Below the pieces are notes generated by a model, which was not told the DNA's origin, did no database searches, and saw only the letters and a program-made list of their open reading frames with translations. Positions 1-49,732 of a stretch of 49,732 nt of DNA are shown piece after piece. Numbering within the stretch: position 1 is the stretch's first letter; every line of letters begins with the position of its first letter. Origin of the DNA: a virus. The stretch spans positions 1-49,732 of IMG/VR virus record IMGVR_UViG_3300008267_000219; one strand, 5' to 3'. The position numbers and the translations under genes were made by a program.

Positions 1-2
1 CT

Positions 3-1469
3 GAATACAAGGAAATACAAAAAATATTTCCAAATGTCAGAGTATACGGGGGAGGAAGTCAGCCTTTAGAATTCGAAGGGACCCAAACGAATTACTACAT
101 AAAGTATTCCAGAACAGGTTCTATTTATTACGGGGGATATTCGGTAGGAACTTTTAGACAAGTAGACGATGAATCCTTAAAGTTTATTAAAGATTATTTA
201 GTATCCAAGGCTGTTGATATTTCTGTGACCTCTTTAGATTCTATTATAGAAGGAAGAACCCCTATAAGTAATAAAATTATAAAAGAACATTGGCTAAGAT
301 ACTATAGTAATAAATTTGAGGTTTTCAAAAAAGGAGTTCTAGAAAGGATTAAGGATTTTTCTAATACCATAAAATATTATCAAAATCATCCTTTAGATAA
401 GTCTTATGAACTTCTGCCTGAATTAAAAAAAATAGTACAGGAAGGATTTCAAAAATCCCCAGAGAAAGAGATAAAAGAAGGAGACCTCACATTAGAACAA
501 AAAAACTACCTTAAGAATAAAATAACAAGACAAACCGATCCTAAATACCAGGGATATAATCCAGATCTTAAAGGTAAGCCTATGTTTAAATTAAACAAAG
601 AAACTGGGTTAGTAGATGTTTATGGGAATTTTACCCACGGGTATTATTCTTCTGCGGTGGAAGGGAATAGAAATTTTATGGGAATTAAATTCGGAAAAGT
701 ATATGGGAATTTTGGAACTAATTCTGAAAAATGTTTACCTGAAAAAAATCTTTCAGGATTTCCTCTACAGGTAGATGGAAATTTTGAATTGACGGATGAT
801 GGAAGAATAAAATCTTTAGAAGGCTTCCCCGATGTAAAAGGACAAAAAATTTCAATAAAGGGAACTTCAGTTAAAGATTTTTCACCACTAGAAAAAATAG
901 ACCTTTTAGATAAAGATTTAGATTTATCAAGAAATATTGAATTAAGAAATTTATCGCAGATAAAATTTCCTAATAGGTTAAAATATTTGAATATTTCTGA
1001 AACCCCTCTAGAATCTTTAGAAGGATGTCCTAATGAGGTTGAAAGTCTTTCTGCTCTATTGGTGAAAATAAAAGATCTAAAAGGAGCTCCTAAAAAATCA
1101 AAAGAGATCGAGATATCCAGCCCAAACCTAAAAGATATAAGTGGAATATCTGAAATAGAAGGACTTATAAAATTTCTATTTAAATCCGGTTATGAGAGTT
1201 CTATTCGGATAGATCTTCCATTAGAAAAATACGGGATTAAAACAATAACAGGTATATTAAACTCGAAAGGATATTTTTCAGATAGAGACAAGAAACTTTA
1301 TCTAAGTGTATGCACAAAAAGTGATTTAATGTATGACTACTTTGAAGAAAATCCTTTAGATCTTTATCTTTTAGATGATTTTCCGGAAATTAAAAAAGAT
1401 ATTATTCAAAAAAGAGAAATTCCTGATTTCAGTAAGCTTGGGGATGTTTTAAATAAAGGGTTTTTATAA
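3..1469 (+). CDS. Leucine-rich-repeat-like protein, 5' end outside window
   Basis: The frame is open from base 3 with no stop, so the true start lies upstream; the internal GTG at 225 is not a convincing start. About 488 residues are visible. The middle part has short, irregular leucine/asparagine-rich repeats (for example LKYLNISETPLESLEGC and LSGFPLQVDGNFEL) like leucine-rich repeats. The last 40 residues (ENPLDLY, then FSKLG-x-VL-x-KGFL) recur at the end of the next gene, so the two are partial paralogues. The stop overlaps the next ATG by one base, implying coupled translation. The function is unknown; repeat proteins of this kind are often structural or binding proteins. Confidence 0.7.
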   Translation, partial: EYKEIQKIFPNVRVYGGGSQPLEFEGTQTNYYIKYSRTGSIYYGGYSVGTFRQVDDESLKFIKDYLVSKAVDISVTSLDSIIEGRTPISNKIIKEHWLRYYSNKFEVFKKGVLERIKDFSNTIKYYQNHPLDKSYELLPELKKIVQEGFQKSPEKEIKEGDLTLEQKNYLKNKITRQTDPKYQGYNPDLKGKPMFKLNKETGLVDVYGNFTHGYYSSAVEGNRNFMGIKFGKVYGNFGTNSEKCLPEKNLSGFPLQVDGNFELTDDGRIKSLEGFPDVKGQKISIKGTSVKDFSPLEKIDLLDKDLDLSRNIELRNLSQIKFPNRLKYLNISETPLESLEGCPNEVESLSALLVKIKDLKGAPKKSKEIEISSPNLKDISGISEIEGLIKFLFKSGYESSIRIDLPLEKYGIKTITGILNSKGYFSDRDKKLYLSVCTKSDLMYDYFEENPLDLYLLDDFPEIKKDIIQKREIPDFSKLGDVLNKGFL

Positions 1470-2611
1470 TGAGAAAGATATCAACATATTCTTCTATGTT
1501 CGAGGGGAAAGCAGAAGACGAAAAGCTAGAAGCATTCAATAGGGCTCTAAATAGTCCAGAGGGAAAAGATTTTCAAAGATGGTTTTATATTAATCACGTA
1601 AGAACAGGAAGAGCTTATATTAGTAAGAAATCTGAAATAAAAGGAATAGGAATACCTTCAAGATCTTATTTCGACAAAAGCCCTAATTCAGAAGAATGGT
1701 ATTTTGAATTTTCTTCTTCCAATGGAACATACGGAACAACTTACAATAAGGATTTAAAATCTCTTCTTAGAGAATTTATGGCAACCGCAGTTAGAAAATC
1801 CAGACCATCATCGATAACAGAAAAAGAAATAAAAGAATTCTTTTCTAAAGAATCTAATTTTCCTAAGGGATCTTTCCCTGACCCGGAAAAAATATACTCT
1901 TCTATTGTGAAGGAAAGCGGATTTATAACAGATTTTTCTTTCCTTATGGATTTACCTATCATTAAAAGGATTTCGGATTTAGGTGTACGGGTATCAATTA
2001 AAAAAGATTCTGGATTAACCTCTCTGTACATAGATTTTAGGAGTTATGGGATCTCAGAAAATGTTTTAACGTCTATATTCGGAAAAGAATATTCCGATTC
2101 ACTAAAAGAGGTTATTAAAGAAATACCCCAGGGCTCGATCTGGTCCAGATGGGAAATTATCCTTTTTGAAGACCTCAGTTCATTTTCCATTGAGCCTAAA
2201 TCTAAACCAGGAAAAAATGTTTATGTAGGAAGATATTCAAAAGATCTTAGACTAGGTTTCGATTCTAAAGAAAAGATAGAAAAATACACGGAAGATTTTA
2301 TAAAACAACATTTTAATCTTATCTCTGCTCTTTTTAAAAGAGGATTTAATGAAAGAATTTACATAAGTCCATTGGAAGATTTAATCAAAAAAAGTATATT
2401 AGGAGAATCTATAGGGGATTTAAAAAAGAAATCGGAGGAAAGAATAGAAGAAATACTTTTAGATCTAATCGGACCACACATAAAAGAAAACCCTCTAGAT
2501 CTTTATATTTTAGATGGAATTCCAAATCTAAAGAAAAAGGCAATGGAAAAATATGGGATAGAAAAAGATTTTTCTAAGCTAGGAAGAGTTCTCGGAAAAG
2601 GGTTTTTATAA
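1469..2611 (+). CDS. Hypothetical protein sharing its C-terminal domain with the upstream gene
   Basis: 380 residues, starting at the ATG inside the previous stop (TAATG). No known domain recognised. The C-terminal 40 residues (ENPLDLYILDGIP, then DFSKLGRVLGKGFL) match the end of the upstream protein, while the rest does not obviously align. The N-terminus MRKISTYSSMFEG fits the leader pattern seen on several proteins here (aromatic, spacer, (L/I/M)-x-E), which resembles T4 capsid-targeting peptides. It may therefore be a virion-associated protein; this is inference. Confidence 0.7.
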   Translation: MRKISTYSSMFEGKAEDEKLEAFNRALNSPEGKDFQRWFYINHVRTGRAYISKKSEIKGIGIPSRSYFDKSPNSEEWYFEFSSSNGTYGTTYNKDLKSLLREFMATAVRKSRPSSITEKEIKEFFSKESNFPKGSFPDPEKIYSSIVKESGFITDFSFLMDLPIIKRISDLGVRVSIKKDSGLTSLYIDFRSYGISENVLTSIFGKEYSDSLKEVIKEIPQGSIWSRWEIILFEDLSSFSIEPKSKPGKNVYVGRYSKDLRLGFDSKEKIEKYTEDFIKQHFNLISALFKRGFNERIYISPLEDLIKKSILGESIGDLKKKSEERIEEILLDLIGPHIKENPLDLYILDGIPNLKKKAMEKYGIEKDFSKLGRVLGKGFL

Positions 2612-2620
2612 AATACAATT

Positions 2621-3007
2621 ATGGAAAGAGAATTTTTAATACAGGAGGATTATTTAGATGATCCTTGGAAAATGATGGTCTGTTGCATACTCCTAAATCA
2701 GACTAACAATAAACAGGTAAGACCGATTTTAGAGTCTGTATTTGGACTTATACCAAATCCCAATAGTGCAATAGAATGTAACCCTGATAGTTTAGCCACG
2801 ATCATAAAAACAACCGGATTCCAAAATGTTAAAGCTTCTAGAATAAAGAAGTTTAGCGAGAAGTGGATAGAAGGATTTAATGATATACAGGATCTTCCTG
2901 GGGTAGGAAAATACGGAAAAGAGTCCTGGGATATTTTCGTTAATGGTAGAACGGATATAGATCCAACAGATAAAAAGCTAAAGAAATACCTAGAAGATAT
3001 TAGGTAA
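2621..3007 (+). CDS. HhH-GPD DNA glycosylase, MBD4-like
   Basis: 128 residues. It matches the compact helix-hairpin-helix glycosylase fold of the MBD4 catalytic domain. PWKMMVCCILLNQT (residues 15-28) corresponds to the first core helix, LPGVGKYGKESW is the hairpin that binds DNA, and DPTDKKLKKY carries the expected catalytic aspartate. There is no C-terminal cysteine cluster, so it is not an endonuclease III with an iron-sulfur centre. MBD4-type enzymes remove thymine or uracil opposite guanine; base-excision repair of deaminated or modified cytosine is the likely role. It is convergent with the next gene, with stops adjacent. Confidence 0.8.
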   Translation: MEREFLIQEDYLDDPWKMMVCCILLNQTNNKQVRPILESVFGLIPNPNSAIECNPDSLATIIKTTGFQNVKASRIKKFSEKWIEGFNDIQDLPGVGKYGKESWDIFVNGRTDIDPTDKKLKKYLEDIR

Positions 3008-3307
3008 CTATTTCTTTTTAGAATTTCTAAGTCCTTCTTTTAGGTAATCTGTTATCTCTTTACCCCTTCTAGGTTTCTCTTTTAGAAATTCTTGAAATTC
3101 TAAAGATTTTCCTTGATTATCTAAATATCCGTATACATGGGAACCTTCGAACATGGCATCTTCTACATAAGGTAATTGATCGTCATTAGCAGGAGTATAA
3201 TTTCTGGAATTTACTCTTCTTTCTGAATTTTGTCCGGGGACATCGACGCTTCCGGGTGAATCAAGCCACTCGTTCAAAAAGGATTCAAAAGGTTTAATGT
3301 TTTCCAT
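3008..3307 (-). CDS. Small hypothetical protein with capsid-targeting-like leader
   Basis: 99 residues on the minus strand, one of three minus-strand genes here. The N-terminus MENIKPFESFLNEW has the same shape (IxxFxxFLNE) as the leaders on adenylate kinase and the ATP-grasp protein in this window. A GATATATAAAA motif on the minus strand ends three bases before the ATG. The remainder is polar and charged with no recognisable domain. It may be a small internal virion protein (inference). Confidence 0.7.
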   Translation of the reverse strand: MENIKPFESFLNEWLDSPGSVDVPGQNSERRVNSRNYTPANDDQLPYVEDAMFEGSHVYGYLDNQGKSLEFQEFLKEKPRRGKEITDYLKEGLRNSKKK

Positions 3308-3310
3308 ATA

Positions 3311-3321
3311 TTTTATATATC
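3311..3321 (-). promoter_or_regulatory. GATATATAAAA late-promoter-like motif (minus strand)
   Basis: Read on the minus strand this is GATATATAAAA, three bases from the minus-strand start at 3307. It belongs to a recurrent motif related to the T4 late promoter TATAAATA. The small distance would make the transcript almost leaderless. Confidence 0.4.
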
Positions 3322-3369
3322 TTCGGAAACATTAAATTTATTTTAACTAAAAACGATAAAGAAAAATTA

Positions 3370-4782
3370 ATGATTATAGACGTTGAAAATTGCGGGGAAT
3401 TTCTAAGAGCTTCCCACTTTACCGAAGAAGGTACCGTGGGATTTATAGATATCCCAGTTCCGGAAGAAGAAAGATTTGTTTGGCAAAAGTGTTCTGCTAA
3501 TGATCGGGAGAAAGATCCCGAATGGAAAACTTGGAAAGGAGAGCCTATTAAAAAAGTAAGAACCCAAAAATATGATAAGTATAGAATAGCTCAGATTTTA
3601 GACGAATCGGATAGAGAAATCACAGCACCACTTTGGGAATACCAAGATCCTAGAAAATACTTTGTCGATATTGAGGTTGAGATAACGGACGAAATGGGAG
3701 ATGCATTGGATACTTCCACTGCAAAAAACAAAGTTATCTCGATTGGTATCGCAACGGATCGGAATAAGATTATCGTAATGGGTATTCGACCATTAACCCA
3801 GGAACAACAGAATTCTATTTATGAAAAAATAAATAATTATTTTGGATCAACCGGGGATAATTGGTCTTTTAGATACCAGTACTTCGAAAGCGAATATGAT
3901 ATGATGTTTACTTTCTTTAAAGAGGTTGGTTCTAAAATGGGAGTTATTACAGGATGGAATTGGATGGGATATGACTGGCCTTATCTTATAACAAGAGCTA
4001 AAAGACTAGGGATAGATCCTAAGATAATGTCGGTTTCAAATTACCTTATAGGAAAAGCACAAACACCAGCCCACATGCTAATGTTTGACTACTTGGATAT
4101 CTATAAAAAATGGGACAGAGTAATTAAAATTAAAGAGAGTAATAGGCTAGATTACGTTGCGGATAAAGCAGTTGGATTTAAGAAGATAGAATACGATGGA
4201 ACTTTAAGAGATCTTTACGAATCAGATTTCGAAAATTTTATCTACTATAACGCAGTCGATTGTGCTCTTGTTCACTACATAGACAAGAAATTAAAAACCC
4301 AGCAAACGTTCTTTAAGATCGCTATGACAGGAGGAGTTGAGATTAATAGATGTCTTTCCCCAGTTTGGTCTACAGAAGTTATGATGCTTAGATATTTCAC
4401 TAAAAGAAAACAAGTCTTTGTTTCCGAAAGATCAGAAGAAACACATCTTAAATTTGCAGGAGGATATGTAATGGATCCTATAGTAGGTCTACATGAATGG
4501 GTTGCTTGCTATGACTTTGCTTCTCTTTATCCAAATGCTATTGTTCAATGGGGTATTTCTCCAGAGACTTACAAAGGAAAAGACCGGGTTAATCCAGATC
4601 CCAATTGGATAAAAACAGCTTCAGGAGCATACTTTGGAGGAGATGACGAGGAATCTATTTTAAGAACTATAGTTAAGGATCTTTACTCAAAAAGGAGAGC
4701 AACTAAAGATAAAATGCTTGATCTTCAGATCAAAATAGATGGACTAGAAAAAGAATTAAAAAAGTTAGAAAAAGAACAGTAA
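3370..4782 (+). CDS. Family B DNA polymerase, N-terminal half (exonuclease and start of palm)
   Basis: 470 residues. It is the front part of a T4 gp43-type polymerase. Exo I is D100/E102 in YFVDIEVE, Exo II is N197 to D202 in GWNWMGYDWPYL, and Exo III is YYNAVD ending at D297. Polymerase motif A is DFASLYPNAI with D382. The fingers begin at KRRATKDKM (about residue 441), then the chain stops after a charged, heptad-like helix (LDLQIKIDGLEKELKKLEKE). Motifs B and C are absent and lie in a separate gene at 15939. The break falls near the tip of the fingers helical hairpin, so the two products should reassemble into one enzyme. Split gp43 genes are known in some Aeromonas T4-like phages and a split polymerase in Rhodothermus phage RM378. 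Confidence 0.93.
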   Translation: MIIDVENCGEFLRASHFTEEGTVGFIDIPVPEEERFVWQKCSANDREKDPEWKTWKGEPIKKVRTQKYDKYRIAQILDESDREITAPLWEYQDPRKYFVDIEVEITDEMGDALDTSTAKNKVISIGIATDRNKIIVMGIRPLTQEQQNSIYEKINNYFGSTGDNWSFRYQYFESEYDMMFTFFKEVGSKMGVITGWNWMGYDWPYLITRAKRLGIDPKIMSVSNYLIGKAQTPAHMLMFDYLDIYKKWDRVIKIKESNRLDYVADKAVGFKKIEYDGTLRDLYESDFENFIYYNAVDCALVHYIDKKLKTQQTFFKIAMTGGVEINRCLSPVWSTEVMMLRYFTKRKQVFVSERSEETHLKFAGGYVMDPIVGLHEWVACYDFASLYPNAIVQWGISPETYKGKDRVNPDPNWIKTASGAYFGGDDEESILRTIVKDLYSKRRATKDKMLDLQIKIDGLEKELKKLEKEQ

Positions 4783-4809
4783 AAACCCAAACTCTTGGAT
4801 ACCTTGGTT

Positions 4810-4820
4810 GATATATAATT
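4810..4820 (+). promoter_or_regulatory. GATATATAATT late-promoter-like motif
   Basis: Same GATATATA core as at several other gene starts, 37 bases upstream of the ATG at 4858, in the only gap between the polymerase half and the dUTPase-nrdB-nrdA run. Confidence 0.35.
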
Positions 4821-4857
4821 TCCAACTGGGTGATAGAGAAACTAAAAACTTATTTAT

Positions 4858-5322
4858 ATGGCTAATACGGATAATAAATGCTCAGAATTGGAAGTTAATG
4901 ACTTCCACACCGGTACAGAAGACACATTAGGTCTAATTTACAACAAACAAAAAGAACTACAAGAAAGATATGGATTTAATTTTGAAAATTGGTCAATAAA
5001 ACAAATCGTAGATTTCTGGATGGTAAACAAACATGCATTAGGTGATGAACTAAATGAAATGTTCGATGCAATAGGGGGAATCAATGATGGTATTGGATCT
5101 GCCGGATGGAAATACTGGAAAGGTAAAAATAAAGAAACAGAAAAAATGAAAATTTCAGATTTATCGGAATCTGATAAATTAGAGCTTTATTATGAATGGA
5201 TAGATGGACTCCACTTTTATATGAACTTTGCAATCTCTATAGGAATGACTAGTAAGGATATAGTTAATCTTTATATGGCAAAACAGCAGGAAAATCATAG
5301 AAGACAGGATTCCGGTTATTAA
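4858..5322 (+). CDS. All-alpha dUTPase/dCTPase (dimeric NTP pyrophosphatase)
   Basis: 154 residues. It has the helical NTP pyrophosphatase signature of dimeric dUTPases and T4 gp56: ALGDELNEMFDAI (acidic metal-binding helix), AGWKYWKG, the second acidic helix YYEWIDGLHFYMNFAISIG, and the end motif ENHRRQDSGY. These enzymes hydrolyse dUTP, and in T4 also dCTP, to the monophosphate, keeping uracil or unmodified cytosine out of phage DNA. It lies 12 bases upstream of nrdB. Whether dCTP is also a substrate cannot be told from the sequence; the hydroxymethylase-like gene at 26173 makes it worth asking. Confidence 0.85.
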   Translation: MANTDNKCSELEVNDFHTGTEDTLGLIYNKQKELQERYGFNFENWSIKQIVDFWMVNKHALGDELNEMFDAIGGINDGIGSAGWKYWKGKNKETEKMKISDLSESDKLELYYEWIDGLHFYMNFAISIGMTSKDIVNLYMAKQQENHRRQDSGY

Positions 5323-5334
5323 TTAAAAACAAAT

Positions 5335-6306
5335 ATGTCAGAAAATTTAAATGATTCAACAGAACCTATACTAAAGGAAAATCCCAATAGGTTCGTAATA
5401 TTCCCAATAGAGCATAATGATATTTGGGAATTCTATAAACAACACCAAGCAGCATTCTGGACTGCAGAAGAGGTTGACCTATCAAACGATATAAGGGACT
5501 GGGAAAAGTTAACAGATAATGAAAAGTACTTCGTTAAGAATGTTCTTTCATTCTTTGCTGCTTCTGATGGAATAGTAAATGAAAATCTTGCGGAGAATTT
5601 CTACAGAGAAGTTCAATATCCAGAAGCTAAATTCTTTTATGGTATTCAGCTTGCAATGGAAAATATTCATTCCTTAATGTATTCTTTATTGATTGATACC
5701 TATATCAGCAATCCGAATGAAAAAGATGAGTGTTTTAATGCTATAGAGAATTTACCTGCAGTAAAAAAGAAAGCTACTTGGGCATTGAATTGGATTGAAA
5801 ATGCTTCTTTCCAAGAGAGACTTATTGCTTTTGCAGCGGTGGAAGGAATTTTCTTTTCTGGATCTTTCTGTTCTATATTCTGGTTAAAGTCTAGAGGAAT
5901 TATGCAAGGACTATGTAATGCAAATTCACTTATATTTAAGGATGAAAATCTACATTGTGACTTTGCAATACATTTATTAAATAACCACTGTGAGAATAAA
6001 CCTTCTGAGAAAAGGATAAAAGAAATTTTATTATCTGCTCTCGAGATAGAAAAAGAATTTATCACCGAATCTCTACCAGTTTCTTTGATAGGTATGAATT
6101 CTAATCTTATGAAACAGTATTTAGAATTTGTTGTTGATGGATTATTACTTAAATTTGGATGCAAGAAACACTTTAATGTAGAACAGCCTTTTAAGTTCAT
6201 GGAACAAATTGCAGTCGAGACCAAAGGAAACTTTTTTGAAAGCCGAACAGTAGAGTACCAAAAAGCAAAATTGAACGAAACCATTTCATTTACTGAAGAT
6301 TTCTAA
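5335..6306 (+). CDS. nrdB: Ribonucleotide reductase class I small subunit
   Basis: 323 residues, close to the eukaryotic/viral R2 type in sequence. It shows [12 protein letters not shown], then [13 protein letters not shown], then [13 protein letters not shown], which holds iron ligands E and H and the radical tyrosine four residues after the histidine. [10 protein letters not shown] and [10 protein letters not shown] give the remaining ligands. The C-terminal tail ends in TEDF, as expected for the peptide that docks into R1. It makes dNDPs with the NrdA encoded 11 bases downstream. Confidence 0.97.
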
Positions 6307-6317
6307 AAATAAAAATT

Positions 6318-8726
6318 ATGTCATTAAGAATTATTAAAAGAGGCGGGGACTCGGTAGCATTTAATCCTCAAAAAATATACAGCCGAATCAAAAAAGCGGG
6401 GAAGGGGTTAAACGTTAATACTGACGAGATTTTTATTAAAGCTATAACTTCTGTTCCTACAGAGGGAGAAGTAACAACAAAAGAGCTGGATAAATTAGTT
6501 TATGAGATTGCTGCTTCCTATACCGGAAGTCATCACGATTATTCTAGACTTGCTTCCTCTATTGCAATATCTTCTTATCATAAAGAAACAAATCCTAGTT
6601 TTTCAGAAACTATGAAAATTTTATCCGAGGATGGAATAATAAACGAGAAGCTAGTAGATATAATTAAATCTTACGGAGAAGAAAAAATAGATTCTGTAAT
6701 TGACCACGAAAAAGACTACAACTTCGATTACTTTGCTTGGAGATCTTTACAGGAAATGTACCTTCTAAAAAGGCCAACAGGGGAAGTTATAGAAAGACCC
6801 CAGCATATGTACATGAGAGTTGCTCTTTGGGTAACTGATTCTTTCGAAGAAGCTTTTGAGTATTACAAATCTCTTTCAGATCAACTTATATCTAAAGCAA
6901 CACCGATCATGATTAATTCGGGAACTAAAGTTCCTCAGTTAGCATCTTGCGTTTTGCATTATAACAATTCGGATTCTAGACAAGGACTCTTAGATACCCT
7001 AAATGATATTTCAACATTTTCTTCCGATGCTGCTGGTATTGGCCTAGCTATGTCAAATATTAGAAGTAAAGAAAGTCGAATATCTTCTTCTGGAGGATTT
7101 GCGGGGGGACTTTTAAAATATTTGAAAATTGTTAACGAATCTCTAAGATTCTTTAATCAACAAGGAAGAAGACCTGGATCCTCTGCTATTTACCTAGAGC
7201 CTTGGCATAAAGATGTTCTTGATCTTTTAGACATCAAAAAGAATACAGGTGCTGAAGAACTAAGAGCCCGAGATTTATTTACTGCTCTTTGGATTCCTGA
7301 TAATTTTATGGAAGCAGTTAAGAATGATACTGATTGGTATTTATTTTGTCCTAACGATATATTAAGTGCGGGGATTAAACCACTTCAAGAATCCTACGGA
7401 GAAGAATACGAAGAGAACTACAATAAAGCGGTTTCTTTAGGTCTCGGTAAAAAAGTTAAAGCCCAGGAAATATGGACCAAGATAATAGAATCCCAGGTTG
7501 AAACCGGCGTTCCTTATCTATGTGCAAAAGATAGTGCAAATAGAAAAACTAATCACCAAAACATAGGAACGATTAAACAATCTAATTTATGTGCAGAAAT
7601 TTTTCAATTCACTAACGAGACCGATACTGCTATCTGTACTCTTTCCTCGATAGTTCTTAAGAATTTTATACAGGGAGGTAAATTTAACCACCAATTGCTA
7701 TTCGAAGAAGTACGTAAAGTTGTTAGAGCTTTAAATAGAGTAATCGATATTAATAACTATTCCACCAAAAAAGGACTAAAAGGGGGAATGGAGCAAAGAG
7801 CAATTGCTATAGGAACCCAAGGTTTAGCAGATGTCTTCTATCTAATGGATTACATATTCACATCAGAAGAAGCTAAAAAATTAAATAAGGAGATTTTTGA
7901 AACCATCTATTATGCTTCTATTTACGAAAGTAATAAACTATGCATAGATGGAAAATATAAAAAATACTCCCACTTCAAAGGTTCACCGATGTCTAATGGG
8001 GTATTCCAATTTGATATGTGGGGATTAAACGAAAGTGATTTATTTTGGGATTGGTCAGAATTAAAAGAGAATGTTAACAAGCACGGAGTTTGTAATTCTT
8101 TATTTACTGCACAAATGCCTGTAGCATCTTCTGCAAAAATAACTGGATCTTTTGAAATGACAGAGCCAGCTCATTCGGCTCTATTTAATAGAAGAGTAGT
8201 TGGAGGAGAGATAATGATCGTTAATAAATATCTTATTAATGATTTCGAAAAACTTGGGATCTGGTCTGAAGATCTAAAAAATGAGATAATAATAAATGAA
8301 GGATCAATTCAAAATATTAATTTCAATAATTATTTAGATACTGAAGATAAAAATTATGCTAAGAAGGTTAAAAGGATTGAACATCTGATTCCTAAATACA
8401 AAACTATTTGGGAGATTTCACAGAGGGAATTAATTGACATGGCAGCAGATAGAGCTCCGTTCATCGATCAATCTCAATCTATGAATATTTATATGGCTAA
8501 TCCAACTCTATCCAAGATTACTTCTTCTCACTTCCATTCATGGGAAAGAGGACTAAAGACTTTATGTTATTACGTAAGAACTAAAGCTATTTCAACAGGA
8601 GCAAAACATTTAGCAATAGATACCTCAAAAATTGAAAAACCAAAAGAAACCCCTGAAGAACCTAAATTAGTTCTACCTTCAAAGCCAGAAAATTCTGCAT
8701 TTGAATGTTTTGGATGCTCTTCTTAA
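6318..8726 (+). CDS. nrdA: Ribonucleotide reductase class I large subunit
   Basis: 802 residues. An N-terminal ATP cone begins LRIIKRGGDSVAFNPQKIY. The catalytic barrel contains QLASCVLHYN (active-site cysteine), then NLCAEIFQFTNETDTAICTL and the thiyl-radical region. The C-terminus ECFGCSS keeps the mobile cysteine pair used for re-reduction. Full length for class Ia R1 and, with the ATP cone, probably under dATP feedback control. It forms an operon with nrdB and probably the upstream dUTPase. Confidence 0.97.
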   Translation: MSLRIIKRGGDSVAFNPQKIYSRIKKAGKGLNVNTDEIFIKAITSVPTEGEVTTKELDKLVYEIAASYTGSHHDYSRLASSIAISSYHKETNPSFSETMKILSEDGIINEKLVDIIKSYGEEKIDSVIDHEKDYNFDYFAWRSLQEMYLLKRPTGEVIERPQHMYMRVALWVTDSFEEAFEYYKSLSDQLISKATPIMINSGTKVPQLASCVLHYNNSDSRQGLLDTLNDISTFSSDAAGIGLAMSNIRSKESRISSSGGFAGGLLKYLKIVNESLRFFNQQGRRPGSSAIYLEPWHKDVLDLLDIKKNTGAEELRARDLFTALWIPDNFMEAVKNDTDWYLFCPNDILSAGIKPLQESYGEEYEENYNKAVSLGLGKKVKAQEIWTKIIESQVETGVPYLCAKDSANRKTNHQNIGTIKQSNLCAEIFQFTNETDTAICTLSSIVLKNFIQGGKFNHQLLFEEVRKVVRALNRVIDINNYSTKKGLKGGMEQRAIAIGTQGLADVFYLMDYIFTSEEAKKLNKEIFETIYYASIYESNKLCIDGKYKKYSHFKGSPMSNGVFQFDMWGLNESDLFWDWSELKENVNKHGVCNSLFTAQMPVASSAKITGSFEMTEPAHSALFNRRVVGGEIMIVNKYLINDFEKLGIWSEDLKNEIIINEGSIQNINFNNYLDTEDKNYAKKVKRIEHLIPKYKTIWEISQRELIDMAADRAPFIDQSQSMNIYMANPTLSKITSSHFHSWERGLKTLCYYVRTKAISTGAKHLAIDTSKIEKPKETPEEPKLVLPSKPENSAFECFGCSS

Positions 8727-8734
8727 ATATATAG
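8725..8734 (+). promoter_or_regulatory. AAATATATAG late-promoter-like motif upstream of adk
   Basis: The motif overlaps the nrdA stop and ends three bases before the adk ATG at 8738. If it is a promoter the transcript would be leaderless or start inside the gene, so its role is less sure than at other copies. Confidence 0.3.
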
Positions 8735-8737
8735 AGT

Positions 8738-9352
8738 ATGGTTATAGTAAAAGATTTTAATACTTTCCTAAATGAAAGGTATGTACCGGATAATCCAGGA
8801 AAAATGATAGTTCTATTTGGACCTCCTGGAAGCGGAAAAGGAACTTTAGCAAAAGAACTTAAAGACAAATACGGGATGAAACACATCTCTACTGGAGATC
8901 TGGTTAGAAATTCAGATGACGAAGAGATAAAAGAAATTATAGCTTCCGGAAAATTCGTTAGCGATTCCCAAATTCTTAAACTTCTTAGGAAAGCTATAAA
9001 AGAAGAGGACCTTGAATCTGGAATTATATTCGATGGATTTCCTAGAACTGTAAGTCAAGCCCCAAAGCTAGATTCGCTTTTAGGTAAGAAAGGGGTTGGA
9101 CTCAATTATGCAATTTTCTTAGATGTTCCTGAAGATGTTGCAAAAGAAAGAATTAAAGGAAGATCCAAAAAAGAAGATAGAAAGGACGATTCAGACCCGA
9201 AGGTTATCGAGAAAAGGTTTGAAGAATATAAAGAAAAAACTCTTCCGTTGGTGGAAGTCTACGAAAAGAGCAAGAAATTATTTAAAGTCGACGGAACTAA
9301 AGGAACCGAAGAGGTTTTAAAGATGGTAAAAAATAAATTAAAATTATCCTAA
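8738..9352 (+). CDS. adk: Adenylate kinase-like NMP kinase with N-terminal leader
   Basis: 204 residues. The P-loop is GPPGSGKGT (residues 28-36), followed by the NMP-binding segment ISTGDLVR and FDGFPRT. The lid is the short type (KGRSKKEDRKDD), so no zinc lid. It interconverts NMPs and NDPs and could act on dNMPs, as T4 gp1 does. The odd part is the first 21 residues: adenylate kinases normally begin directly at the P-loop strand, but here MVIVKDFNTFLNE precedes it. That leader matches those of unrelated proteins in this window and ends in L-N-E, the type of site cut by T4 prohead protease. The enzyme may therefore be packaged in the capsid (inference). Confidence 0.92.
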   Translation: MVIVKDFNTFLNERYVPDNPGKMIVLFGPPGSGKGTLAKELKDKYGMKHISTGDLVRNSDDEEIKEIIASGKFVSDSQILKLLRKAIKEEDLESGIIFDGFPRTVSQAPKLDSLLGKKGVGLNYAIFLDVPEDVAKERIKGRSKKEDRKDDSDPKVIEKRFEEYKEKTLPLVEVYEKSKKLFKVDGTKGTEEVLKMVKNKLKLS

Positions 9353-9361
9353 AAATATTAG

Positions 9362-9389
9362 AAAGGAGGAAATTTTTTCCTCCTTTTTT
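9362..9389 (+). terminator. Rho-independent terminator after adk
   Basis: AAAGGAGGAAA pairs with the downstream TTTCCTCCTTT across a short T loop and is followed by a T tract. It lies between adk and the glycosyltransferase gene. Confidence 0.8.
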
Positions 9390-9417
9390 GATATAACCTT
9401 TAAATAATTTATTAAAA

Positions 9418-10689
9418 ATGTCTAAGAATAAAAAGAAAAAAGGGACTTATCAGAAAATGGATACTCCTGTACAGAAGAAATCTATTCCTATTGGAAATCT
9501 AAACTTAAACGCAAAACAAGAAATAGACCTTTGCCTTGTTATGATCGTAAAGGACGAAGAAGACACTATGGAAAGATGTCTTAGAGCAGTTTCTCCTTAT
9601 ATAAAATATTGGGTAATCGTAGATACGGGTTCTAAGGATAAAACAAAAGAAGTTATTACTAAGACCATGGCAGACTTGGGAATTGAAGGAGAACTTCACG
9701 AAAGACCTTGGGTAAATTTTGAAGTTAATAGAACAGAGAGTTTAGAATTAGCTAAAGGAAAATGTGATTATAGATGGATTATAGATGCCGATGATACATT
9801 CCACACGGAAAATCCTTCAATAAATCCTTTTGCTGGATTAGATAAAGGACCCGATTGTTATCAAATTTTATACAAACTTAATTCCTTGCAGTACCATAGA
9901 GCCCAGGTTGTTAAATCGGATCAAAAATGGGTTTATAAAGGAGTTCTCCATGAGTATCTTCATCTTGAGGACAAACCGGATATTGTCCAATCTATAGTTC
10001 CTAATTCTTATGTTATTGCAGATATCTCTCCTTTAAAAAGAGCTTCTAGTCTAGAAGAAAAATATGCAAACGATGCTAAAATATTAGAGGATGCTCTAGA
10101 GAAAGAACCAGATAATGCTAGATATCAATTCTATCTTGCTCAGAGTTACAGGGATTCTGAACAATTAGAAAAATCGGTAGAAGCATACCAGAAGAGAGTA
10201 GAAATGGGAGGATGGGAAGAAGAAGTTTATTACTCTATGTATATGATTGCTAAGATTAAAGAAAAACTTAATTATCCGGAAGAAGAGGTCACTACTTTAT
10301 ACTCTAAAGCTTGGGAATATAGGCCAAATAGATTAGAATGTCTTTTTCATCTAATGAGAAAACTAAGGGCTCAAAATAGATTTTTACTCTCTTTTGCCTG
10401 TGGTGAAATAGGAATAAAAACAAAAGGAACTTCCGATATTCTTTTCTTGGAAGCAGAAATATGGCAGTGGAGACTTCTAGATGAATATTCTTTAGCAGCT
10501 TATTATATAGGGAATCCGGAAATAGCTCTAGAAAAAACTTCTGCTATCGTAAATTCTTCTTTCTTTAAAGACCTTCACCCGGAAGAAAAGACTAGGCTTA
10601 TGAAAAATTTAGATTTTTATAAGAAAGGAGCAGACGAAAAAACAAGAAAGCTTAGAGAAATGCAAATATTACAAACAGCAAAAAGATAG
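9418..10689 (+). CDS. Family 2 glycosyltransferase with TPR-like C-terminus
   Basis: 423 residues. The GT-A core runs from about residue 36 to 190: LCLVMIVKDEEDTMERCL, IVDTGSKDKTKE and the metal/nucleotide-sugar site IIDADDTF. The C-terminal half (about 210-420) is helical with repeated YQFYLAQSYRDSEQLEKSVEAY-type units typical of tetratricopeptide repeats. The lysine-rich N-terminus is not a membrane anchor. It likely transfers a sugar to a phage or host surface component, or to modified DNA bases; the acceptor is unknown. Confidence 0.85.
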   Translation: MSKNKKKKGTYQKMDTPVQKKSIPIGNLNLNAKQEIDLCLVMIVKDEEDTMERCLRAVSPYIKYWVIVDTGSKDKTKEVITKTMADLGIEGELHERPWVNFEVNRTESLELAKGKCDYRWIIDADDTFHTENPSINPFAGLDKGPDCYQILYKLNSLQYHRAQVVKSDQKWVYKGVLHEYLHLEDKPDIVQSIVPNSYVIADISPLKRASSLEEKYANDAKILEDALEKEPDNARYQFYLAQSYRDSEQLEKSVEAYQKRVEMGGWEEEVYYSMYMIAKIKEKLNYPEEEVTTLYSKAWEYRPNRLECLFHLMRKLRAQNRFLLSFACGEIGIKTKGTSDILFLEAEIWQWRLLDEYSLAAYYIGNPEIALEKTSAIVNSSFFKDLHPEEKTRLMKNLDFYKKGADEKTRKLREMQILQTAKR

Positions 10690-10693
10690 AAAT

Positions 10694-10957
10694 ATGCCAA
10701 CATTTTACGAAGAAACTGATTTTGATATAAGTGTCGATGATTTTTTAGAAAAATGTAGTAGATTTGAGCTGGAGGAAGTTATAGATTATTTAGAAGAGAT
10801 GGGATACCTTAAAAATCACAAAAGAGTTGAGGGGGGAAGTCCGATAGGAATTCTAGAAGAGGAATTCCAGGAGAAGATTCAAAAGATTTCTGAATCTAGA
10901 CATAGGCTTACCCTGGAGGAGGAAGAAATAATTGATATGATAGCTAATAGACTATAG
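10694..10957 (+). CDS. Small acidic hypothetical protein
   Basis: 87 residues, not recognised. Strongly acidic and predicted helical (SVDDFLEKCSRFELEEVIDYLEEMGYL). It follows the glycosyltransferase by four bases and is probably co-transcribed. Confidence 0.65.
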   Translation: MPTFYEETDFDISVDDFLEKCSRFELEEVIDYLEEMGYLKNHKRVEGGSPIGILEEEFQEKIQKISESRHRLTLEEEEIIDMIANRL

Positions 10958-10967
10958 TTTTATCTTT

Positions 10968-10976
10968 GATATATAG
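10968..10976 (+). promoter_or_regulatory. GATATATAG late-promoter-like motif
   Basis: GATATATAG followed by an A/T-rich leader, 21 bases upstream of the ATG at 10998. Spacing suits a -10 element with a short leader. Confidence 0.45.
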
Positions 10977-10997
10977 TGGTAAAATTAGCTATCAATT

Positions 10998-11411
10998 ATG
11001 AGACATCTAGAGGGATATGAATTATTCGAAGGAGAAAATTCCAAATTCATAAAAGATTTTTTGACCGATTTTGGAACTTTAATTTCTTTGAATTTTTCTC
11101 AAATAACTAAAATGGGTAAAGATGAGGATGCAAAAAAAGAACTTACACTTATGATGCAAACCCTGAGAAGCCCAATAATAAATGGTCTAAATTATTTTGA
11201 TTTCTTAAAAGATAATATAAATAATATAACTAATAATCCTAAGGCGTTATCAGCTTTACTTGATCAGATCAGGAAATTGTTATCCTATATCGAGCCAAGG
11301 GTTAAGAGATACGTAGCTGACGGGGAAGCACCAAATGGGATTAACTATAAAGAAGCCTGGCTAAATAGGATAGACACTATCAAAAAAGATTATGTGAAGA
11401 TAATCAGCTAA
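10998..11411 (+). CDS. Hypothetical helical protein with capsid-targeting-like leader
   Basis: 137 residues, no known family. The N-terminus MRHLEGYELFEGE fits the leader pattern (aromatic, then L-F-E). The rest is predicted helical. It has its own GATATATAG motif upstream. Candidate internal head protein by analogy only. Confidence 0.65.
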   Translation: MRHLEGYELFEGENSKFIKDFLTDFGTLISLNFSQITKMGKDEDAKKELTLMMQTLRSPIINGLNYFDFLKDNINNITNNPKALSALLDQIRKLLSYIEPRVKRYVADGEAPNGINYKEAWLNRIDTIKKDYVKIIS

Positions 11412-11428
11412 AAATATAATACAATTTA

Positions 11429-11440
11429 GATATATAAAAA
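11429..11440 (+). promoter_or_regulatory. GATATATAAAAA late-promoter-like motif
   Basis: GATATATAAAAA lies seven bases before the ATG at 11448, in an otherwise featureless A/T spacer. Same motif and placement as at 31639 and 40857. Confidence 0.45.
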
Positions 11441-11447
11441 TAAAAAT

Positions 11448-11987
11448 ATGAAAAACCTATTAGAATTTGAATCTTTCAATCCTATAAATGAAGCTTCATT
11501 TGTTCCTATTTATAACAATCAACTTTACGTTAAAAATCCTTCCATTGATCCAGAATCAAAACACCCAGCATCTGCTGTAATTTCTGCTATTCAATTACTT
11601 ATGGATAGAATGGAAAATGGAGAAATCTCTAAAATATCTGTTATTGCAGACGTTCCGACCCAAGGAAAAAGAGCACCTCTTTATGTAAGAGACAGCATAG
11701 AATCTGAAAAAAGAAGAATTGCAGCTCAAATGGCAAGAGAAAAAGGAAAAGAGATCACAGATCCAGAAGCTTTAGATTTTGATAGATACGGTAACAAAAG
11801 AAATTTCTTTTTCGATTCTGAATTTATTATAGATAGCATCGTTGAAGAAACAGGGGGTAAAAAATATGTTATAGGTATTCCTGAATCGTTATACAGCAAA
11901 GCAATTAGAGATGAGGAAACTAAAAAATACTATTCGGTAGAAATATACCCGGATCAGATCGAAGAGGTCTACTACGATCCAAAATAA
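11448..11987 (+). CDS. Hypothetical protein with capsid-targeting-like leader
   Basis: 179 residues, not recognised. The leader MKNLLEFESFNPINEA ends in I-N-E followed by alanine, an excellent match to the (L/I)-x-E sites cut by the T4 prohead protease. Behind it is a mixed alpha/beta domain with VIGIPESLYSKAI and a tyrosine-rich end. Flanked by a GATATATA motif upstream and a strong terminator downstream, so it is a one-gene unit. Confidence 0.7.
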   Translation: MKNLLEFESFNPINEASFVPIYNNQLYVKNPSIDPESKHPASAVISAIQLLMDRMENGEISKISVIADVPTQGKRAPLYVRDSIESEKRRIAAQMAREKGKEITDPEALDFDRYGNKRNFFFDSEFIIDSIVEETGGKKYVIGIPESLYSKAIRDEETKKYYSVEIYPDQIEEVYYDPK

Positions 11988-11995
11988 TTAAAATT

Positions 11996-12020
11996 AACCA
12001 ATCCCCGGATTGGTTTTTTT
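11996..12020 (+). terminator. Rho-independent terminator
   Basis: AACCAATCC pairs perfectly with GGATTGGTT over a two-base loop and runs into seven T residues. The T run also forms the upstream part of the next promoter. Confidence 0.85.
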
Positions 12021-12044
12021 ATTTCGAAAAAATTCTTATATTTG
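12014..12044 (+). promoter_or_regulatory. Bacteroidota-type promoter for the UV endonuclease gene
   Basis: A T run, then ATTTCG, ten bases, and TATATTTG at 12037-12044. The same arrangement with identical spacing is seen at four other gene starts. TATATTTG fits the Bacteroidota -7 consensus TAnnTTTG. The gene starts ten bases further on. Confidence 0.7.
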
Positions 12045-12054
12045 TAGAAAATAT

Positions 12055-12975
12055 ATGGAAAATCGAAAACTTGGATACTGTTGTATCAATCTCACCCTTC
12101 AGGAATCTTCTAAAATAACTATAAACCGGGGAATGGTAAAAAGAACTTTCCTGGAAAGAGGAATTTCTTACGCTTCTGAGCTTGCCCTTGCAAACGTAAA
12201 AGACCTGGAAAAGATAATACGCTGGAATCATGAAAATGGAATTCTAATGTATAGGATGTCTTCGGATATGTTTCCTTGGTGTTCTGAATATGAGATCCCA
12301 GATCTTCCTGATTATCAAGAAATATTATCTATAATGAAAAGAATTGGCGATTTCGTAAAATCGGTAGATCAAAGACTTACTTTTCACCCTTCTCCTTATT
12401 CGGTTTTAGCTTCGGATAAGGAACATGTAGTTAATAATGCCATAAAGGAAATAAATCAGCATGGCGAAATGATGGATATGTTAGGCCTGGATAGAACTAC
12501 ATATTATCCTATAAACATTCACGTCAATACAACAAAGCCTTCCAAAGAAGAAGCTGCTTCTCGATTCTGCAAAAATTTTGAAAGACTCTCGGATTCTGCT
12601 AAATCTAGACTTGTTGTTGAAAATGACGATAAGCCAACCCAATTTACTGTTAAAGATTTAAAGGAAATGGTCCACGATAAAATAGGTATTCCGGTGACTT
12701 TTGATTTTTTACATAACAAATGTAATCCTTATACCGAAAACGAAAAAGAAGCTCTTTCCTTGGCTTTATCTACATGGACAGAAGAGATTACTCCAATCAC
12801 CCATTATTCGGATTCTAAGAAAATATACGAAGACGAATCGTCAAAATTGCTAGCCCATACCGATTGGATTTGGGGGGAAGTCGAAACATATGGGTTAGAT
12901 TTTTCTATAGAATTTGAAGTAAAAATGAAAGATAAAGCTTTACTTAGATTCATAAACGAAAAACTTTTAGTGTGA
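12055..12975 (+). CDS. uvsE: UV damage endonuclease (UvsE/UVDE family)
   Basis: 306 residues from the ATG at 12055; an in-frame start at 12010 lies inside the terminator/promoter and is rejected. It has the TIM-barrel UVDE signatures: the start GYCCINLTL, LMYRMSSDMFPW, LTFHPSPYSVLAS with a metal-binding histidine, LVVENDDK with a metal-binding glutamate, PVTFDFLHNKCNP, and HYSDSK near the end. These enzymes nick DNA 5' of UV photoproducts independently of excision repair. It is driven by a host-type promoter, suggesting early expression. Confidence 0.9.
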   Translation: MENRKLGYCCINLTLQESSKITINRGMVKRTFLERGISYASELALANVKDLEKIIRWNHENGILMYRMSSDMFPWCSEYEIPDLPDYQEILSIMKRIGDFVKSVDQRLTFHPSPYSVLASDKEHVVNNAIKEINQHGEMMDMLGLDRTTYYPINIHVNTTKPSKEEAASRFCKNFERLSDSAKSRLVVENDDKPTQFTVKDLKEMVHDKIGIPVTFDFLHNKCNPYTENEKEALSLALSTWTEEITPITHYSDSKKIYEDESSKLLAHTDWIWGEVETYGLDFSIEFEVKMKDKALLRFINEKLLV

Positions 12976-13217
12976 TGGAAAAAGAACAGATGAAAAAAGA
13001 ATTAGGAGCATTTGAATCCGGGATCAAATCGGGGGACACAAAAGGAATTTTATATAAGGTAGATTCCGAAATGGAGGGAATAATTAGAATGGGATTTCTA
13101 GAAGAAAAATACGGAAAAGAGAAAATAGACCAGATACTTATGGAGAATGAGGTTTCTATTTCGGACCTTTCCATAGATGGGGTATTCAATCAGATTTGCG
13201 AAATTGCAGAATCTTAA
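12975..13217 (+). CDS. Small hypothetical protein
   Basis: 80 residues from the ATG at 12975, which overlaps the previous stop (TGATG). No domain recognised; acidic and helical, with a C-terminal hydrophobic segment (ISDLSIDGVFNQICEIAES). Translationally coupled to the UV endonuclease. Confidence 0.6.
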   Translation: MEKEQMKKELGAFESGIKSGDTKGILYKVDSEMEGIIRMGFLEEKYGKEKIDQILMENEVSISDLSIDGVFNQICEIAES

Positions 13218-13225
13218 TATATAAA
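13215..13225 (+). promoter_or_regulatory. TAATATATAAA late-promoter-like motif
   Basis: Overlaps the stop of the upstream gene and ends four bases before the ATG at 13230. Same core as the other ATATATA motifs, G replaced by A. Confidence 0.3.
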
Positions 13226-13229
13226 TTAT

Positions 13230-13565
13230 ATGTTTAATTTCGACAATAGCGATCCTTTTATGTTTGGTTTTGGTGATTCGCATCCTCAATTTTCCACAAT
13301 AAAGAAACATATAGAAAGATCGGTACAGGATCTTTTTCTTACCTCCTTAAGGGAACAGCCAGAAGAGATGGTTTATGTTTTTACCGAGGAAGAACAGATT
13401 GATCGATTTAAATCTAGAATGCTTTCATATTGGGAACAATTTGAAGAATACGAGATATGTCAGGAGGTTTCTAATAGAATAGAGGATCTTAAAGAGAGAT
13501 GGAAAAATAGGGACACCGAAGTTAATCCTCTTTCTCTAGAAAAAATAAAATCATTATTCGATTAA
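13230..13565 (+). CDS. Hypothetical protein with E-x-Y-E-x-C motif
   Basis: 111 residues. The C-terminal half contains SYWEQFEEYEICQEVSNRIE, a helical motif that returns in the proteins at 27973 and 28274. No function known. Directly upstream of dnaJ with no gap. Confidence 0.65.
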   Translation: MFNFDNSDPFMFGFGDSHPQFSTIKKHIERSVQDLFLTSLREQPEEMVYVFTEEEQIDRFKSRMLSYWEQFEEYEICQEVSNRIEDLKERWKNRDTEVNPLSLEKIKSLFD

Positions 13566-14582
13566 ATGAAAGATTATTATAAAATACTGGGGGTTTCTAA
13601 GGATTCTTCCCAAGATGATATAAAGAAAGCCTACAGAAAGCAGGCAATGAAATATCACCCAGATAAAAATCCCGGAGATTCTGCTTCAGAGTCTAAATTT
13701 AAAGAGGTATCTGAAGCATACGACGTGCTTTCGGATCCTAAGAAAAAACAGGATTATGATAATCCAGGAATGGGATCAAGTTCATTTAAAGATTTTTGGA
13801 CCGGAAATCCCTTTCAAACTGGGGATTTTTCTTCTTTTTTTACTGGGGGATCTAGAAGGAGTTCTTCTGCAAAAGGGAGAAATGTAAATGTTTATATCGC
13901 GATAACCCTAGAAGAAATGATGACTGGGTGCGATAAAAAGGTTAAGGTTTTTAGGAAATCCCACTGCGATTCGTGCTCCGGAACGGGGGGTAAAAATGGG
14001 GAAACCCTAGCATGTGGTCATTGTAACGGAGCAGGGGTAATTAGTAAAATTGCTAATTATGCTTTCGGGCAAATGATAATGGAGGAAGTTTGCGGTCATT
14101 GTTCAGGAACGGGATTTAAAAATTCTTCAGATTGCGGAACGTGTAGAGGAGAAGGTGTTGTTGACCGAGAAGAAGAGATTGATATCAGAGTTCCTAGAGG
14201 ATCTATAGATGGGGTTTCTTTTGTTGTTCCTGGAAAAGGTCATTGTATAAAAACTCCAGGGAATTCTGGGGATATAGTGGTTAAAGTAGAGGAATATGTC
14301 CATCCTTTTTATAGAAGGGAAGGGGTAAATCTAATCCATGAAAAATTCTTATCTTTCAAAGAAGCTTGTTTAGGAACCGAAATAGAACTTCCAAATTTAA
14401 AAGGATCTAAATTTAAAGTTAAGATAGATCCTGGAACTCCTTCAGGAAAAATACTAAGACTTAGGGGAAGAGGAATTCCTGAATTTAATGGGATTTCTAA
14501 TGGGGATATTCTAATCAAAATAAGTATTTTAATCCCTACGGATTTATCAGAGGAACAAATTAAAGCTTTAAATCTATTTTAA
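13566..14582 (+). CDS. dnaJ: DnaJ-type co-chaperone
   Basis: 338 residues. The J domain covers residues 1-67 with HPD at 31-33. A short G/F-rich linker follows ([16 protein letters not shown]), then four zinc-binding repeats: [24 protein letters not shown] and CGTCRGEG. After these come the two substrate-binding beta domains. This is a complete type I DnaJ. It would recruit host DnaK to phage replication or assembly complexes. It begins immediately after the stop of the upstream gene. Confidence 0.95.
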
Positions 14583-14584
14583 AT

Positions 14585-14911
14585 ATGACTTACATTTTAT
14601 TTTTTATTCTGGGATGGGGAATAACATCCACGGTAATAAACGGATCCATATTTGACAAGATCAGAAATTATTTTATAATCAAATACCCTCTCATAGGAAA
14701 ACTTTTTTCTTGTATAAGATGCCTAGGATTTTGGGTTGGAACCTTTATGTTTACCCCATTAGTTCATTATGGAGTAATTCCCCCTATATTTCCCTCTGAA
14801 GTTCCTTATTTGGTTTCTTTGTTTGCTATGCCTATATTTCAAAGTAATTTTGGAGTAGTCATGGAATCTTTTCTCATATTTCTAGTAAAAGGAACAAGAA
14901 ATAATATTTAA
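14585..14911 (+). CDS. Membrane protein with C-x-x-C motif
   Basis: 108 residues with about three membrane segments: TYILFFILGWGI at the start, a central one, and YLVSLFAMPIF. The motif FSCIRCLGFWVG between the first two is typical of a small family of phage and Bacillus membrane proteins of unknown function. One-base overlap with the next gene. Confidence 0.65.
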   Translation: MTYILFFILGWGITSTVINGSIFDKIRNYFIIKYPLIGKLFSCIRCLGFWVGTFMFTPLVHYGVIPPIFPSEVPYLVSLFAMPIFQSNFGVVMESFLIFLVKGTRNNI

Positions 14912-15132
14912 TGGCAGCATCACCTTATTTTAAATCGGACATTACCGTAGTGTTTAAAGCTTCCAATAGGGCTAACTCTAAGGTTAAAATAAAAACATAT
15001 AAAAATAGATCTATCGATGATGTTTTATCTACCAATAAAATGGTCGGTGTTCCTTTAAATGCAGTTATTCTTGAAATGGGAATGGGCGAAAACTTTGAAT
15101 CTGAATGGAAGAAAAAGTATAAGCTAAAATAA
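14911..15132 (+). CDS. Small basic hypothetical protein
   Basis: 73 residues, no recognised family; basic, mostly beta by appearance (DITVVFKASNRANSKVKIKT). It starts in the last base of the previous stop. Position between dnaJ and the clamp suggests a replication-linked role, but nothing in the sequence proves it. Confidence 0.6.
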   Translation: MAASPYFKSDITVVFKASNRANSKVKIKTYKNRSIDDVLSTNKMVGVPLNAVILEMGMGENFESEWKKKYKLK

Positions 15133-15177
15133 CGAAACAATCCCAAATAATCTAATAAAATAATAAAAATATAAATA

Positions 15178-15936
15178 ATGAAAATTAGAATTACGAGTAT
15201 CCCAAATCTTATTACTTTTTTAAAGAGACTTAAAACCGTAGAAAAAAATGTTATTCTTGAGGTAACCCAGGATAAAATATCTTCAAAAGTCCACACACCG
15301 GACAAAGCGGTCATGAAATATTCTAGTCTTGGGTTTAATGAAGTGTTCGAAGGATCTATAGAGTGGAAAGGAAAAAATAAAATTAAAATAGGACTAATTG
15401 ACGTAGGACGTGTAATAGATGCGTTTAAGCACTTTAGACCCGAAGAAGATGTTTTCCTTGAGCTAACTGTCCAGGAAGAGTCAGGTGAATATATCACATC
15501 TGAAATGAGGTTAATTTCAAAGTCTCTTAAAATAAAATTAAAATGTGCAGATCTAGGACTTCTTTCTTATGTTTCTGATGAAATTCTAGAAGTTGTTCAC
15601 TCGAAAGAAGATTTTATTGGTAAATTTAAAATCTATCAATCCGATTTTAATACAGTTCTTTCTCTTTGCGGAATGGAATCCAATTCGGAAGAGATCCTTA
15701 ATTTTGATTTGTCCAAAGAGGAAGTCTACACAGCAGGGGATTCTTTCAGATATAAATTATCTTTAGGCTTAGATGAAATATCTATAAGCGGGGAAAAAAT
15801 GAATTCTTCTATCTATAAGAATCATTTAGGGTTTATGGAACAAGAAACTTGTCAGGTATACATTCACGAAAACAGAATAGTCTTAGATTCAGAATCAAGC
15901 TCAACATCAATTGCTATAGGAATCGTAGAAAAATAA
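15178..15936 (+). CDS. Sliding-clamp-like protein (gp45/PCNA fold, putative)
   Basis: 252 residues, slightly longer than T4 gp45. Alternating hydrophobic strands suggest a two-domain clamp. The C-terminal stretch (LGFMEQETCQVYIHENRIVL, then SIAIGIVEK) has the shape of the last strands of a clamp protomer. Support is mainly context: the C-terminal half of the DNA polymerase starts two bases after its stop, and that polymerase half ends in a hydrophobic tail like the gp43 clamp-binding tail. The family assignment is an inference. Confidence 0.55.
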   Translation: MKIRITSIPNLITFLKRLKTVEKNVILEVTQDKISSKVHTPDKAVMKYSSLGFNEVFEGSIEWKGKNKIKIGLIDVGRVIDAFKHFRPEEDVFLELTVQEESGEYITSEMRLISKSLKIKLKCADLGLLSYVSDEILEVVHSKEDFIGKFKIYQSDFNTVLSLCGMESNSEEILNFDLSKEEVYTAGDSFRYKLSLGLDEISISGEKMNSSIYKNHLGFMEQETCQVYIHENRIVLDSESSSTSIAIGIVEK

Positions 15937-15938
15937 GA

Positions 15939-17090
15939 ATGGATAGATTAGAAGAGATAAAAAGGCTAAAAGAGGAAATTCAAACTCTGACTGCTCTAAA
16001 GAACGAATATAAGAACGAAGAACAAGGGATTAAACTCACGATGAACTCCATATACGGAGCGATCGGGAATAACTACTTTGCATGCTTTAATCCTGATGTA
16101 GCAGAAGCAGTTACTTTACAGGGGCAAGATCTTATTAAGTATTCCTCTATGCTTCTCACGAGATACTTCCATGAATTCTGGCATATAGATGCGGATCTTC
16201 ATCAAAAATTAGGAATATCAACACCAAAGAAAGTAATTAGACCACTAGTTGTTTACGGAGATACGGATTCCAATTATGTTTCTTTCCAGGAAGTTGTAAA
16301 TTCTTGTGATTATCAAGGAGATCCTAAGGAATTAATTCTAAAGATAAACGAATATAGGCTAAAAGATTATCTTAAAAAATCTTTTGAAAAATATTCGGAA
16401 AAATGGAATACTAAGAATTACCAGGATTTTGAAATGGAAACTCTTTCTAGGAGTGGAATGTTTTTAGGTAAAAAGAAATATGTGACGGATCTCATATACG
16501 AGGATGGAGTTCATATAGAATCTCTTTCAAGATTAAAGATAACAGGGGTGGAAATGGTTAAAGGGGGAACTCCTCCTTTTGTAAGAGAAAAACTTACATA
16601 CCTAACTAAATACATTTTTTCCAAGGGAGGATCTTTTAATCTAAGAGATTTTGTCCAAGAGCTAAAAGCTATAAAACAAGATTTTAAAATGCAGGAGCCT
16701 AAGAATATTTCCAATGCTGTTGCAGTGAATAACTATGAAAAATTTATACTTAATGATACTACAGGATTTGAGGTTGCAAAAGCTTGTCCTATACACGTAA
16801 GAGCTTCTGGGTATCATAATTATCTTCTGAATAATTCTAAATATAAGGATAAATATCAGTTAATAAAAAGCTCCCAAAAGGTTAATTTTTATTTCGTTAA
16901 AACTAAATCTATGAGAGACAATAACGTTTTTGCCTATCCTCAGGGAACTTTTCCTTATGAATTTGCTCCTCCCCTAGATTATGATGAGCAATTCACTAAA
17001 ACTATATTGGACCCTATAAATAGATTTATAGAAGCTATGGGGCACAATCCAATAAGTCCTAATTTATTTATGGTTAAAGTTCTTTTTTAA
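15939..17090 (+). CDS. Family B DNA polymerase, C-terminal half (fingers, palm motifs B and C, thumb)
   Basis: 383 residues from the ATG at 15939; an in-frame start 90 bases upstream lies inside the clamp gene and is rejected. It opens with a heptad-like helix (LEEIKRLKEEIQTLTALK), then motif B (KLTMNSIYGAIGN), motif C with the catalytic aspartates in VVYGDTDSNYV, and the KKKYV motif. It ends in NLFMVKVLF, comparable to the clamp-binding tail of T4 gp43. It lacks the exonuclease and motif A, which are encoded at 3370. The opening helix would pair with the helix that ends the other half. Confidence 0.93.
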   Translation: MDRLEEIKRLKEEIQTLTALKNEYKNEEQGIKLTMNSIYGAIGNNYFACFNPDVAEAVTLQGQDLIKYSSMLLTRYFHEFWHIDADLHQKLGISTPKKVIRPLVVYGDTDSNYVSFQEVVNSCDYQGDPKELILKINEYRLKDYLKKSFEKYSEKWNTKNYQDFEMETLSRSGMFLGKKKYVTDLIYEDGVHIESLSRLKITGVEMVKGGTPPFVREKLTYLTKYIFSKGGSFNLRDFVQELKAIKQDFKMQEPKNISNAVAVNNYEKFILNDTTGFEVAKACPIHVRASGYHNYLLNNSKYKDKYQLIKSSQKVNFYFVKTKSMRDNNVFAYPQGTFPYEFAPPLDYDEQFTKTILDPINRFIEAMGHNPISPNLFMVKVLF

Positions 17091-17091
17091 C

Positions 17092-17274
17092 ATGGGATTC
17101 AATAAAAAAATTCTACCGCCTATAGACAAAATGATAGAAATTAGAAATTCTTATCCTAGTGATTCTGAATTTCTGGAAGGATTCATAGGAAAATATGATT
17201 GTTTGATAGGATCAAGAGAATCCTTAGACTATTTAAAAGAGATGGAGGAAAAAGAATGTCAGAATCTGCTATAA
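17092..17274 (+). CDS. Small hypothetical protein
   Basis: 60 residues, not recognised. Begins one base after the polymerase stop and overlaps the next start by 19 bases, so part of the same transcript. Overall charged and helical. Confidence 0.55.
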   Translation: MGFNKKILPPIDKMIEIRNSYPSDSEFLEGFIGKYDCLIGSRESLDYLKEMEEKECQNLL

Positions 17275-17513
17275 AATTATTAGGAAATTCAACATATTTG
17301 ATCTATAAAAAGACCATTTATTACGAAGCATTTACAATCCTAGAGAATAAAAAAGAATTTATCAGATTTGATTCAGTACCTAATGGGGATAAGAAAAAAA
17401 GAGTTTCGGAAATATGTGATTTCCTATATCTAGAAAAGGACAGGGAGAATTTTAAAAAGATGGATAATATTCTAAAGATACTCCAGATTAAAGAAAAAAT
17501 AAGTCCCGATTAA
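17256..17513 (+). CDS. Small hypothetical protein
   Basis: 85 residues from the ATG at 17256, chosen because GGAGG lies at good distance upstream; this is one of the few clear Shine-Dalgarno sequences in the window. No domain recognised. Charged alpha/beta protein. Confidence 0.6.
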   Translation: MSESAIKLLGNSTYLIYKKTIYYEAFTILENKKEFIRFDSVPNGDKKKRVSEICDFLYLEKDRENFKKMDNILKILQIKEKISPD

Positions 17514-17515
17514 TA

Positions 17516-17524
17516 GATATATAG
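17516..17524 (+). promoter_or_regulatory. GATATATAG late-promoter-like motif
   Basis: GATATATAG, 21 bases before the ATG at 17546, right after the stop of the preceding gene. Spacing is compatible with a -10 element. Confidence 0.45.
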
Positions 17525-17545
17525 AATTAGATTAATATAATTTCA

Positions 17546-18601
17546 ATGGAAGAAAATAAAGTTTTTGGTTTTTTATCTTTTTTAAATGAATCTAGAGGAA
17601 GAGCAAAGAAAGAAAAAATAAACATAGTTATACTAACGGGGGTTTCTGAAGAAAATAAAACTGCAGATTCTTTTGTTAAAGAATCCAAAAAAAGAGGATT
17701 TACCTGTCACGTAGTTAACGTTAACGATTCTTCTGTCATTATAGGGAAAGAGGAAAAAGATTATATTCAGGTAGAGGACAAAAAGATCGAAATAAGTAAA
17801 TCCGATACAGTTTTTATTCCAAGAAGAGGGGTAATTAGTAATTCATACACTAAGAAAGTCATGCTTCAGCTGCAGAAAGGTGGATACTTTACTTTGAACT
17901 CTTTAGAGTCCATGGACGTTTGCGAAAATAAATACGTTACTGCTCAGGTAATGGAGGAGTATGATCTTCCAGTTCCTAAATATTCATTAATACAAAACGA
18001 GCATGGACTAGACAAAGCTTTAATGGAAATAGGGGGTAAATTTCCTATCATCATGAAGCTTCTTTCCGGTACTCAAGGTATTGGAGTTTCTATAGTAGAT
18101 TCTTATGCTTCTTATAAATCTGTTTATCAGACCATCAAAAAACTAAATCCATCTTCTGAAATTTTAGTTCAGGAAAAAATAGATTCTAACTTTGACCTCA
18201 GAATACAGGTTATAGTTAAAAATCTAGGAGAAGTTAATTACGAAGAAAACCCAGATAATTTCATAGTTCTCGGAGCTATGAAAAGAAAAGCTATCAAAAA
18301 GGATTTCAGAACAAATTATTCTTTAGGGGGACAGGTTGAAAAATATAATCTTCCTGAAAAACTAAAAAGAATAGCTTGTAATGCAGCTGCGGCAGTAGGA
18401 TGTCATTGGTGCGGAGTTGATCTTATGATAGACTCTAAAAGTAAAAAGCCTTATATTCTAGAGGTCAACTCTTCTCCTGGAACTGAAGGTATATCAAAAG
18501 CTTTAGGAGTTCCTATTGTTGCTGAAGTCATAGACTATGTTTCGGATAAAGACAACTGGATTCTACCTGAATATTCTATAGGGTATTTAGAAATCCTTTA
18601 G
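17546..18601 (+). CDS. RimK-like ATP-grasp ligase with N-terminal leader
   Basis: 351 residues. The ATP-grasp fold of the RimK group is clear: MLQLQKGGYFTLNS, then ENKYVTAQVMEEYDLPVPKY, FPIIMKLLSGTQGIGV (ATP-binding lysine), EKIDSNFDLRIQVIV, and the metal site VDLMIDSKSKKPYILEVNSS with the E-x-N pair. RimK enzymes add glutamate or other amino acids to a carboxyl acceptor. Before the fold there is a leader of about 24 residues (MEENKVFGFLSFLNE) absent from normal RimK and similar to leaders on adenylate kinase and others here. The last residues, YSIGYLEIL, look like the first strand of a zinc-protease-like domain whose continuation lies in another frame. Confidence 0.88.
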   Translation: MEENKVFGFLSFLNESRGRAKKEKINIVILTGVSEENKTADSFVKESKKRGFTCHVVNVNDSSVIIGKEEKDYIQVEDKKIEISKSDTVFIPRRGVISNSYTKKVMLQLQKGGYFTLNSLESMDVCENKYVTAQVMEEYDLPVPKYSLIQNEHGLDKALMEIGGKFPIIMKLLSGTQGIGVSIVDSYASYKSVYQTIKKLNPSSEILVQEKIDSNFDLRIQVIVKNLGEVNYEENPDNFIVLGAMKRKAIKKDFRTNYSLGGQVEKYNLPEKLKRIACNAAAAVGCHWCGVDLMIDSKSKKPYILEVNSSPGTEGISKALGVPIVAEVIDYVSDKDNWILPEYSIGYLEIL

Positions 18602-18657
18602 TTCATGAAGCTAAGACCCGAACAGGAAAAATCGTTAACGAAAGACCTATAATTGAA

Positions 18658-18897
18658 TTGGATATAGAATTTAATGGAAGGATCTACGATAAAGTAAAAA
18701 TAGCTCCGGTGGATAGAACCGATTTTTCTGCTCCTTTCCTAGTAAATAGAATATTCATGAATAGAATAGGGGTTAAAATAGATCCAGATAGAGAATTTTT
18801 AGTTACCAAAGAGATAAACGGGTATACAAAAAATAAAACAGGACTAGGATTTGGTAAAGCTAAAGGAGATCCTCACTCGGGAATAAAATTCGAATAA
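18658..18897 (+). CDS. Remnant of a RimK-associated zinc-protease-like domain (PF05618 type), out of frame
   Basis: The frame is open from 18571 to 18897, but the only plausible start codon is TTG at 18658. The residues RPIIELDIEFNG, then DRTDFSAPFLVNR and KIDPDREFLVT, match the C-terminal half of the ATP-dependent zinc-protease-like domain often found with RimK-type ATP-grasp enzymes. The domain's first strand seems to be the IGYLEI that ends the upstream gene, in a frame one base different, and its D-T-G-A segment is missing. So this is probably a fused domain broken by deletion and frameshift, or a separately started fragment. A sequencing error is possible. Confidence 0.5.
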   Translation: MDIEFNGRIYDKVKIAPVDRTDFSAPFLVNRIFMNRIGVKIDPDREFLVTKEINGYTKNKTGLGFGKAKGDPHSGIKFE

Positions 18898-18898
18898 T

Positions 18899-19180
18899 TT
18901 AATAGTGAAATCTTTGGACCTGGTCGGATTGGGTATATTGAAAATTTGGACCAGGGGTAAGAACGAAAGATAGTCCTTCTCCGTCTGATAGATTATACAA
19001 TTCTCTTATGTAAGATTCAGCTTCCCCACATTTTTCTATATCAATTTTGATTTTTTTGCAAATGTCATTGGAGATGGAAAATATCTTATCTTCAAAATTT
19101 TGGGAGTCCTGGAAGTTAAAATATTTTTCATATTTTTCCAGGAATCTCTTAATTTCCGATTTTTCCCTGATGGATAACAT
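18899..19180 (-). CDS. Hypothetical protein, minus strand
   Basis: 93 residues, not recognised; charged helical N-terminal part (MLSIREKSEIKRFLEKYEKY). Its start is one base beyond the stop of the ribbon-helix-helix gene on the same strand, so the two form a small minus-strand operon facing the ATP-grasp unit. Confidence 0.6.
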   Translation of the reverse strand: MLSIREKSEIKRFLEKYEKYFNFQDSQNFEDKIFSISNDICKKIKIDIEKCGEAESYIRELYNLSDGEGLSFVLTPGPNFQYTQSDQVQRFHY

Positions 19181-19181
19181 T

Positions 19182-19361
19182 TTAATCCTCTGTGGTCTTA
19201 CCTAGATTTTTTCTGATAAGTCTTCTGATGTAATGAGAAACCGAAATAGGAGCTTCTCCTTTAGAAAGAGCTTCTTTAGAAATCTTTCTTGTAAGATCGG
19301 TTAAATCTTCTTCCGAGATTAAAACCTGAAGCTTTTCCGTTTTTTCTTGACTCTTAGCCAT
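19182..19361 (-). CDS. Ribbon-helix-helix DNA-binding protein
   Basis: 59 residues. The pattern is that of the Arc/MetJ/CopG fold: a beta strand KLQVLIS (residues 10-16), a first helix EEDLTDLTRKISKEAL, a turn, and a second helix SVSHYIRRLIRKNL. Such proteins bind DNA as dimers through the strand pair. A symmetric array of TTGTTCA half-sites lies 69 bases beyond its start, in front of the oppositely directed gene, so it may be the regulator that binds there. That link is inference from position. Confidence 0.7.
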   Translation of the reverse strand: MAKSQEKTEKLQVLISEEDLTDLTRKISKEALSKGEAPISVSHYIRRLIRKNLGKTTED

Positions 19362-19374
19362 ATTATTTTTTTTA

Positions 19375-19385
19375 TTTTATATATC
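19375..19385 (-). promoter_or_regulatory. GATATATAAAA late-promoter-like motif (minus strand)
   Basis: On the minus strand GATATATAAAA lies 13 bases before the start of the ribbon-helix-helix gene, followed by an A-rich leader. Confidence 0.4.
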
Positions 19386-19429
19386 TAAATCGGAATTTAT
19401 TTTCTTTTCTTTCCGTTAAATTTTAAAAT

Positions 19430-19484
19430 TTGTTCAATAAAATGGATTGTTCATTGACAATGAACACCAAAAAATAATGAACAA
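19430..19484. promoter_or_regulatory. Symmetric operator array of four TTGTTCA half-sites
   Basis: Two half-sites read TTGTTCA (19430-19436 and 19447-19453) and two read TGAACA(A) (19461-19466 and 19478-19484). The inner pair forms the palindrome TGTTCATT-GAC-AATGAACA, centred at 19457. The outer pair are exact mirror images about the same centre, each 17 bases from its inner neighbour. The array abuts the T run of the promoter ending at 19516, so a bound protein could block or activate it. Confidence 0.75.
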
Positions 19485-19516
19485 TTTTTTTTTCTACGAA
19501 TAATTTTGTATATTTG
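19485..19516 (+). promoter_or_regulatory. Bacteroidota-type promoter
   Basis: T run, TCTACG, ten bases, TATATTTG (19509-19516). Same layout and spacing as the promoters at 12014, 33138, 33463 and 40234. Directly downstream of the operator array and 23 bases before the ATG at 19540. Confidence 0.7.
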
Positions 19517-19539
19517 ATAAAATTTAAAATTTAATAATT

Positions 19540-19710
19540 ATGGCACCACAGATTATCTATTTGTCTTTAGTTTTTATTGGTCTTCTTATTGCAGCAAATC
19601 AGCACGGTAAAGAAAGAACCCCACACAACTTTTGGGTTACCCTGGTTGCAACTTTTATTTCCATTTCTATCCTTTACTGGGGAGGATTTTTTTCAGTAAT
19701 TTTCGGATAA
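19540..19710 (+). CDS. Small membrane protein (two transmembrane segments)
   Basis: 56 residues. Two membrane segments (IIYLSLVFIGLLIA and LVATFISISILYWGGFF) flank the loop ANQHGKERTPHNFW. Small phage membrane proteins with an ANQHGK loop and a YWGGFF end are common in tailed phages; function unknown. It lies behind the operator and promoter and is probably the first gene of the cca transcript. Confidence 0.7.
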   Translation: MAPQIIYLSLVFIGLLIAANQHGKERTPHNFWVTLVATFISISILYWGGFFSVIFG

Positions 19711-19729
19711 CCATTTATTAAAATAAAAA

Positions 19730-20473
19730 ATGCCACAGATATTCAAAGTTGGAGGATGTATAAGAGATGAAATTCTTGGGATAGAATCTAAGGATATTGA
19801 TTTCACATTTGTCCTAGATAACCTAGATAGAACCGTAGAAGAAGGATTTGAAATAATGACTAAGTGGCTAGAACACAAAGAATTTACTATATTTCTTTCT
19901 ACCCCAGAGATGTTTACTATCAGAGCAAAATTTCCTAAGGGAGATCTTAATGAAGGACTGGTAGCTGATTTTGTTCTTGCAAGAAAAGAGGTAGGATACA
20001 AGGAAGGAACAAGACAGCCCATTCTTGAGCTAGGAACTCTTGAAGACGATCTAATCAGAAGGGATTTTACCCTCAATGCAATGGCAGTTGACTACGATGG
20101 TAATCTAATAGATTTATTTGGAGGTAAGGAAGATTTGGAAAAAGGTATATTGAGAACTCCATTAGATGCACATATTACTATGATGGATGATCCTTTGAGA
20201 ATTCTAAGAGCTTTAAGATTTAGTATTACAAAAGGATTCACGATAGACGATTCAATCTGGGTAGCTATACACAGAAAACGTAATCCACAAATCCTAGAAA
20301 AATTAGAAAAGGTTGTTTCTGCAGAAAGAATTAGAGAAGAAGTTTTTAAAATGATGAAAGCTGATACTGTTAAAACATTGGAGTTATTCAGGGAAGTTGA
20401 AGATACCCTACCTGGATTTACCGCCTTGGTATTTGGTAGAGGACTTTGGTTAAAACCAACATTTGAATTATAA
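19730..20473 (+). CDS. cca: tRNA nucleotidyltransferase (CCA-adding enzyme), short form
   Basis: 247 residues. Class II nucleotidyltransferase head: VGGCIRDEILG, the catalytic pair in KDIDFTF, then RRDFTLNAMAVD, DPLRILRALRF and the neck motif SAERIREE. The body and tail domains of the usual 400-residue enzyme are missing. It restores or adds CCA ends to tRNA-like RNAs. The phage tmRNA 2 kb downstream has no encoded CCA, and neither does the tRNA-like element at 24368, so both would depend on this or the host enzyme. A poly(A) polymerase of the same superfamily is the alternative. Confidence 0.87.
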   Translation: MPQIFKVGGCIRDEILGIESKDIDFTFVLDNLDRTVEEGFEIMTKWLEHKEFTIFLSTPEMFTIRAKFPKGDLNEGLVADFVLARKEVGYKEGTRQPILELGTLEDDLIRRDFTLNAMAVDYDGNLIDLFGGKEDLEKGILRTPLDAHITMMDDPLRILRALRFSITKGFTIDDSIWVAIHRKRNPQILEKLEKVVSAERIREEVFKMMKADTVKTLELFREVEDTLPGFTALVFGRGLWLKPTFEL

Positions 20474-20474
20474 T

Positions 20475-20711
20475 ATGAAAAGAGTATTAATTTTAATATC
20501 GATTACATTTCTAATTGCGAGTTGTAATGAGAATCTCGGGCCAAAAGCTCCAAATTCAAAAAGAATGGAATTGGATCCAGAATCAAAATACCATGATCAG
20601 AACTACAAAGTATACACTCTTGAAGGATGTGAATATATTCTTGTAGGTGGTGGTAATGGTCAATGGGGTTCTCATAAAGGGAATTGTAAAAATCGTATTC
20701 ATCAAAAGTGA
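20475..20711 (+). CDS. Small lipoprotein
   Basis: 78 residues from the ATG at 20475. Signal peptide MKRVLILISITFLIASC with lipobox L-I-A-S-C, so likely lipid-anchored after cleavage. A central motif GCEYILVGGGNGQWGSHKGN may form a small beta domain. Starts one base after the cca stop. Confidence 0.7.
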   Translation: MKRVLILISITFLIASCNENLGPKAPNSKRMELDPESKYHDQNYKVYTLEGCEYILVGGGNGQWGSHKGNCKNRIHQK

Positions 20712-20905
20712 AAGGGTTTATAAAATATACACTTCTTTGGGTATCCCAAAATCTATCTATTCCATTTTGGACGATAGGGCATATACATCTGATGACCAGT
20801 ATATATGAGGATCTTCATGAGATAATTGCTTCGATAGGAATGAATATTATAGTAGCATTAGGATTTATAGTAGGGTATTTAGAAGAGAGAAAAAAAGAGA
20901 AATGA
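20708..20905 (+). CDS. Small membrane protein
   Basis: 65 residues with a GTG start in the GTGA overlap with the upstream stop. Hydrophobic stretches (YTLLWVSQNLSIPFWTIG and NIIVALGFIVGYL) suggest two membrane segments; basic C-terminus. Function unknown. Confidence 0.55.
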   Translation: MKGFIKYTLLWVSQNLSIPFWTIGHIHLMTSIYEDLHEIIASIGMNIIVALGFIVGYLEERKKEK

Positions 20906-21501
20906 GAAATTTTATAGATATCAAAAAATTCTATCCCGATTATTTGGAGTGCGAAAACTATTCTATATTTAAGAAGAATCTGGAAGAAGAAGATTTGATC
21001 CATTGGAAAGGTAATGTCGGAGAACTATACAAGGACAAAGTCCAAATAGGGAAAGAATATATTTTTTTGTATCACAAAGGACTTCAAAAAACTATGATGT
21101 CCGATCACGAATCAGAAACCATAACGAACCAAAAATTTATAGATTCTGCTAAAGGGGATGTTCTAATTTTTGGACTGGGTCTTGGCCTTATAGTTTTTCC
21201 TCTTATGAAAGAGAAAGAGATTAATAGAATAGTTATTGTTGAATTGGACAATGGACTAATCGAAATGGTTTCTCCTATGATTAAATTTTTCGGGGATTCA
21301 AATAAGATTGAAATCTTTCAAGGAAATTGTTTTTCCTGGAGAACAGAAGAAAAATTCGATACCATATATTTTGACATATGGGAAGTGATAGATGAAAAAT
21401 CATTCGGGGAAATGGAATATCTGGAAAGTAAATACAGGAAAAACTTAAGAGAAGGAGGATGGATGGATAGCTGGTGTTCGGAATTAGAGGGTAAAAAATA
21501 A
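20902..21501 (+). CDS. Methyltransferase-fold protein, spermidine synthase-like
   Basis: 199 residues. The nucleotide-binding loop VLIFGLGLGLIVFPL and the following acidic strand RIVIVELDNGLIEMV are typical of class I SAM-dependent enzymes. KFDTIYFDIWEV corresponds to the aspartate-containing strand of spermidine synthases. It is short compared with true spermidine synthases (about 280), so the substrate is uncertain. Overlaps the upstream gene by four bases. Confidence 0.65.
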   Translation: MRNFIDIKKFYPDYLECENYSIFKKNLEEEDLIHWKGNVGELYKDKVQIGKEYIFLYHKGLQKTMMSDHESETITNQKFIDSAKGDVLIFGLGLGLIVFPLMKEKEINRIVIVELDNGLIEMVSPMIKFFGDSNKIEIFQGNCFSWRTEEKFDTIYFDIWEVIDEKSFGEMEYLESKYRKNLREGGWMDSWCSELEGKK

Positions 21502-21511
21502 ATTTAAATAA

Positions 21512-21751
21512 ATGAAAAAGTCAACAATTTTTATGGTATCTTTAGTATTTCTAATGGTATCTTGTAACGGAAAAAAATACAGGATAAGTGATTCCCGGGG
21601 AAATTATTATCATACAAATTCTTACGAGACCGTAGAAGAAGGGTGTATTAAATTTAAAGATCTGTGTACTTGCAATAAAGAAGAAGATGGGGACGAAATT
21701 AAAATATGCGGGTCTTATACAATAACCGAAAATGAAATAGAAGAAAAATGA
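21512..21751 (+). CDS. Small lipoprotein
   Basis: 79 residues. Signal peptide MKKSTIFMVSLVFLMVSC with lipobox L-M-V-S-C. The mature part has three more cysteines (GCIKF, LCTCN) and an acidic end. Function unknown. Confidence 0.68.
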   Translation: MKKSTIFMVSLVFLMVSCNGKKYRISDSRGNYYHTNSYETVEEGCIKFKDLCTCNKEEDGDEIKICGSYTITENEIEEK

Positions 21752-21957
21752 AAGAAGAAATGTGCTCTATGAAAGAAATAAAATCCCCTTGCCGAACTTT
21801 TCAATTCGGGGGAGATCCTGAACTTATCCATGTTATTAAAACTGGATTTAAAAACAGATATATGATAGTTCACGAGGATGCATACGAATTCCTATTAGGA
21901 AAAGTGGAATTTAAAACCAGAGAAGAAATTAAAAAGATTTATGATATAGAAATTTGA
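21748..21957 (+). CDS. Small hypothetical protein
   Basis: 69 residues, overlapping the upstream gene by four bases (ATGA). Not recognised; two cysteines near the N-terminus (MCSMKEIKSPC). Confidence 0.55.
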   Translation: MKEEMCSMKEIKSPCRTFQFGGDPELIHVIKTGFKNRYMIVHEDAYEFLLGKVEFKTREEIKKIYDIEI

Positions 21958-21958
21958 T

Positions 21959-22252
21959 ATGAAATTTTCAGGACCTTATGGAGAATACGAAATAGACATT
22001 AAAATGTCTAAGTACACTAATGGACAACATAGAATGGATTTCATAGATATAGAAGACGGATTCCCGGTTTTAGTTGCAAGCGTTTCCATACAAGAGAACA
22101 TTTCTTCAGACGAGATAGCTATAAAAGACTATTCGGAAAACGAAGGGGTTTTAAAATTCTTAATGGAAAAAGGGATAGTATCTTCACCTTTAAAGTATTT
22201 TAACAGTGGTTTTGTGAGGATCCCCCTATGTAAATTGATGAAACATTTTTAA
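21959..22252 (+). CDS. Hypothetical protein
   Basis: 97 residues, not recognised; mainly beta by appearance (GPYGEYEIDIKMSKY). Starts one base after the previous stop. Confidence 0.6.
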   Translation: MKFSGPYGEYEIDIKMSKYTNGQHRMDFIDIEDGFPVLVASVSIQENISSDEIAIKDYSENEGVLKFLMEKGIVSSPLKYFNSGFVRIPLCKLMKHF

Positions 22253-22268
22253 TAACGAGTATATAAAT
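22240..22268 (+). promoter_or_regulatory. Putative promoter: GAAACATTTTT plus GTATATAAAT
   Basis: GAAACATTTTT (22240-22250), TAACG, then GTATATAAAT (22259-22268). The first element recurs at 23050 and 24944, again with A/T-rich -10-like sequence after it. It precedes the lipoprotein gene and the tmRNA. Confidence 0.4.
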
Positions 22269-22324
22269 ACAACCTTAAGTCACCATAGGTTAAATTGGGG
22301 ACAAAACAATAAAAATAAACTAAA

Positions 22325-22510
22325 ATGAAAAGATTTTTCTTTGCTATTTTTGTTTCTTCAGCTATTTTAGTTTCTTCTTGTTCAGGAAACGAAGCTACAG
22401 GAAATGCTACTGAAAATGCAACTACTGCAGCTACAGCTGATGCAACAGCAGAATCAACTGCTAACTCTACAGCGAACGTAACAGTTGATGCTGATTCTAC
22501 TTCTAAGTAA
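22325..22510 (+). CDS. Low-complexity lipoprotein
   Basis: 61 residues. Signal peptide MKRFFFAIFVSSAILVSSC with lipobox L-V-S-S-C, then a mature part made almost only of A, T, N, S, E and D (GNATENATTAATADATAEST). Likely a disordered, lipid-anchored surface or lumen peptide. It is the first gene of the unit that ends with the tmRNA. Confidence 0.7.
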   Translation: MKRFFFAIFVSSAILVSSCSGNEATGNATENATTAATADATAESTANSTANVTVDADSTSK

Positions 22511-22519
22511 TAGAAGAAA

Positions 22520-22545
22520 GTCGAGAGATAAACGTATCTCTCGAC
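22520..22545 (+). terminator. Perfect 11-bp hairpin between lipoprotein gene and tmRNA
   Basis: GTCGAGAGATA pairs with TATCTCTCGAC over the loop AACG. There is no T run afterwards, so it may be a transcript-end or processing hairpin that helps release the tmRNA 5' end 16 bases downstream. Confidence 0.5.
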
Positions 22546-22561
22546 TATAAACAAAACTATT

Positions 22562-23001
22562 GGGCCTGTTTTTGGATTTGACGGGTGAAGGTAGTTCTTT
22601 GAAATGCAGGCCGTGTTAGATGGAAACACGATAATCACCTATCAAGCTATAAACGCAAACACATATAACACAGAGGATATGATGAGTATCCCAACTTCAA
22701 TTACAGCACCAGTTGTTGTGGCTGAAGAGGTAGAGTCGCTATTGGCAGCTTAACCGGCGGGTCTCGCTTACCTAGGAACAGAAAGGCGATGGTGGAGTCG
22801 GACCTATCATAAGGTCCAATGGAAATTCGGTTCATACCGAAGAGTACGATGACTGAGCGGTTTAAGTCATAAAAAGAAACGCAAAAGTTTGGTAGGATCT
22901 AAAACTACATAGTTTGTTCATTTAGAAAAAATGAACTAAGCCTGTGAATGAGTTTTATTGGGCATTCATTACGGACGAGCGTTCGAGTCGCTCCAGGTCC
23001 A
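22562..23001 (+). ncRNA. ssrA: Transfer-messenger RNA with a long tag frame
   Basis: 440 nt. The 5' end GGGCCTG pairs with CAGGTCC at 22994-23000, leaving discriminator A at 23001 and a G3-U70 pair, the alanine identity element. GGATTTGACGGG near the 5' end is the conserved tmRNA D-loop region. The T arm is GAGCG-TTCGAGT-CGCTC. GCAGGC (22606-22611) pairs with GCCTGT (22940-22945) as the long helix, and a CGTGTT/AACACG hairpin fits the first pseudoknot. The tag frame resumes at GCA 22655 and ends at TAA 22751. It encodes 32 residues starting ANTYNTED and ending EEVESLLAA, much longer than usual but with a ClpXP-type LAA end. CCA is not encoded. Confidence 0.93.
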
Positions 23002-23007
23002 CTTTCT

Positions 23008-23039
23008 AACCCCTCCTTAAAAAGAGGGGTTTATTTTTT
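23008..23039 (+). terminator. Rho-independent terminator of the tmRNA
   Basis: AACCCCTC pairs with GAGGGGTT over an eight-base A-rich loop and is followed by a T-rich tract ending in six T residues. Confidence 0.88.
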
Positions 23040-23096
23040 AAATAAATTTGAAACATTTTTAATAAATTAAGTAATAAAAGTAAATTAAAAAAAATT

Positions 23097-24017
23097 ATGG
23101 GAAAACATTCATTATCATCTAAAGGACTATCTTTATCTCAAGCTCAATCTATTTCTAATCTTTGTAACCAAAGATCCAGGGAAATTGCATCTAAATTATC
23201 TACAGTTAATAACTTCTCTAGAACCCTTAAAATTGGGGAAGAAGAATACACAGAGACCGTAGGAGTTTCTATGCCTTCGAATGTGGTTGAACTTCTTTTA
23301 GAAAAATCTGAGCTTCATTCAGCTCAAGCTTTTCTGATGGAAAATATAAGAGCCAAAGACGATTTAATAAAATCCATCCAAAAAGAGGTATTTGATTACG
23401 AATCCCAAACCCCTTATCCTCAGAGAGAACCATTGGAAATTTTTAGGGATCATCCCCATCAAGACGAGTCTTGGGCTTGGGACCAGCTTTCCAATTCGGA
23501 ATATAATGAATACCTGGAGGCAGAATCAAGAGCTTCTCACATCGGCCAGTTTATACATAAGGGAGGAATCCTGGATAAGCTAAGAAATGAATTGCCAACT
23601 ATTAAAACTCTTGAATGGATGGAGGTAGAAGAAGGGAAGAAAACCCCTATGAAGGTTGCTATCCATCACAATTCAGAAGATCTATTAGTACTTCACGAGG
23701 AATTAGCAGCTCACCACAGAAAAGCAGAGCAGAGAGTTAACTACTTTAAGGCTAAGATTAAAAATCTTTTAACCACCGCTAATTCAGAGATCTCTAAATC
23801 CAATTCGGTAAAACAGAATGAGGTTAATGCTAGAAATAAGGAGATAATGGAGGCTTACGAAAAAGCTTGTAACGAATGGGAGGGACAGAATGCCAAAGCT
23901 CTTCACGAATTTGAGGAGAAAAGACAAAATAGAATTTCTGAAATCGCAGGAATGAGAATCGAAGTAGATCCTAGATTCCAAAAGACGATAGATCTTTTCT
24001 TAAAGGATTTAGATTAA
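23097..24017 (+). CDS. Hypothetical helical protein
   Basis: 306 residues, not recognised. Long charged helices, probably coiled coil in the C-terminal third (NARNKEIMEAYEKACNEWEG). No signal peptide or membrane segment. GAAACATTTTT at 23050 may be part of its promoter. A terminator follows, so it is a single-gene unit. Confidence 0.68.
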   Translation: MGKHSLSSKGLSLSQAQSISNLCNQRSREIASKLSTVNNFSRTLKIGEEEYTETVGVSMPSNVVELLLEKSELHSAQAFLMENIRAKDDLIKSIQKEVFDYESQTPYPQREPLEIFRDHPHQDESWAWDQLSNSEYNEYLEAESRASHIGQFIHKGGILDKLRNELPTIKTLEWMEVEEGKKTPMKVAIHHNSEDLLVLHEELAAHHRKAEQRVNYFKAKIKNLLTTANSEISKSNSVKQNEVNARNKEIMEAYEKACNEWEGQNAKALHEFEEKRQNRISEIAGMRIEVDPRFQKTIDLFLKDLD

Positions 24018-24367
24018 ATAAAACTGGGGTAAAAGAGAAATAGTCAAAAGATGATTTTCTCTTTTTTTGTGATTGAAGGATAGAGTTTCAAGACTGCATA
24101 AGAAAATGATACGTTTAATCATCAACTATTGTTAGGGATCTTGATCCCTGATCTGAATTTCCGCTCTTTCTACAAAACCCAAAAACTGAGATAGAACTCA
24201 AACGATATACAAGTTACTCTTCTACGGTTGAGATAATTGGATATCAAAAAAGGACTTAGTTTTTACCTTTGCCTTTGCTGTAGAAGGAGGCCTTTGACAT
24301 AGATTTAGATTTAGACATTGTCTATATTCTTTATTCTTTGATCAACCCAGTTTTTTAAATATTGAGA
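24018..24367. other. Intergenic stretch, mostly unexplained
   Basis: After the terminator at 24031 about 300 bases hold no convincing protein gene. A GGGATC-TT-GATCCC hairpin (about 24135) is visible. On the minus strand a 20-codon frame in 24248-24319 encodes a lysine/serine-rich peptide starting MSKSKSMSKASFYSKG, too short to call. The stretch runs into the tRNA-like element, so it could be leader RNA or the remains of a tRNA cluster. Confidence 0.5.
24031..24068 (+). terminator. Rho-independent terminator
   Basis: AAAAGAGAAA pairs with TTTCTCTTTT over a 15-base loop and continues into T residues, just after the stop at 24017. Confidence 0.75.
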
Positions 24368-24435
24368 GACCATGGAGCGTGTAGGAGAACGCACCCTTTA
24401 AGGGAGAATAACAGGTTCGAGTCCTGTCTTGGTTT
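24368..24435 (+). tRNA. tRNA-like element with shortened anticodon arm
   Basis: The T arm is perfect: ACAGG-TTCGAGT-CCTGT (24411-24427). The acceptor GACCATG pairs with CTTGGTT with one T-T mismatch, and two more flanking pairs are possible. The D arm is GCGT-GTAGGAGA-ACGC with the loop G-G pair. Only 17 bases remain between D and T arms instead of about 22, and they fold as CCC-TTTAA-GGG plus a six-base variable region. A normal 5-bp stem with a 7-base anticodon loop cannot form, so no anticodon is assigned. It may be a decayed tRNA, a mimic or a decoy. CCA is not encoded. Confidence 0.5.
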
Positions 24436-24468
24436 CATCGATGCGTTCTTTGAAATAAAAATAAAAAT

Positions 24469-24906
24469 ATGGAAACATTAATATTCGTTCTGGGTATTCT
24501 CTGTGGGGCAGTTCTATTAGGGATTGCTTACGTTATTAGGGAATTGCTTAGGGTAAAAGACGAGATCAAAACTCTAAAGAAAAACAAATATGTATACAAT
24601 GATAGATTTTTAGTATTGGAAGATGATATTAAAAAGATTTCAGATAATATGGAAATACCTATATCCAAATTACACCAAGAAATCAAGGAAAGGCATTCTC
24701 ATTTACATTCGAGAATAGAAGAAGCCAAATCCAAAAATTGGGAAGATTCTGACCGGATGTTTCAAGAACTTCACCGTAGGATTGACAAAGAAGTAAAAGA
24801 TTTTAACTCTTTGGTGGATTCAAGATTAAATAAATTAGAAAATAAATTTGTAAAATTTGATTTATTAAATCCTGCTACCGGAGAAATTAAAAGTAAAAGA
24901 CAATAA
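24469..24906 (+). CDS. Membrane-anchored coiled-coil protein
   Basis: 145 residues. One N-terminal membrane segment (LIFVLGILCGAVLLGIAYVI) followed by a long charged helix with heptads (KDEIKTLKKNKYVYNDRFLV onward). It faces the cytoplasm if the basic side is inside. Function unknown; the layout is typical of small phage spanin-like or scaffold-like proteins, without further proof. Confidence 0.65.
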   Translation: METLIFVLGILCGAVLLGIAYVIRELLRVKDEIKTLKKNKYVYNDRFLVLEDDIKKISDNMEIPISKLHQEIKERHSHLHSRIEEAKSKNWEDSDRMFQELHRRIDKEVKDFNSLVDSRLNKLENKFVKFDLLNPATGEIKSKRQ

Positions 24907-24961
24907 AATAATTAATAAACATTCAAAAACGCATCGATTTTTTGAAACATTTTTTTAACGT

Positions 24962-24973
24962 TAATATATAAAA
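24962..24973 (+). promoter_or_regulatory. TAATATATAAAA promoter-like motif with upstream GAAACATTTTT
   Basis: TAATATATAAAA lies 15 bases before the ATG at 24989. GAAACATTTTT at 24944-24954 followed by TAACG is the same arrangement as at 22240. Confidence 0.45.
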
Positions 24974-24988
24974 AATAAAAACAATTTT

Positions 24989-25348
24989 ATGAGTACATTA
25001 TTTTTAGCATCGTTTGGAGTTATATTCTTATTTTTAATTATCTGGATAATAAACAATTTATCTCCTCGGAGAAAAAAAGAAACTCCGGTAAAATTTGAAA
25101 TCGAAGTACCTAAAGAACATTATTTTCCGGAAGACCGGGGGCCTAAAGTTATACTCAAAGGTAGCGAGAATGGTTCGAAGAGAAACAAGTCCGAAACTCC
25201 TTCTTTAGAAAAGAAGGAAACTAAAAAGAAGGAAAAATCTTCTTCTGAATCTGATACGGAAAAACCAAAAAAAAGGTCTTATAGAAAATACAATAAGAAA
25301 AAGAAGGATATTAAAAAAGACAAAGGAAACGATCTTCTCTTAAGTTAA
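24989..25348 (+). CDS. Membrane-anchored lysine-rich protein
   Basis: 119 residues. One membrane segment at the N-terminus (FLASFGVIFLFLIIWIINNL), then a tail that is extremely rich in lysine, glutamate and serine (SLEKKETKKKEKSSSES) and likely disordered. It could bind nucleic acid or membranes on the inner face. No family recognised. Confidence 0.62.
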   Translation: MSTLFLASFGVIFLFLIIWIINNLSPRRKKETPVKFEIEVPKEHYFPEDRGPKVILKGSENGSKRNKSETPSLEKKETKKKEKSSSESDTEKPKKRSYRKYNKKKKDIKKDKGNDLLLS

Positions 25349-25364
25349 ATCTAAAAAAAAATTT

Positions 25365-26060
25365 ATGTCTGATTATAACAGAACTCCCGAGGCTCAGGAC
25401 ACGTTCAAAGCCAAAAGAAAGCCAAAAGGACCAATTAAATTTAAATTGACCCTGAATGAGGAGCAAAAAGAAGCAAAAAAAGTAATACTAGAAACTCCAG
25501 TAACATTACTTAAAGGTATGGCTGGATCCGGTAAAACTCTTTTAGCTTGTCAAATAGCTCTAGATCTATATTTCCAAAAAGAAATAGAAAAAATAGTAAT
25601 AAGTAGACCTACAGTAGCAAAAGAAGATATTGGATTTCTTCCTGGGGACCTAAAAGAAAAAATGGACCCATGGTTAGCTCCTATCTATTCTAATCTCTAT
25701 ATGCTATACACCAAAGAGAAAATCGATCAGATGATAAAGGATGAAGAATTAGAAATAGTTCCTTTTGCATTCATGAGAGGTAGAACATTTGTAAATGCTT
25801 TGGTGATAGTAGACGAATGCCAAAATATTACGCATTCCCAAACAGAATTGATGCTAGGAAGGCTTGGTAAAAACAGTAAAATGGTTTTTTGTGGGGATCT
25901 TTCTCAAACGGATCTAAAGAATAAAAAAGATTCGGGTATTGGATTTTTTGTTAGACTCGAAGAGAATATCAAGGGGGTAAGAATTGTTACTCTTAAGAAT
26001 AATCACAGACACGAGATTGTAGAAAAAATTCTAAATATCTATTCAGAATACAGGGATTAA
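25365..26060 (+). CDS. phoH: PhoH-like ATPase
   Basis: 231 residues. Walker A GMAGSGKT at 51-58, then VISRPTVAKEDIGFLPGDL, Walker B LVIVDECQN at 146-154 and VFCGDLSQTD, all diagnostic of PhoH. PhoH-like genes are frequent in T4-type phages; an ATPase acting on RNA is likely but its role in infection is not settled. The three repeats that follow may regulate the next gene. Confidence 0.95.
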   Translation: MSDYNRTPEAQDTFKAKRKPKGPIKFKLTLNEEQKEAKKVILETPVTLLKGMAGSGKTLLACQIALDLYFQKEIEKIVISRPTVAKEDIGFLPGDLKEKMDPWLAPIYSNLYMLYTKEKIDQMIKDEELEIVPFAFMRGRTFVNALVIVDECQNITHSQTELMLGRLGKNSKMVFCGDLSQTDLKNKKDSGIGFFVRLEENIKGVRIVTLKNNHRHEIVEKILNIYSEYRD

Positions 26061-26146
26061 ATATTTTCCACTAATTTTCTAAATCATTAAGTATATGGAA
26101 AATATTTTCCATTAAGATTAGAAAATTGTGAAATATTTTCCACTAA
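26059..26146. repeat. Three 16-bp direct repeats AAATATTTTCCA(C/T)TAA
   Basis: Copies at 26059-26074, 26100-26115 and 26131-26146. Start-to-start distances are 41 and 31 bases, close to four and three helical turns. The middle copy is part of the perfect palindrome TGGAAAATATTTTCCA. They fill the gap between phoH and the TS-fold gene, and look like operator or iteron sites on one face of the DNA. Confidence 0.8.
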
Positions 26147-26172
26147 AACAAATATAATTATTAAAATTATTA

Positions 26173-26964
26173 ATGAAAACATTCGGAAGAATATCAGATG
26201 CCATAAAGTGGACAAAAGAATCTTTAATAGATTACGGTAGAACAGTTAAGACTGAAAGATGGCAGGGTATACCTTCTCCTGATGATATGTTTGAATACCT
26301 ATTCCATTCTTTTAAAACCCAGATTCCATCTACGATAGAAGGATTAGTTGAACAAGCAAGACCTAATTTACCTTGGGCAGACGATCATTTCGAAGAGAGA
26401 GTATGTGGCCTACCGCTAAATCCACCTCCCTCGCATGTTAATTGGCCTTTTGCCCAAAAGAACAATGAAAAATTTGGGGGAACTACTAAATTTTCACACA
26501 CATACCCAGAAAGAATCTGGCCAAAGTACAGAGGGATATTAGAAGGAGAAATACTAGATGAATCCCCTATAGAAGGATTTAGATATCAATACGGGGATTT
26601 TAATGATGTCATAGATCTTCTCCATCGAGAGCCTTATACGAGACAAGCATTCCTACCTATATGGTTTCCTGAAGATACCGGATCCGTTCATGGCGAAAGA
26701 GTTCCATGTACCATAGGATACCATTTTATTAGAAGAGGAGATTATCTACATGTCGTTTATTATATTCGTTCCTGTGATTATATAAGACACTTTAGAGATG
26801 ATATCTATTTGGCTTGTAGAAAAGTACAATGGGCAATAGAAAAGCTAAAAGAAAAAGATAGCGACAATTGGAGAAATGTTGTTCCTGGATACCTTTCGAT
26901 GCATATAACTTCTCTTCACTGTTTTAATAGGGAAAAAGAAGTTCTAAAAAACCCAAAACTATGA
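26173..26964 (+). CDS. Thymidylate synthase-fold enzyme, possible dCMP hydroxymethylase
   Basis: 263 residues. The TS core is present: TRQAFLPIWF, the nucleophile C179 in ERVPCTIGYHF, and YYIRSCDYIRHFRDDIY. Aligned without gaps to the TS motif RSCDVFLGLPFNI, residue D210 replaces the asparagine that selects dUMP; T4 dCMP hydroxymethylase has aspartate there too. Near the C-terminus SLHCFNR compares with SLHVYSR of the T4 enzyme. So the likely reaction is methylation or hydroxymethylation of dCMP rather than dUMP. The gene follows an array of repeats and is coupled to a zinc-ribbon protein. An unusual thymidylate synthase remains possible. Confidence 0.75.
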   Translation: MKTFGRISDAIKWTKESLIDYGRTVKTERWQGIPSPDDMFEYLFHSFKTQIPSTIEGLVEQARPNLPWADDHFEERVCGLPLNPPPSHVNWPFAQKNNEKFGGTTKFSHTYPERIWPKYRGILEGEILDESPIEGFRYQYGDFNDVIDLLHREPYTRQAFLPIWFPEDTGSVHGERVPCTIGYHFIRRGDYLHVVYYIRSCDYIRHFRDDIYLACRKVQWAIEKLKEKDSDNWRNVVPGYLSMHITSLHCFNREKEVLKNPKL

Positions 26965-27182
26965 GTGAAAAAAAATTAAAAAGTTTAGAAGATCACAACA
27001 GAGAAAAAATGAATTTTGGTTACGATCTTTTTATCGATAATCCTGTTCCCAATGGAATAGCTTGTCCCGAATGCGGAGAAGAAATGATGGACTCAAATCC
27101 TATGTGTATGTTAGCATGCATTCCTCCCAAGAAAAATATAGATTGTCCATCTTGTGGACATAAAGATTTTAGAATTGCTTAA
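26961..27182 (+). CDS. Small zinc-ribbon protein
   Basis: 73 residues. Two cysteine pairs, CPECGEE and CPSCGHKDF, form a zinc ribbon; two further cysteines lie between. Starts in the ATGA overlap with the TS-fold gene, so co-translated. Function unknown. Confidence 0.7.
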   Translation: MSEKKLKSLEDHNREKMNFGYDLFIDNPVPNGIACPECGEEMMDSNPMCMLACIPPKKNIDCPSCGHKDFRIA

Positions 27183-27196
27183 ATTAAATAGAAGAT

Positions 27197-27319
27197 ATGA
27201 AAGAAAAAGAACTTTTGAAAAAAATTAAAGAGACGGCTAAAAAAATACCCAATGACTATACCTTGGGTAGTGCTATAAGATCTATTCTTTTGGAATATGA
27301 ATCTAAAAATAAAAAATAA
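27197..27319 (+). CDS. Very small hypothetical protein
   Basis: 40 residues (starts MKEKELLKKIKETAKKIP). Basic, helical. Kept because it fills the space between two genes in the same direction, with an A-rich leader like its neighbours. Confidence 0.45.
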   Translation: MKEKELLKKIKETAKKIPNDYTLGSAIRSILLEYESKNKK

Positions 27320-27322
27320 ATT

Positions 27323-27544
27323 TTGGTAGAGTACAAGATAAAATCGTTAAATCCTAAGAATCATATAAAAGTATGCTCTTTTGTGAATTATTTTATGATG
27401 GAAATAATAGGAGAATCTTTTGGTAAAAAAGAAGATTCATTTTATGCTGAATTTCATGTTAAATCTACGGAGGAATCTTTCGAAATACTATCTGAGGATC
27501 CTGAAATAATAATAGAATTTATACCCGGGAAGATAATAAGGTAG
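27323..27544 (+). CDS. Small hypothetical protein, TTG start
   Basis: 73 residues if translation starts at TTG 27323, three bases after the previous stop; the start is uncertain. Alternating beta-type pattern. No family recognised. Confidence 0.5.
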   Translation: MVEYKIKSLNPKNHIKVCSFVNYFMMEIIGESFGKKEDSFYAEFHVKSTEESFEILSEDPEIIIEFIPGKIIR

Positions 27545-27563
27545 CAAAAAAGTCTCGGTTTGG

Positions 27564-27572
27564 GATATATAG
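27564..27572 (+). promoter_or_regulatory. GATATATAG late-promoter-like motif
   Basis: GATATATAG with an A/T-rich leader, 15 bases before the ATG at 27588. Confidence 0.45.
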
Positions 27573-27587
27573 ACTATAATTATTTCC

Positions 27588-27968
27588 ATGGAAGAAGAAA
27601 GATTTCAGCAGACTCTCCTAATGAAACAGATACTGGAGGAGATTGCATTTTTAAAATCAAAAATGCCTAACGGAGAGCTTGCAATGATGCAAAATAATAT
27701 AGAGATTTTAAAAGATAGCCAGAGTTCTATGAAGGAAGATCTTTCGGACTTAAAAAAGAAGCTTTTAGATCCGGAAAATGGAGTTATCGTAAAGGTAAAC
27801 GAAAATACTAAATTTAGGATTTCCGAAGAAAGAAGGTATGATGAGCACATTCAATACACTTCGGATCTAGAGTCCTTGAAAAAATGGCAATCCGGAGTGA
27901 ATAAAGCTCTTTGGCTAATATTCGGAGCTATAATTGCAATAGGAGTTAAGATTTTATTTAAAGCTTAG
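27588..27968 (+). CDS. Coiled-coil protein with C-terminal membrane anchor (XhlA-like layout)
   Basis: 126 residues. Long coiled-coil region (MQNNIEILKDSQSSMKEDLS), then the segment KWQSGVNKALWLIFGAIIAI crossing the membrane at the C-terminus. This order is that of XhlA/hemolysin-like phage proteins linked to lysis, but no lysis genes are recognised nearby, so the role is uncertain. Confidence 0.65.
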   Translation: MEEERFQQTLLMKQILEEIAFLKSKMPNGELAMMQNNIEILKDSQSSMKEDLSDLKKKLLDPENGVIVKVNENTKFRISEERRYDEHIQYTSDLESLKKWQSGVNKALWLIFGAIIAIGVKILFKA

Positions 27969-27972
27969 TGAA

Positions 27973-28251
27973 ATGGATGAATACTACGATGTAAACGATT
28001 TTATGAGTAGTATAAGTAAAGATCGGAGGATTCTCGAAGAAATAGTTTTTGAAAAAATAAAAAAATCCATAGAAGAAAATACTAATAGTGTTTGTCTTTT
28101 TAATATAGTTTCTAATGAAGAGGAAGTAACCTCTTTCCATTTAGATCGAAAGGAATATAAATATTTTCTTGAATCTTATCTTAAGTTATGCGAGGAAAGG
28201 GAAGAATATGAAATTTGTTCCGATATAATAGAAATGAGAAATCTTCTTTAA
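27973..28251 (+). CDS. Hypothetical protein with E-x-Y-E-x-C motif
   Basis: 92 residues. The C-terminal motif CEEREEYEICSDIIEMRNLL matches the motif of the proteins at 13230 and 28274. Acidic and helical. Function unknown. Confidence 0.62.
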   Translation: MDEYYDVNDFMSSISKDRRILEEIVFEKIKKSIEENTNSVCLFNIVSNEEEVTSFHLDRKEYKYFLESYLKLCEEREEYEICSDIIEMRNLL

Positions 28252-28273
28252 AATATATTATATAGAAAAAGCT

Positions 28274-28477
28274 TTGAAGAAAGAAGAAAAAGAAATATAT
28301 GACTCCGCTTTGAGGGTTTATTCCTCTATAATGAAATGGGGAGGAAATTCTTTGAATGAAATCGAGGAATGTATAGGGGTTTTAGAATATTTCGAGGATT
28401 ACGAAAAATGTAAGGACCTTTTAGAGATACTAAACGCTTACAAATCTAAAAATAAAAATCAATTAGGAGAAAAATAA
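28274..28477 (+). CDS. Small hypothetical protein with E-x-Y-E-x-C motif, TTG start
   Basis: 67 residues from TTG 28274. Motif LEYFEDYEKCKDLLEILNAY resembles those of 13230 and 27973. It sits directly after one of them, suggesting local duplication. Confidence 0.55.
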   Translation: MKKEEKEIYDSALRVYSSIMKWGGNSLNEIEECIGVLEYFEDYEKCKDLLEILNAYKSKNKNQLGEK

Positions 28478-28561
28478 TTTAAATAAAAATTATTTTTTTG
28501 GGAACAAATACTTTTTTCCCCCTATAAAAAATCGTTTTTAATAAAAATTTAATTTGAAATT

Positions 28562-29830
28562 ATGAGTAAAAGAATTACTGAAGAGGAAAAAATTTGTAGA
28601 AATTTAGAAAAAAAGAAAAGATTAGAAAGAAGAAAAATTGGGGTCGAAGAAAATAAAACTAAAAAATTATTAGAATATATCGATCGTAAATATAACGATT
28701 TTCTGGAAGAAAAAAGAAAAAAAGAGCAAGAAGAATTGGATTTTATTCAGAATCTAAAAGACAAAGCAAATTTTGAATATGAGAAAGTTTTACATTTCTG
28801 TAAAAAGATAAACAATTACGATACCGAATTTAAACCGGTTATAGATTCATTAAAACCAACCATGCAAAATATTCTTCAGCACGAAGGAAAAAGCTTCATA
28901 ATTCTAAAAGCTCTTGGATCGGTATCTGATTTTGGATATGATGGTATAAAAAAATTAACTTCAGAACCACAAATAAGAAAATCTATATTTTCGGATATGG
29001 AAAAATCAAGAAAGACCTATAATTTTTCTTCTTCTCTTTCAGATCAATATGGTATAAATCTATCAAAGGAAGAGATTAAGGATCTTTTCCACGTAAGACT
29101 TTCCACATCAAAGCAAAGTTCAGGTGATGGAGAATTCTTAGCAGCTTTACTTTTAGGAGGACAAATGCCTCAAGAAGGGGATATAATGGTGGACAATGAG
29201 ATAATAGAGGTTAAATCTTCTGGAGGAGGTGGATTCTATGGATTTGCTGGACCGAATTCAAATAACTACGTTAAATCCAAATATTCCGAAATGATTTCTA
29301 AATCCAAAGAGATGGGAATTCCGGAAGAACTACTTCTTCCTTCTTTGAGTAAAAGCGGTAAAAGAAATTGGAATATGTCTAGAGGTGGAGGGGTTAAATC
29401 TAAAAACAAAAATTGGGGACCTTTAAGAGAATGGATGAGAGATAATCTCACCAAAGGAGGTATCGAAGAATTTAAATCTTCTTTATTCCCACTTTTATTT
29501 GGAATGTTCAAATATAATACCGAAAATGAAATCATAAAAGTAGTAGACGATTTCTTTTCGTTCAAAATAGACAGAAGAGAATTTCATTGCCGGTTAGCTT
29601 TCTTTGCAGCTGATAGCTATTGTAATAATGGATCAGGAGGTTCTTTCGAAAAAATATTATTCTTTAACAAATGGAAACCTTGGGAAACGGTATTCTTTAT
29701 AAAAGAAGAAGGAAAATTCTATAATGAAGAAAACATTTCAAGATTCTTATCTACAGAATGGGATATCAATTTAAATTTCACAAAAGAATACGGTAATATA
29801 GAAGTTGTAGATGCAAATGGAGGAAAATAA
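28562..29830 (+). CDS. Putative PD-(D/E)XK nuclease with N-terminal coiled coil
   Basis: 422 residues. The first 75 residues are charged coiled coil. The centre has the spacing of the PD-(D/E)XK fold: E191 in SGDGEFLAALLL, D207 in QEGDIMV and E216-x-K218 in IIEVKSSGGGG. Glycine-rich loops follow. No standard family recognised; it could be a recombination, packaging-associated or host-DNA nuclease. Overlaps the RNase HII gene by about 20 bases. Confidence 0.62.
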   Translation: MSKRITEEEKICRNLEKKKRLERRKIGVEENKTKKLLEYIDRKYNDFLEEKRKKEQEELDFIQNLKDKANFEYEKVLHFCKKINNYDTEFKPVIDSLKPTMQNILQHEGKSFIILKALGSVSDFGYDGIKKLTSEPQIRKSIFSDMEKSRKTYNFSSSLSDQYGINLSKEEIKDLFHVRLSTSKQSSGDGEFLAALLLGGQMPQEGDIMVDNEIIEVKSSGGGGFYGFAGPNSNNYVKSKYSEMISKSKEMGIPEELLLPSLSKSGKRNWNMSRGGGVKSKNKNWGPLREWMRDNLTKGGIEEFKSSLFPLLFGMFKYNTENEIIKVVDDFFSFKIDRREFHCRLAFFAADSYCNNGSGGSFEKILFFNKWKPWETVFFIKEEGKFYNEENISRFLSTEWDINLNFTKEYGNIEVVDANGGK

Positions 29831-30389
29831 TTTAATATGCGGGGTAGATGAAGTTGGAAGAGGACCTTTATGCGGGCCGGTAGTTTCAGCAGCAGTTGTA
29901 CTTCCTAACGGATTTACTGATTCGAGAATAAAGGACAGTAAAAAAATAAAGAGCTCTAAAAAGATGAAAGAGATTGCAGATTTTATAAAAGAAAATGCTA
30001 TCTCTTATTCGATAGGAATATCAACTGCTAAAGAGATTGATGATATAAATATACTCCAATCTACTTATTTGGCAATGCACAGAGCTATAAAAGGTCTTAC
30101 CGTAGTTCCGAATAAATTACTTATAGATGGGAATTCATTTAAACCTTACGAACAAATTCCTTACGAGTGTGTCATTAAAGGAGATGACAAGCACATAGAA
30201 ATAGCAGCAGCTTCGATAATAGCAAAAAATTATAGAGACGAAATGATGGTGGAATTATCAAAAGAATACCCAGATTATAAGTGGGAAAGTAATTCCGGGT
30301 ATGGAACAAAAGATCATATCGAAGCTATAAAAAGAGTAGGTTTAACACCTCATCATAGATTAACTTTTTGTACTAAATTTAAAAATTAA
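29811..30389 (+). CDS. rnhB: Ribonuclease HII
   Basis: 192 residues from ATG 29811; ATG 29817 is an equally good start. Signatures GVDEVGRGPLCGPVVSAAVV (catalytic D and E), KLLIDGNSFKPY and AAASIIAKNYRDEMM are diagnostic. It cuts RNA in RNA-DNA hybrids at ribonucleotides, probably removing primers or misincorporated ribonucleotides. T4 uses an unrelated RNase H. Confidence 0.95.
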   Translation: MQMEENNLICGVDEVGRGPLCGPVVSAAVVLPNGFTDSRIKDSKKIKSSKKMKEIADFIKENAISYSIGISTAKEIDDINILQSTYLAMHRAIKGLTVVPNKLLIDGNSFKPYEQIPYECVIKGDDKHIEIAAASIIAKNYRDEMMVELSKEYPDYKWESNSGYGTKDHIEAIKRVGLTPHHRLTFCTKFKN

Positions 30390-30393
30390 TAAA

Positions 30394-30729
30394 ATGGAAA
30401 CTAAAGAAATAAACCCAAACGATTACATAGTAGATACTTCTCATCTGGGCCCAGACTATCAAGAATTTGACCAAGCAGAATGGGTATTCCAATTCGATGA
30501 CGAAGAACCAGAAGTTTTTGCTTGGAGCACAAATCCAGAAGAAGCAGGAAATTTATCCTTCATTCTTTCTGCAAACACAGCATCTAGTATAACTTTTGTC
30601 TCCCCTCACACCGGAAGAAAGCTAAATGTTTTCTCTAGACCTATGTCGGAAGAAACTAGGGCTAAAAGAACCGAGATCCCTGATTACTCTGATTTAGAGC
30701 TAAAAACCCCACAGGGAGAAAATGAGTAA
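30394..30729 (+). CDS. Hypothetical acidic protein
   Basis: 111 residues, not recognised; acidic, beta-rich centre (AGNLSFILSANTASSITFVS). Overlaps the next gene by eight bases. Confidence 0.6.
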   Translation: METKEINPNDYIVDTSHLGPDYQEFDQAEWVFQFDDEEPEVFAWSTNPEEAGNLSFILSANTASSITFVSPHTGRKLNVFSRPMSEETRAKRTEIPDYSDLELKTPQGENE

Positions 30730-31198
30730 ATCTATAATTTCAGTAAAAATAAATCGAATTAACATTCTTCCGGGAATTGATTCGATTTCTAGTGTATCTC
30801 TCCTCATAAATAGAATTGAGAATGGCGGATCTACATTGGATTTTAAAAAAATTATAGTTTTACATGATAACTATTTAGTCTCTAAAGATAATATAGAGGA
30901 AATGGAGGCTCACATAGAGACACTTAAAGAGGATCCGAAAAGTGAAACTTCTAAGGTATATTCCGAAAACCTAAAAAATTATATGGAATCTATTATAGGA
31001 GAAAATGAAGAAATTTTTATAGTTTCCGGATTTTATGATTTTATGGATCAAATGAATTTTATGGAAATCATTTATCATTTATTTGGTTCCTATAAAATAA
31101 ATGTATTTAACACTCTATCTTCTCCGGATAACAAAAATGATTTTTCTTTCTGTCAATCTAATATTCAGAAATTTTTAAATTACATCTTAGAAAAATAA
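30722..31198 (+). CDS. Hypothetical protein
   Basis: 158 residues, not recognised; alternating strands and helices suggest an alpha/beta fold (KKIIVLHDNYLVSKDNIEEM). No signal or membrane segment. Confidence 0.6.
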   Translation: MSKSIISVKINRINILPGIDSISSVSLLINRIENGGSTLDFKKIIVLHDNYLVSKDNIEEMEAHIETLKEDPKSETSKVYSENLKNYMESIIGENEEIFIVSGFYDFMDQMNFMEIIYHLFGSYKINVFNTLSSPDNKNDFSFCQSNIQKFLNYILEK

Positions 31199-31207
31199 AT
31201 TATTTTT

Positions 31208-31217
31208 CATATATACA
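31208..31217 (+). promoter_or_regulatory. CATATATACA late-promoter-like motif
   Basis: Variant of the ATATATA motif, 13 bases before the ATG at 31231. Confidence 0.3.
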
Positions 31218-31230
31218 GATAAAACTGTTC

Positions 31231-31620
31231 ATGAAAAGTGATTTTATTTTAAATGTAGATATTTCTACTAAAAAATTATCTTCCGAAGAATTTCATTTTT
31301 TCAAGGAAGAAATGGAATCTAATTTTCCATATAATGAGTTTTCTCTTATACTCATAGAAAATTGCGAGCTAGAAAGAAATGTAATGGTGATCTATATAGA
31401 AGATTTAGAAATGGAATTTGATTTAACCGATGACATAGAATCGATAATAGAAGAAATAGATTCTATAATTCAATTTTCTAAAGGATCTAGAATTGAATGG
31501 TATTCTTCTAGATCTATATCAAACAGGATTTGGGAAAAAACTCCTTCTGGATGGCAAAAGAGGGACGAAGAAGGGGACCCTGATTTCTTTGAAGAATCCT
31601 TTTTTGGATTCGATGATTGA
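31231..31620 (+). CDS. Hypothetical acidic protein
   Basis: 129 residues, very acidic, not recognised. Ends in aromatic/acidic residues (PDFFEESFFGFDD). Its own upstream motif suggests a separate unit. Confidence 0.6.
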   Translation: MKSDFILNVDISTKKLSSEEFHFFKEEMESNFPYNEFSLILIENCELERNVMVIYIEDLEMEFDLTDDIESIIEEIDSIIQFSKGSRIEWYSSRSISNRIWEKTPSGWQKRDEEGDPDFFEESFFGFDD

Positions 31621-31638
31621 AACTAAAAACAAAAATAG

Positions 31639-31648
31639 ATATATAAAA
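31639..31648 (+). promoter_or_regulatory. GATATATAAA late-promoter-like motif
   Basis: GATATATAAA followed by an A-rich leader, 14 bases before the ATG at 31663. Confidence 0.45.
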
Positions 31649-31662
31649 TAAAAAAAATTAAT

Positions 31663-32190
31663 ATGGGAAATACTATTGTATCTTTTGAAGATTTTCAAAA
31701 AAAAGCTAAAAAAGGTCTAAGCGAAGACAACATTATGCCTACCGGAAATTCTACAGTTTTTGTAGATAGCCCAGAAGAAGGGCACCACGAGGGAGAAGAA
31801 AAGAATTATATGTTCTTTAAAAATCTATACACGATGAAAAGATGTATAGAAGAAATCATGGCAATGGACAAAGAACAAGTCGATGAAATGATAGAAAAAG
31901 GTCACGACTGGGCTTCTGATCATATCTCATCTTCTAAAGACGATCTTCAAGAAGTTTGTGATTGGTTAAGATACGAGATAGATAATTATCACGACGACGA
32001 AGAAGAACACGGAGACATTACAGTGGACGTAGAAGGAGACGATGATGACGTTGAGATAGAAGATGAAGAAGACGATGATGAGGAAGGGGAAGAAGAGGAA
32101 GAAGACGATGAAGAAGAAGAGGAAGAAGAGGAAGAAGACACTTCGGAATCTACAGAACCTAACTATTCTTACGAAGAAGAAAAAAATTAA
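31663..32190 (+). CDS. Protein with extremely acidic tail and possible leader
   Basis: 175 residues. The N-terminus MGNTIVSFEDFQKKAKKGLSE loosely fits the leader pattern (F-x-x-F, later L-S-E). Residues from about 115 on are almost all aspartate and glutamate. Such tails occur in nucleic-acid mimics, histone- or DNA-binding-protein partners and scaffolding proteins. An own late-like motif and terminator mark it as a separately expressed gene. Confidence 0.65.
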   Translation: MGNTIVSFEDFQKKAKKGLSEDNIMPTGNSTVFVDSPEEGHHEGEEKNYMFFKNLYTMKRCIEEIMAMDKEQVDEMIEKGHDWASDHISSSKDDLQEVCDWLRYEIDNYHDDEEEHGDITVDVEGDDDDVEIEDEEDDDEEGEEEEEDDEEEEEEEEEDTSESTEPNYSYEEEKN

Positions 32191-32197
32191 AAAATAT

Positions 32198-32225
32198 AAC
32201 CCGGAATTAATCTTCCGGGTTTTTT
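32198..32225 (+). terminator. Rho-independent terminator
   Basis: AACCCGGAA pairs perfectly with TTCCGGGTT over TTAATC, followed by T residues. Confidence 0.88.
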
Positions 32226-32263
32226 ATGAAACAAAGAAAATAATTTTATCTATATAAAGTAAA

Positions 32264-32602
32264 TTGAATTTTTTACTAGGAATATTATTAGCTTTTCTTG
32301 CCCAGTGTATGACTTTCGTTCAACTGCAAGGACAATTTTTATCCGTATGGGTAAAATCACACCCCTTAATATTTTCTCTACTTGGAGTTCCTATATCCTA
32401 TTTTTTCATAAAAGCTACGCATTACTTTTATTTGCATTTTGATGGATTTGTTTGGCCCGGAAGACTTATAGGTTTTTCTTTAGGAATAATAGCTTTTTCT
32501 CTTCTTTCGTATTTTTTTCTTGGCGAATCGCCAACTTCAAAAACTTGGATTTGCATAGGACTTAGTGTTTGTATAGTACTAGTTCAAATATTTTGGAAAT
32601 AA
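32264..32602 (+). CDS. Membrane protein with four transmembrane segments, TTG start
   Basis: 112 residues from TTG 32264. Four hydrophobic segments, with the motif TFVQLQGQFL after the first and FVWPGRLIGF before the third. This is the size of small multidrug-type transporters and of a conserved phage membrane protein; the substrate is unknown. A TCTATATAAAG motif lies just upstream. Confidence 0.65.
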   Translation: MNFLLGILLAFLAQCMTFVQLQGQFLSVWVKSHPLIFSLLGVPISYFFIKATHYFYLHFDGFVWPGRLIGFSLGIIAFSLLSYFFLGESPTSKTWICIGLSVCIVLVQIFWK

Positions 32603-32620
32603 AATCTAAACACATATAAA

Positions 32621-32845
32621 ATGGAAAAAACAAAAAAACCGGTAAAAAGGAAAAAAATCAAAAACTTAAATCTTTGGTGCGAAAGCGAACACGGATTAGA
32701 ACTAATGAAAATTCCAGTAGAATTTTCTAAAGACTTCATTAAGAAATTCGGGGTTCTTAGAATACCAGAGAGGAAAGATCTTTTAGATTGGCTTTATGAA
32801 GAGAAAAATTGGGTTTATAAAAAGCCTAAGACTTCGAAAAAATGA
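32621..32845 (+). CDS. Small basic hypothetical protein
   Basis: 74 residues, lysine-rich at both ends, not recognised. Overlaps the next small gene by four bases. Confidence 0.55.
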   Translation: MEKTKKPVKRKKIKNLNLWCESEHGLELMKIPVEFSKDFIKKFGVLRIPERKDLLDWLYEEKNWVYKKPKTSKK

Positions 32846-32955
32846 TATCTAGAATATTAGGAAAAATAAAATCCTGGTGGAAAAGACACATAATAGACGA
32901 AGTTCCTGAACATCTTGAAGATGACGAATTTTCAGAAAAATGGAGGAAATGGTAA
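32842..32955 (+). CDS. Very small hypothetical protein
   Basis: 37 residues (MISRILGKIKSWWKRH, then an acidic end). The basic, amphipathic N-terminal helix could touch membranes. Overlaps both neighbours, typical of a tightly packed phage operon. Confidence 0.45.
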   Translation: MISRILGKIKSWWKRHIIDEVPEHLEDDEFSEKWRKW

Positions 32956-33137
32956 AAAAATCTTATATTATAGTAGATCTTATCTACGATAGATTTTGGG
33001 ATGGGAATTTCTATAGCTCTTGGAAAAATGTTAAATTTTTCGAAAGCCAAGAGGAAGCTAAAAAAGAATTAGAAGAAAAAATTATTCCCACTTTTAGGTG
33101 CATAGCAGAGATAAAAGAGATATATACTAACGTATAA
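32940..33137 (+). CDS. Small hypothetical protein
   Basis: 65 residues from ATG 32940; a second ATG three codons later is possible. Contains FFESQEEAKKELEEKIIP. Unknown function. Confidence 0.55.
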   Translation: MEEMVKKSYIIVDLIYDRFWDGNFYSSWKNVKFFESQEEAKKELEEKIIPTFRCIAEIKEIYTNV

Positions 33138-33168
33138 TTTTTTTATTTCGGGGGTTTTCTTATATTTG
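33138..33168 (+). promoter_or_regulatory. Bacteroidota-type promoter
   Basis: T run, ATTTCG, ten bases, TATATTTG (33161-33168), 13 bases before the ATG at 33182. Same spacing as the other four copies. Confidence 0.7.
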
Positions 33169-33181
33169 ATTAAAAAATAAA

Positions 33182-33460
33182 ATGCACACACTACCTGTTC
33201 TTAAAGATTGGAAAGTTTCTGCTCTCCATGAAAATTGCATAAAAATAAATATAGATCCCGATCTTGATTTAGAAGGATCCTCTATAAAAATATTAGGATC
33301 CGAAAGGAATCTATTGACTGTCATATCCCCGGATTCATATGAAATACAATTCTGCACTTATACCGGAAGACCCATGTTTGTAGAATTACATACTCCTTCC
33401 GGGGTTTCTGTTAAATATGTACAAGGATCCGGAAAGGATTTCTACCAAAACTACAACTAG
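33182..33460 (+). CDS. Hypothetical beta-rich protein
   Basis: 92 residues, not recognised; strands dominate (IKILGSERNLLTVISPDSYE). Single-gene unit between two host-type promoters. Confidence 0.6.
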   Translation: MHTLPVLKDWKVSALHENCIKINIDPDLDLEGSSIKILGSERNLLTVISPDSYEIQFCTYTGRPMFVELHTPSGVSVKYVQGSGKDFYQNYN

Positions 33461-33462
33461 AA

Positions 33463-33493
33463 TTTTTTTACTACGAATTTTTCCCTATATTTG
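33463..33493 (+). promoter_or_regulatory. Bacteroidota-type promoter
   Basis: T run, ACTACG, ten bases, TATATTTG (33486-33493), 12 bases before the ATG at 33506. Confidence 0.7.
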
Positions 33494-33505
33494 ACAAAAA
33501 TCAAA

Positions 33506-33742
33506 ATGGGAAGACGAGAAGCCAATTTAGAAATATTGGAGAAATTAAAAGACTATTTTAGTTCTCCGGGAATGGAAGGAATAAGATTTTTCCAGGGACT
33601 TTCTAATCTAGGTTTATTTAATCAACAATTTGACGATCGTCTAAATTGTACTGGGATAGACGATCCATTCTATGAGGAATCAAATAAGACTTTGAATAAA
33701 ATAAAAAATAATGGCAAAGATAAAAATAAATCTAACGGATAA
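33506..33742 (+). CDS. Small hypothetical protein
   Basis: 78 residues from ATG 33506; a TTG start at 33491 would lie inside the promoter and is rejected. Unknown family. Overlaps the next gene by 32 bases. Confidence 0.58.
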   Translation: MGRREANLEILEKLKDYFSSPGMEGIRFFQGLSNLGLFNQQFDDRLNCTGIDDPFYEESNKTLNKIKNNGKDKNKSNG

Positions 33743-33956
33743 ATTTTTCGAAGCTTTTCCGGAATCCGAGAATATAAAAGTTCTTCCTAGAAAAAAGAAA
33801 AAAGCTCTGAAAAAGAAGTTTTCTAAAATAATTATTTCTTTGCTTAACGAAGAATCCAATCGAATTATTAAAGAATCTCTGGAAAATAAAATATTTGAAA
33901 ATCTAACTTCCAATATGGAAAAAATCCTAGATGAAATAGAAACTATTAAAGATTAG
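33711..33956 (+). CDS. Small basic hypothetical protein
   Basis: 81 residues; lysine-rich centre (LPRKKKKALKKKFSKI) followed by helical acidic end. May bind nucleic acid. Unknown family. Confidence 0.55.
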   Translation: MAKIKINLTDKFFEAFPESENIKVLPRKKKKALKKKFSKIIISLLNEESNRIIKESLENKIFENLTSNMEKILDEIETIKD

Positions 33957-33958
33957 AA

Positions 33959-34093
33959 ATGATAAGAAGAATAAAAAGAAATAAGAAAAATTCTATTTCC
34001 ATAAAAACAAAAATGGAAATAAGAAAAAATAAGAAAATAAAATCCGAAATTCTAAAAGAGGAAAAAATTTATAAAAATCCTGAATTCGATTAA
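33959..34093 (+). CDS. Very small basic protein
   Basis: 44 residues, over a third lysine and arginine. Its stop overlaps the next start (TAATG), which supports it being translated. Unknown function. Confidence 0.45.
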   Translation: MIRRIKRNKKNSISIKTKMEIRKNKKIKSEILKEEKIYKNPEFD

Positions 34094-34704
34094 TGAACAA
34101 TTTTGATATTATATCACCCTTATTGGACTTCAGTGATCCTGATAAATTCTATTTTATCCAGATCTATAGGAGAAGAAAAGATAATCCTGGTATGGATAAG
34201 GATATGGTAGTTTTAGAAAACTATTCAATATCAACTCAATCCCAGATGGATAGAGCTTTTCCTAGAATTCAAAAAATATGTGACGACAATAATGCAAGAG
34301 CTTACATTCGCCTAAATAGGAGAAGCCATAAAAAAGTTGCTCTTAATATGATGGTAAGACTTGCAAAGATGATAGAATCTGAACAGTACAATGTTAAGAA
34401 TATCTATTGGAGCGTATCTGGAGAATTCCAGGCAGAAGAGGACAAAACCTGGCTTTTGGATGTCGACTGGATAGATTACGAAAATGAAGAAGGGAGAAGA
34501 AAATTGGATGCTTTAGAAAACCTGATAATTAATCTTCAAAAAGAGACAGGAAGAACTCCTATGTTAAATAAGATTCCTTCCAAGAATGGATACCATATTA
34601 TATGTAGACCGTTTAATATTTCCAAATTAAAAATAATAATCAATGATCTAGAAGCAAGGATGGATCACCATAAAGATAACCCTTGCATTTTATATTGCCC
34701 TTAA
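34093..34704 (+). CDS. Putative archaeo-eukaryotic primase-like (AEP) domain protein
   Basis: 203 residues. WLLDVDWIDYE fits the hydrophobic-D-x-D metal motif and SKNGYHIICRPF fits the s-x-H motif of AEP primases/PrimPols, in the right order and distance. A third acidic motif is not clear, and the protein is short, so catalytic activity is uncertain. It lies ten bases upstream of the Prs-like gene and may be co-expressed with it. A priming or nucleotide-binding role is inference. Confidence 0.45.
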   Translation: MNNFDIISPLLDFSDPDKFYFIQIYRRRKDNPGMDKDMVVLENYSISTQSQMDRAFPRIQKICDDNNARAYIRLNRRSHKKVALNMMVRLAKMIESEQYNVKNIYWSVSGEFQAEEDKTWLLDVDWIDYENEEGRRKLDALENLIINLQKETGRTPMLNKIPSKNGYHIICRPFNISKLKIIINDLEARMDHHKDNPCILYCP

Positions 34705-34714
34705 AAATTAAAAA

Positions 34715-35596
34715 ATGAGAAGACTTAGTTTAGATTACCCAGAAAGATCCGATGTGAAATTTAAAATTTCTAAATTTCCAGACGGACAGCAAACCGTTGA
34801 TATAGAAACATCGTCCACATTTCTGAAAGGTGACGATATAAAGATAGAGGCAAGAATAAGAACATTCAGAGATCTAGAAATCATAATTGCAGCAAATCAA
34901 GCTCTAAGAGAGATCGGGGTTAAAAGTGTTTCCCTTTACGTTCCTTATTTCATGGGATCTAGATCGGATAGAAAATTTAGAGAAGGAGGGGTTAATTATC
35001 TGAAACATGTTATTTGTCCCATTATAAATTCACAAGGTTTTTCCGAGGTAGTTACTTTAGATCCTCATTCTGATGTTCTAGAGGCTTGCCTAGATAACTA
35101 CGGAAAGATGAATAATTTTATTATTATCAAAAATTCTCTTTCGGACATAGACAATAAGGACGGAGCACAGAATAGAATAGTTCTGGTTTCTCCCGACGGA
35201 GGAGCTTTAAAGAAAATATTCGATGTTGCAGAGGAATTTAAGATTCCAAATATTGTGACAGCAATGAAACATAGGGATATCAATACAGGAAAAATCACAC
35301 ATACCGAAGTTCCAGATTTAGGTAAATACGGAAAAGATCATAAATTTGTTATCGTCGATGATATCTGTGACGGTGGAAGAACTTTCATCGAATTGTCTAA
35401 AGAAATTAGAAAACAAAATGAAGATTCAGATATTTATCTTATTGTAACTCACGGCGTGTTCTCTAATGGACTTTACGAGTTAAGTAAGTGTTTCACTAAG
35501 ATCTATACTTCAAACAGCTACAGGGACTGTGACGTTGAAGCAGACAGTGATTACACTGTAAATAAAGAATTCCTTAAACAATTTATTGTCATATAA
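34715..35596 (+). CDS. prs: Ribose-phosphate pyrophosphokinase-like enzyme
   Basis: 293 residues. KFPDGQQTVDI, the flexible-loop region YVPYFMGSRSDRKFREGG, TLDPHSD and the PRPP-binding loop FVIVDDICDGGRTF are the Prs signatures. Canonical Prs makes PRPP from ribose 5-phosphate and ATP. Phage homologues called Adps instead convert ADP-ribose to its pyrophosphate in the NARP1 NAD+ rescue pathway, together with a NAMPT homologue. A NAMPT homologue is encoded at 41614, so either role is possible. About 20 residues shorter than bacterial Prs. Confidence 0.9.
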   Translation: MRRLSLDYPERSDVKFKISKFPDGQQTVDIETSSTFLKGDDIKIEARIRTFRDLEIIIAANQALREIGVKSVSLYVPYFMGSRSDRKFREGGVNYLKHVICPIINSQGFSEVVTLDPHSDVLEACLDNYGKMNNFIIIKNSLSDIDNKDGAQNRIVLVSPDGGALKKIFDVAEEFKIPNIVTAMKHRDINTGKITHTEVPDLGKYGKDHKFVIVDDICDGGRTFIELSKEIRKQNEDSDIYLIVTHGVFSNGLYELSKCFTKIYTSNSYRDCDVEADSDYTVNKEFLKQFIVI

Positions 35597-35599
35597 TAT

Positions 35600-35821
35600 A
35601 TGTGCTTCAGTTATATTCCCCCTTATAAATTCACAGATGTAAATGAGATCTCTAGAGAGAATATTTCGGAATTTCCAGAGCACGTAAGAAGAGAAATTAA
35701 AATATTATCAAGAAAAAATAAGATAACTTCGGTCCAAAAAGAATTTAATGGGGATTTAACGATCAAGTATATTAACGATTTAAATGGGGAAGGACAGGAA
35801 TATAGAATCGAATCATTTTAA
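35600..35821 (+). CDS. Small hypothetical protein
   Basis: 73 residues, not recognised; lies between the Prs-like and macro-domain genes, 3 bases after prs, so likely in the same transcript. Confidence 0.58.
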   Translation: MCFSYIPPYKFTDVNEISRENISEFPEHVRREIKILSRKNKITSVQKEFNGDLTIKYINDLNGEGQEYRIESF

Positions 35822-35834
35822 AAATATAGATCAA

Positions 35835-36347
35835 ATGATAAATTACGTAGATGGAGATCTAATTAAACTCGCTAAGAAAGGTCAATTCGATGTTATTGCG
35901 CATGGATGTAATTGCTTCTGTCAAATGGGCGCCGGTATTGCACCACAAATGGCTAAAGAATTTATGTGTAATGATTCGGAAAAATATCCAGGAGAATCTA
36001 CTACATACCCTGACCGTAAAGGAGATATGTCTAAATTAGGAACTATCGAAACTTGGTCATGGTACATATTCAATGAAGAAGGAATTCGTAAACGATTAGA
36101 TGTTGTTAATGCATATACTCAATACAAATACGGACGTAATCATGCAGACGGAGATAAATCTCCTGTTGATTATGCTGCAATTGAAATATGTATGAAGAAG
36201 ATGAATCATCGATTCAAAGGGAAACATATAGGTCTTCCTAAAATTGGTGCTGGTCTTGCTGGTGGTGATTGGAATCATATCGAGCTAATCATCAATAATG
36301 AATTAAGAGATTGTCAAGTAACCGTTGTAAACTATAAACCTGAATAA
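35835..36347 (+). CDS. Macro domain protein (ADP-ribose binding or hydrolysis)
   Basis: 170 residues from ATG 35835; the upstream in-frame start at 35784 is inside the preceding gene. Macro-domain motifs: YVDGDLIKLAKKGQFDVIAH, GCNCFCQMGAGIAPQMA (ADP-ribose pocket), and HIGLPKIGAGLAGGDW. The closest type is the ADP-ribose-1''-phosphate phosphatase group. It could remove ADP-ribose from proteins or RNA or process free ADP-ribose derivatives, which suits its place beside the Prs-like gene. It uses CGT/CGA arginine codons more than neighbours, a possible sign of later acquisition. Confidence 0.88.
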   Translation: MINYVDGDLIKLAKKGQFDVIAHGCNCFCQMGAGIAPQMAKEFMCNDSEKYPGESTTYPDRKGDMSKLGTIETWSWYIFNEEGIRKRLDVVNAYTQYKYGRNHADGDKSPVDYAAIEICMKKMNHRFKGKHIGLPKIGAGLAGGDWNHIELIINNELRDCQVTVVNYKPE

Positions 36348-36348
36348 A

Positions 36349-36726
36349 ATGGAATATCAATTTGATGTAAATAGAGTAATTGGAATTAAAATCTACAAAT
36401 CTGAAAAATCGGATTGGGTATGGCTTCCTAGAAAAGAAAGACCTTCTAGATTTTTTGGTCTAATAAAAGTTTCTCCTTTCGAAGAAGGATTTTACTCCGA
36501 AGGAGAGTATTCAGAATATGGACCGAGGACTAAAGAAAAATTAGAATACTATAACTACCTGATTAACGAGAAAAAAGAGGTCTGGACGAAGTGTAATGTA
36601 ACAGTTTATCTAGAATCTGAATATACCGTAGGATTATCTTTCGATAGCGATAGAGAAGGAATGGATTGGGTAGAAGTTCTGAAAAACGAAAGTGGTAAAA
36701 ATTTTAAAATAATACAAAAATTATAA
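36349..36726 (+). CDS. Hypothetical protein
   Basis: 125 residues, not recognised; many aromatic residues (YYNYLINEKKEVWTKCNVTV). Begins one base after the macro-domain stop. Confidence 0.6.
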   Translation: MEYQFDVNRVIGIKIYKSEKSDWVWLPRKERPSRFFGLIKVSPFEEGFYSEGEYSEYGPRTKEKLEYYNYLINEKKEVWTKCNVTVYLESEYTVGLSFDSDREGMDWVEVLKNESGKNFKIIQKL

Positions 36727-36737
36727 TTATTCTATAG

Positions 36738-37121
36738 ATGTCCGATAATCTAACCATATTTAAAGGAGAATACGAAAAGTATAAAGGACAGTTTGTTCTT
36801 AGTCACGATAGAGTTTATAGATTTCTAGGACTAATTGATGATGGATTTGATTACTACTGGTGCCTTTACGACGGGAGAAAAATTTACCTTAATTCTTGTG
36901 TTGGTAGATTAACCCCTCTAAAGGGATATATCCTCGAAGACCACTACGAGGAATTGATTAGGATAGCAAAGATTAATCATTGGGATAGTCCTGAAACTTT
37001 TTTTGGGGGAGAAGATAAAGAAGAAACTAAGGAATTTAATATAAACCATAAGATAGACATTATGGAATCTATGGGTAAAGAAAATAAATGGCTGGAAGGA
37101 CCGAATTGGGAAATAAATTAA
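36738..37121 (+). CDS. Hypothetical protein
   Basis: 127 residues, not recognised. The start FKGEYEKYKGQFVLSHDRVY suggests a small beta-barrel-like domain. Acidic. Confidence 0.6.
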   Translation: MSDNLTIFKGEYEKYKGQFVLSHDRVYRFLGLIDDGFDYYWCLYDGRKIYLNSCVGRLTPLKGYILEDHYEELIRIAKINHWDSPETFFGGEDKEETKEFNINHKIDIMESMGKENKWLEGPNWEIN

Positions 37122-37123
37122 AA

Positions 37124-37708
37124 ATGGACGAATATACAGGTAAAGGAAATCACAATATTGCAGTTTTCATGGAAGACTTCTATGATACTGGGTTAGAACC
37201 TTCGTATTATATTCGTAAGAACAAGGAGTACAAGATCGAGGAAGCTCAATATCATTCTTCTTGGGAATGGCTAATGGAAGTTGTGGATAAGATAGAAGAT
37301 CTAGGATTTAGAGTTCATCTTGATAAATACTCTTGTCAAATCTATAAGAGATACTGCGACTTTCCAGATAACTTTATTATTGATGCAGATTTCAAGTGGA
37401 CTAGACTGGAAAATGCTTTCGATGGGATTTCTTCATTTTGTGAATGGTGGGAACGTAAAGGATCGACTCAACCTGCGCTAGAAAAGTATTCAGAACTTCA
37501 GAAAGAAGTTGACGAATTCATTGATCGATGGATAATTGAAAGGGTCACATTCAAGGAGGAAAATATATTTGAAACGGAACTTCGCCCGGGGAAAATTAGA
37601 AAATGGTATCCTGTACACCCGAAAGGAAGCTCAAATAGACCATTCCTTGAAGAGAAGATGAGAGCCGGTTTAATTTCACTGTTTAAATTAAAATCAGAGA
37701 ATGAATAA
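37124..37708 (+). CDS. Conserved phage-type hypothetical protein
   Basis: 194 residues from ATG 37124; an earlier in-frame ATG overlaps the upstream gene. Contains YHSSWEWLMEVVDKIEDLGF, a pattern I recall from small unannotated proteins of many large phages. Function unknown. Confidence 0.62.
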   Translation: MDEYTGKGNHNIAVFMEDFYDTGLEPSYYIRKNKEYKIEEAQYHSSWEWLMEVVDKIEDLGFRVHLDKYSCQIYKRYCDFPDNFIIDADFKWTRLENAFDGISSFCEWWERKGSTQPALEKYSELQKEVDEFIDRWIIERVTFKEENIFETELRPGKIRKWYPVHPKGSSNRPFLEEKMRAGLISLFKLKSENE

Positions 37709-38060
37709 AGAAAGATACAATCAGATTATTGATGAGGCATATGAGAATTATTCAAAGGAGTATGAAAAAGATAATTCATTTGGATTGTGTCTATTGGTCC
37801 AAAAACCAGACAGGGAAATGTTCATCAACAAATGTAAAACGGATCCGGAGTTCTCTGAAAAATGGGGACTAAAGATTGAGGAAAGAGAGTTGAGTTTAGA
37901 AGAGCGAGCGGACTTATCCCGAGAAAAACGTCGTACCTACGCGAATTGGCCGTATTGGAGCTTAGAAGAAATGGAATACCATTTGACGGATGTATGGAAT
38001 ATTCCAACTCGACTAATCACACTAACATACAACAACGAAACAATAGAAAGTTATGAGTAA
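37701..38060 (+). CDS. Hypothetical protein
   Basis: 119 residues, not recognised. It uses GCG, CGA and CGT codons seldom seen elsewhere in the window, which marks the start of a run of small genes with different codon use. Confidence 0.58.
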   Translation: MNKERYNQIIDEAYENYSKEYEKDNSFGLCLLVQKPDREMFINKCKTDPEFSEKWGLKIEERELSLEERADLSREKRRTYANWPYWSLEEMEYHLTDVWNIPTRLITLTYNNETIESYE

Positions 38061-38304
38061 AAGAGTTTATAGAACGTGGGAAGACATATACCCACTAACT
38101 TTAATCACCATGAGATATGGTGGAAAATACGTAGCATTTAATGCCGAAGAAGATTCAGGATTTGTTCAAGCCGTAAATAGAGAAGAAGTAAGTTACGAAC
38201 TTGAAGCTTGGCTAGATAAGAATGTTGAACCTTGCTCTTATGGTGTAGGTGATACGATTATGGAAGCGATGAACAATTTATTAGAATCAATGAATAAAAA
38301 ATAG
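38053..38304 (+). CDS. Small hypothetical protein
   Basis: 83 residues (DTIMEAMNNLLESMNKK at the end). The sequence AATAGAAAGTTATGA spans its start; nearly the same junction occurs at the next four genes. Unknown function. Confidence 0.58.
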   Translation: MSKRVYRTWEDIYPLTLITMRYGGKYVAFNAEEDSGFVQAVNREEVSYELEAWLDKNVEPCSYGVGDTIMEAMNNLLESMNKK

Positions 38305-38310
38305 AAAGTT

Positions 38311-38511
38311 ATGAAAATAATAGTCGAAACAGAGGAACAAAAACAAAAAATTCTCGAACAAAGTAAGTACATACATGATTTCCTTATCAGCAAAGATGAT
38401 GTTAACGGTCTTGGAAAAGATTGGATAATGGGTCTTGATTCAGATAAGGCTGGAACATTAATGCACTTGTATATGGCTCCGCAAATAATAGAAGTAACAA
38501 CGAAACAATAG
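38311..38511 (+). CDS. Small hypothetical protein
   Basis: 66 residues, not recognised; start preceded by the shared junction AATAGAAAGTTATGA. Confidence 0.55.
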   Translation: MKIIVETEEQKQKILEQSKYIHDFLISKDDVNGLGKDWIMGLDSDKAGTLMHLYMAPQIIEVTTKQ

Positions 38512-38517
38512 AAAGCT

Positions 38518-38721
38518 ATGAGTAAACACAGTATACAGAACGACCCAGAAATCCAACAATGGATGGAAAATGAAAGGATTGACTATCTTATAAAATCGGA
38601 AGCAATAGCTTTTGCTAAGTTTATCACAAATGATACCACATTCAATGACTTTGTTTTTATGTCTAAAGAAATTCAAGAAGAAATATATCAACAATTTAAA
38701 AGGGAAAATAGAAAGTTATGA
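38518..38721 (+). CDS. Small hypothetical protein
   Basis: 67 residues, helical. The junction before it is AATAGAAAGCTATGA, one base different from the others. Confidence 0.55.
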   Translation: MSKHSIQNDPEIQQWMENERIDYLIKSEAIAFAKFITNDTTFNDFVFMSKEIQEEIYQQFKRENRKL

Positions 38722-39020
38722 ATAAAGAAATTAGTCCTGTAATTATATCTGCGGTAGACCTAATGAAAAGAGTTAATGAAGGTTTAGAAGTTGAGTTTAT
38801 TGGAGAAATGAAACGTACCGAACCATCAGAGCATTATCCAATTGGTCAATTAGGGGTTTCAACTAAAATGAAATATCTTGGTATCGAAGAGAATGTTTTC
38901 TTAGGATACCAGCATTGCGAAGATATGCTAAATCCGATCGGACACCTACTGGCTGAGGAGTTAGTGATGATGGTTTTCGGAGATAAATTAAAAGAATTAT
39001 ACGAAAAATTAAAAAAATAG
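38718..39020 (+). CDS. Hypothetical protein
   Basis: 100 residues, not recognised; PIGQLGVSTKMKYLGIEENV in the middle. Preceded by AATAGAAAGTTATGA. Confidence 0.58.
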   Translation: MNKEISPVIISAVDLMKRVNEGLEVEFIGEMKRTEPSEHYPIGQLGVSTKMKYLGIEENVFLGYQHCEDMLNPIGHLLAEELVMMVFGDKLKELYEKLKK

Positions 39021-39026
39021 AAAGTT

Positions 39027-39206
39027 ATGACACAAACGGAAATGATTGAATCGGTACAGAAAGCAGCTACCGTAATTAAAGCACAGCAGGAACTAATTGA
39101 TCTGTTGTACTCACAAGTTGTGGACTTATCAATGATGTCCAAGATAGAATTAGGTGATGATGTAATTGCCGAAATTAAACGATTAAAAGGGTTAATTAAT
39201 GGATAA
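39027..39206 (+). CDS. Small helical hypothetical protein
   Basis: 59 residues (starts MTQTEMIESVQKAATVIKAQ). Preceded by the shared junction; overlaps the next start by eight bases. Confidence 0.55.
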   Translation: MTQTEMIESVQKAATVIKAQQELIDLLYSQVVDLSMMSKIELGDDVIAEIKRLKGLING

Positions 39207-39693
39207 AAGAACTTACAGAATTTATGGGCTAGTACCATATAACCTATCCCCGATACAACAGGGAATACAGCACGGCCATGGGGTTATAGAATACAGTTTA
39301 GATTTTGGGGATACCCCAGAATATCAAAAATGGGCTAAGAAGGATAAAACATTTATAATTCTAAACGGGGGAACTACTAATGGAAGAAGATTCGATGGGG
39401 ATTTGATTGGATCTTTAAACCGCCACGGGGTAGATTTGACAGTAAATGGAATTAAAAACTCTAGATTCTATGAACCAGATCTTGGGGATTGTTTGACTTC
39501 TGTTGTGTTCTTAGTTGACGATAGAGTATTTGATCGTGTGGCTTGGCCTGAATATGATGGACTTACCTACGATGATGGAACTCCAGACCCAACTGAGTAT
39601 TGGGAATGGAAAATGAAATTCTCTGAAAGTGAAATAGAAGCAGATAAAATAGTTTGGCTGAGGGATTGGCTTCCCCAATTTAGATTAGCATGA
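39199..39693 (+). CDS. Peptidyl-tRNA hydrolase 2-like protein (putative)
   Basis: 164 residues. The first 60 residues, with NLSPIQQGIQHGHGVIEYSL and WAKKDKTFIILNGGTTN, follow the PTH2 pattern of a Q-x-x-H-x helix and a following strand. The C-terminal half is an acidic extension. PTH2 enzymes release peptides from peptidyl-tRNA, which would suit a phage with its own tmRNA; however the catalytic set is not complete enough to be sure. It may be only a PTH2-fold protein. Confidence 0.42.
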   Translation: MDKRTYRIYGLVPYNLSPIQQGIQHGHGVIEYSLDFGDTPEYQKWAKKDKTFIILNGGTTNGRRFDGDLIGSLNRHGVDLTVNGIKNSRFYEPDLGDCLTSVVFLVDDRVFDRVAWPEYDGLTYDDGTPDPTEYWEWKMKFSESEIEADKIVWLRDWLPQFRLA

Positions 39694-39887
39694 CAGAAAT
39701 AAGATACCGGGATATAGATCCGGATAGTGGTAATATAACTACAGATAGAATGGTCTGTCAATGCCCAGATAAAATGATAGCTGACTGGGTTTATTCTGCT
39801 TTAGTAAGGGATATGTCTTTAGACTACGATCAGCCAAATAGAGAATTTTATATAAAAGATGAAAATAGCAATAATAGCCCACGATAA
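39690..39887 (+). CDS. Small hypothetical protein
   Basis: 65 residues, not recognised; overlaps both neighbours (by 4 and 29 bases). Confidence 0.5.
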   Translation: MTEIRYRDIDPDSGNITTDRMVCQCPDKMIADWVYSALVRDMSLDYDQPNREFYIKDENSNNSPR

Positions 39888-40233
39888 CAAAAAAGCCGAT
39901 ATGGTTGCTTTTGTTATGAAAAGACTTTCTTTCTTCAAAAATCCAAAGATCAAACTATTTGCTACAGGAACTACAGGAAAGCACATAGAAGATTCAGGAC
40001 TAGAGGTAGAGAGGCTAAAGTCTGGTCCTTTAGGAGGTGATGCCCAAATAGCTTCCCTTCTAGTAGACGGAAAAATAGATATTGTACTTTTCTTTATAGA
40101 TCCTTTATATTCTCACCCCCATGAGGTTGATATACATATGCTAATGAGACTTTGTAATGTCTATGACGTTCCTTTAGCAACAAATTATTCTACCGCAAGA
40201 ATGATAGTAGATTCGTTAAAATACGTAGAATAA
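39859..40233 (+). CDS. mgsA: Methylglyoxal synthase
   Basis: 124 residues. IAIIAHDNKKADMV, the phosphate loop LFATGTTGKHI, the catalytic SGPLGGDAQIA and FFIDPLYSHPHEVDIHMLMRL are diagnostic. The enzyme converts dihydroxyacetone phosphate to methylglyoxal and phosphate, a bypass of lower glycolysis that frees phosphate and yields a toxic aldehyde. In a phage it could redirect host carbon and phosphate late in infection (inference). The C-terminus is slightly shorter than in E. coli. Confidence 0.92.
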   Translation: MKIAIIAHDNKKADMVAFVMKRLSFFKNPKIKLFATGTTGKHIEDSGLEVERLKSGPLGGDAQIASLLVDGKIDIVLFFIDPLYSHPHEVDIHMLMRLCNVYDVPLATNYSTARMIVDSLKYVE

Positions 40234-40264
40234 TTTTTTTTCTTCGATTAAATCCATATATTTG
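40234..40264 (+). promoter_or_regulatory. Bacteroidota-type promoter
   Basis: T run, TCTTCG, ten bases, TATATTTG (40257-40264). The ATG at 40269 is only four bases away, so the transcript would be leaderless or nearly so. Confidence 0.68.
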
Positions 40265-40268
40265 GAAT

Positions 40269-40490
40269 ATGGTAAAATCTGCTAGAAAAATCATTAAATG
40301 GGCATTCGATGATAATGCCGGATTTTTTATATCGGAATTCTCTTTTTCGGAAAAGGAAAAGAAAACAACCGCATACTTCGTTTTCAAAAGATATAGAACT
40401 TTTGGAATACCCCTAAAAGAACAGATTAAGATTTTTCTAGAAAGGGAAAAAGCTCAAGAATATCTAAACCTAATAGAAAATAGAAATTAA
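40269..40490 (+). CDS. Small hypothetical protein
   Basis: 73 residues, not recognised; basic and aromatic (KKTTAYFVFKRYRTFGIPLK). First gene behind a host-type promoter, one-base overlap with the next. Confidence 0.58.
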   Translation: MVKSARKIIKWAFDDNAGFFISEFSFSEKEKKTTAYFVFKRYRTFGIPLKEQIKIFLEREKAQEYLNLIENRN

Positions 40491-40789
40491 TGGCGGAAAA
40501 AACTCCAATGCAAAAACATTCTGATTGGCTTAAATGTCAGATCGAAAAATACAGGGAAATTTTGGAAGAAACAGATTTCAATATAGATCCTCATCAGAGA
40601 AGAAAGTATATGGGGGAAATGATAGCTTATAGGGATGCTTGGAAAGAATCACTTAAAATGCTAGAAGAGGAATCCGAATCCATAGAAAGAGCTTTTAATT
40701 CAGGAATGAATAGTTCAGTAGATTACTTTATTCCTAATAGTGATCTTTCTGAATCCCAGGTTTACCTAAAAGAAACATATGGGAAATAA
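40490..40789 (+). CDS. Hypothetical helical protein
   Basis: 99 residues, not recognised; long helices with a QRRKYMGEMIAYRDAWKESL segment. Confidence 0.6.
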   Translation: MAEKTPMQKHSDWLKCQIEKYREILEETDFNIDPHQRRKYMGEMIAYRDAWKESLKMLEEESESIERAFNSGMNSSVDYFIPNSDLSESQVYLKETYGK

Positions 40790-40856
40790 ACAAGTATAAA
40801 TTATAAATCTAAATGAATTTATTCATCAGACACTTATAAAACAGATCAACAAATAG

Positions 40857-40867
40857 ATATATAAAAA
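40857..40867 (+). promoter_or_regulatory. GATATATAAAA late-promoter-like motif
   Basis: GATATATAAAA, seven bases before the ATG of the GIY-YIG gene. Same context as at 11429. Confidence 0.45.
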
Positions 40868-40873
40868 TAAAAT

Positions 40874-41611
40874 ATGAATTTTTACATCTATAAAATAACT
40901 AATCTTATAAATAATAAGATTTATGTTGGTCAAAGAATTACTAATAATGATATTTTGAAAGATAATTATTTCGGATCGGGAAAACTAATAAAAAGAGCTA
41001 TAGAAAAATACGGATTGGAGAATTTTTCTAAAGAAATATTAGAAGTTTGTACACGGGAATCTATTAATGAAAGGGAAATATTTTGGATTAAGGAAAATAA
41101 ATCTATGGATTCTTCAATAGGATATAATATAGCAAAAGGGGGAAATGGGGGAGATTTATTGACTAATAATCCAGATAAAGAAAATATTTTAAAGAGGATG
41201 TCAGAGTCTATGAAAAATAGAATTTTTTCAGAAGAGCATAAGAGAAAATTATCGGAAGGTAAGATAGGAGAAAAAAATCCTATATACGGGAAAAAAATGT
41301 CTGATGAAGAGAAAGAACACCTCAGCAAAATTATAAAGGGAAGGAAAATGTCTGATGAATTCAGAAAAAAAGTATCTGAAGGAAAAAAAGGGGTTAAATT
41401 TTCAGAAGAGCACAAAAGAAAATTGTCCGAAAACCATGCAGATTTTAGAGGATATAAACATAGCGAGCAGAGCAGAGCTAATATGAGTGCGGGGAAAAAA
41501 GGTAAACCTTTAAAAAAACCACACATGTGTAAAAATTGTGGAAGGTATATTTCAACTATACACAATCTAAACAAACACTATAATAAATGTATTAAAAATG
41601 AAAATAAATAA
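40874..41611 (+). CDS. GIY-YIG homing endonuclease
   Basis: 245 residues. GIY-YIG motif as FYIYKI and KIYVGQR (residues 3-21), then the catalytic arginine-containing helix and E of REIFWI. The middle holds several NUMOD3-type repeats (SEEHKRKLSEGKIGEKNPIY, SDEFRKKVSEGKKG). The end is a C2H2-type finger, CKNCGRYISTIHNLNKHYNKC without its last residues counted. Segment-type homing endonucleases of T4 have the same plan. It lies two bases upstream of the NAMPT-like gene and is probably a mobile insertion. Confidence 0.92.
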   Translation: MNFYIYKITNLINNKIYVGQRITNNDILKDNYFGSGKLIKRAIEKYGLENFSKEILEVCTRESINEREIFWIKENKSMDSSIGYNIAKGGNGGDLLTNNPDKENILKRMSESMKNRIFSEEHKRKLSEGKIGEKNPIYGKKMSDEEKEHLSKIIKGRKMSDEFRKKVSEGKKGVKFSEEHKRKLSENHADFRGYKHSEQSRANMSAGKKGKPLKKPHMCKNCGRYISTIHNLNKHYNKCIKNENK

Positions 41612-41613
41612 AT

Positions 41614-43182
41614 ATGAGAAATTCAAACATTAATCCCTTACTTCTTACTGATGGATATAAAACTGGACATCATTTAATGTATCCAAAGGGAACCACATTG
41701 GTTTATTCCAATTTTACTCCGAGATCTAACAAGTATGCTCCTAAAGGATGCGATCGTGTAGTTTCTTTCGGACAACAATACATAATGAAGTTTCTTCATG
41801 AGACTTTCCAGAAGGATTTCTTCGATAGACCGAAAGATGAGGTTTGCGGAGAAATGAAAAGAGAGTTATCTCTTTATCTAAATACCGATTATGACGTGGC
41901 TCACTTTGAAGCACTTCACGATCTAGGGTATTTACCCATCCACGTTAAATCTATTCCAGAAGGAACTTTGGTTCCTATTAAGGTTCCAGTTTTAACCATC
42001 AAAAATACTCATCCAGATTTCTATTGGGTAACTAACTACTTAGAAACTATCATTTCTAATTTACTTTGGAAGCCAATGACTTCGGCTACTATTGCATTCC
42101 AATATAGAAAAGTTCTAACCCGATGGGCAGAAAAAACAAATCCTGTAGCAAAAGAATTCGTTCTTTGGCAAGGACATGATTTCTCTATGAGAGGAATGGA
42201 TTCTGTTGATGCTGTTATCTCTTCGGGTATGGGTCACTTGACATCATTCTTTGGATCTGATTCACTTCCAGCAATTTATGGAGCTCGTAAATACTACGGG
42301 GAAGAAGGATTTATCTCTGGATCGGTAAATGCAACGGAGCATTCAGTAATGTGTGCAGGTACAAAAGATGATGAGGTTGGAACATTCAGAAGACTTCTAA
42401 CTGAAACTTATCCATCTGGAATCTTATCAGTAGTATCTGATACCTGGGACTTATGGAAAGTTTGTACAGATCACGTAGTCACTTTGAAAGATGAGATTCT
42501 AGCTCGTGACGGTAAATTGGTTATTCGCCCTGACTCAGGTGATCCAGTTGATATTCTTTGCGGGGATGTAACAATAGCAGTTGAAAATGGTGCTATTGAA
42601 ACACCAGCATCTAAAGGAGTTATTGAATTACTTTGGGATGTATTCGGTGGAACTATCAACGAACAAGGTTACAAAGTACTTGACCCACACATCGGAGCAA
42701 TCTACGGGGATTCAATCACAATCGATAGAGCTAATGAGATCTGTAAAAGATTAGAAGCTAAAGGATTTGCATCAACGAACGTTGTACTAGGGGTTGGCTC
42801 ATTCACATATCAATACAATACCAGAGATACATTTGGGTTTGCAATGAAAGCTACGTACGTTGAAGTTAAACACTGGGACGTTGCAACAGAAAGACTTAAT
42901 GAGTCCTTCGGTAAAAATGCAAATCCCGAATGGGTTGAAGGAAGAGAAATCTTTAAGGATCCTATCACGGACGACGGAACAAAGAAATCTGCAACAGGTT
43001 TATTAAGTGTCCATAATCATGACGGCGAATATGTTTTAATTGATCGTTGTACTTGGGAAGGAGAATCGGTTAGTTCGCTTCAGACCATCTACAAAGATGG
43101 GGAATTCTCTAATGAGATTACTCTTTCAGAGATCCGAGAGACTTTGGCTAAACAAATCGAATTGGTTTTAGAAAAAGCTTAA
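41614..43182 (+). CDS. nadV: Nicotinamide phosphoribosyltransferase-like enzyme (NAMPT/NadV)
   Basis: 522 residues, slightly longer than human NAMPT. LLTDGYKTGHHLMYPKGTT at the start, GHDFSMRGMDSVDAV (base-stacking F and binding R), ATEHSVMCAG with the catalytic histidine region, VSDTWDLWKV, LVIRPDSGDP (R and D for PRPP) and GVGSFTYQYNTRDTFGFAMK are all NAMPT features. It would make NMN from nicotinamide and PRPP. In the NARP1 phage pathway the homologue Namat joins nicotinamide to ADP-ribose pyrophosphate, rebuilding NAD+ destroyed by defence systems. The Prs-like gene at 34715 would be the partner. Confidence 0.93.
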   Translation: MRNSNINPLLLTDGYKTGHHLMYPKGTTLVYSNFTPRSNKYAPKGCDRVVSFGQQYIMKFLHETFQKDFFDRPKDEVCGEMKRELSLYLNTDYDVAHFEALHDLGYLPIHVKSIPEGTLVPIKVPVLTIKNTHPDFYWVTNYLETIISNLLWKPMTSATIAFQYRKVLTRWAEKTNPVAKEFVLWQGHDFSMRGMDSVDAVISSGMGHLTSFFGSDSLPAIYGARKYYGEEGFISGSVNATEHSVMCAGTKDDEVGTFRRLLTETYPSGILSVVSDTWDLWKVCTDHVVTLKDEILARDGKLVIRPDSGDPVDILCGDVTIAVENGAIETPASKGVIELLWDVFGGTINEQGYKVLDPHIGAIYGDSITIDRANEICKRLEAKGFASTNVVLGVGSFTYQYNTRDTFGFAMKATYVEVKHWDVATERLNESFGKNANPEWVEGREIFKDPITDDGTKKSATGLLSVHNHDGEYVLIDRCTWEGESVSSLQTIYKDGEFSNEITLSEIRETLAKQIELVLEKA

Positions 43183-43184
43183 GA

Positions 43185-43412
43185 ATGACACCAGAAGAAT
43201 TAGAAGACTGGGAAATGGTTTTATATAGAATGGGAGCAGAAGGATTTCACTACTGCTTCCATAGCTATTCCAGATTTGAAGAGATAAAGGATGAAAGATT
43301 TCACGAATTAAGAAAGGCATATCTTTCTATTTCTTCTGAACTAGAAAAGTACATCAAAGATAAAGTAGAACAAGGTCAATCAGAAATAGATGATTTTGAA
43401 GATGGAGAATAA
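43185..43412 (+). CDS. Conserved phage-type hypothetical protein
   Basis: 75 residues; MVLYRMGAEGFHYCFHSYSR is a pattern I recall from large-phage small proteins. Acidic helical end. Two bases after the NAMPT stop. Function unknown. Confidence 0.62.
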   Translation: MTPEELEDWEMVLYRMGAEGFHYCFHSYSRFEEIKDERFHELRKAYLSISSELEKYIKDKVEQGQSEIDDFEDGE

Positions 43413-43602
43413 TTGTATTATAAATTGGGAATTACACCAAAAGCTAATGGAAAAAAGAAAAACAATAAAAGTATGTACGGGAATAGGATCGAACATGTTC
43501 TTTCCTGAATATGTAGAAATTGAAATCCCCGAAAGAAAAATCGAAAAAGATTATTCAGAGGAAATTAAATCTAGTAAAACACCTAAGAAATCTAAGAAAT
43601 GA
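43402..43602 (+). CDS. Small hypothetical protein
   Basis: 66 residues from ATG 43402 (ATG 43390 also possible). Lysine-rich end. Unknown. Confidence 0.52.
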   Translation: MENNCIINWELHQKLMEKRKTIKVCTGIGSNMFFPEYVEIEIPERKIEKDYSEEIKSSKTPKKSKK

Positions 43603-43739
43603 AAAAGGGATTTTATTTTTTGGTAAGAATTATATCTATAACTCTACTACTTCCTGCTTTTATAGCTGCTATCCCAGGATTCATTTTAATGATACTTGCA
43701 GATGAAATAAACCCTGAAGATCTTACTATAGAAAAATAA
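43599..43739 (+). CDS. Very small membrane protein
   Basis: 46 residues. Basic start MKKGFYFLVR, one or two membrane segments (IISITLLLPAFIAAIPGFIL) and an acidic tail. Overlaps the previous stop by four bases. Confidence 0.55.
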   Translation: MKKGFYFLVRIISITLLLPAFIAAIPGFILMILADEINPEDLTIEK

Positions 43740-43742
43740 AAA

Positions 43743-44078
43743 ATGGAAACTAAACCTGAAAAATGGCTTGTACTGAAGATCGGAACAGAAAATCCGATCT
43801 ATAAAGTATTTGCATCCTGGCACGGGGGATATCTCGACGGGGATTCATGGAGAATCAATAGTGGAATATCAGAAGTACACGAAGAAGGAGACTATATAAA
43901 TTTCTACGGGTATTCTGGTTCTTGTTATAAGTGTCACAAGAATTGTTACGGTATAACTTCTTACGGGGAAAGAATATTAGATTCTATGATGAATCACCCG
44001 GATCTTCCTGAAGGCGATAAATATAAAATGGAAATAATGGAGAAATCTACAGATTGGTTAAATTTAATAAACTCTTAA
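43743..44078 (+). CDS. Hypothetical protein with cysteine cluster
   Basis: 111 residues. GSCYKCHKNCYG may bind metal. Otherwise not recognised; one base before the next gene. Confidence 0.6.
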   Translation: METKPEKWLVLKIGTENPIYKVFASWHGGYLDGDSWRINSGISEVHEEGDYINFYGYSGSCYKCHKNCYGITSYGERILDSMMNHPDLPEGDKYKMEIMEKSTDWLNLINS

Positions 44079-44079
44079 T

Positions 44080-44370
44080 ATGAAAAAACTACACAGAGAC
44101 GAAAAAATTCTACACGAATTATATCGTAGAGCTTTTGCTCAAAGTACTCCCCAGGGGGATTTTGATGCTCTTATGGAGAATGCAGAAATCAATCAATGGG
44201 GTCAAAAAGTAATACCTTATATGGATTACGAATGCGAGGAGGAAGTCCTTCAAGAAATATTCGATTCGGTAATGAAGGAATTTAAAGTTCCTGTTCCTAG
44301 GAGAAAAGCTTTCAGCTTCCATTTCTATCTAGGATGCTCTCCAAAAACTAAAAGAAAAGAGATAAATTAA
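44080..44370 (+). CDS. Conserved phage-type hypothetical protein
   Basis: 96 residues ending in AFSFHFYLGCSPKTKRK, an end I recall from small proteins of several large phages. Function unknown. Confidence 0.62.
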   Translation: MKKLHRDEKILHELYRRAFAQSTPQGDFDALMENAEINQWGQKVIPYMDYECEEEVLQEIFDSVMKEFKVPVPRRKAFSFHFYLGCSPKTKRKEIN

Positions 44371-44374
44371 AAAT

Positions 44375-44605
44375 ATGAAAAGACTAGGATTTGCTATAAT
44401 AGGTTTAATAGTTCTACTGTCCTGCGAGATTAAACCTCAATTCAAATATAAAATAGAAGGATTCGTTGTAGTTAAAGGGGATACTCTACCTGCAATTTGG
44501 TATACGGATAATTATATTATGTATGATGATAGTATAGTTTATTACAATTCAGATTCCTCTATGGTTTCCATAAAACATCCTTATACCTTATATGAAATCA
44601 AATGA
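44375..44605 (+). CDS. Small lipoprotein
   Basis: 76 residues. Signal peptide MKRLGFAIIGLIVLLSC with lipobox L-L-S-C. The mature part is tyrosine- and serine-rich. Overlaps the next small gene by 14 bases. Confidence 0.68.
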   Translation: MKRLGFAIIGLIVLLSCEIKPQFKYKIEGFVVVKGDTLPAIWYTDNYIMYDDSIVYYNSDSSMVSIKHPYTLYEIK

Positions 44606-44765
44606 AAAATTTCCTTGTAATTTCGATCACAATGGGGAATGCCTAATATGTGATTGCTGGATTAGCGATTGTGCATATATGAGGTATTTAAAAAAAGATT
44701 ACAAATGGGAAACCAAAGAAGAATTAGAAGAATTATTTAAAGAAAAAGAATGCAAGAAGAATTAA
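44592..44765 (+). CDS. Small cysteine-rich protein
   Basis: 57 residues with cysteines at 9, 17, 20, 22, 27 and 53 (GECLICDCWISDC), suggesting a small zinc-binding knuckle. Acidic, lysine-rich helical end. Overlaps both neighbours. Confidence 0.5.
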   Translation: MKSNEKFPCNFDHNGECLICDCWISDCAYMRYLKKDYKWETKEELEELFKEKECKKN

Positions 44766-45526
44766 CATTAGCTCAAGCTCAGGAAAAATACGGAAAGTCT
44801 GAGGGAGCACCATTTGAAAGACTACACAAGATTTTTGATGTAGCAATCGATGGAAAACCTTATCCAGTATATTCTATTCCAGGATACGAGCATGAATTGG
44901 GGAAATCTAATGGATGCCCAGAAACATGGTGGTTGGATTGGTCGGACTATGAAGCTCATTCCGATGAGGATGGGGATATTCACGAACCATGCATAAGAGA
45001 ACTGATTCCTTATATAGATAAAGGGGCACATAGGATATGTTGGGAAATCAGATATAGACAGTTCAACACCATGAAATATAAGTGGGATGAATGGGATATG
45101 AGAAATGGAGGAAAATGTGAGATGTATGCAAATGGTAAATTGGTATACTCATTCTACTCCAGAGAAATAGGATATGCTCTTTCCAGAGCTCAGTCTTTGG
45201 AGACAATTTTAATGGAGCATCCGTTTGATTTCTTAAACCAAGAAAGTATGAACGGTCGAAAGATCTGGTATTATGGTCTACCTGCAACTATTAGACTTGG
45301 TTCAGAGCCAGGAGAAATTGGTATAGTTCCTGATTACTCTTACCTGACCAAAGAGGAATGGTGGAAAGAGCTAAAGAGGAAGAAAGAAAGGATAACACCA
45401 GAGAATCACATAAAATCACAAGAAGATCAGTTAGACAAAGAATATTTCGACGAAGATCAACGCTCTCCTTGGATAAATCACGGAGATGCTCTTTGGGATG
45501 GAATGATCTGGTGGTTTAGAGATTAA
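44750..45526 (+). CDS. Hypothetical protein
   Basis: 258 residues, not recognised; rich in tryptophan and tyrosine (ETWWLDWSDY, GMIWWFRD). No signal peptide or membrane segment. Largest unknown in this block. Confidence 0.65.
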   Translation: MQEELTLAQAQEKYGKSEGAPFERLHKIFDVAIDGKPYPVYSIPGYEHELGKSNGCPETWWLDWSDYEAHSDEDGDIHEPCIRELIPYIDKGAHRICWEIRYRQFNTMKYKWDEWDMRNGGKCEMYANGKLVYSFYSREIGYALSRAQSLETILMEHPFDFLNQESMNGRKIWYYGLPATIRLGSEPGEIGIVPDYSYLTKEEWWKELKRKKERITPENHIKSQEDQLDKEYFDEDQRSPWINHGDALWDGMIWWFRD

Positions 45527-45537
45527 ATCTGAATATT

Positions 45538-45816
45538 ATGTATCGAATTAAAATAGAAGAACAAAATAACGGGGAAAAATGGTATATTCCCCAATTCGGG
45601 GAAAAGAAACTTTCCATTGGTAAATTCTGCCGGTTGATCCCAAATTGGGAAAATATCATAGTAGACAAATTATCAAGGGTTCAAACCTCTTCGAGTATGA
45701 CGTACTCTTATTCTACTGAAGAAGAAGCTCTTGAATCTATTGAAAAACATAAAGAATTCATTTTAAAAGAGGGAGGAGAAAGGGTTAAATCCATTACATA
45801 TAAAACTATTGAATAA
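45538..45816 (+). CDS. Small hypothetical protein
   Basis: 92 residues, not recognised; pattern YSTEEEALESIEKH near the end is like short repeat-type phage proteins. One-base overlap with the next gene. Confidence 0.6.
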   Translation: MYRIKIEEQNNGEKWYIPQFGEKKLSIGKFCRLIPNWENIIVDKLSRVQTSSSMTYSYSTEEEALESIEKHKEFILKEGGERVKSITYKTIE

Positions 45817-46037
45817 TGAGAGCAGAAGAAGCAAGAAAAGTAGCAGAACGGTTTACGCCAGATGTAAAAGAAGTTATAGAAATAATCGTAAGAGAAGCTA
45901 ATAACGGAGGATTTTCGACTTCTGGAGCATCTAGATTTCTTTATGACGAGAAAGTAAGAAAACATCTTGAAGAAATGGGATACAAAACCAAATGGCACGA
46001 CGTTCAGAGAGATGGATATTGGGAAATAAGTTGGTAA
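45816..46037 (+). CDS. Small conserved phage-type hypothetical protein
   Basis: 73 residues; helix then strands, ending KWHDVQRDGYWEISW. Shape recalls small winged-helix-like proteins, but I do not recognise a family. Confidence 0.6.
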   Translation: MRAEEARKVAERFTPDVKEVIEIIVREANNGGFSTSGASRFLYDEKVRKHLEEMGYKTKWHDVQRDGYWEISW

Positions 46038-46038
46038 A

Positions 46039-46344
46039 ATGGAAGAACAGAAACTTATAGGGTATATCGTCTACAATATATGGACTTATAGGACAAAAGG
46101 ACCAGACGAGGTGGAATGGAGATATGAAGCTATCTTTCCGGAGGTTCACTGGAAAAAGAAAATATACCTAACTCTTTCCCGAGCTCAGGAAGCAGCTAAG
46201 CACATGAAAGAGAAAGAATCCGGAATGAATGACGGGGCATGGGATTCGGAACAGATTATTGTTCCCGTCTATGCAAATAGAGAAGACCTAAATAGAGTCA
46301 GTGAAGGGCACAGGGAATTAAAAAATAGAATAAACGAAAAATAG
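46039..46344 (+). CDS. Hypothetical protein
   Basis: 101 residues, not recognised; LSRAQEAAKHMKEKESGMND in the centre. One base after the previous stop. Confidence 0.6.
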   Translation: MEEQKLIGYIVYNIWTYRTKGPDEVEWRYEAIFPEVHWKKKIYLTLSRAQEAAKHMKEKESGMNDGAWDSEQIIVPVYANREDLNRVSEGHRELKNRINEK

Positions 46345-46347
46345 AAT

Positions 46348-46725
46348 ATGACACCAGAACAATTTGTTTATTGGCTACAGGGTTACATGGAAATGGCCAA
46401 TCCAAGTTCATTAAACATGAGGGAAACCCGAATCATCAAAGACCATTTGGCTTTGGTATTCGATAAGAAAACCCCAGAAAGAGAAGAAGAAAAAGAACCC
46501 TTTGCCTTTAAAGGGATAGATTTCGATTCGGGTAAAGCTAATTTGAATTCTTTACCTGATGCTAATTCCCACGACCTTTGGGATAAAAAATTATGCTCGA
46601 ATGTTAATTATTCTTACGATCCAAATTTAATTTGCTCAAGCTGGGTTACTGAAAATACTTTACCGAAGGAAGAAAAATCTTCTAGAACCGAAAAGAAAAA
46701 TAAGAAAAATCAGGTAAAGTGTTAG
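46348..46725 (+). CDS. Conserved phage-type hypothetical protein
   Basis: 125 residues. The start PEQFVYWLQGYMEMANP and TRIIKDHLALVF recall a widespread unannotated phage protein. The C-terminal half is low-complexity and basic. Function unknown. Confidence 0.65.
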   Translation: MTPEQFVYWLQGYMEMANPSSLNMRETRIIKDHLALVFDKKTPEREEEKEPFAFKGIDFDSGKANLNSLPDANSHDLWDKKLCSNVNYSYDPNLICSSWVTENTLPKEEKSSRTEKKNKKNQVKC

Positions 46726-46726
46726 A

Positions 46727-46927
46727 ATGAATAGAAAGGCGGAGGAAAGGCAGAAGGGATTTGATGAGATCTACGATAAAATAGTAGAAGAGCTCAGAGG
46801 AAATCTATCTAACGAGGAGTATAGAGAACTAATTACTCTTGAATATGTCTTGACCCAAGGATATAGTAATCCAGGGGATGAAGAAAGATTTAAGGAATTG
46901 AGAGATAAGAAATATGGATCCCTATAA
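46727..46927 (+). CDS. Small hypothetical protein
   Basis: 66 residues, charged helical, not recognised. Overlaps the glycosyltransferase start by 14 bases. Confidence 0.55.
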   Translation: MNRKAEERQKGFDEIYDKIVEELRGNLSNEEYRELITLEYVLTQGYSNPGDEERFKELRDKKYGSL

Positions 46928-48875
46928 AATTTCTTATGACATATTAAAAAGTATTAAGGATCAATTCGAAGAAATAGATTTTACCAAAAAAGTAGTAAAA
47001 AATAAGGAAATAAAAAAAGAGTATTACGAAGAAGTTTTTATAGATATATGTAAAAATTTAGGGAAATACCTTCCCGAGGGATTCCCCAGAATAGATAAGG
47101 AATCGAAGAAAAAATCTTTAATTGTAGAAACCAGGGTTTTACCTCACACCGGATTCATAATAAAAAATACCATACAAAAACTAGGGGATGGATGGGGACA
47201 TATCATATATTGTCATCTGAATAATTACGATCAAATTAAATCTATATGTAATTCCATTTCTCCAGAGATAGAAATAAGGGTTCTAGAAAAAGAACTAACG
47301 AGGAATTCTTATAATACTCTTCTTCTGGATATAGAATTCTGGAATGAGATAGATTGCGAAAAAGTTTTAATATACCAAACAGATTCTTTTATATTTAAAG
47401 AATTTGACGATTCTTTTTTGAATTGGGACTATATAGGAGCTCCTTGGGGACCTTCCGAACATTCCAAATTAATTTCTAAAACATGCAATCTCAGATATGA
47501 ATTAAATCTAGGTAATGGCGGATTTAGTTTAAGGACGGTGGAAGCAATGAGAGATGCCCTACTAAAAATAGGTCCGGAAAAAAATAACTTTGGATCCGAC
47601 ACTGATTTTTTATACGAAGACGTTTTTTTCTCTAAATTTATTTATGAATCCCTGATTTGGAAAATTTCACCGATAGAAATTGCCAATAAATTTTCATTTG
47701 AAAATAAATTTTTAGACGAAACATTTTCTTGTCATCAGCCTTGGGATAAAGATTATTCTTCTTTTGGGGTTTTTGAAAAATTTATTGAAAAAATAAAAGG
47801 GGTAAATGTTTACGGATTCGGTGAAATGGAATGTGGACTTTGCCATATTATGAGAACAATAATTAAATCTTTAGAAGATTTAAAAATACCATGTAATACT
47901 AATATCATAAATCCTAGGGATCCAAAAGGAGATTTTTCGTCTAAAGGAAATAACTATTTTTCGACTAATATCGTTTGCTATAATCCAGATTTAGACGGAT
48001 ATAATTCTATCCTTACGAACCTAGAAGGAAAATACAATATAGCTATATGGGCCTGGGAATTGGAGGTTTTTCCCGATAAATGGATAGAATGCTTAGATCT
48101 TTTTGATGAGATCTGGGTTATATCAGATTTTATAAAAGATCATTTAAAAAAATACTCGGACAATAAAAAAATAGAAGTAATTAGAATTCCTGGGGATTTC
48201 GGAGAAAAAAAAGACAAAAACGAATGTAAAAAAATATTAGGGTTTGATGATAAATTTATTACCCTTTTTATTTTTGATGCTTTTAGTGATATGCCTAGGA
48301 AAAACCCGGAAGGAGTAATCGATTCATTTAAAAGGTCTTTATCTGAATTTCCCGAATGTTTGCTTGTCATAAAATCGCATAACTTAACGGATAACCAGAT
48401 ACTTTCTTTAGGGGATCTTCCCGAAAATATTATTCTCATAAACGAAACTTGGGATAAAGATAAGATGAATACACTTCTAAATTCAGCAGACATATATTGC
48501 TCTCTGCATAGAAGCGAAGGCCTAGGTCTTACTATAATGGAAGCTATATCCTTAGAAATACCGGTGGTCTGTACAAATTGGTCTGCAAATTTAGATTTTT
48601 GCCTAGAAGAATCTTGCGAATTAGTAGATTTTAGTATGACAGGTGTCCCCGAAAATTCTATTTACACAATATTACTAGGGGGGAAATCTTCTAATTGGGC
48701 AGACCCTTCTCCAGAGGATGCAGCCAAAAAACTATTAAAAATATACAAAAATTATAATTCATATAAAGAAAAAATAAAAATAAATAAAAAATACATAGAT
48801 ATGATGTATAATTTATCTTCACTGGGATTATTTATCCAAAATAAAATTAAGATAGATAATGCCTATATTCAATAA
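46914..48875 (+). CDS. Two-domain glycosyltransferase
   Basis: 653 residues. The N-terminal part (about 60-260) resembles DUF5672-type transferases: KVLIYQTDSFIFKEF, NWDYIGAPWG and LGNGGFSLRTVEAM. The C-terminal part (about 290-640) is a GT-B fold of the GT4 group: YNIAIWAWELEVFPDKW, then the donor-binding RSEGLGLTIMEAISLEIPVV. It probably adds two sugars in a glycan. Directly followed by sulfotransferase-like genes with overlaps, so a glycan-building and sulfating operon is likely. Confidence 0.85.
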   Translation: MDPYKISYDILKSIKDQFEEIDFTKKVVKNKEIKKEYYEEVFIDICKNLGKYLPEGFPRIDKESKKKSLIVETRVLPHTGFIIKNTIQKLGDGWGHIIYCHLNNYDQIKSICNSISPEIEIRVLEKELTRNSYNTLLLDIEFWNEIDCEKVLIYQTDSFIFKEFDDSFLNWDYIGAPWGPSEHSKLISKTCNLRYELNLGNGGFSLRTVEAMRDALLKIGPEKNNFGSDTDFLYEDVFFSKFIYESLIWKISPIEIANKFSFENKFLDETFSCHQPWDKDYSSFGVFEKFIEKIKGVNVYGFGEMECGLCHIMRTIIKSLEDLKIPCNTNIINPRDPKGDFSSKGNNYFSTNIVCYNPDLDGYNSILTNLEGKYNIAIWAWELEVFPDKWIECLDLFDEIWVISDFIKDHLKKYSDNKKIEVIRIPGDFGEKKDKNECKKILGFDDKFITLFIFDAFSDMPRKNPEGVIDSFKRSLSEFPECLLVIKSHNLTDNQILSLGDLPENIILINETWDKDKMNTLLNSADIYCSLHRSEGLGLTIMEAISLEIPVVCTNWSANLDFCLEESCELVDFSMTGVPENSIYTILLGGKSSNWADPSPEDAAKKLLKIYKNYNSYKEKIKINKKYIDMMYNLSSLGLFIQNKIKIDNAYIQ

Positions 48876-49425
48876 AGAAATAACTTTTATACATATACCT
48901 AAAACAGGAGGGACCTCTATAGAAAAATTTTTATCCTCAAATGGATATTCTGTATCTATGCTTAATGAAAAAATAGATTTCATTCAGATAAACGGTCACT
49001 CCCCCCAACACTGCACATATTTAGAATTAAAGGACCTAGGACTACTGACAGAAAAAATATTTACTGTGGTAAGGCCAGAAGTAGAAAGAACAGTTTCCGA
49101 ATTTTTTTATATAAAAAAATATAGACCAGATCTTTCATCCCTTTTTAATACATTTAATGAATTTTTAGATGTATTCTTAGATCAAAATAATAGATCTCTT
49201 TTCGATTTCCATAATCTATCGAACAGAAATTTCTTGAAAAATGAAAAAGACGAAATCGATCATTCAATAGAGATTTTCAATTATTTCGATTCTTCCTCTA
49301 TAGAAAAATATTTAGGGATTTCTGGGATTTCTAAATATCAATTACTTAAAACTCAAAAAGGAAATTTTACTCTAAAAAAATATCAATCCCAAAGAATAAA
49401 AAAATTTTTCGATAATGATAATTAA
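48859..49425 (+). CDS. Sulfotransferase family protein
   Basis: 188 residues. FIHIPKTGGTSIEKFL is the PAPS 5'-phosphosulfate loop and VVRPEVERTVSEFFYI corresponds to the 3'-phosphate site of the Sulfotransfer_2-type fold, though the usual R-x-P is altered by E for W. It would transfer sulfate from PAPS to a sugar. It overlaps the glycosyltransferase by 17 bases and the next similar gene by 11. Confidence 0.78.
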   Translation: MPIFNKEITFIHIPKTGGTSIEKFLSSNGYSVSMLNEKIDFIQINGHSPQHCTYLELKDLGLLTEKIFTVVRPEVERTVSEFFYIKKYRPDLSSLFNTFNEFLDVFLDQNNRSLFDFHNLSNRNFLKNEKDEIDHSIEIFNYFDSSSIEKYLGISGISKYQLLKTQKGNFTLKKYQSQRIKKFFDNDN

Positions 49426-49732
49426 TCATAAATACAAATTTATATTTACCCATATACAAAAAACTGGAGGGATCTCTGTATCTAAATCTTTTTATTCTTT
49501 AGAAAATACGGAGAATATAGTAAACACACATTCTTTTATAAATACTTTAAACGTAGAAGATTTCCAGGATTATTTTAAATTTTGTTTCGTTAGAAATCCT
49601 TGGGACCGATTAGTCTCTTGGTATAATATGATGGTTCAAAAAAGAGTACATAACGATTTTAGCAAATATCTTTTGGAAAACTCAAATACATTTTCGGAAT
49701 TTTTAGATCTTACGGATACTATTATGGAGAAT
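49415..49732 (+). CDS. Sulfotransferase family protein, 3' end outside window
   Basis: 106 codons visible, open to the window edge. FIFTHIQKTGGISVSKSF (PAPS loop with glutamine for proline) and FCFVRNPWDRLVSWYNMM (3'-phosphate site, well conserved). Paralogue of the preceding gene; its ATG lies inside that gene. Substrate unknown. Confidence 0.78.
   Translation, partial: MIINHKYKFIFTHIQKTGGISVSKSFYSLENTENIVNTHSFINTLNVEDFQDYFKFCFVRNPWDRLVSWYNMMVQKRVHNDFSKYLLENSNTFSEFLDLTDTIMEN

Follow-up and report, generated by a model that had tools for sequence, protein, structure and literature searches.

The window, by which is meant the whole 49,732-nucleotide stretch of viral DNA analysed (IMG/VR record IMGVR_UViG_3300008267_000219), carries a phage tmRNA gene with a tag of 32 residues. 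The tag peptide is under selection, and its reading frame is dual-coded, because the selected codons also form three covarying hairpins. The commonest tag length is given as 10 in the available text of the 2025 tmRNA database paper (PMC11915505), so this tag is three times as long as usual. The initial annotation had recognized the RNA and its long tag; the hairpins and the wide occurrence of long tags in large phages go beyond it. Coordinates of the features are given in Table 1.

The gene is a tmRNA by every feature of sequence and structure that is decidable in this analysis. The covariance-model search proposed with the initial annotation gave a full-length match to RF00023 (window 22562-23004, plus strand, model positions 1-374 of 374, 91.9 bits, E 1.5e-34; cut-off 47 bits), the sole Rfam match to reach its cut-off anywhere in the window. 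ARAGORN, run on the window, called no tmRNA. The sequence reads as an acceptor stem GGGCCUG/CAGGUCC (22562-22568/22994-23000), and the alanine identity pair G3-U70, which had been claimed earlier, was found as G22564-U22998. The T arm is likewise present, and its loop carries UUCGA. The first pseudoknot (PK1) is present upstream of the GCA, at a distance of 11 nt rather than the ten bases first given, and relatives have the same layout. Its signature, GTTAGA..GGAAA..ACCTATCA, is common to 15 other phage contigs. The region of PK2-PK4 fits the Rfam model poorly; local stems are predicted there. The 3' CCA is not encoded, the discriminator A at 23001 being followed by CUU. A gene of the CCA-adding nucleotidyltransferase type sits 2.1 kb upstream, and its product may be a source of the missing CCA. 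The 5' end of the tmRNA is preceded by a perfect 11-bp inverted repeat (GTCGAGAGATA-AACG-TATCTCTCGAC, 22520-22546), and this in turn by a small lipoprotein-like gene (22325-22510).

Table 1. Positions of the tmRNA gene, its parts and associated features in the window.
Feature	Position	Strand	Basis
CCA-adding/polyA polymerase-type nucleotidyltransferase	19730..20473	+	PF01743 (1.4e-20), PF12627
One-piece tmRNA (ssrA) gene, 5' end to discriminator A	22562..23001	+	RF00023 match and sequence
Acceptor stem, 5' strand GGGCCUG	22562..22568	+	Sequence
Pseudoknot 1, CGUGUU/AACACG plus GAUGG/CUAUC	22612..22643	+	Sequence reading
Resume codon GCA	22655..22657	+	Alignment with relatives; ARAGORN calls in L107 and L112
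Tag reading frame ANTYNTEDMMSIPTSITAPVVVAEEVESLLAA, 32 codons plus TAA	22655..22753	+	Sequence and alignment of relatives
Conserved tag core EDMMSIPTS	22673..22699	+	Pattern scan of viral contigs
Hairpin a in tag frame, GGAUAU-GAUGA-GUAUCC	22675..22691	+	Covariation counts
Hairpin b in tag frame (CUUCA.UUAC ... GUGG.UGAAG)	22695..22727	+	Synonymous compensatory changes at two pairs
Hairpin c, tag end directly before the stop codon	22734..22750	+	Covariation analysis
T arm GAGCG-UUCGAGU-CGCUC	22977..22993	+	RF00023 match and sequence
Likely intrinsic terminator, CCCCUC..GAGGGG then T-rich run	23008..23038	+	Sequence

The tag is read as first proposed, from the GCA at 22655 through 32 codons to TAA at 22751-22753, and its C-terminus, ...ESLLAA followed by UAA, combines a hydrophobic end with the stop. 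Relatives carry GCA, GAC, GGC or GGA where the window has the resume codon in the alignment. A resume codon at a later GCA (about 22706), which had been named as the outcome that would overturn this reading and would leave 15 residues, is ruled out: EDMMSIPTS, upstream of that point, is kept as peptide sequence, and in the relatives L107 (ANVYNAEDMMSIPTSITRVAVAEEAELLMAA) and L112 it is the homologous long tag that ARAGORN reports. The earlier stress on the segment TAPVVVAEEVE was misplaced, since the strictly conserved part is the preceding core, (Y)N-x-EDMMSIPTS-(I/L)-T, and the APVVV insert is shared by the tag of the window with that of L118 alone.

Conservation of the tag was tested at the level of codons. 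In the EDMM lineage the differences at codon positions 1, 2 and 3 number 870, 898 and 1557, counts which, like those of covariation below, draw largely on related sequences and are not independent events. The synonymous fraction of codon changes versus the consensus is 0.436, compared with a mean of 0.189 and a maximum of 0.26 in 300 simulated runs with equally many changes at random sites; the other two frames give 14% and 9%. Pro, Thr and Ser codons vary synonymously, and L116 writes EDMMS as GAA GAC ATG ATG TCT versus GAG GAT ATG ATG AGT. The core nucleotides are identical in 16 of 17 sequences, several synonymous sites included.

In canonical tmRNA a helix generally holds only the last codons of the tag. 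Hairpins a-c of the tag frame pair in 90.6% of the cells across 16 sequences. Double changes occur in 10 of the 22 hairpin pairs, and the double-changed cells number 24; shuffled controls have 8.0 (0/500) and slid ones 1-9. In two pairs both partners change between synonymous codons: Ser TCA/TCT is matched by Ala GCT/GCA, and Ile ATC/ATT by Val GTG/GTA. The tag frame of the FEDAM family contains covarying hairpins too. Its middle hairpin shifts register between GAUGC/GCAUU and AAGAC/GUCUU without loss of EDAM(A/S)F, which is weak evidence because chance pairing there is 25-38%.

The EDMMSIPTS core and long tags are spread over many phage contigs. The blastn search with the tmRNA of the window touched four uncultured huge-phage records: the tag of LR756501 (735 kb) has the same core (GDYKMNAEDMMSIPTSLTGKVATESFVEDLVLA), LR756502 and LR745206 have 29-residue tags with REDIVSALQNNM / REDLVAALQNNM, and the tag of LR756504 has 24 residues. 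When 2.9 million viral contigs were scanned with a degenerate EDMMSIPTS pattern, 14 matches resulted, all at tmRNA tags; the same pattern had two matches in 84,980 bacterial and archaeal genomes, neither in tmRNA-like surroundings. A tag-blind scan for the PK1 pattern found 15 contigs with the PK1 type of the window (13 new), with tags of 14-32 residues that include the types EDIMSIPTS, EDMMSILTS and LDVMNIMES, which are variants of the core, as well as FEDAMAFVG and (F)DIDENFLDTASVEV. A second tag-blind scan used a 3'-end pattern ignorant of both tag and PK1 and reached at least 120 contigs. Among the matches listed, tags were readable in 112 loci and 76 were distinct; their lengths are two-peaked, 19 having 10-17 and 57 having 23-33 residues. 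Long tags are common in this large set of aquatic phage contigs, which often exceed 100 kb. Tag calls in the scans were made with custom regular expressions, and 19 of 20 sampled loci are above the Rfam cut-off. ARAGORN likewise gives the long tag at many loci (e.g. L107, L112, L164, L165, L174, L178, L171, L176 and L181), gives a truncated tag in L118, L192 and L161, misses some others, and reported no tmRNA on L008-L010. Phage tmRNAs are probably under-reported, because the program misses genes or shortens tags in part of the set.

Most long tags contain a segment that reads hydrophobic-(E/D)-D-hydrophobic-hydrophobic-(S/A/N)-(F/I); one expression, written after the tags were seen and thus descriptive rather than a test, fits 48 of the 76 distinct tags among the matches listed. 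The tags of most relatives end in AA and some in ELV, ATV, LVLA or EVA; those of L112, L121 and L008 are without the AA end. Tags of ordinary, short length also occur in some large phages, such as that of 10 residues in LR756500. Two patterns were discarded: the first long-tag DNA pattern had two chance matches that are not tmRNAs, and the first tmRNA pattern found mostly permuted tmRNAs with short tags. Public phage records searched by tblastn gave no match to window-type, FEDAM, VWDVIN or FDI tags, which for the window-type tag reflects the limit of short queries, as the collection includes LR756501; with the REDL tag, the only records matched were the two Mahaphages it came from.

Members of the EDMM lineage have about 70-83% identity in the alignable parts of the tmRNA and share no neighbouring genes in the flanks compared, so the tmRNA appears to be mobile among genomic contexts. 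Similar ORFs resembling GIY-YIG homing endonucleases (assigned by appearance) lie directly downstream of the tmRNA in 8 loci, including L119, L162, L171, L217 and L115, about 100 bp past the 3'-end pattern, and may perhaps aid movement of the gene. Record G059 (380 kb) has two tmRNA genes (82619-82990 and 327939-328335) with the different tags GNEFDIDENFLDTASVEVGTGEVAFA and GNILENATVGHFVAEDAAVVA. LR756501.1 carries a group I intron (RF00028, 96 bits; L010 1747-1978) in the T loop of its tmRNA. Some phage tmRNAs of the long-tag or a related type have a GOLLD RNA (272-312 bits; L093 675-1089, L168 1372-1790, L222 962-1384) no more than about 0.4-2 kb away.

The source record is a 49.7-kb virus fragment with genes for class I ribonucleotide reductase, DNA polymerase pieces, UvdE, DnaJ, a RimK-like protein, PhoH and RNase HII. 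The large reductase subunit has hundreds of IMG/VR relatives, of which the best 80 are 82-86% identical on contigs of up to 304 kb, and its closest named relatives are from Tenacibaculum and Cellulophaga phages. The carrier is likely a large phage of Bacteroidota; genomes above 634 kb are predicted to have Bacteroidetes hosts in the available text of the 2020 huge-phage paper (PMC7162821). No relatives were found via the 306-aa protein encoded downstream of the tmRNA. A NUMOD3/GIY-YIG homing-endonuclease-like gene (40874-41611) lies directly upstream of a nicotinate phosphoribosyltransferase-like gene. Near the tmRNA, positions 24469-24906 encode a small membrane-anchored coiled-coil protein, which resembles the L120 ORF located between clpP and the tmRNA (32% identity, E 4e-7, maybe coiled-coil bias).

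Genes of the Clp system were found near the tmRNA in sister lineages. The gene clpP is directly upstream, on the same strand, of five tmRNAs with the FDIDENFL tag, which have an FKBP-type isomerase gene just downstream, and also of two tmRNAs with the LDVMNIMES tag, in which case the end of clpP roughly coincides with the 5' end of the tmRNA. A Clp-type AAA+ ATPase is encoded 2-3 kb upstream of the tmRNA in G013 and G017 (tags GNVLNKME...SEVTVA). Neither clpP nor a Clp ATPase was found in the window, and no clpP adjacent to the tmRNA was found in its EDMM lineage; G051 of this lineage has a partial ClpP match 30 kb away. The link to Clp is thus borrowed from sister lineages, because no such neighbours occur near the tmRNA in the window's own lineage. 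Lon protease is absent from 25 of 25 records. SmpB is encoded in all four Mahaphages above 630 kb searched, LR756501 among them, and in G060, G061 and G064; it was not found in the larger EDMM-lineage records G051, G054 and G057, all of them fragments.

The reading that we favour, with moderate confidence, is a working large-phage tmRNA with a bipartite tag, having a core for docking, an LAA end for Clp protease, and hairpins for compaction. The RNA would be alanylated, presumably following addition of CCA, and with SmpB (possibly that of the host; some related huge phages have their own) would enter ribosomes stalled on broken mRNA. Translation would resume at GCA 22655, add 32 residues and terminate at UAA. 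The phage-specific core, EDMMSIPTS in the window and FEDAMAFVG, VWDVINMFG, LDVMNIMES or REDLVAALQ in sister lineages, is probably where an unfoldase or adaptor docks. The end ...LLAA looks like a normal protease tag with an SsrA-type (L)AA and could serve a ClpXP-type protease; by analogy with the clpP and Clp ATPase neighbours of other tag lineages, we infer ClpXP degradation as the destination of the tagged products. The hairpins would keep the long frame compact within the tmRNA ring. In sum, a phage-owned trans-translation would recycle ribosomes and send products to Clp proteolysis during infection. More tentatively, and with rather less than even expectation, the long lineage-specific cores (EDMMSIPTS, FEDAMAFVG, VWDVINxFG, FDIDENFL and others) may be addresses of a private trans-translation code, written in a hairpin-encoding frame; Clp machinery or other receptors encoded by the phage would read them, and what is made from broken mRNAs would be routed by the rules of the phage and not of the host.

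It is also conceivable, although unlikely, that length was selected for RNA architecture: the hairpins would provide stability, compaction or nuclease resistance, and the peptide would be tolerated, with only the terminal LAA of importance. Covarying hairpins in two tag families agree with this, as does the identity of core nucleotides even at synonymous sites. However, L116 differs in its codons and its hairpin although EDMMS is kept, synonymous variation occurs at Pro, Thr and Ser codons, and the FEDAM hairpin changes register with the peptide retained, though chance pairing there is not rare. A similarly doubtful and slightly less probable proposal is a counter-host or decoy tmRNA, which competes with host tmRNA and whose tag is poorly read by host proteases or leads to another fate (stabilization, membrane, virion or phage nucleus). 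The lack of any tmRNA among the prokaryotic matches to the core pattern and the tags without an AA end are compatible with it, and in phage DS6A a tmRNA made up of the TLD only is inhibitory to that of the host according to the available text of PMC11915505 and PMC4131195. Most tags, however, keep the hydrophobic AA end. In three tag lineages the phage encodes ClpP or a Clp ATPase close to its tmRNA, and phages of other lineages encode SmpB; both speak for normal rescue and proteolysis.

Internal initiation at AUGAUG (22679), yielding a free micropeptide MMSIPTS...LLAA, is very improbable and was rejected. There is a GAGG just upstream of AUGAUG, but the residues before it (YN-x-ED) are equally conserved, L116 is without GAGG, and the FEDAM and FDI families are without such a start. 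Tag lengths vary among bacteria. An ordinary drift to a long, meaningless tag might appeal to this and to the 2-residue tags on record in the available text of PMC11915505; it has next to no probability, being contradicted by the codon-position and synonymous excess and by the core conserved across many contigs. Of the two options left by the initial annotation, new function or drift, the latter is therefore dropped, and tagged peptides may conceivably be redirected to a non-proteolytic fate.

The favoured working tmRNA shares with bacterial one-piece tmRNA (ssrA, RF00023) the tRNA-like domain with its G-U alanine pair, PK1, a resume codon after (U/A)AAAC, the hydrophobic tag end and the UAA stop. 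It differs in the 32-residue tag (commonest length 10 in the available text of PMC11915505), the conserved internal core, the three covarying tag-frame hairpins and the poor PK2-PK4 fit. The Mahaphage tmRNA/SmpB systems, as far as the available text of PMC7162821 describes them, are akin through the core of LR756501. Bacillus phage G also encodes a tmRNA, and has clpP and a Clp ATPase close together in its genome, but its tag (AKLNITNNELQVA, 13 residues) is without an EDMM-type core. The intron of LR756501 recalls the group I intron-bearing tmRNAs in the available text of PMC11915505, whereas the tmRNA of the window is without an intron. The available text of that database paper includes 79 phage tmRNAs and describes no long phage tags, and that of the huge-phage paper (Al-Shayeb et al., PMC7162821) treats tmRNA and SmpB, found with ARAGORN, as translation genes and leaves the tag unmentioned. 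No earlier report of these long tags was found in the open-access literature, subscription papers being outside the scope of the search.

Nearly all bacteria have trans-translation, the tag of which is regarded as a short degron. The occurrence in large phages of tags of up to 33 residues, with a conserved core, a dual-coded frame and, in some, Clp neighbours, suggests that a phage version of this quality control has evolved in them and raises the question of what reads the conserved core. If true, host protein quality control would have been rebuilt by phages.
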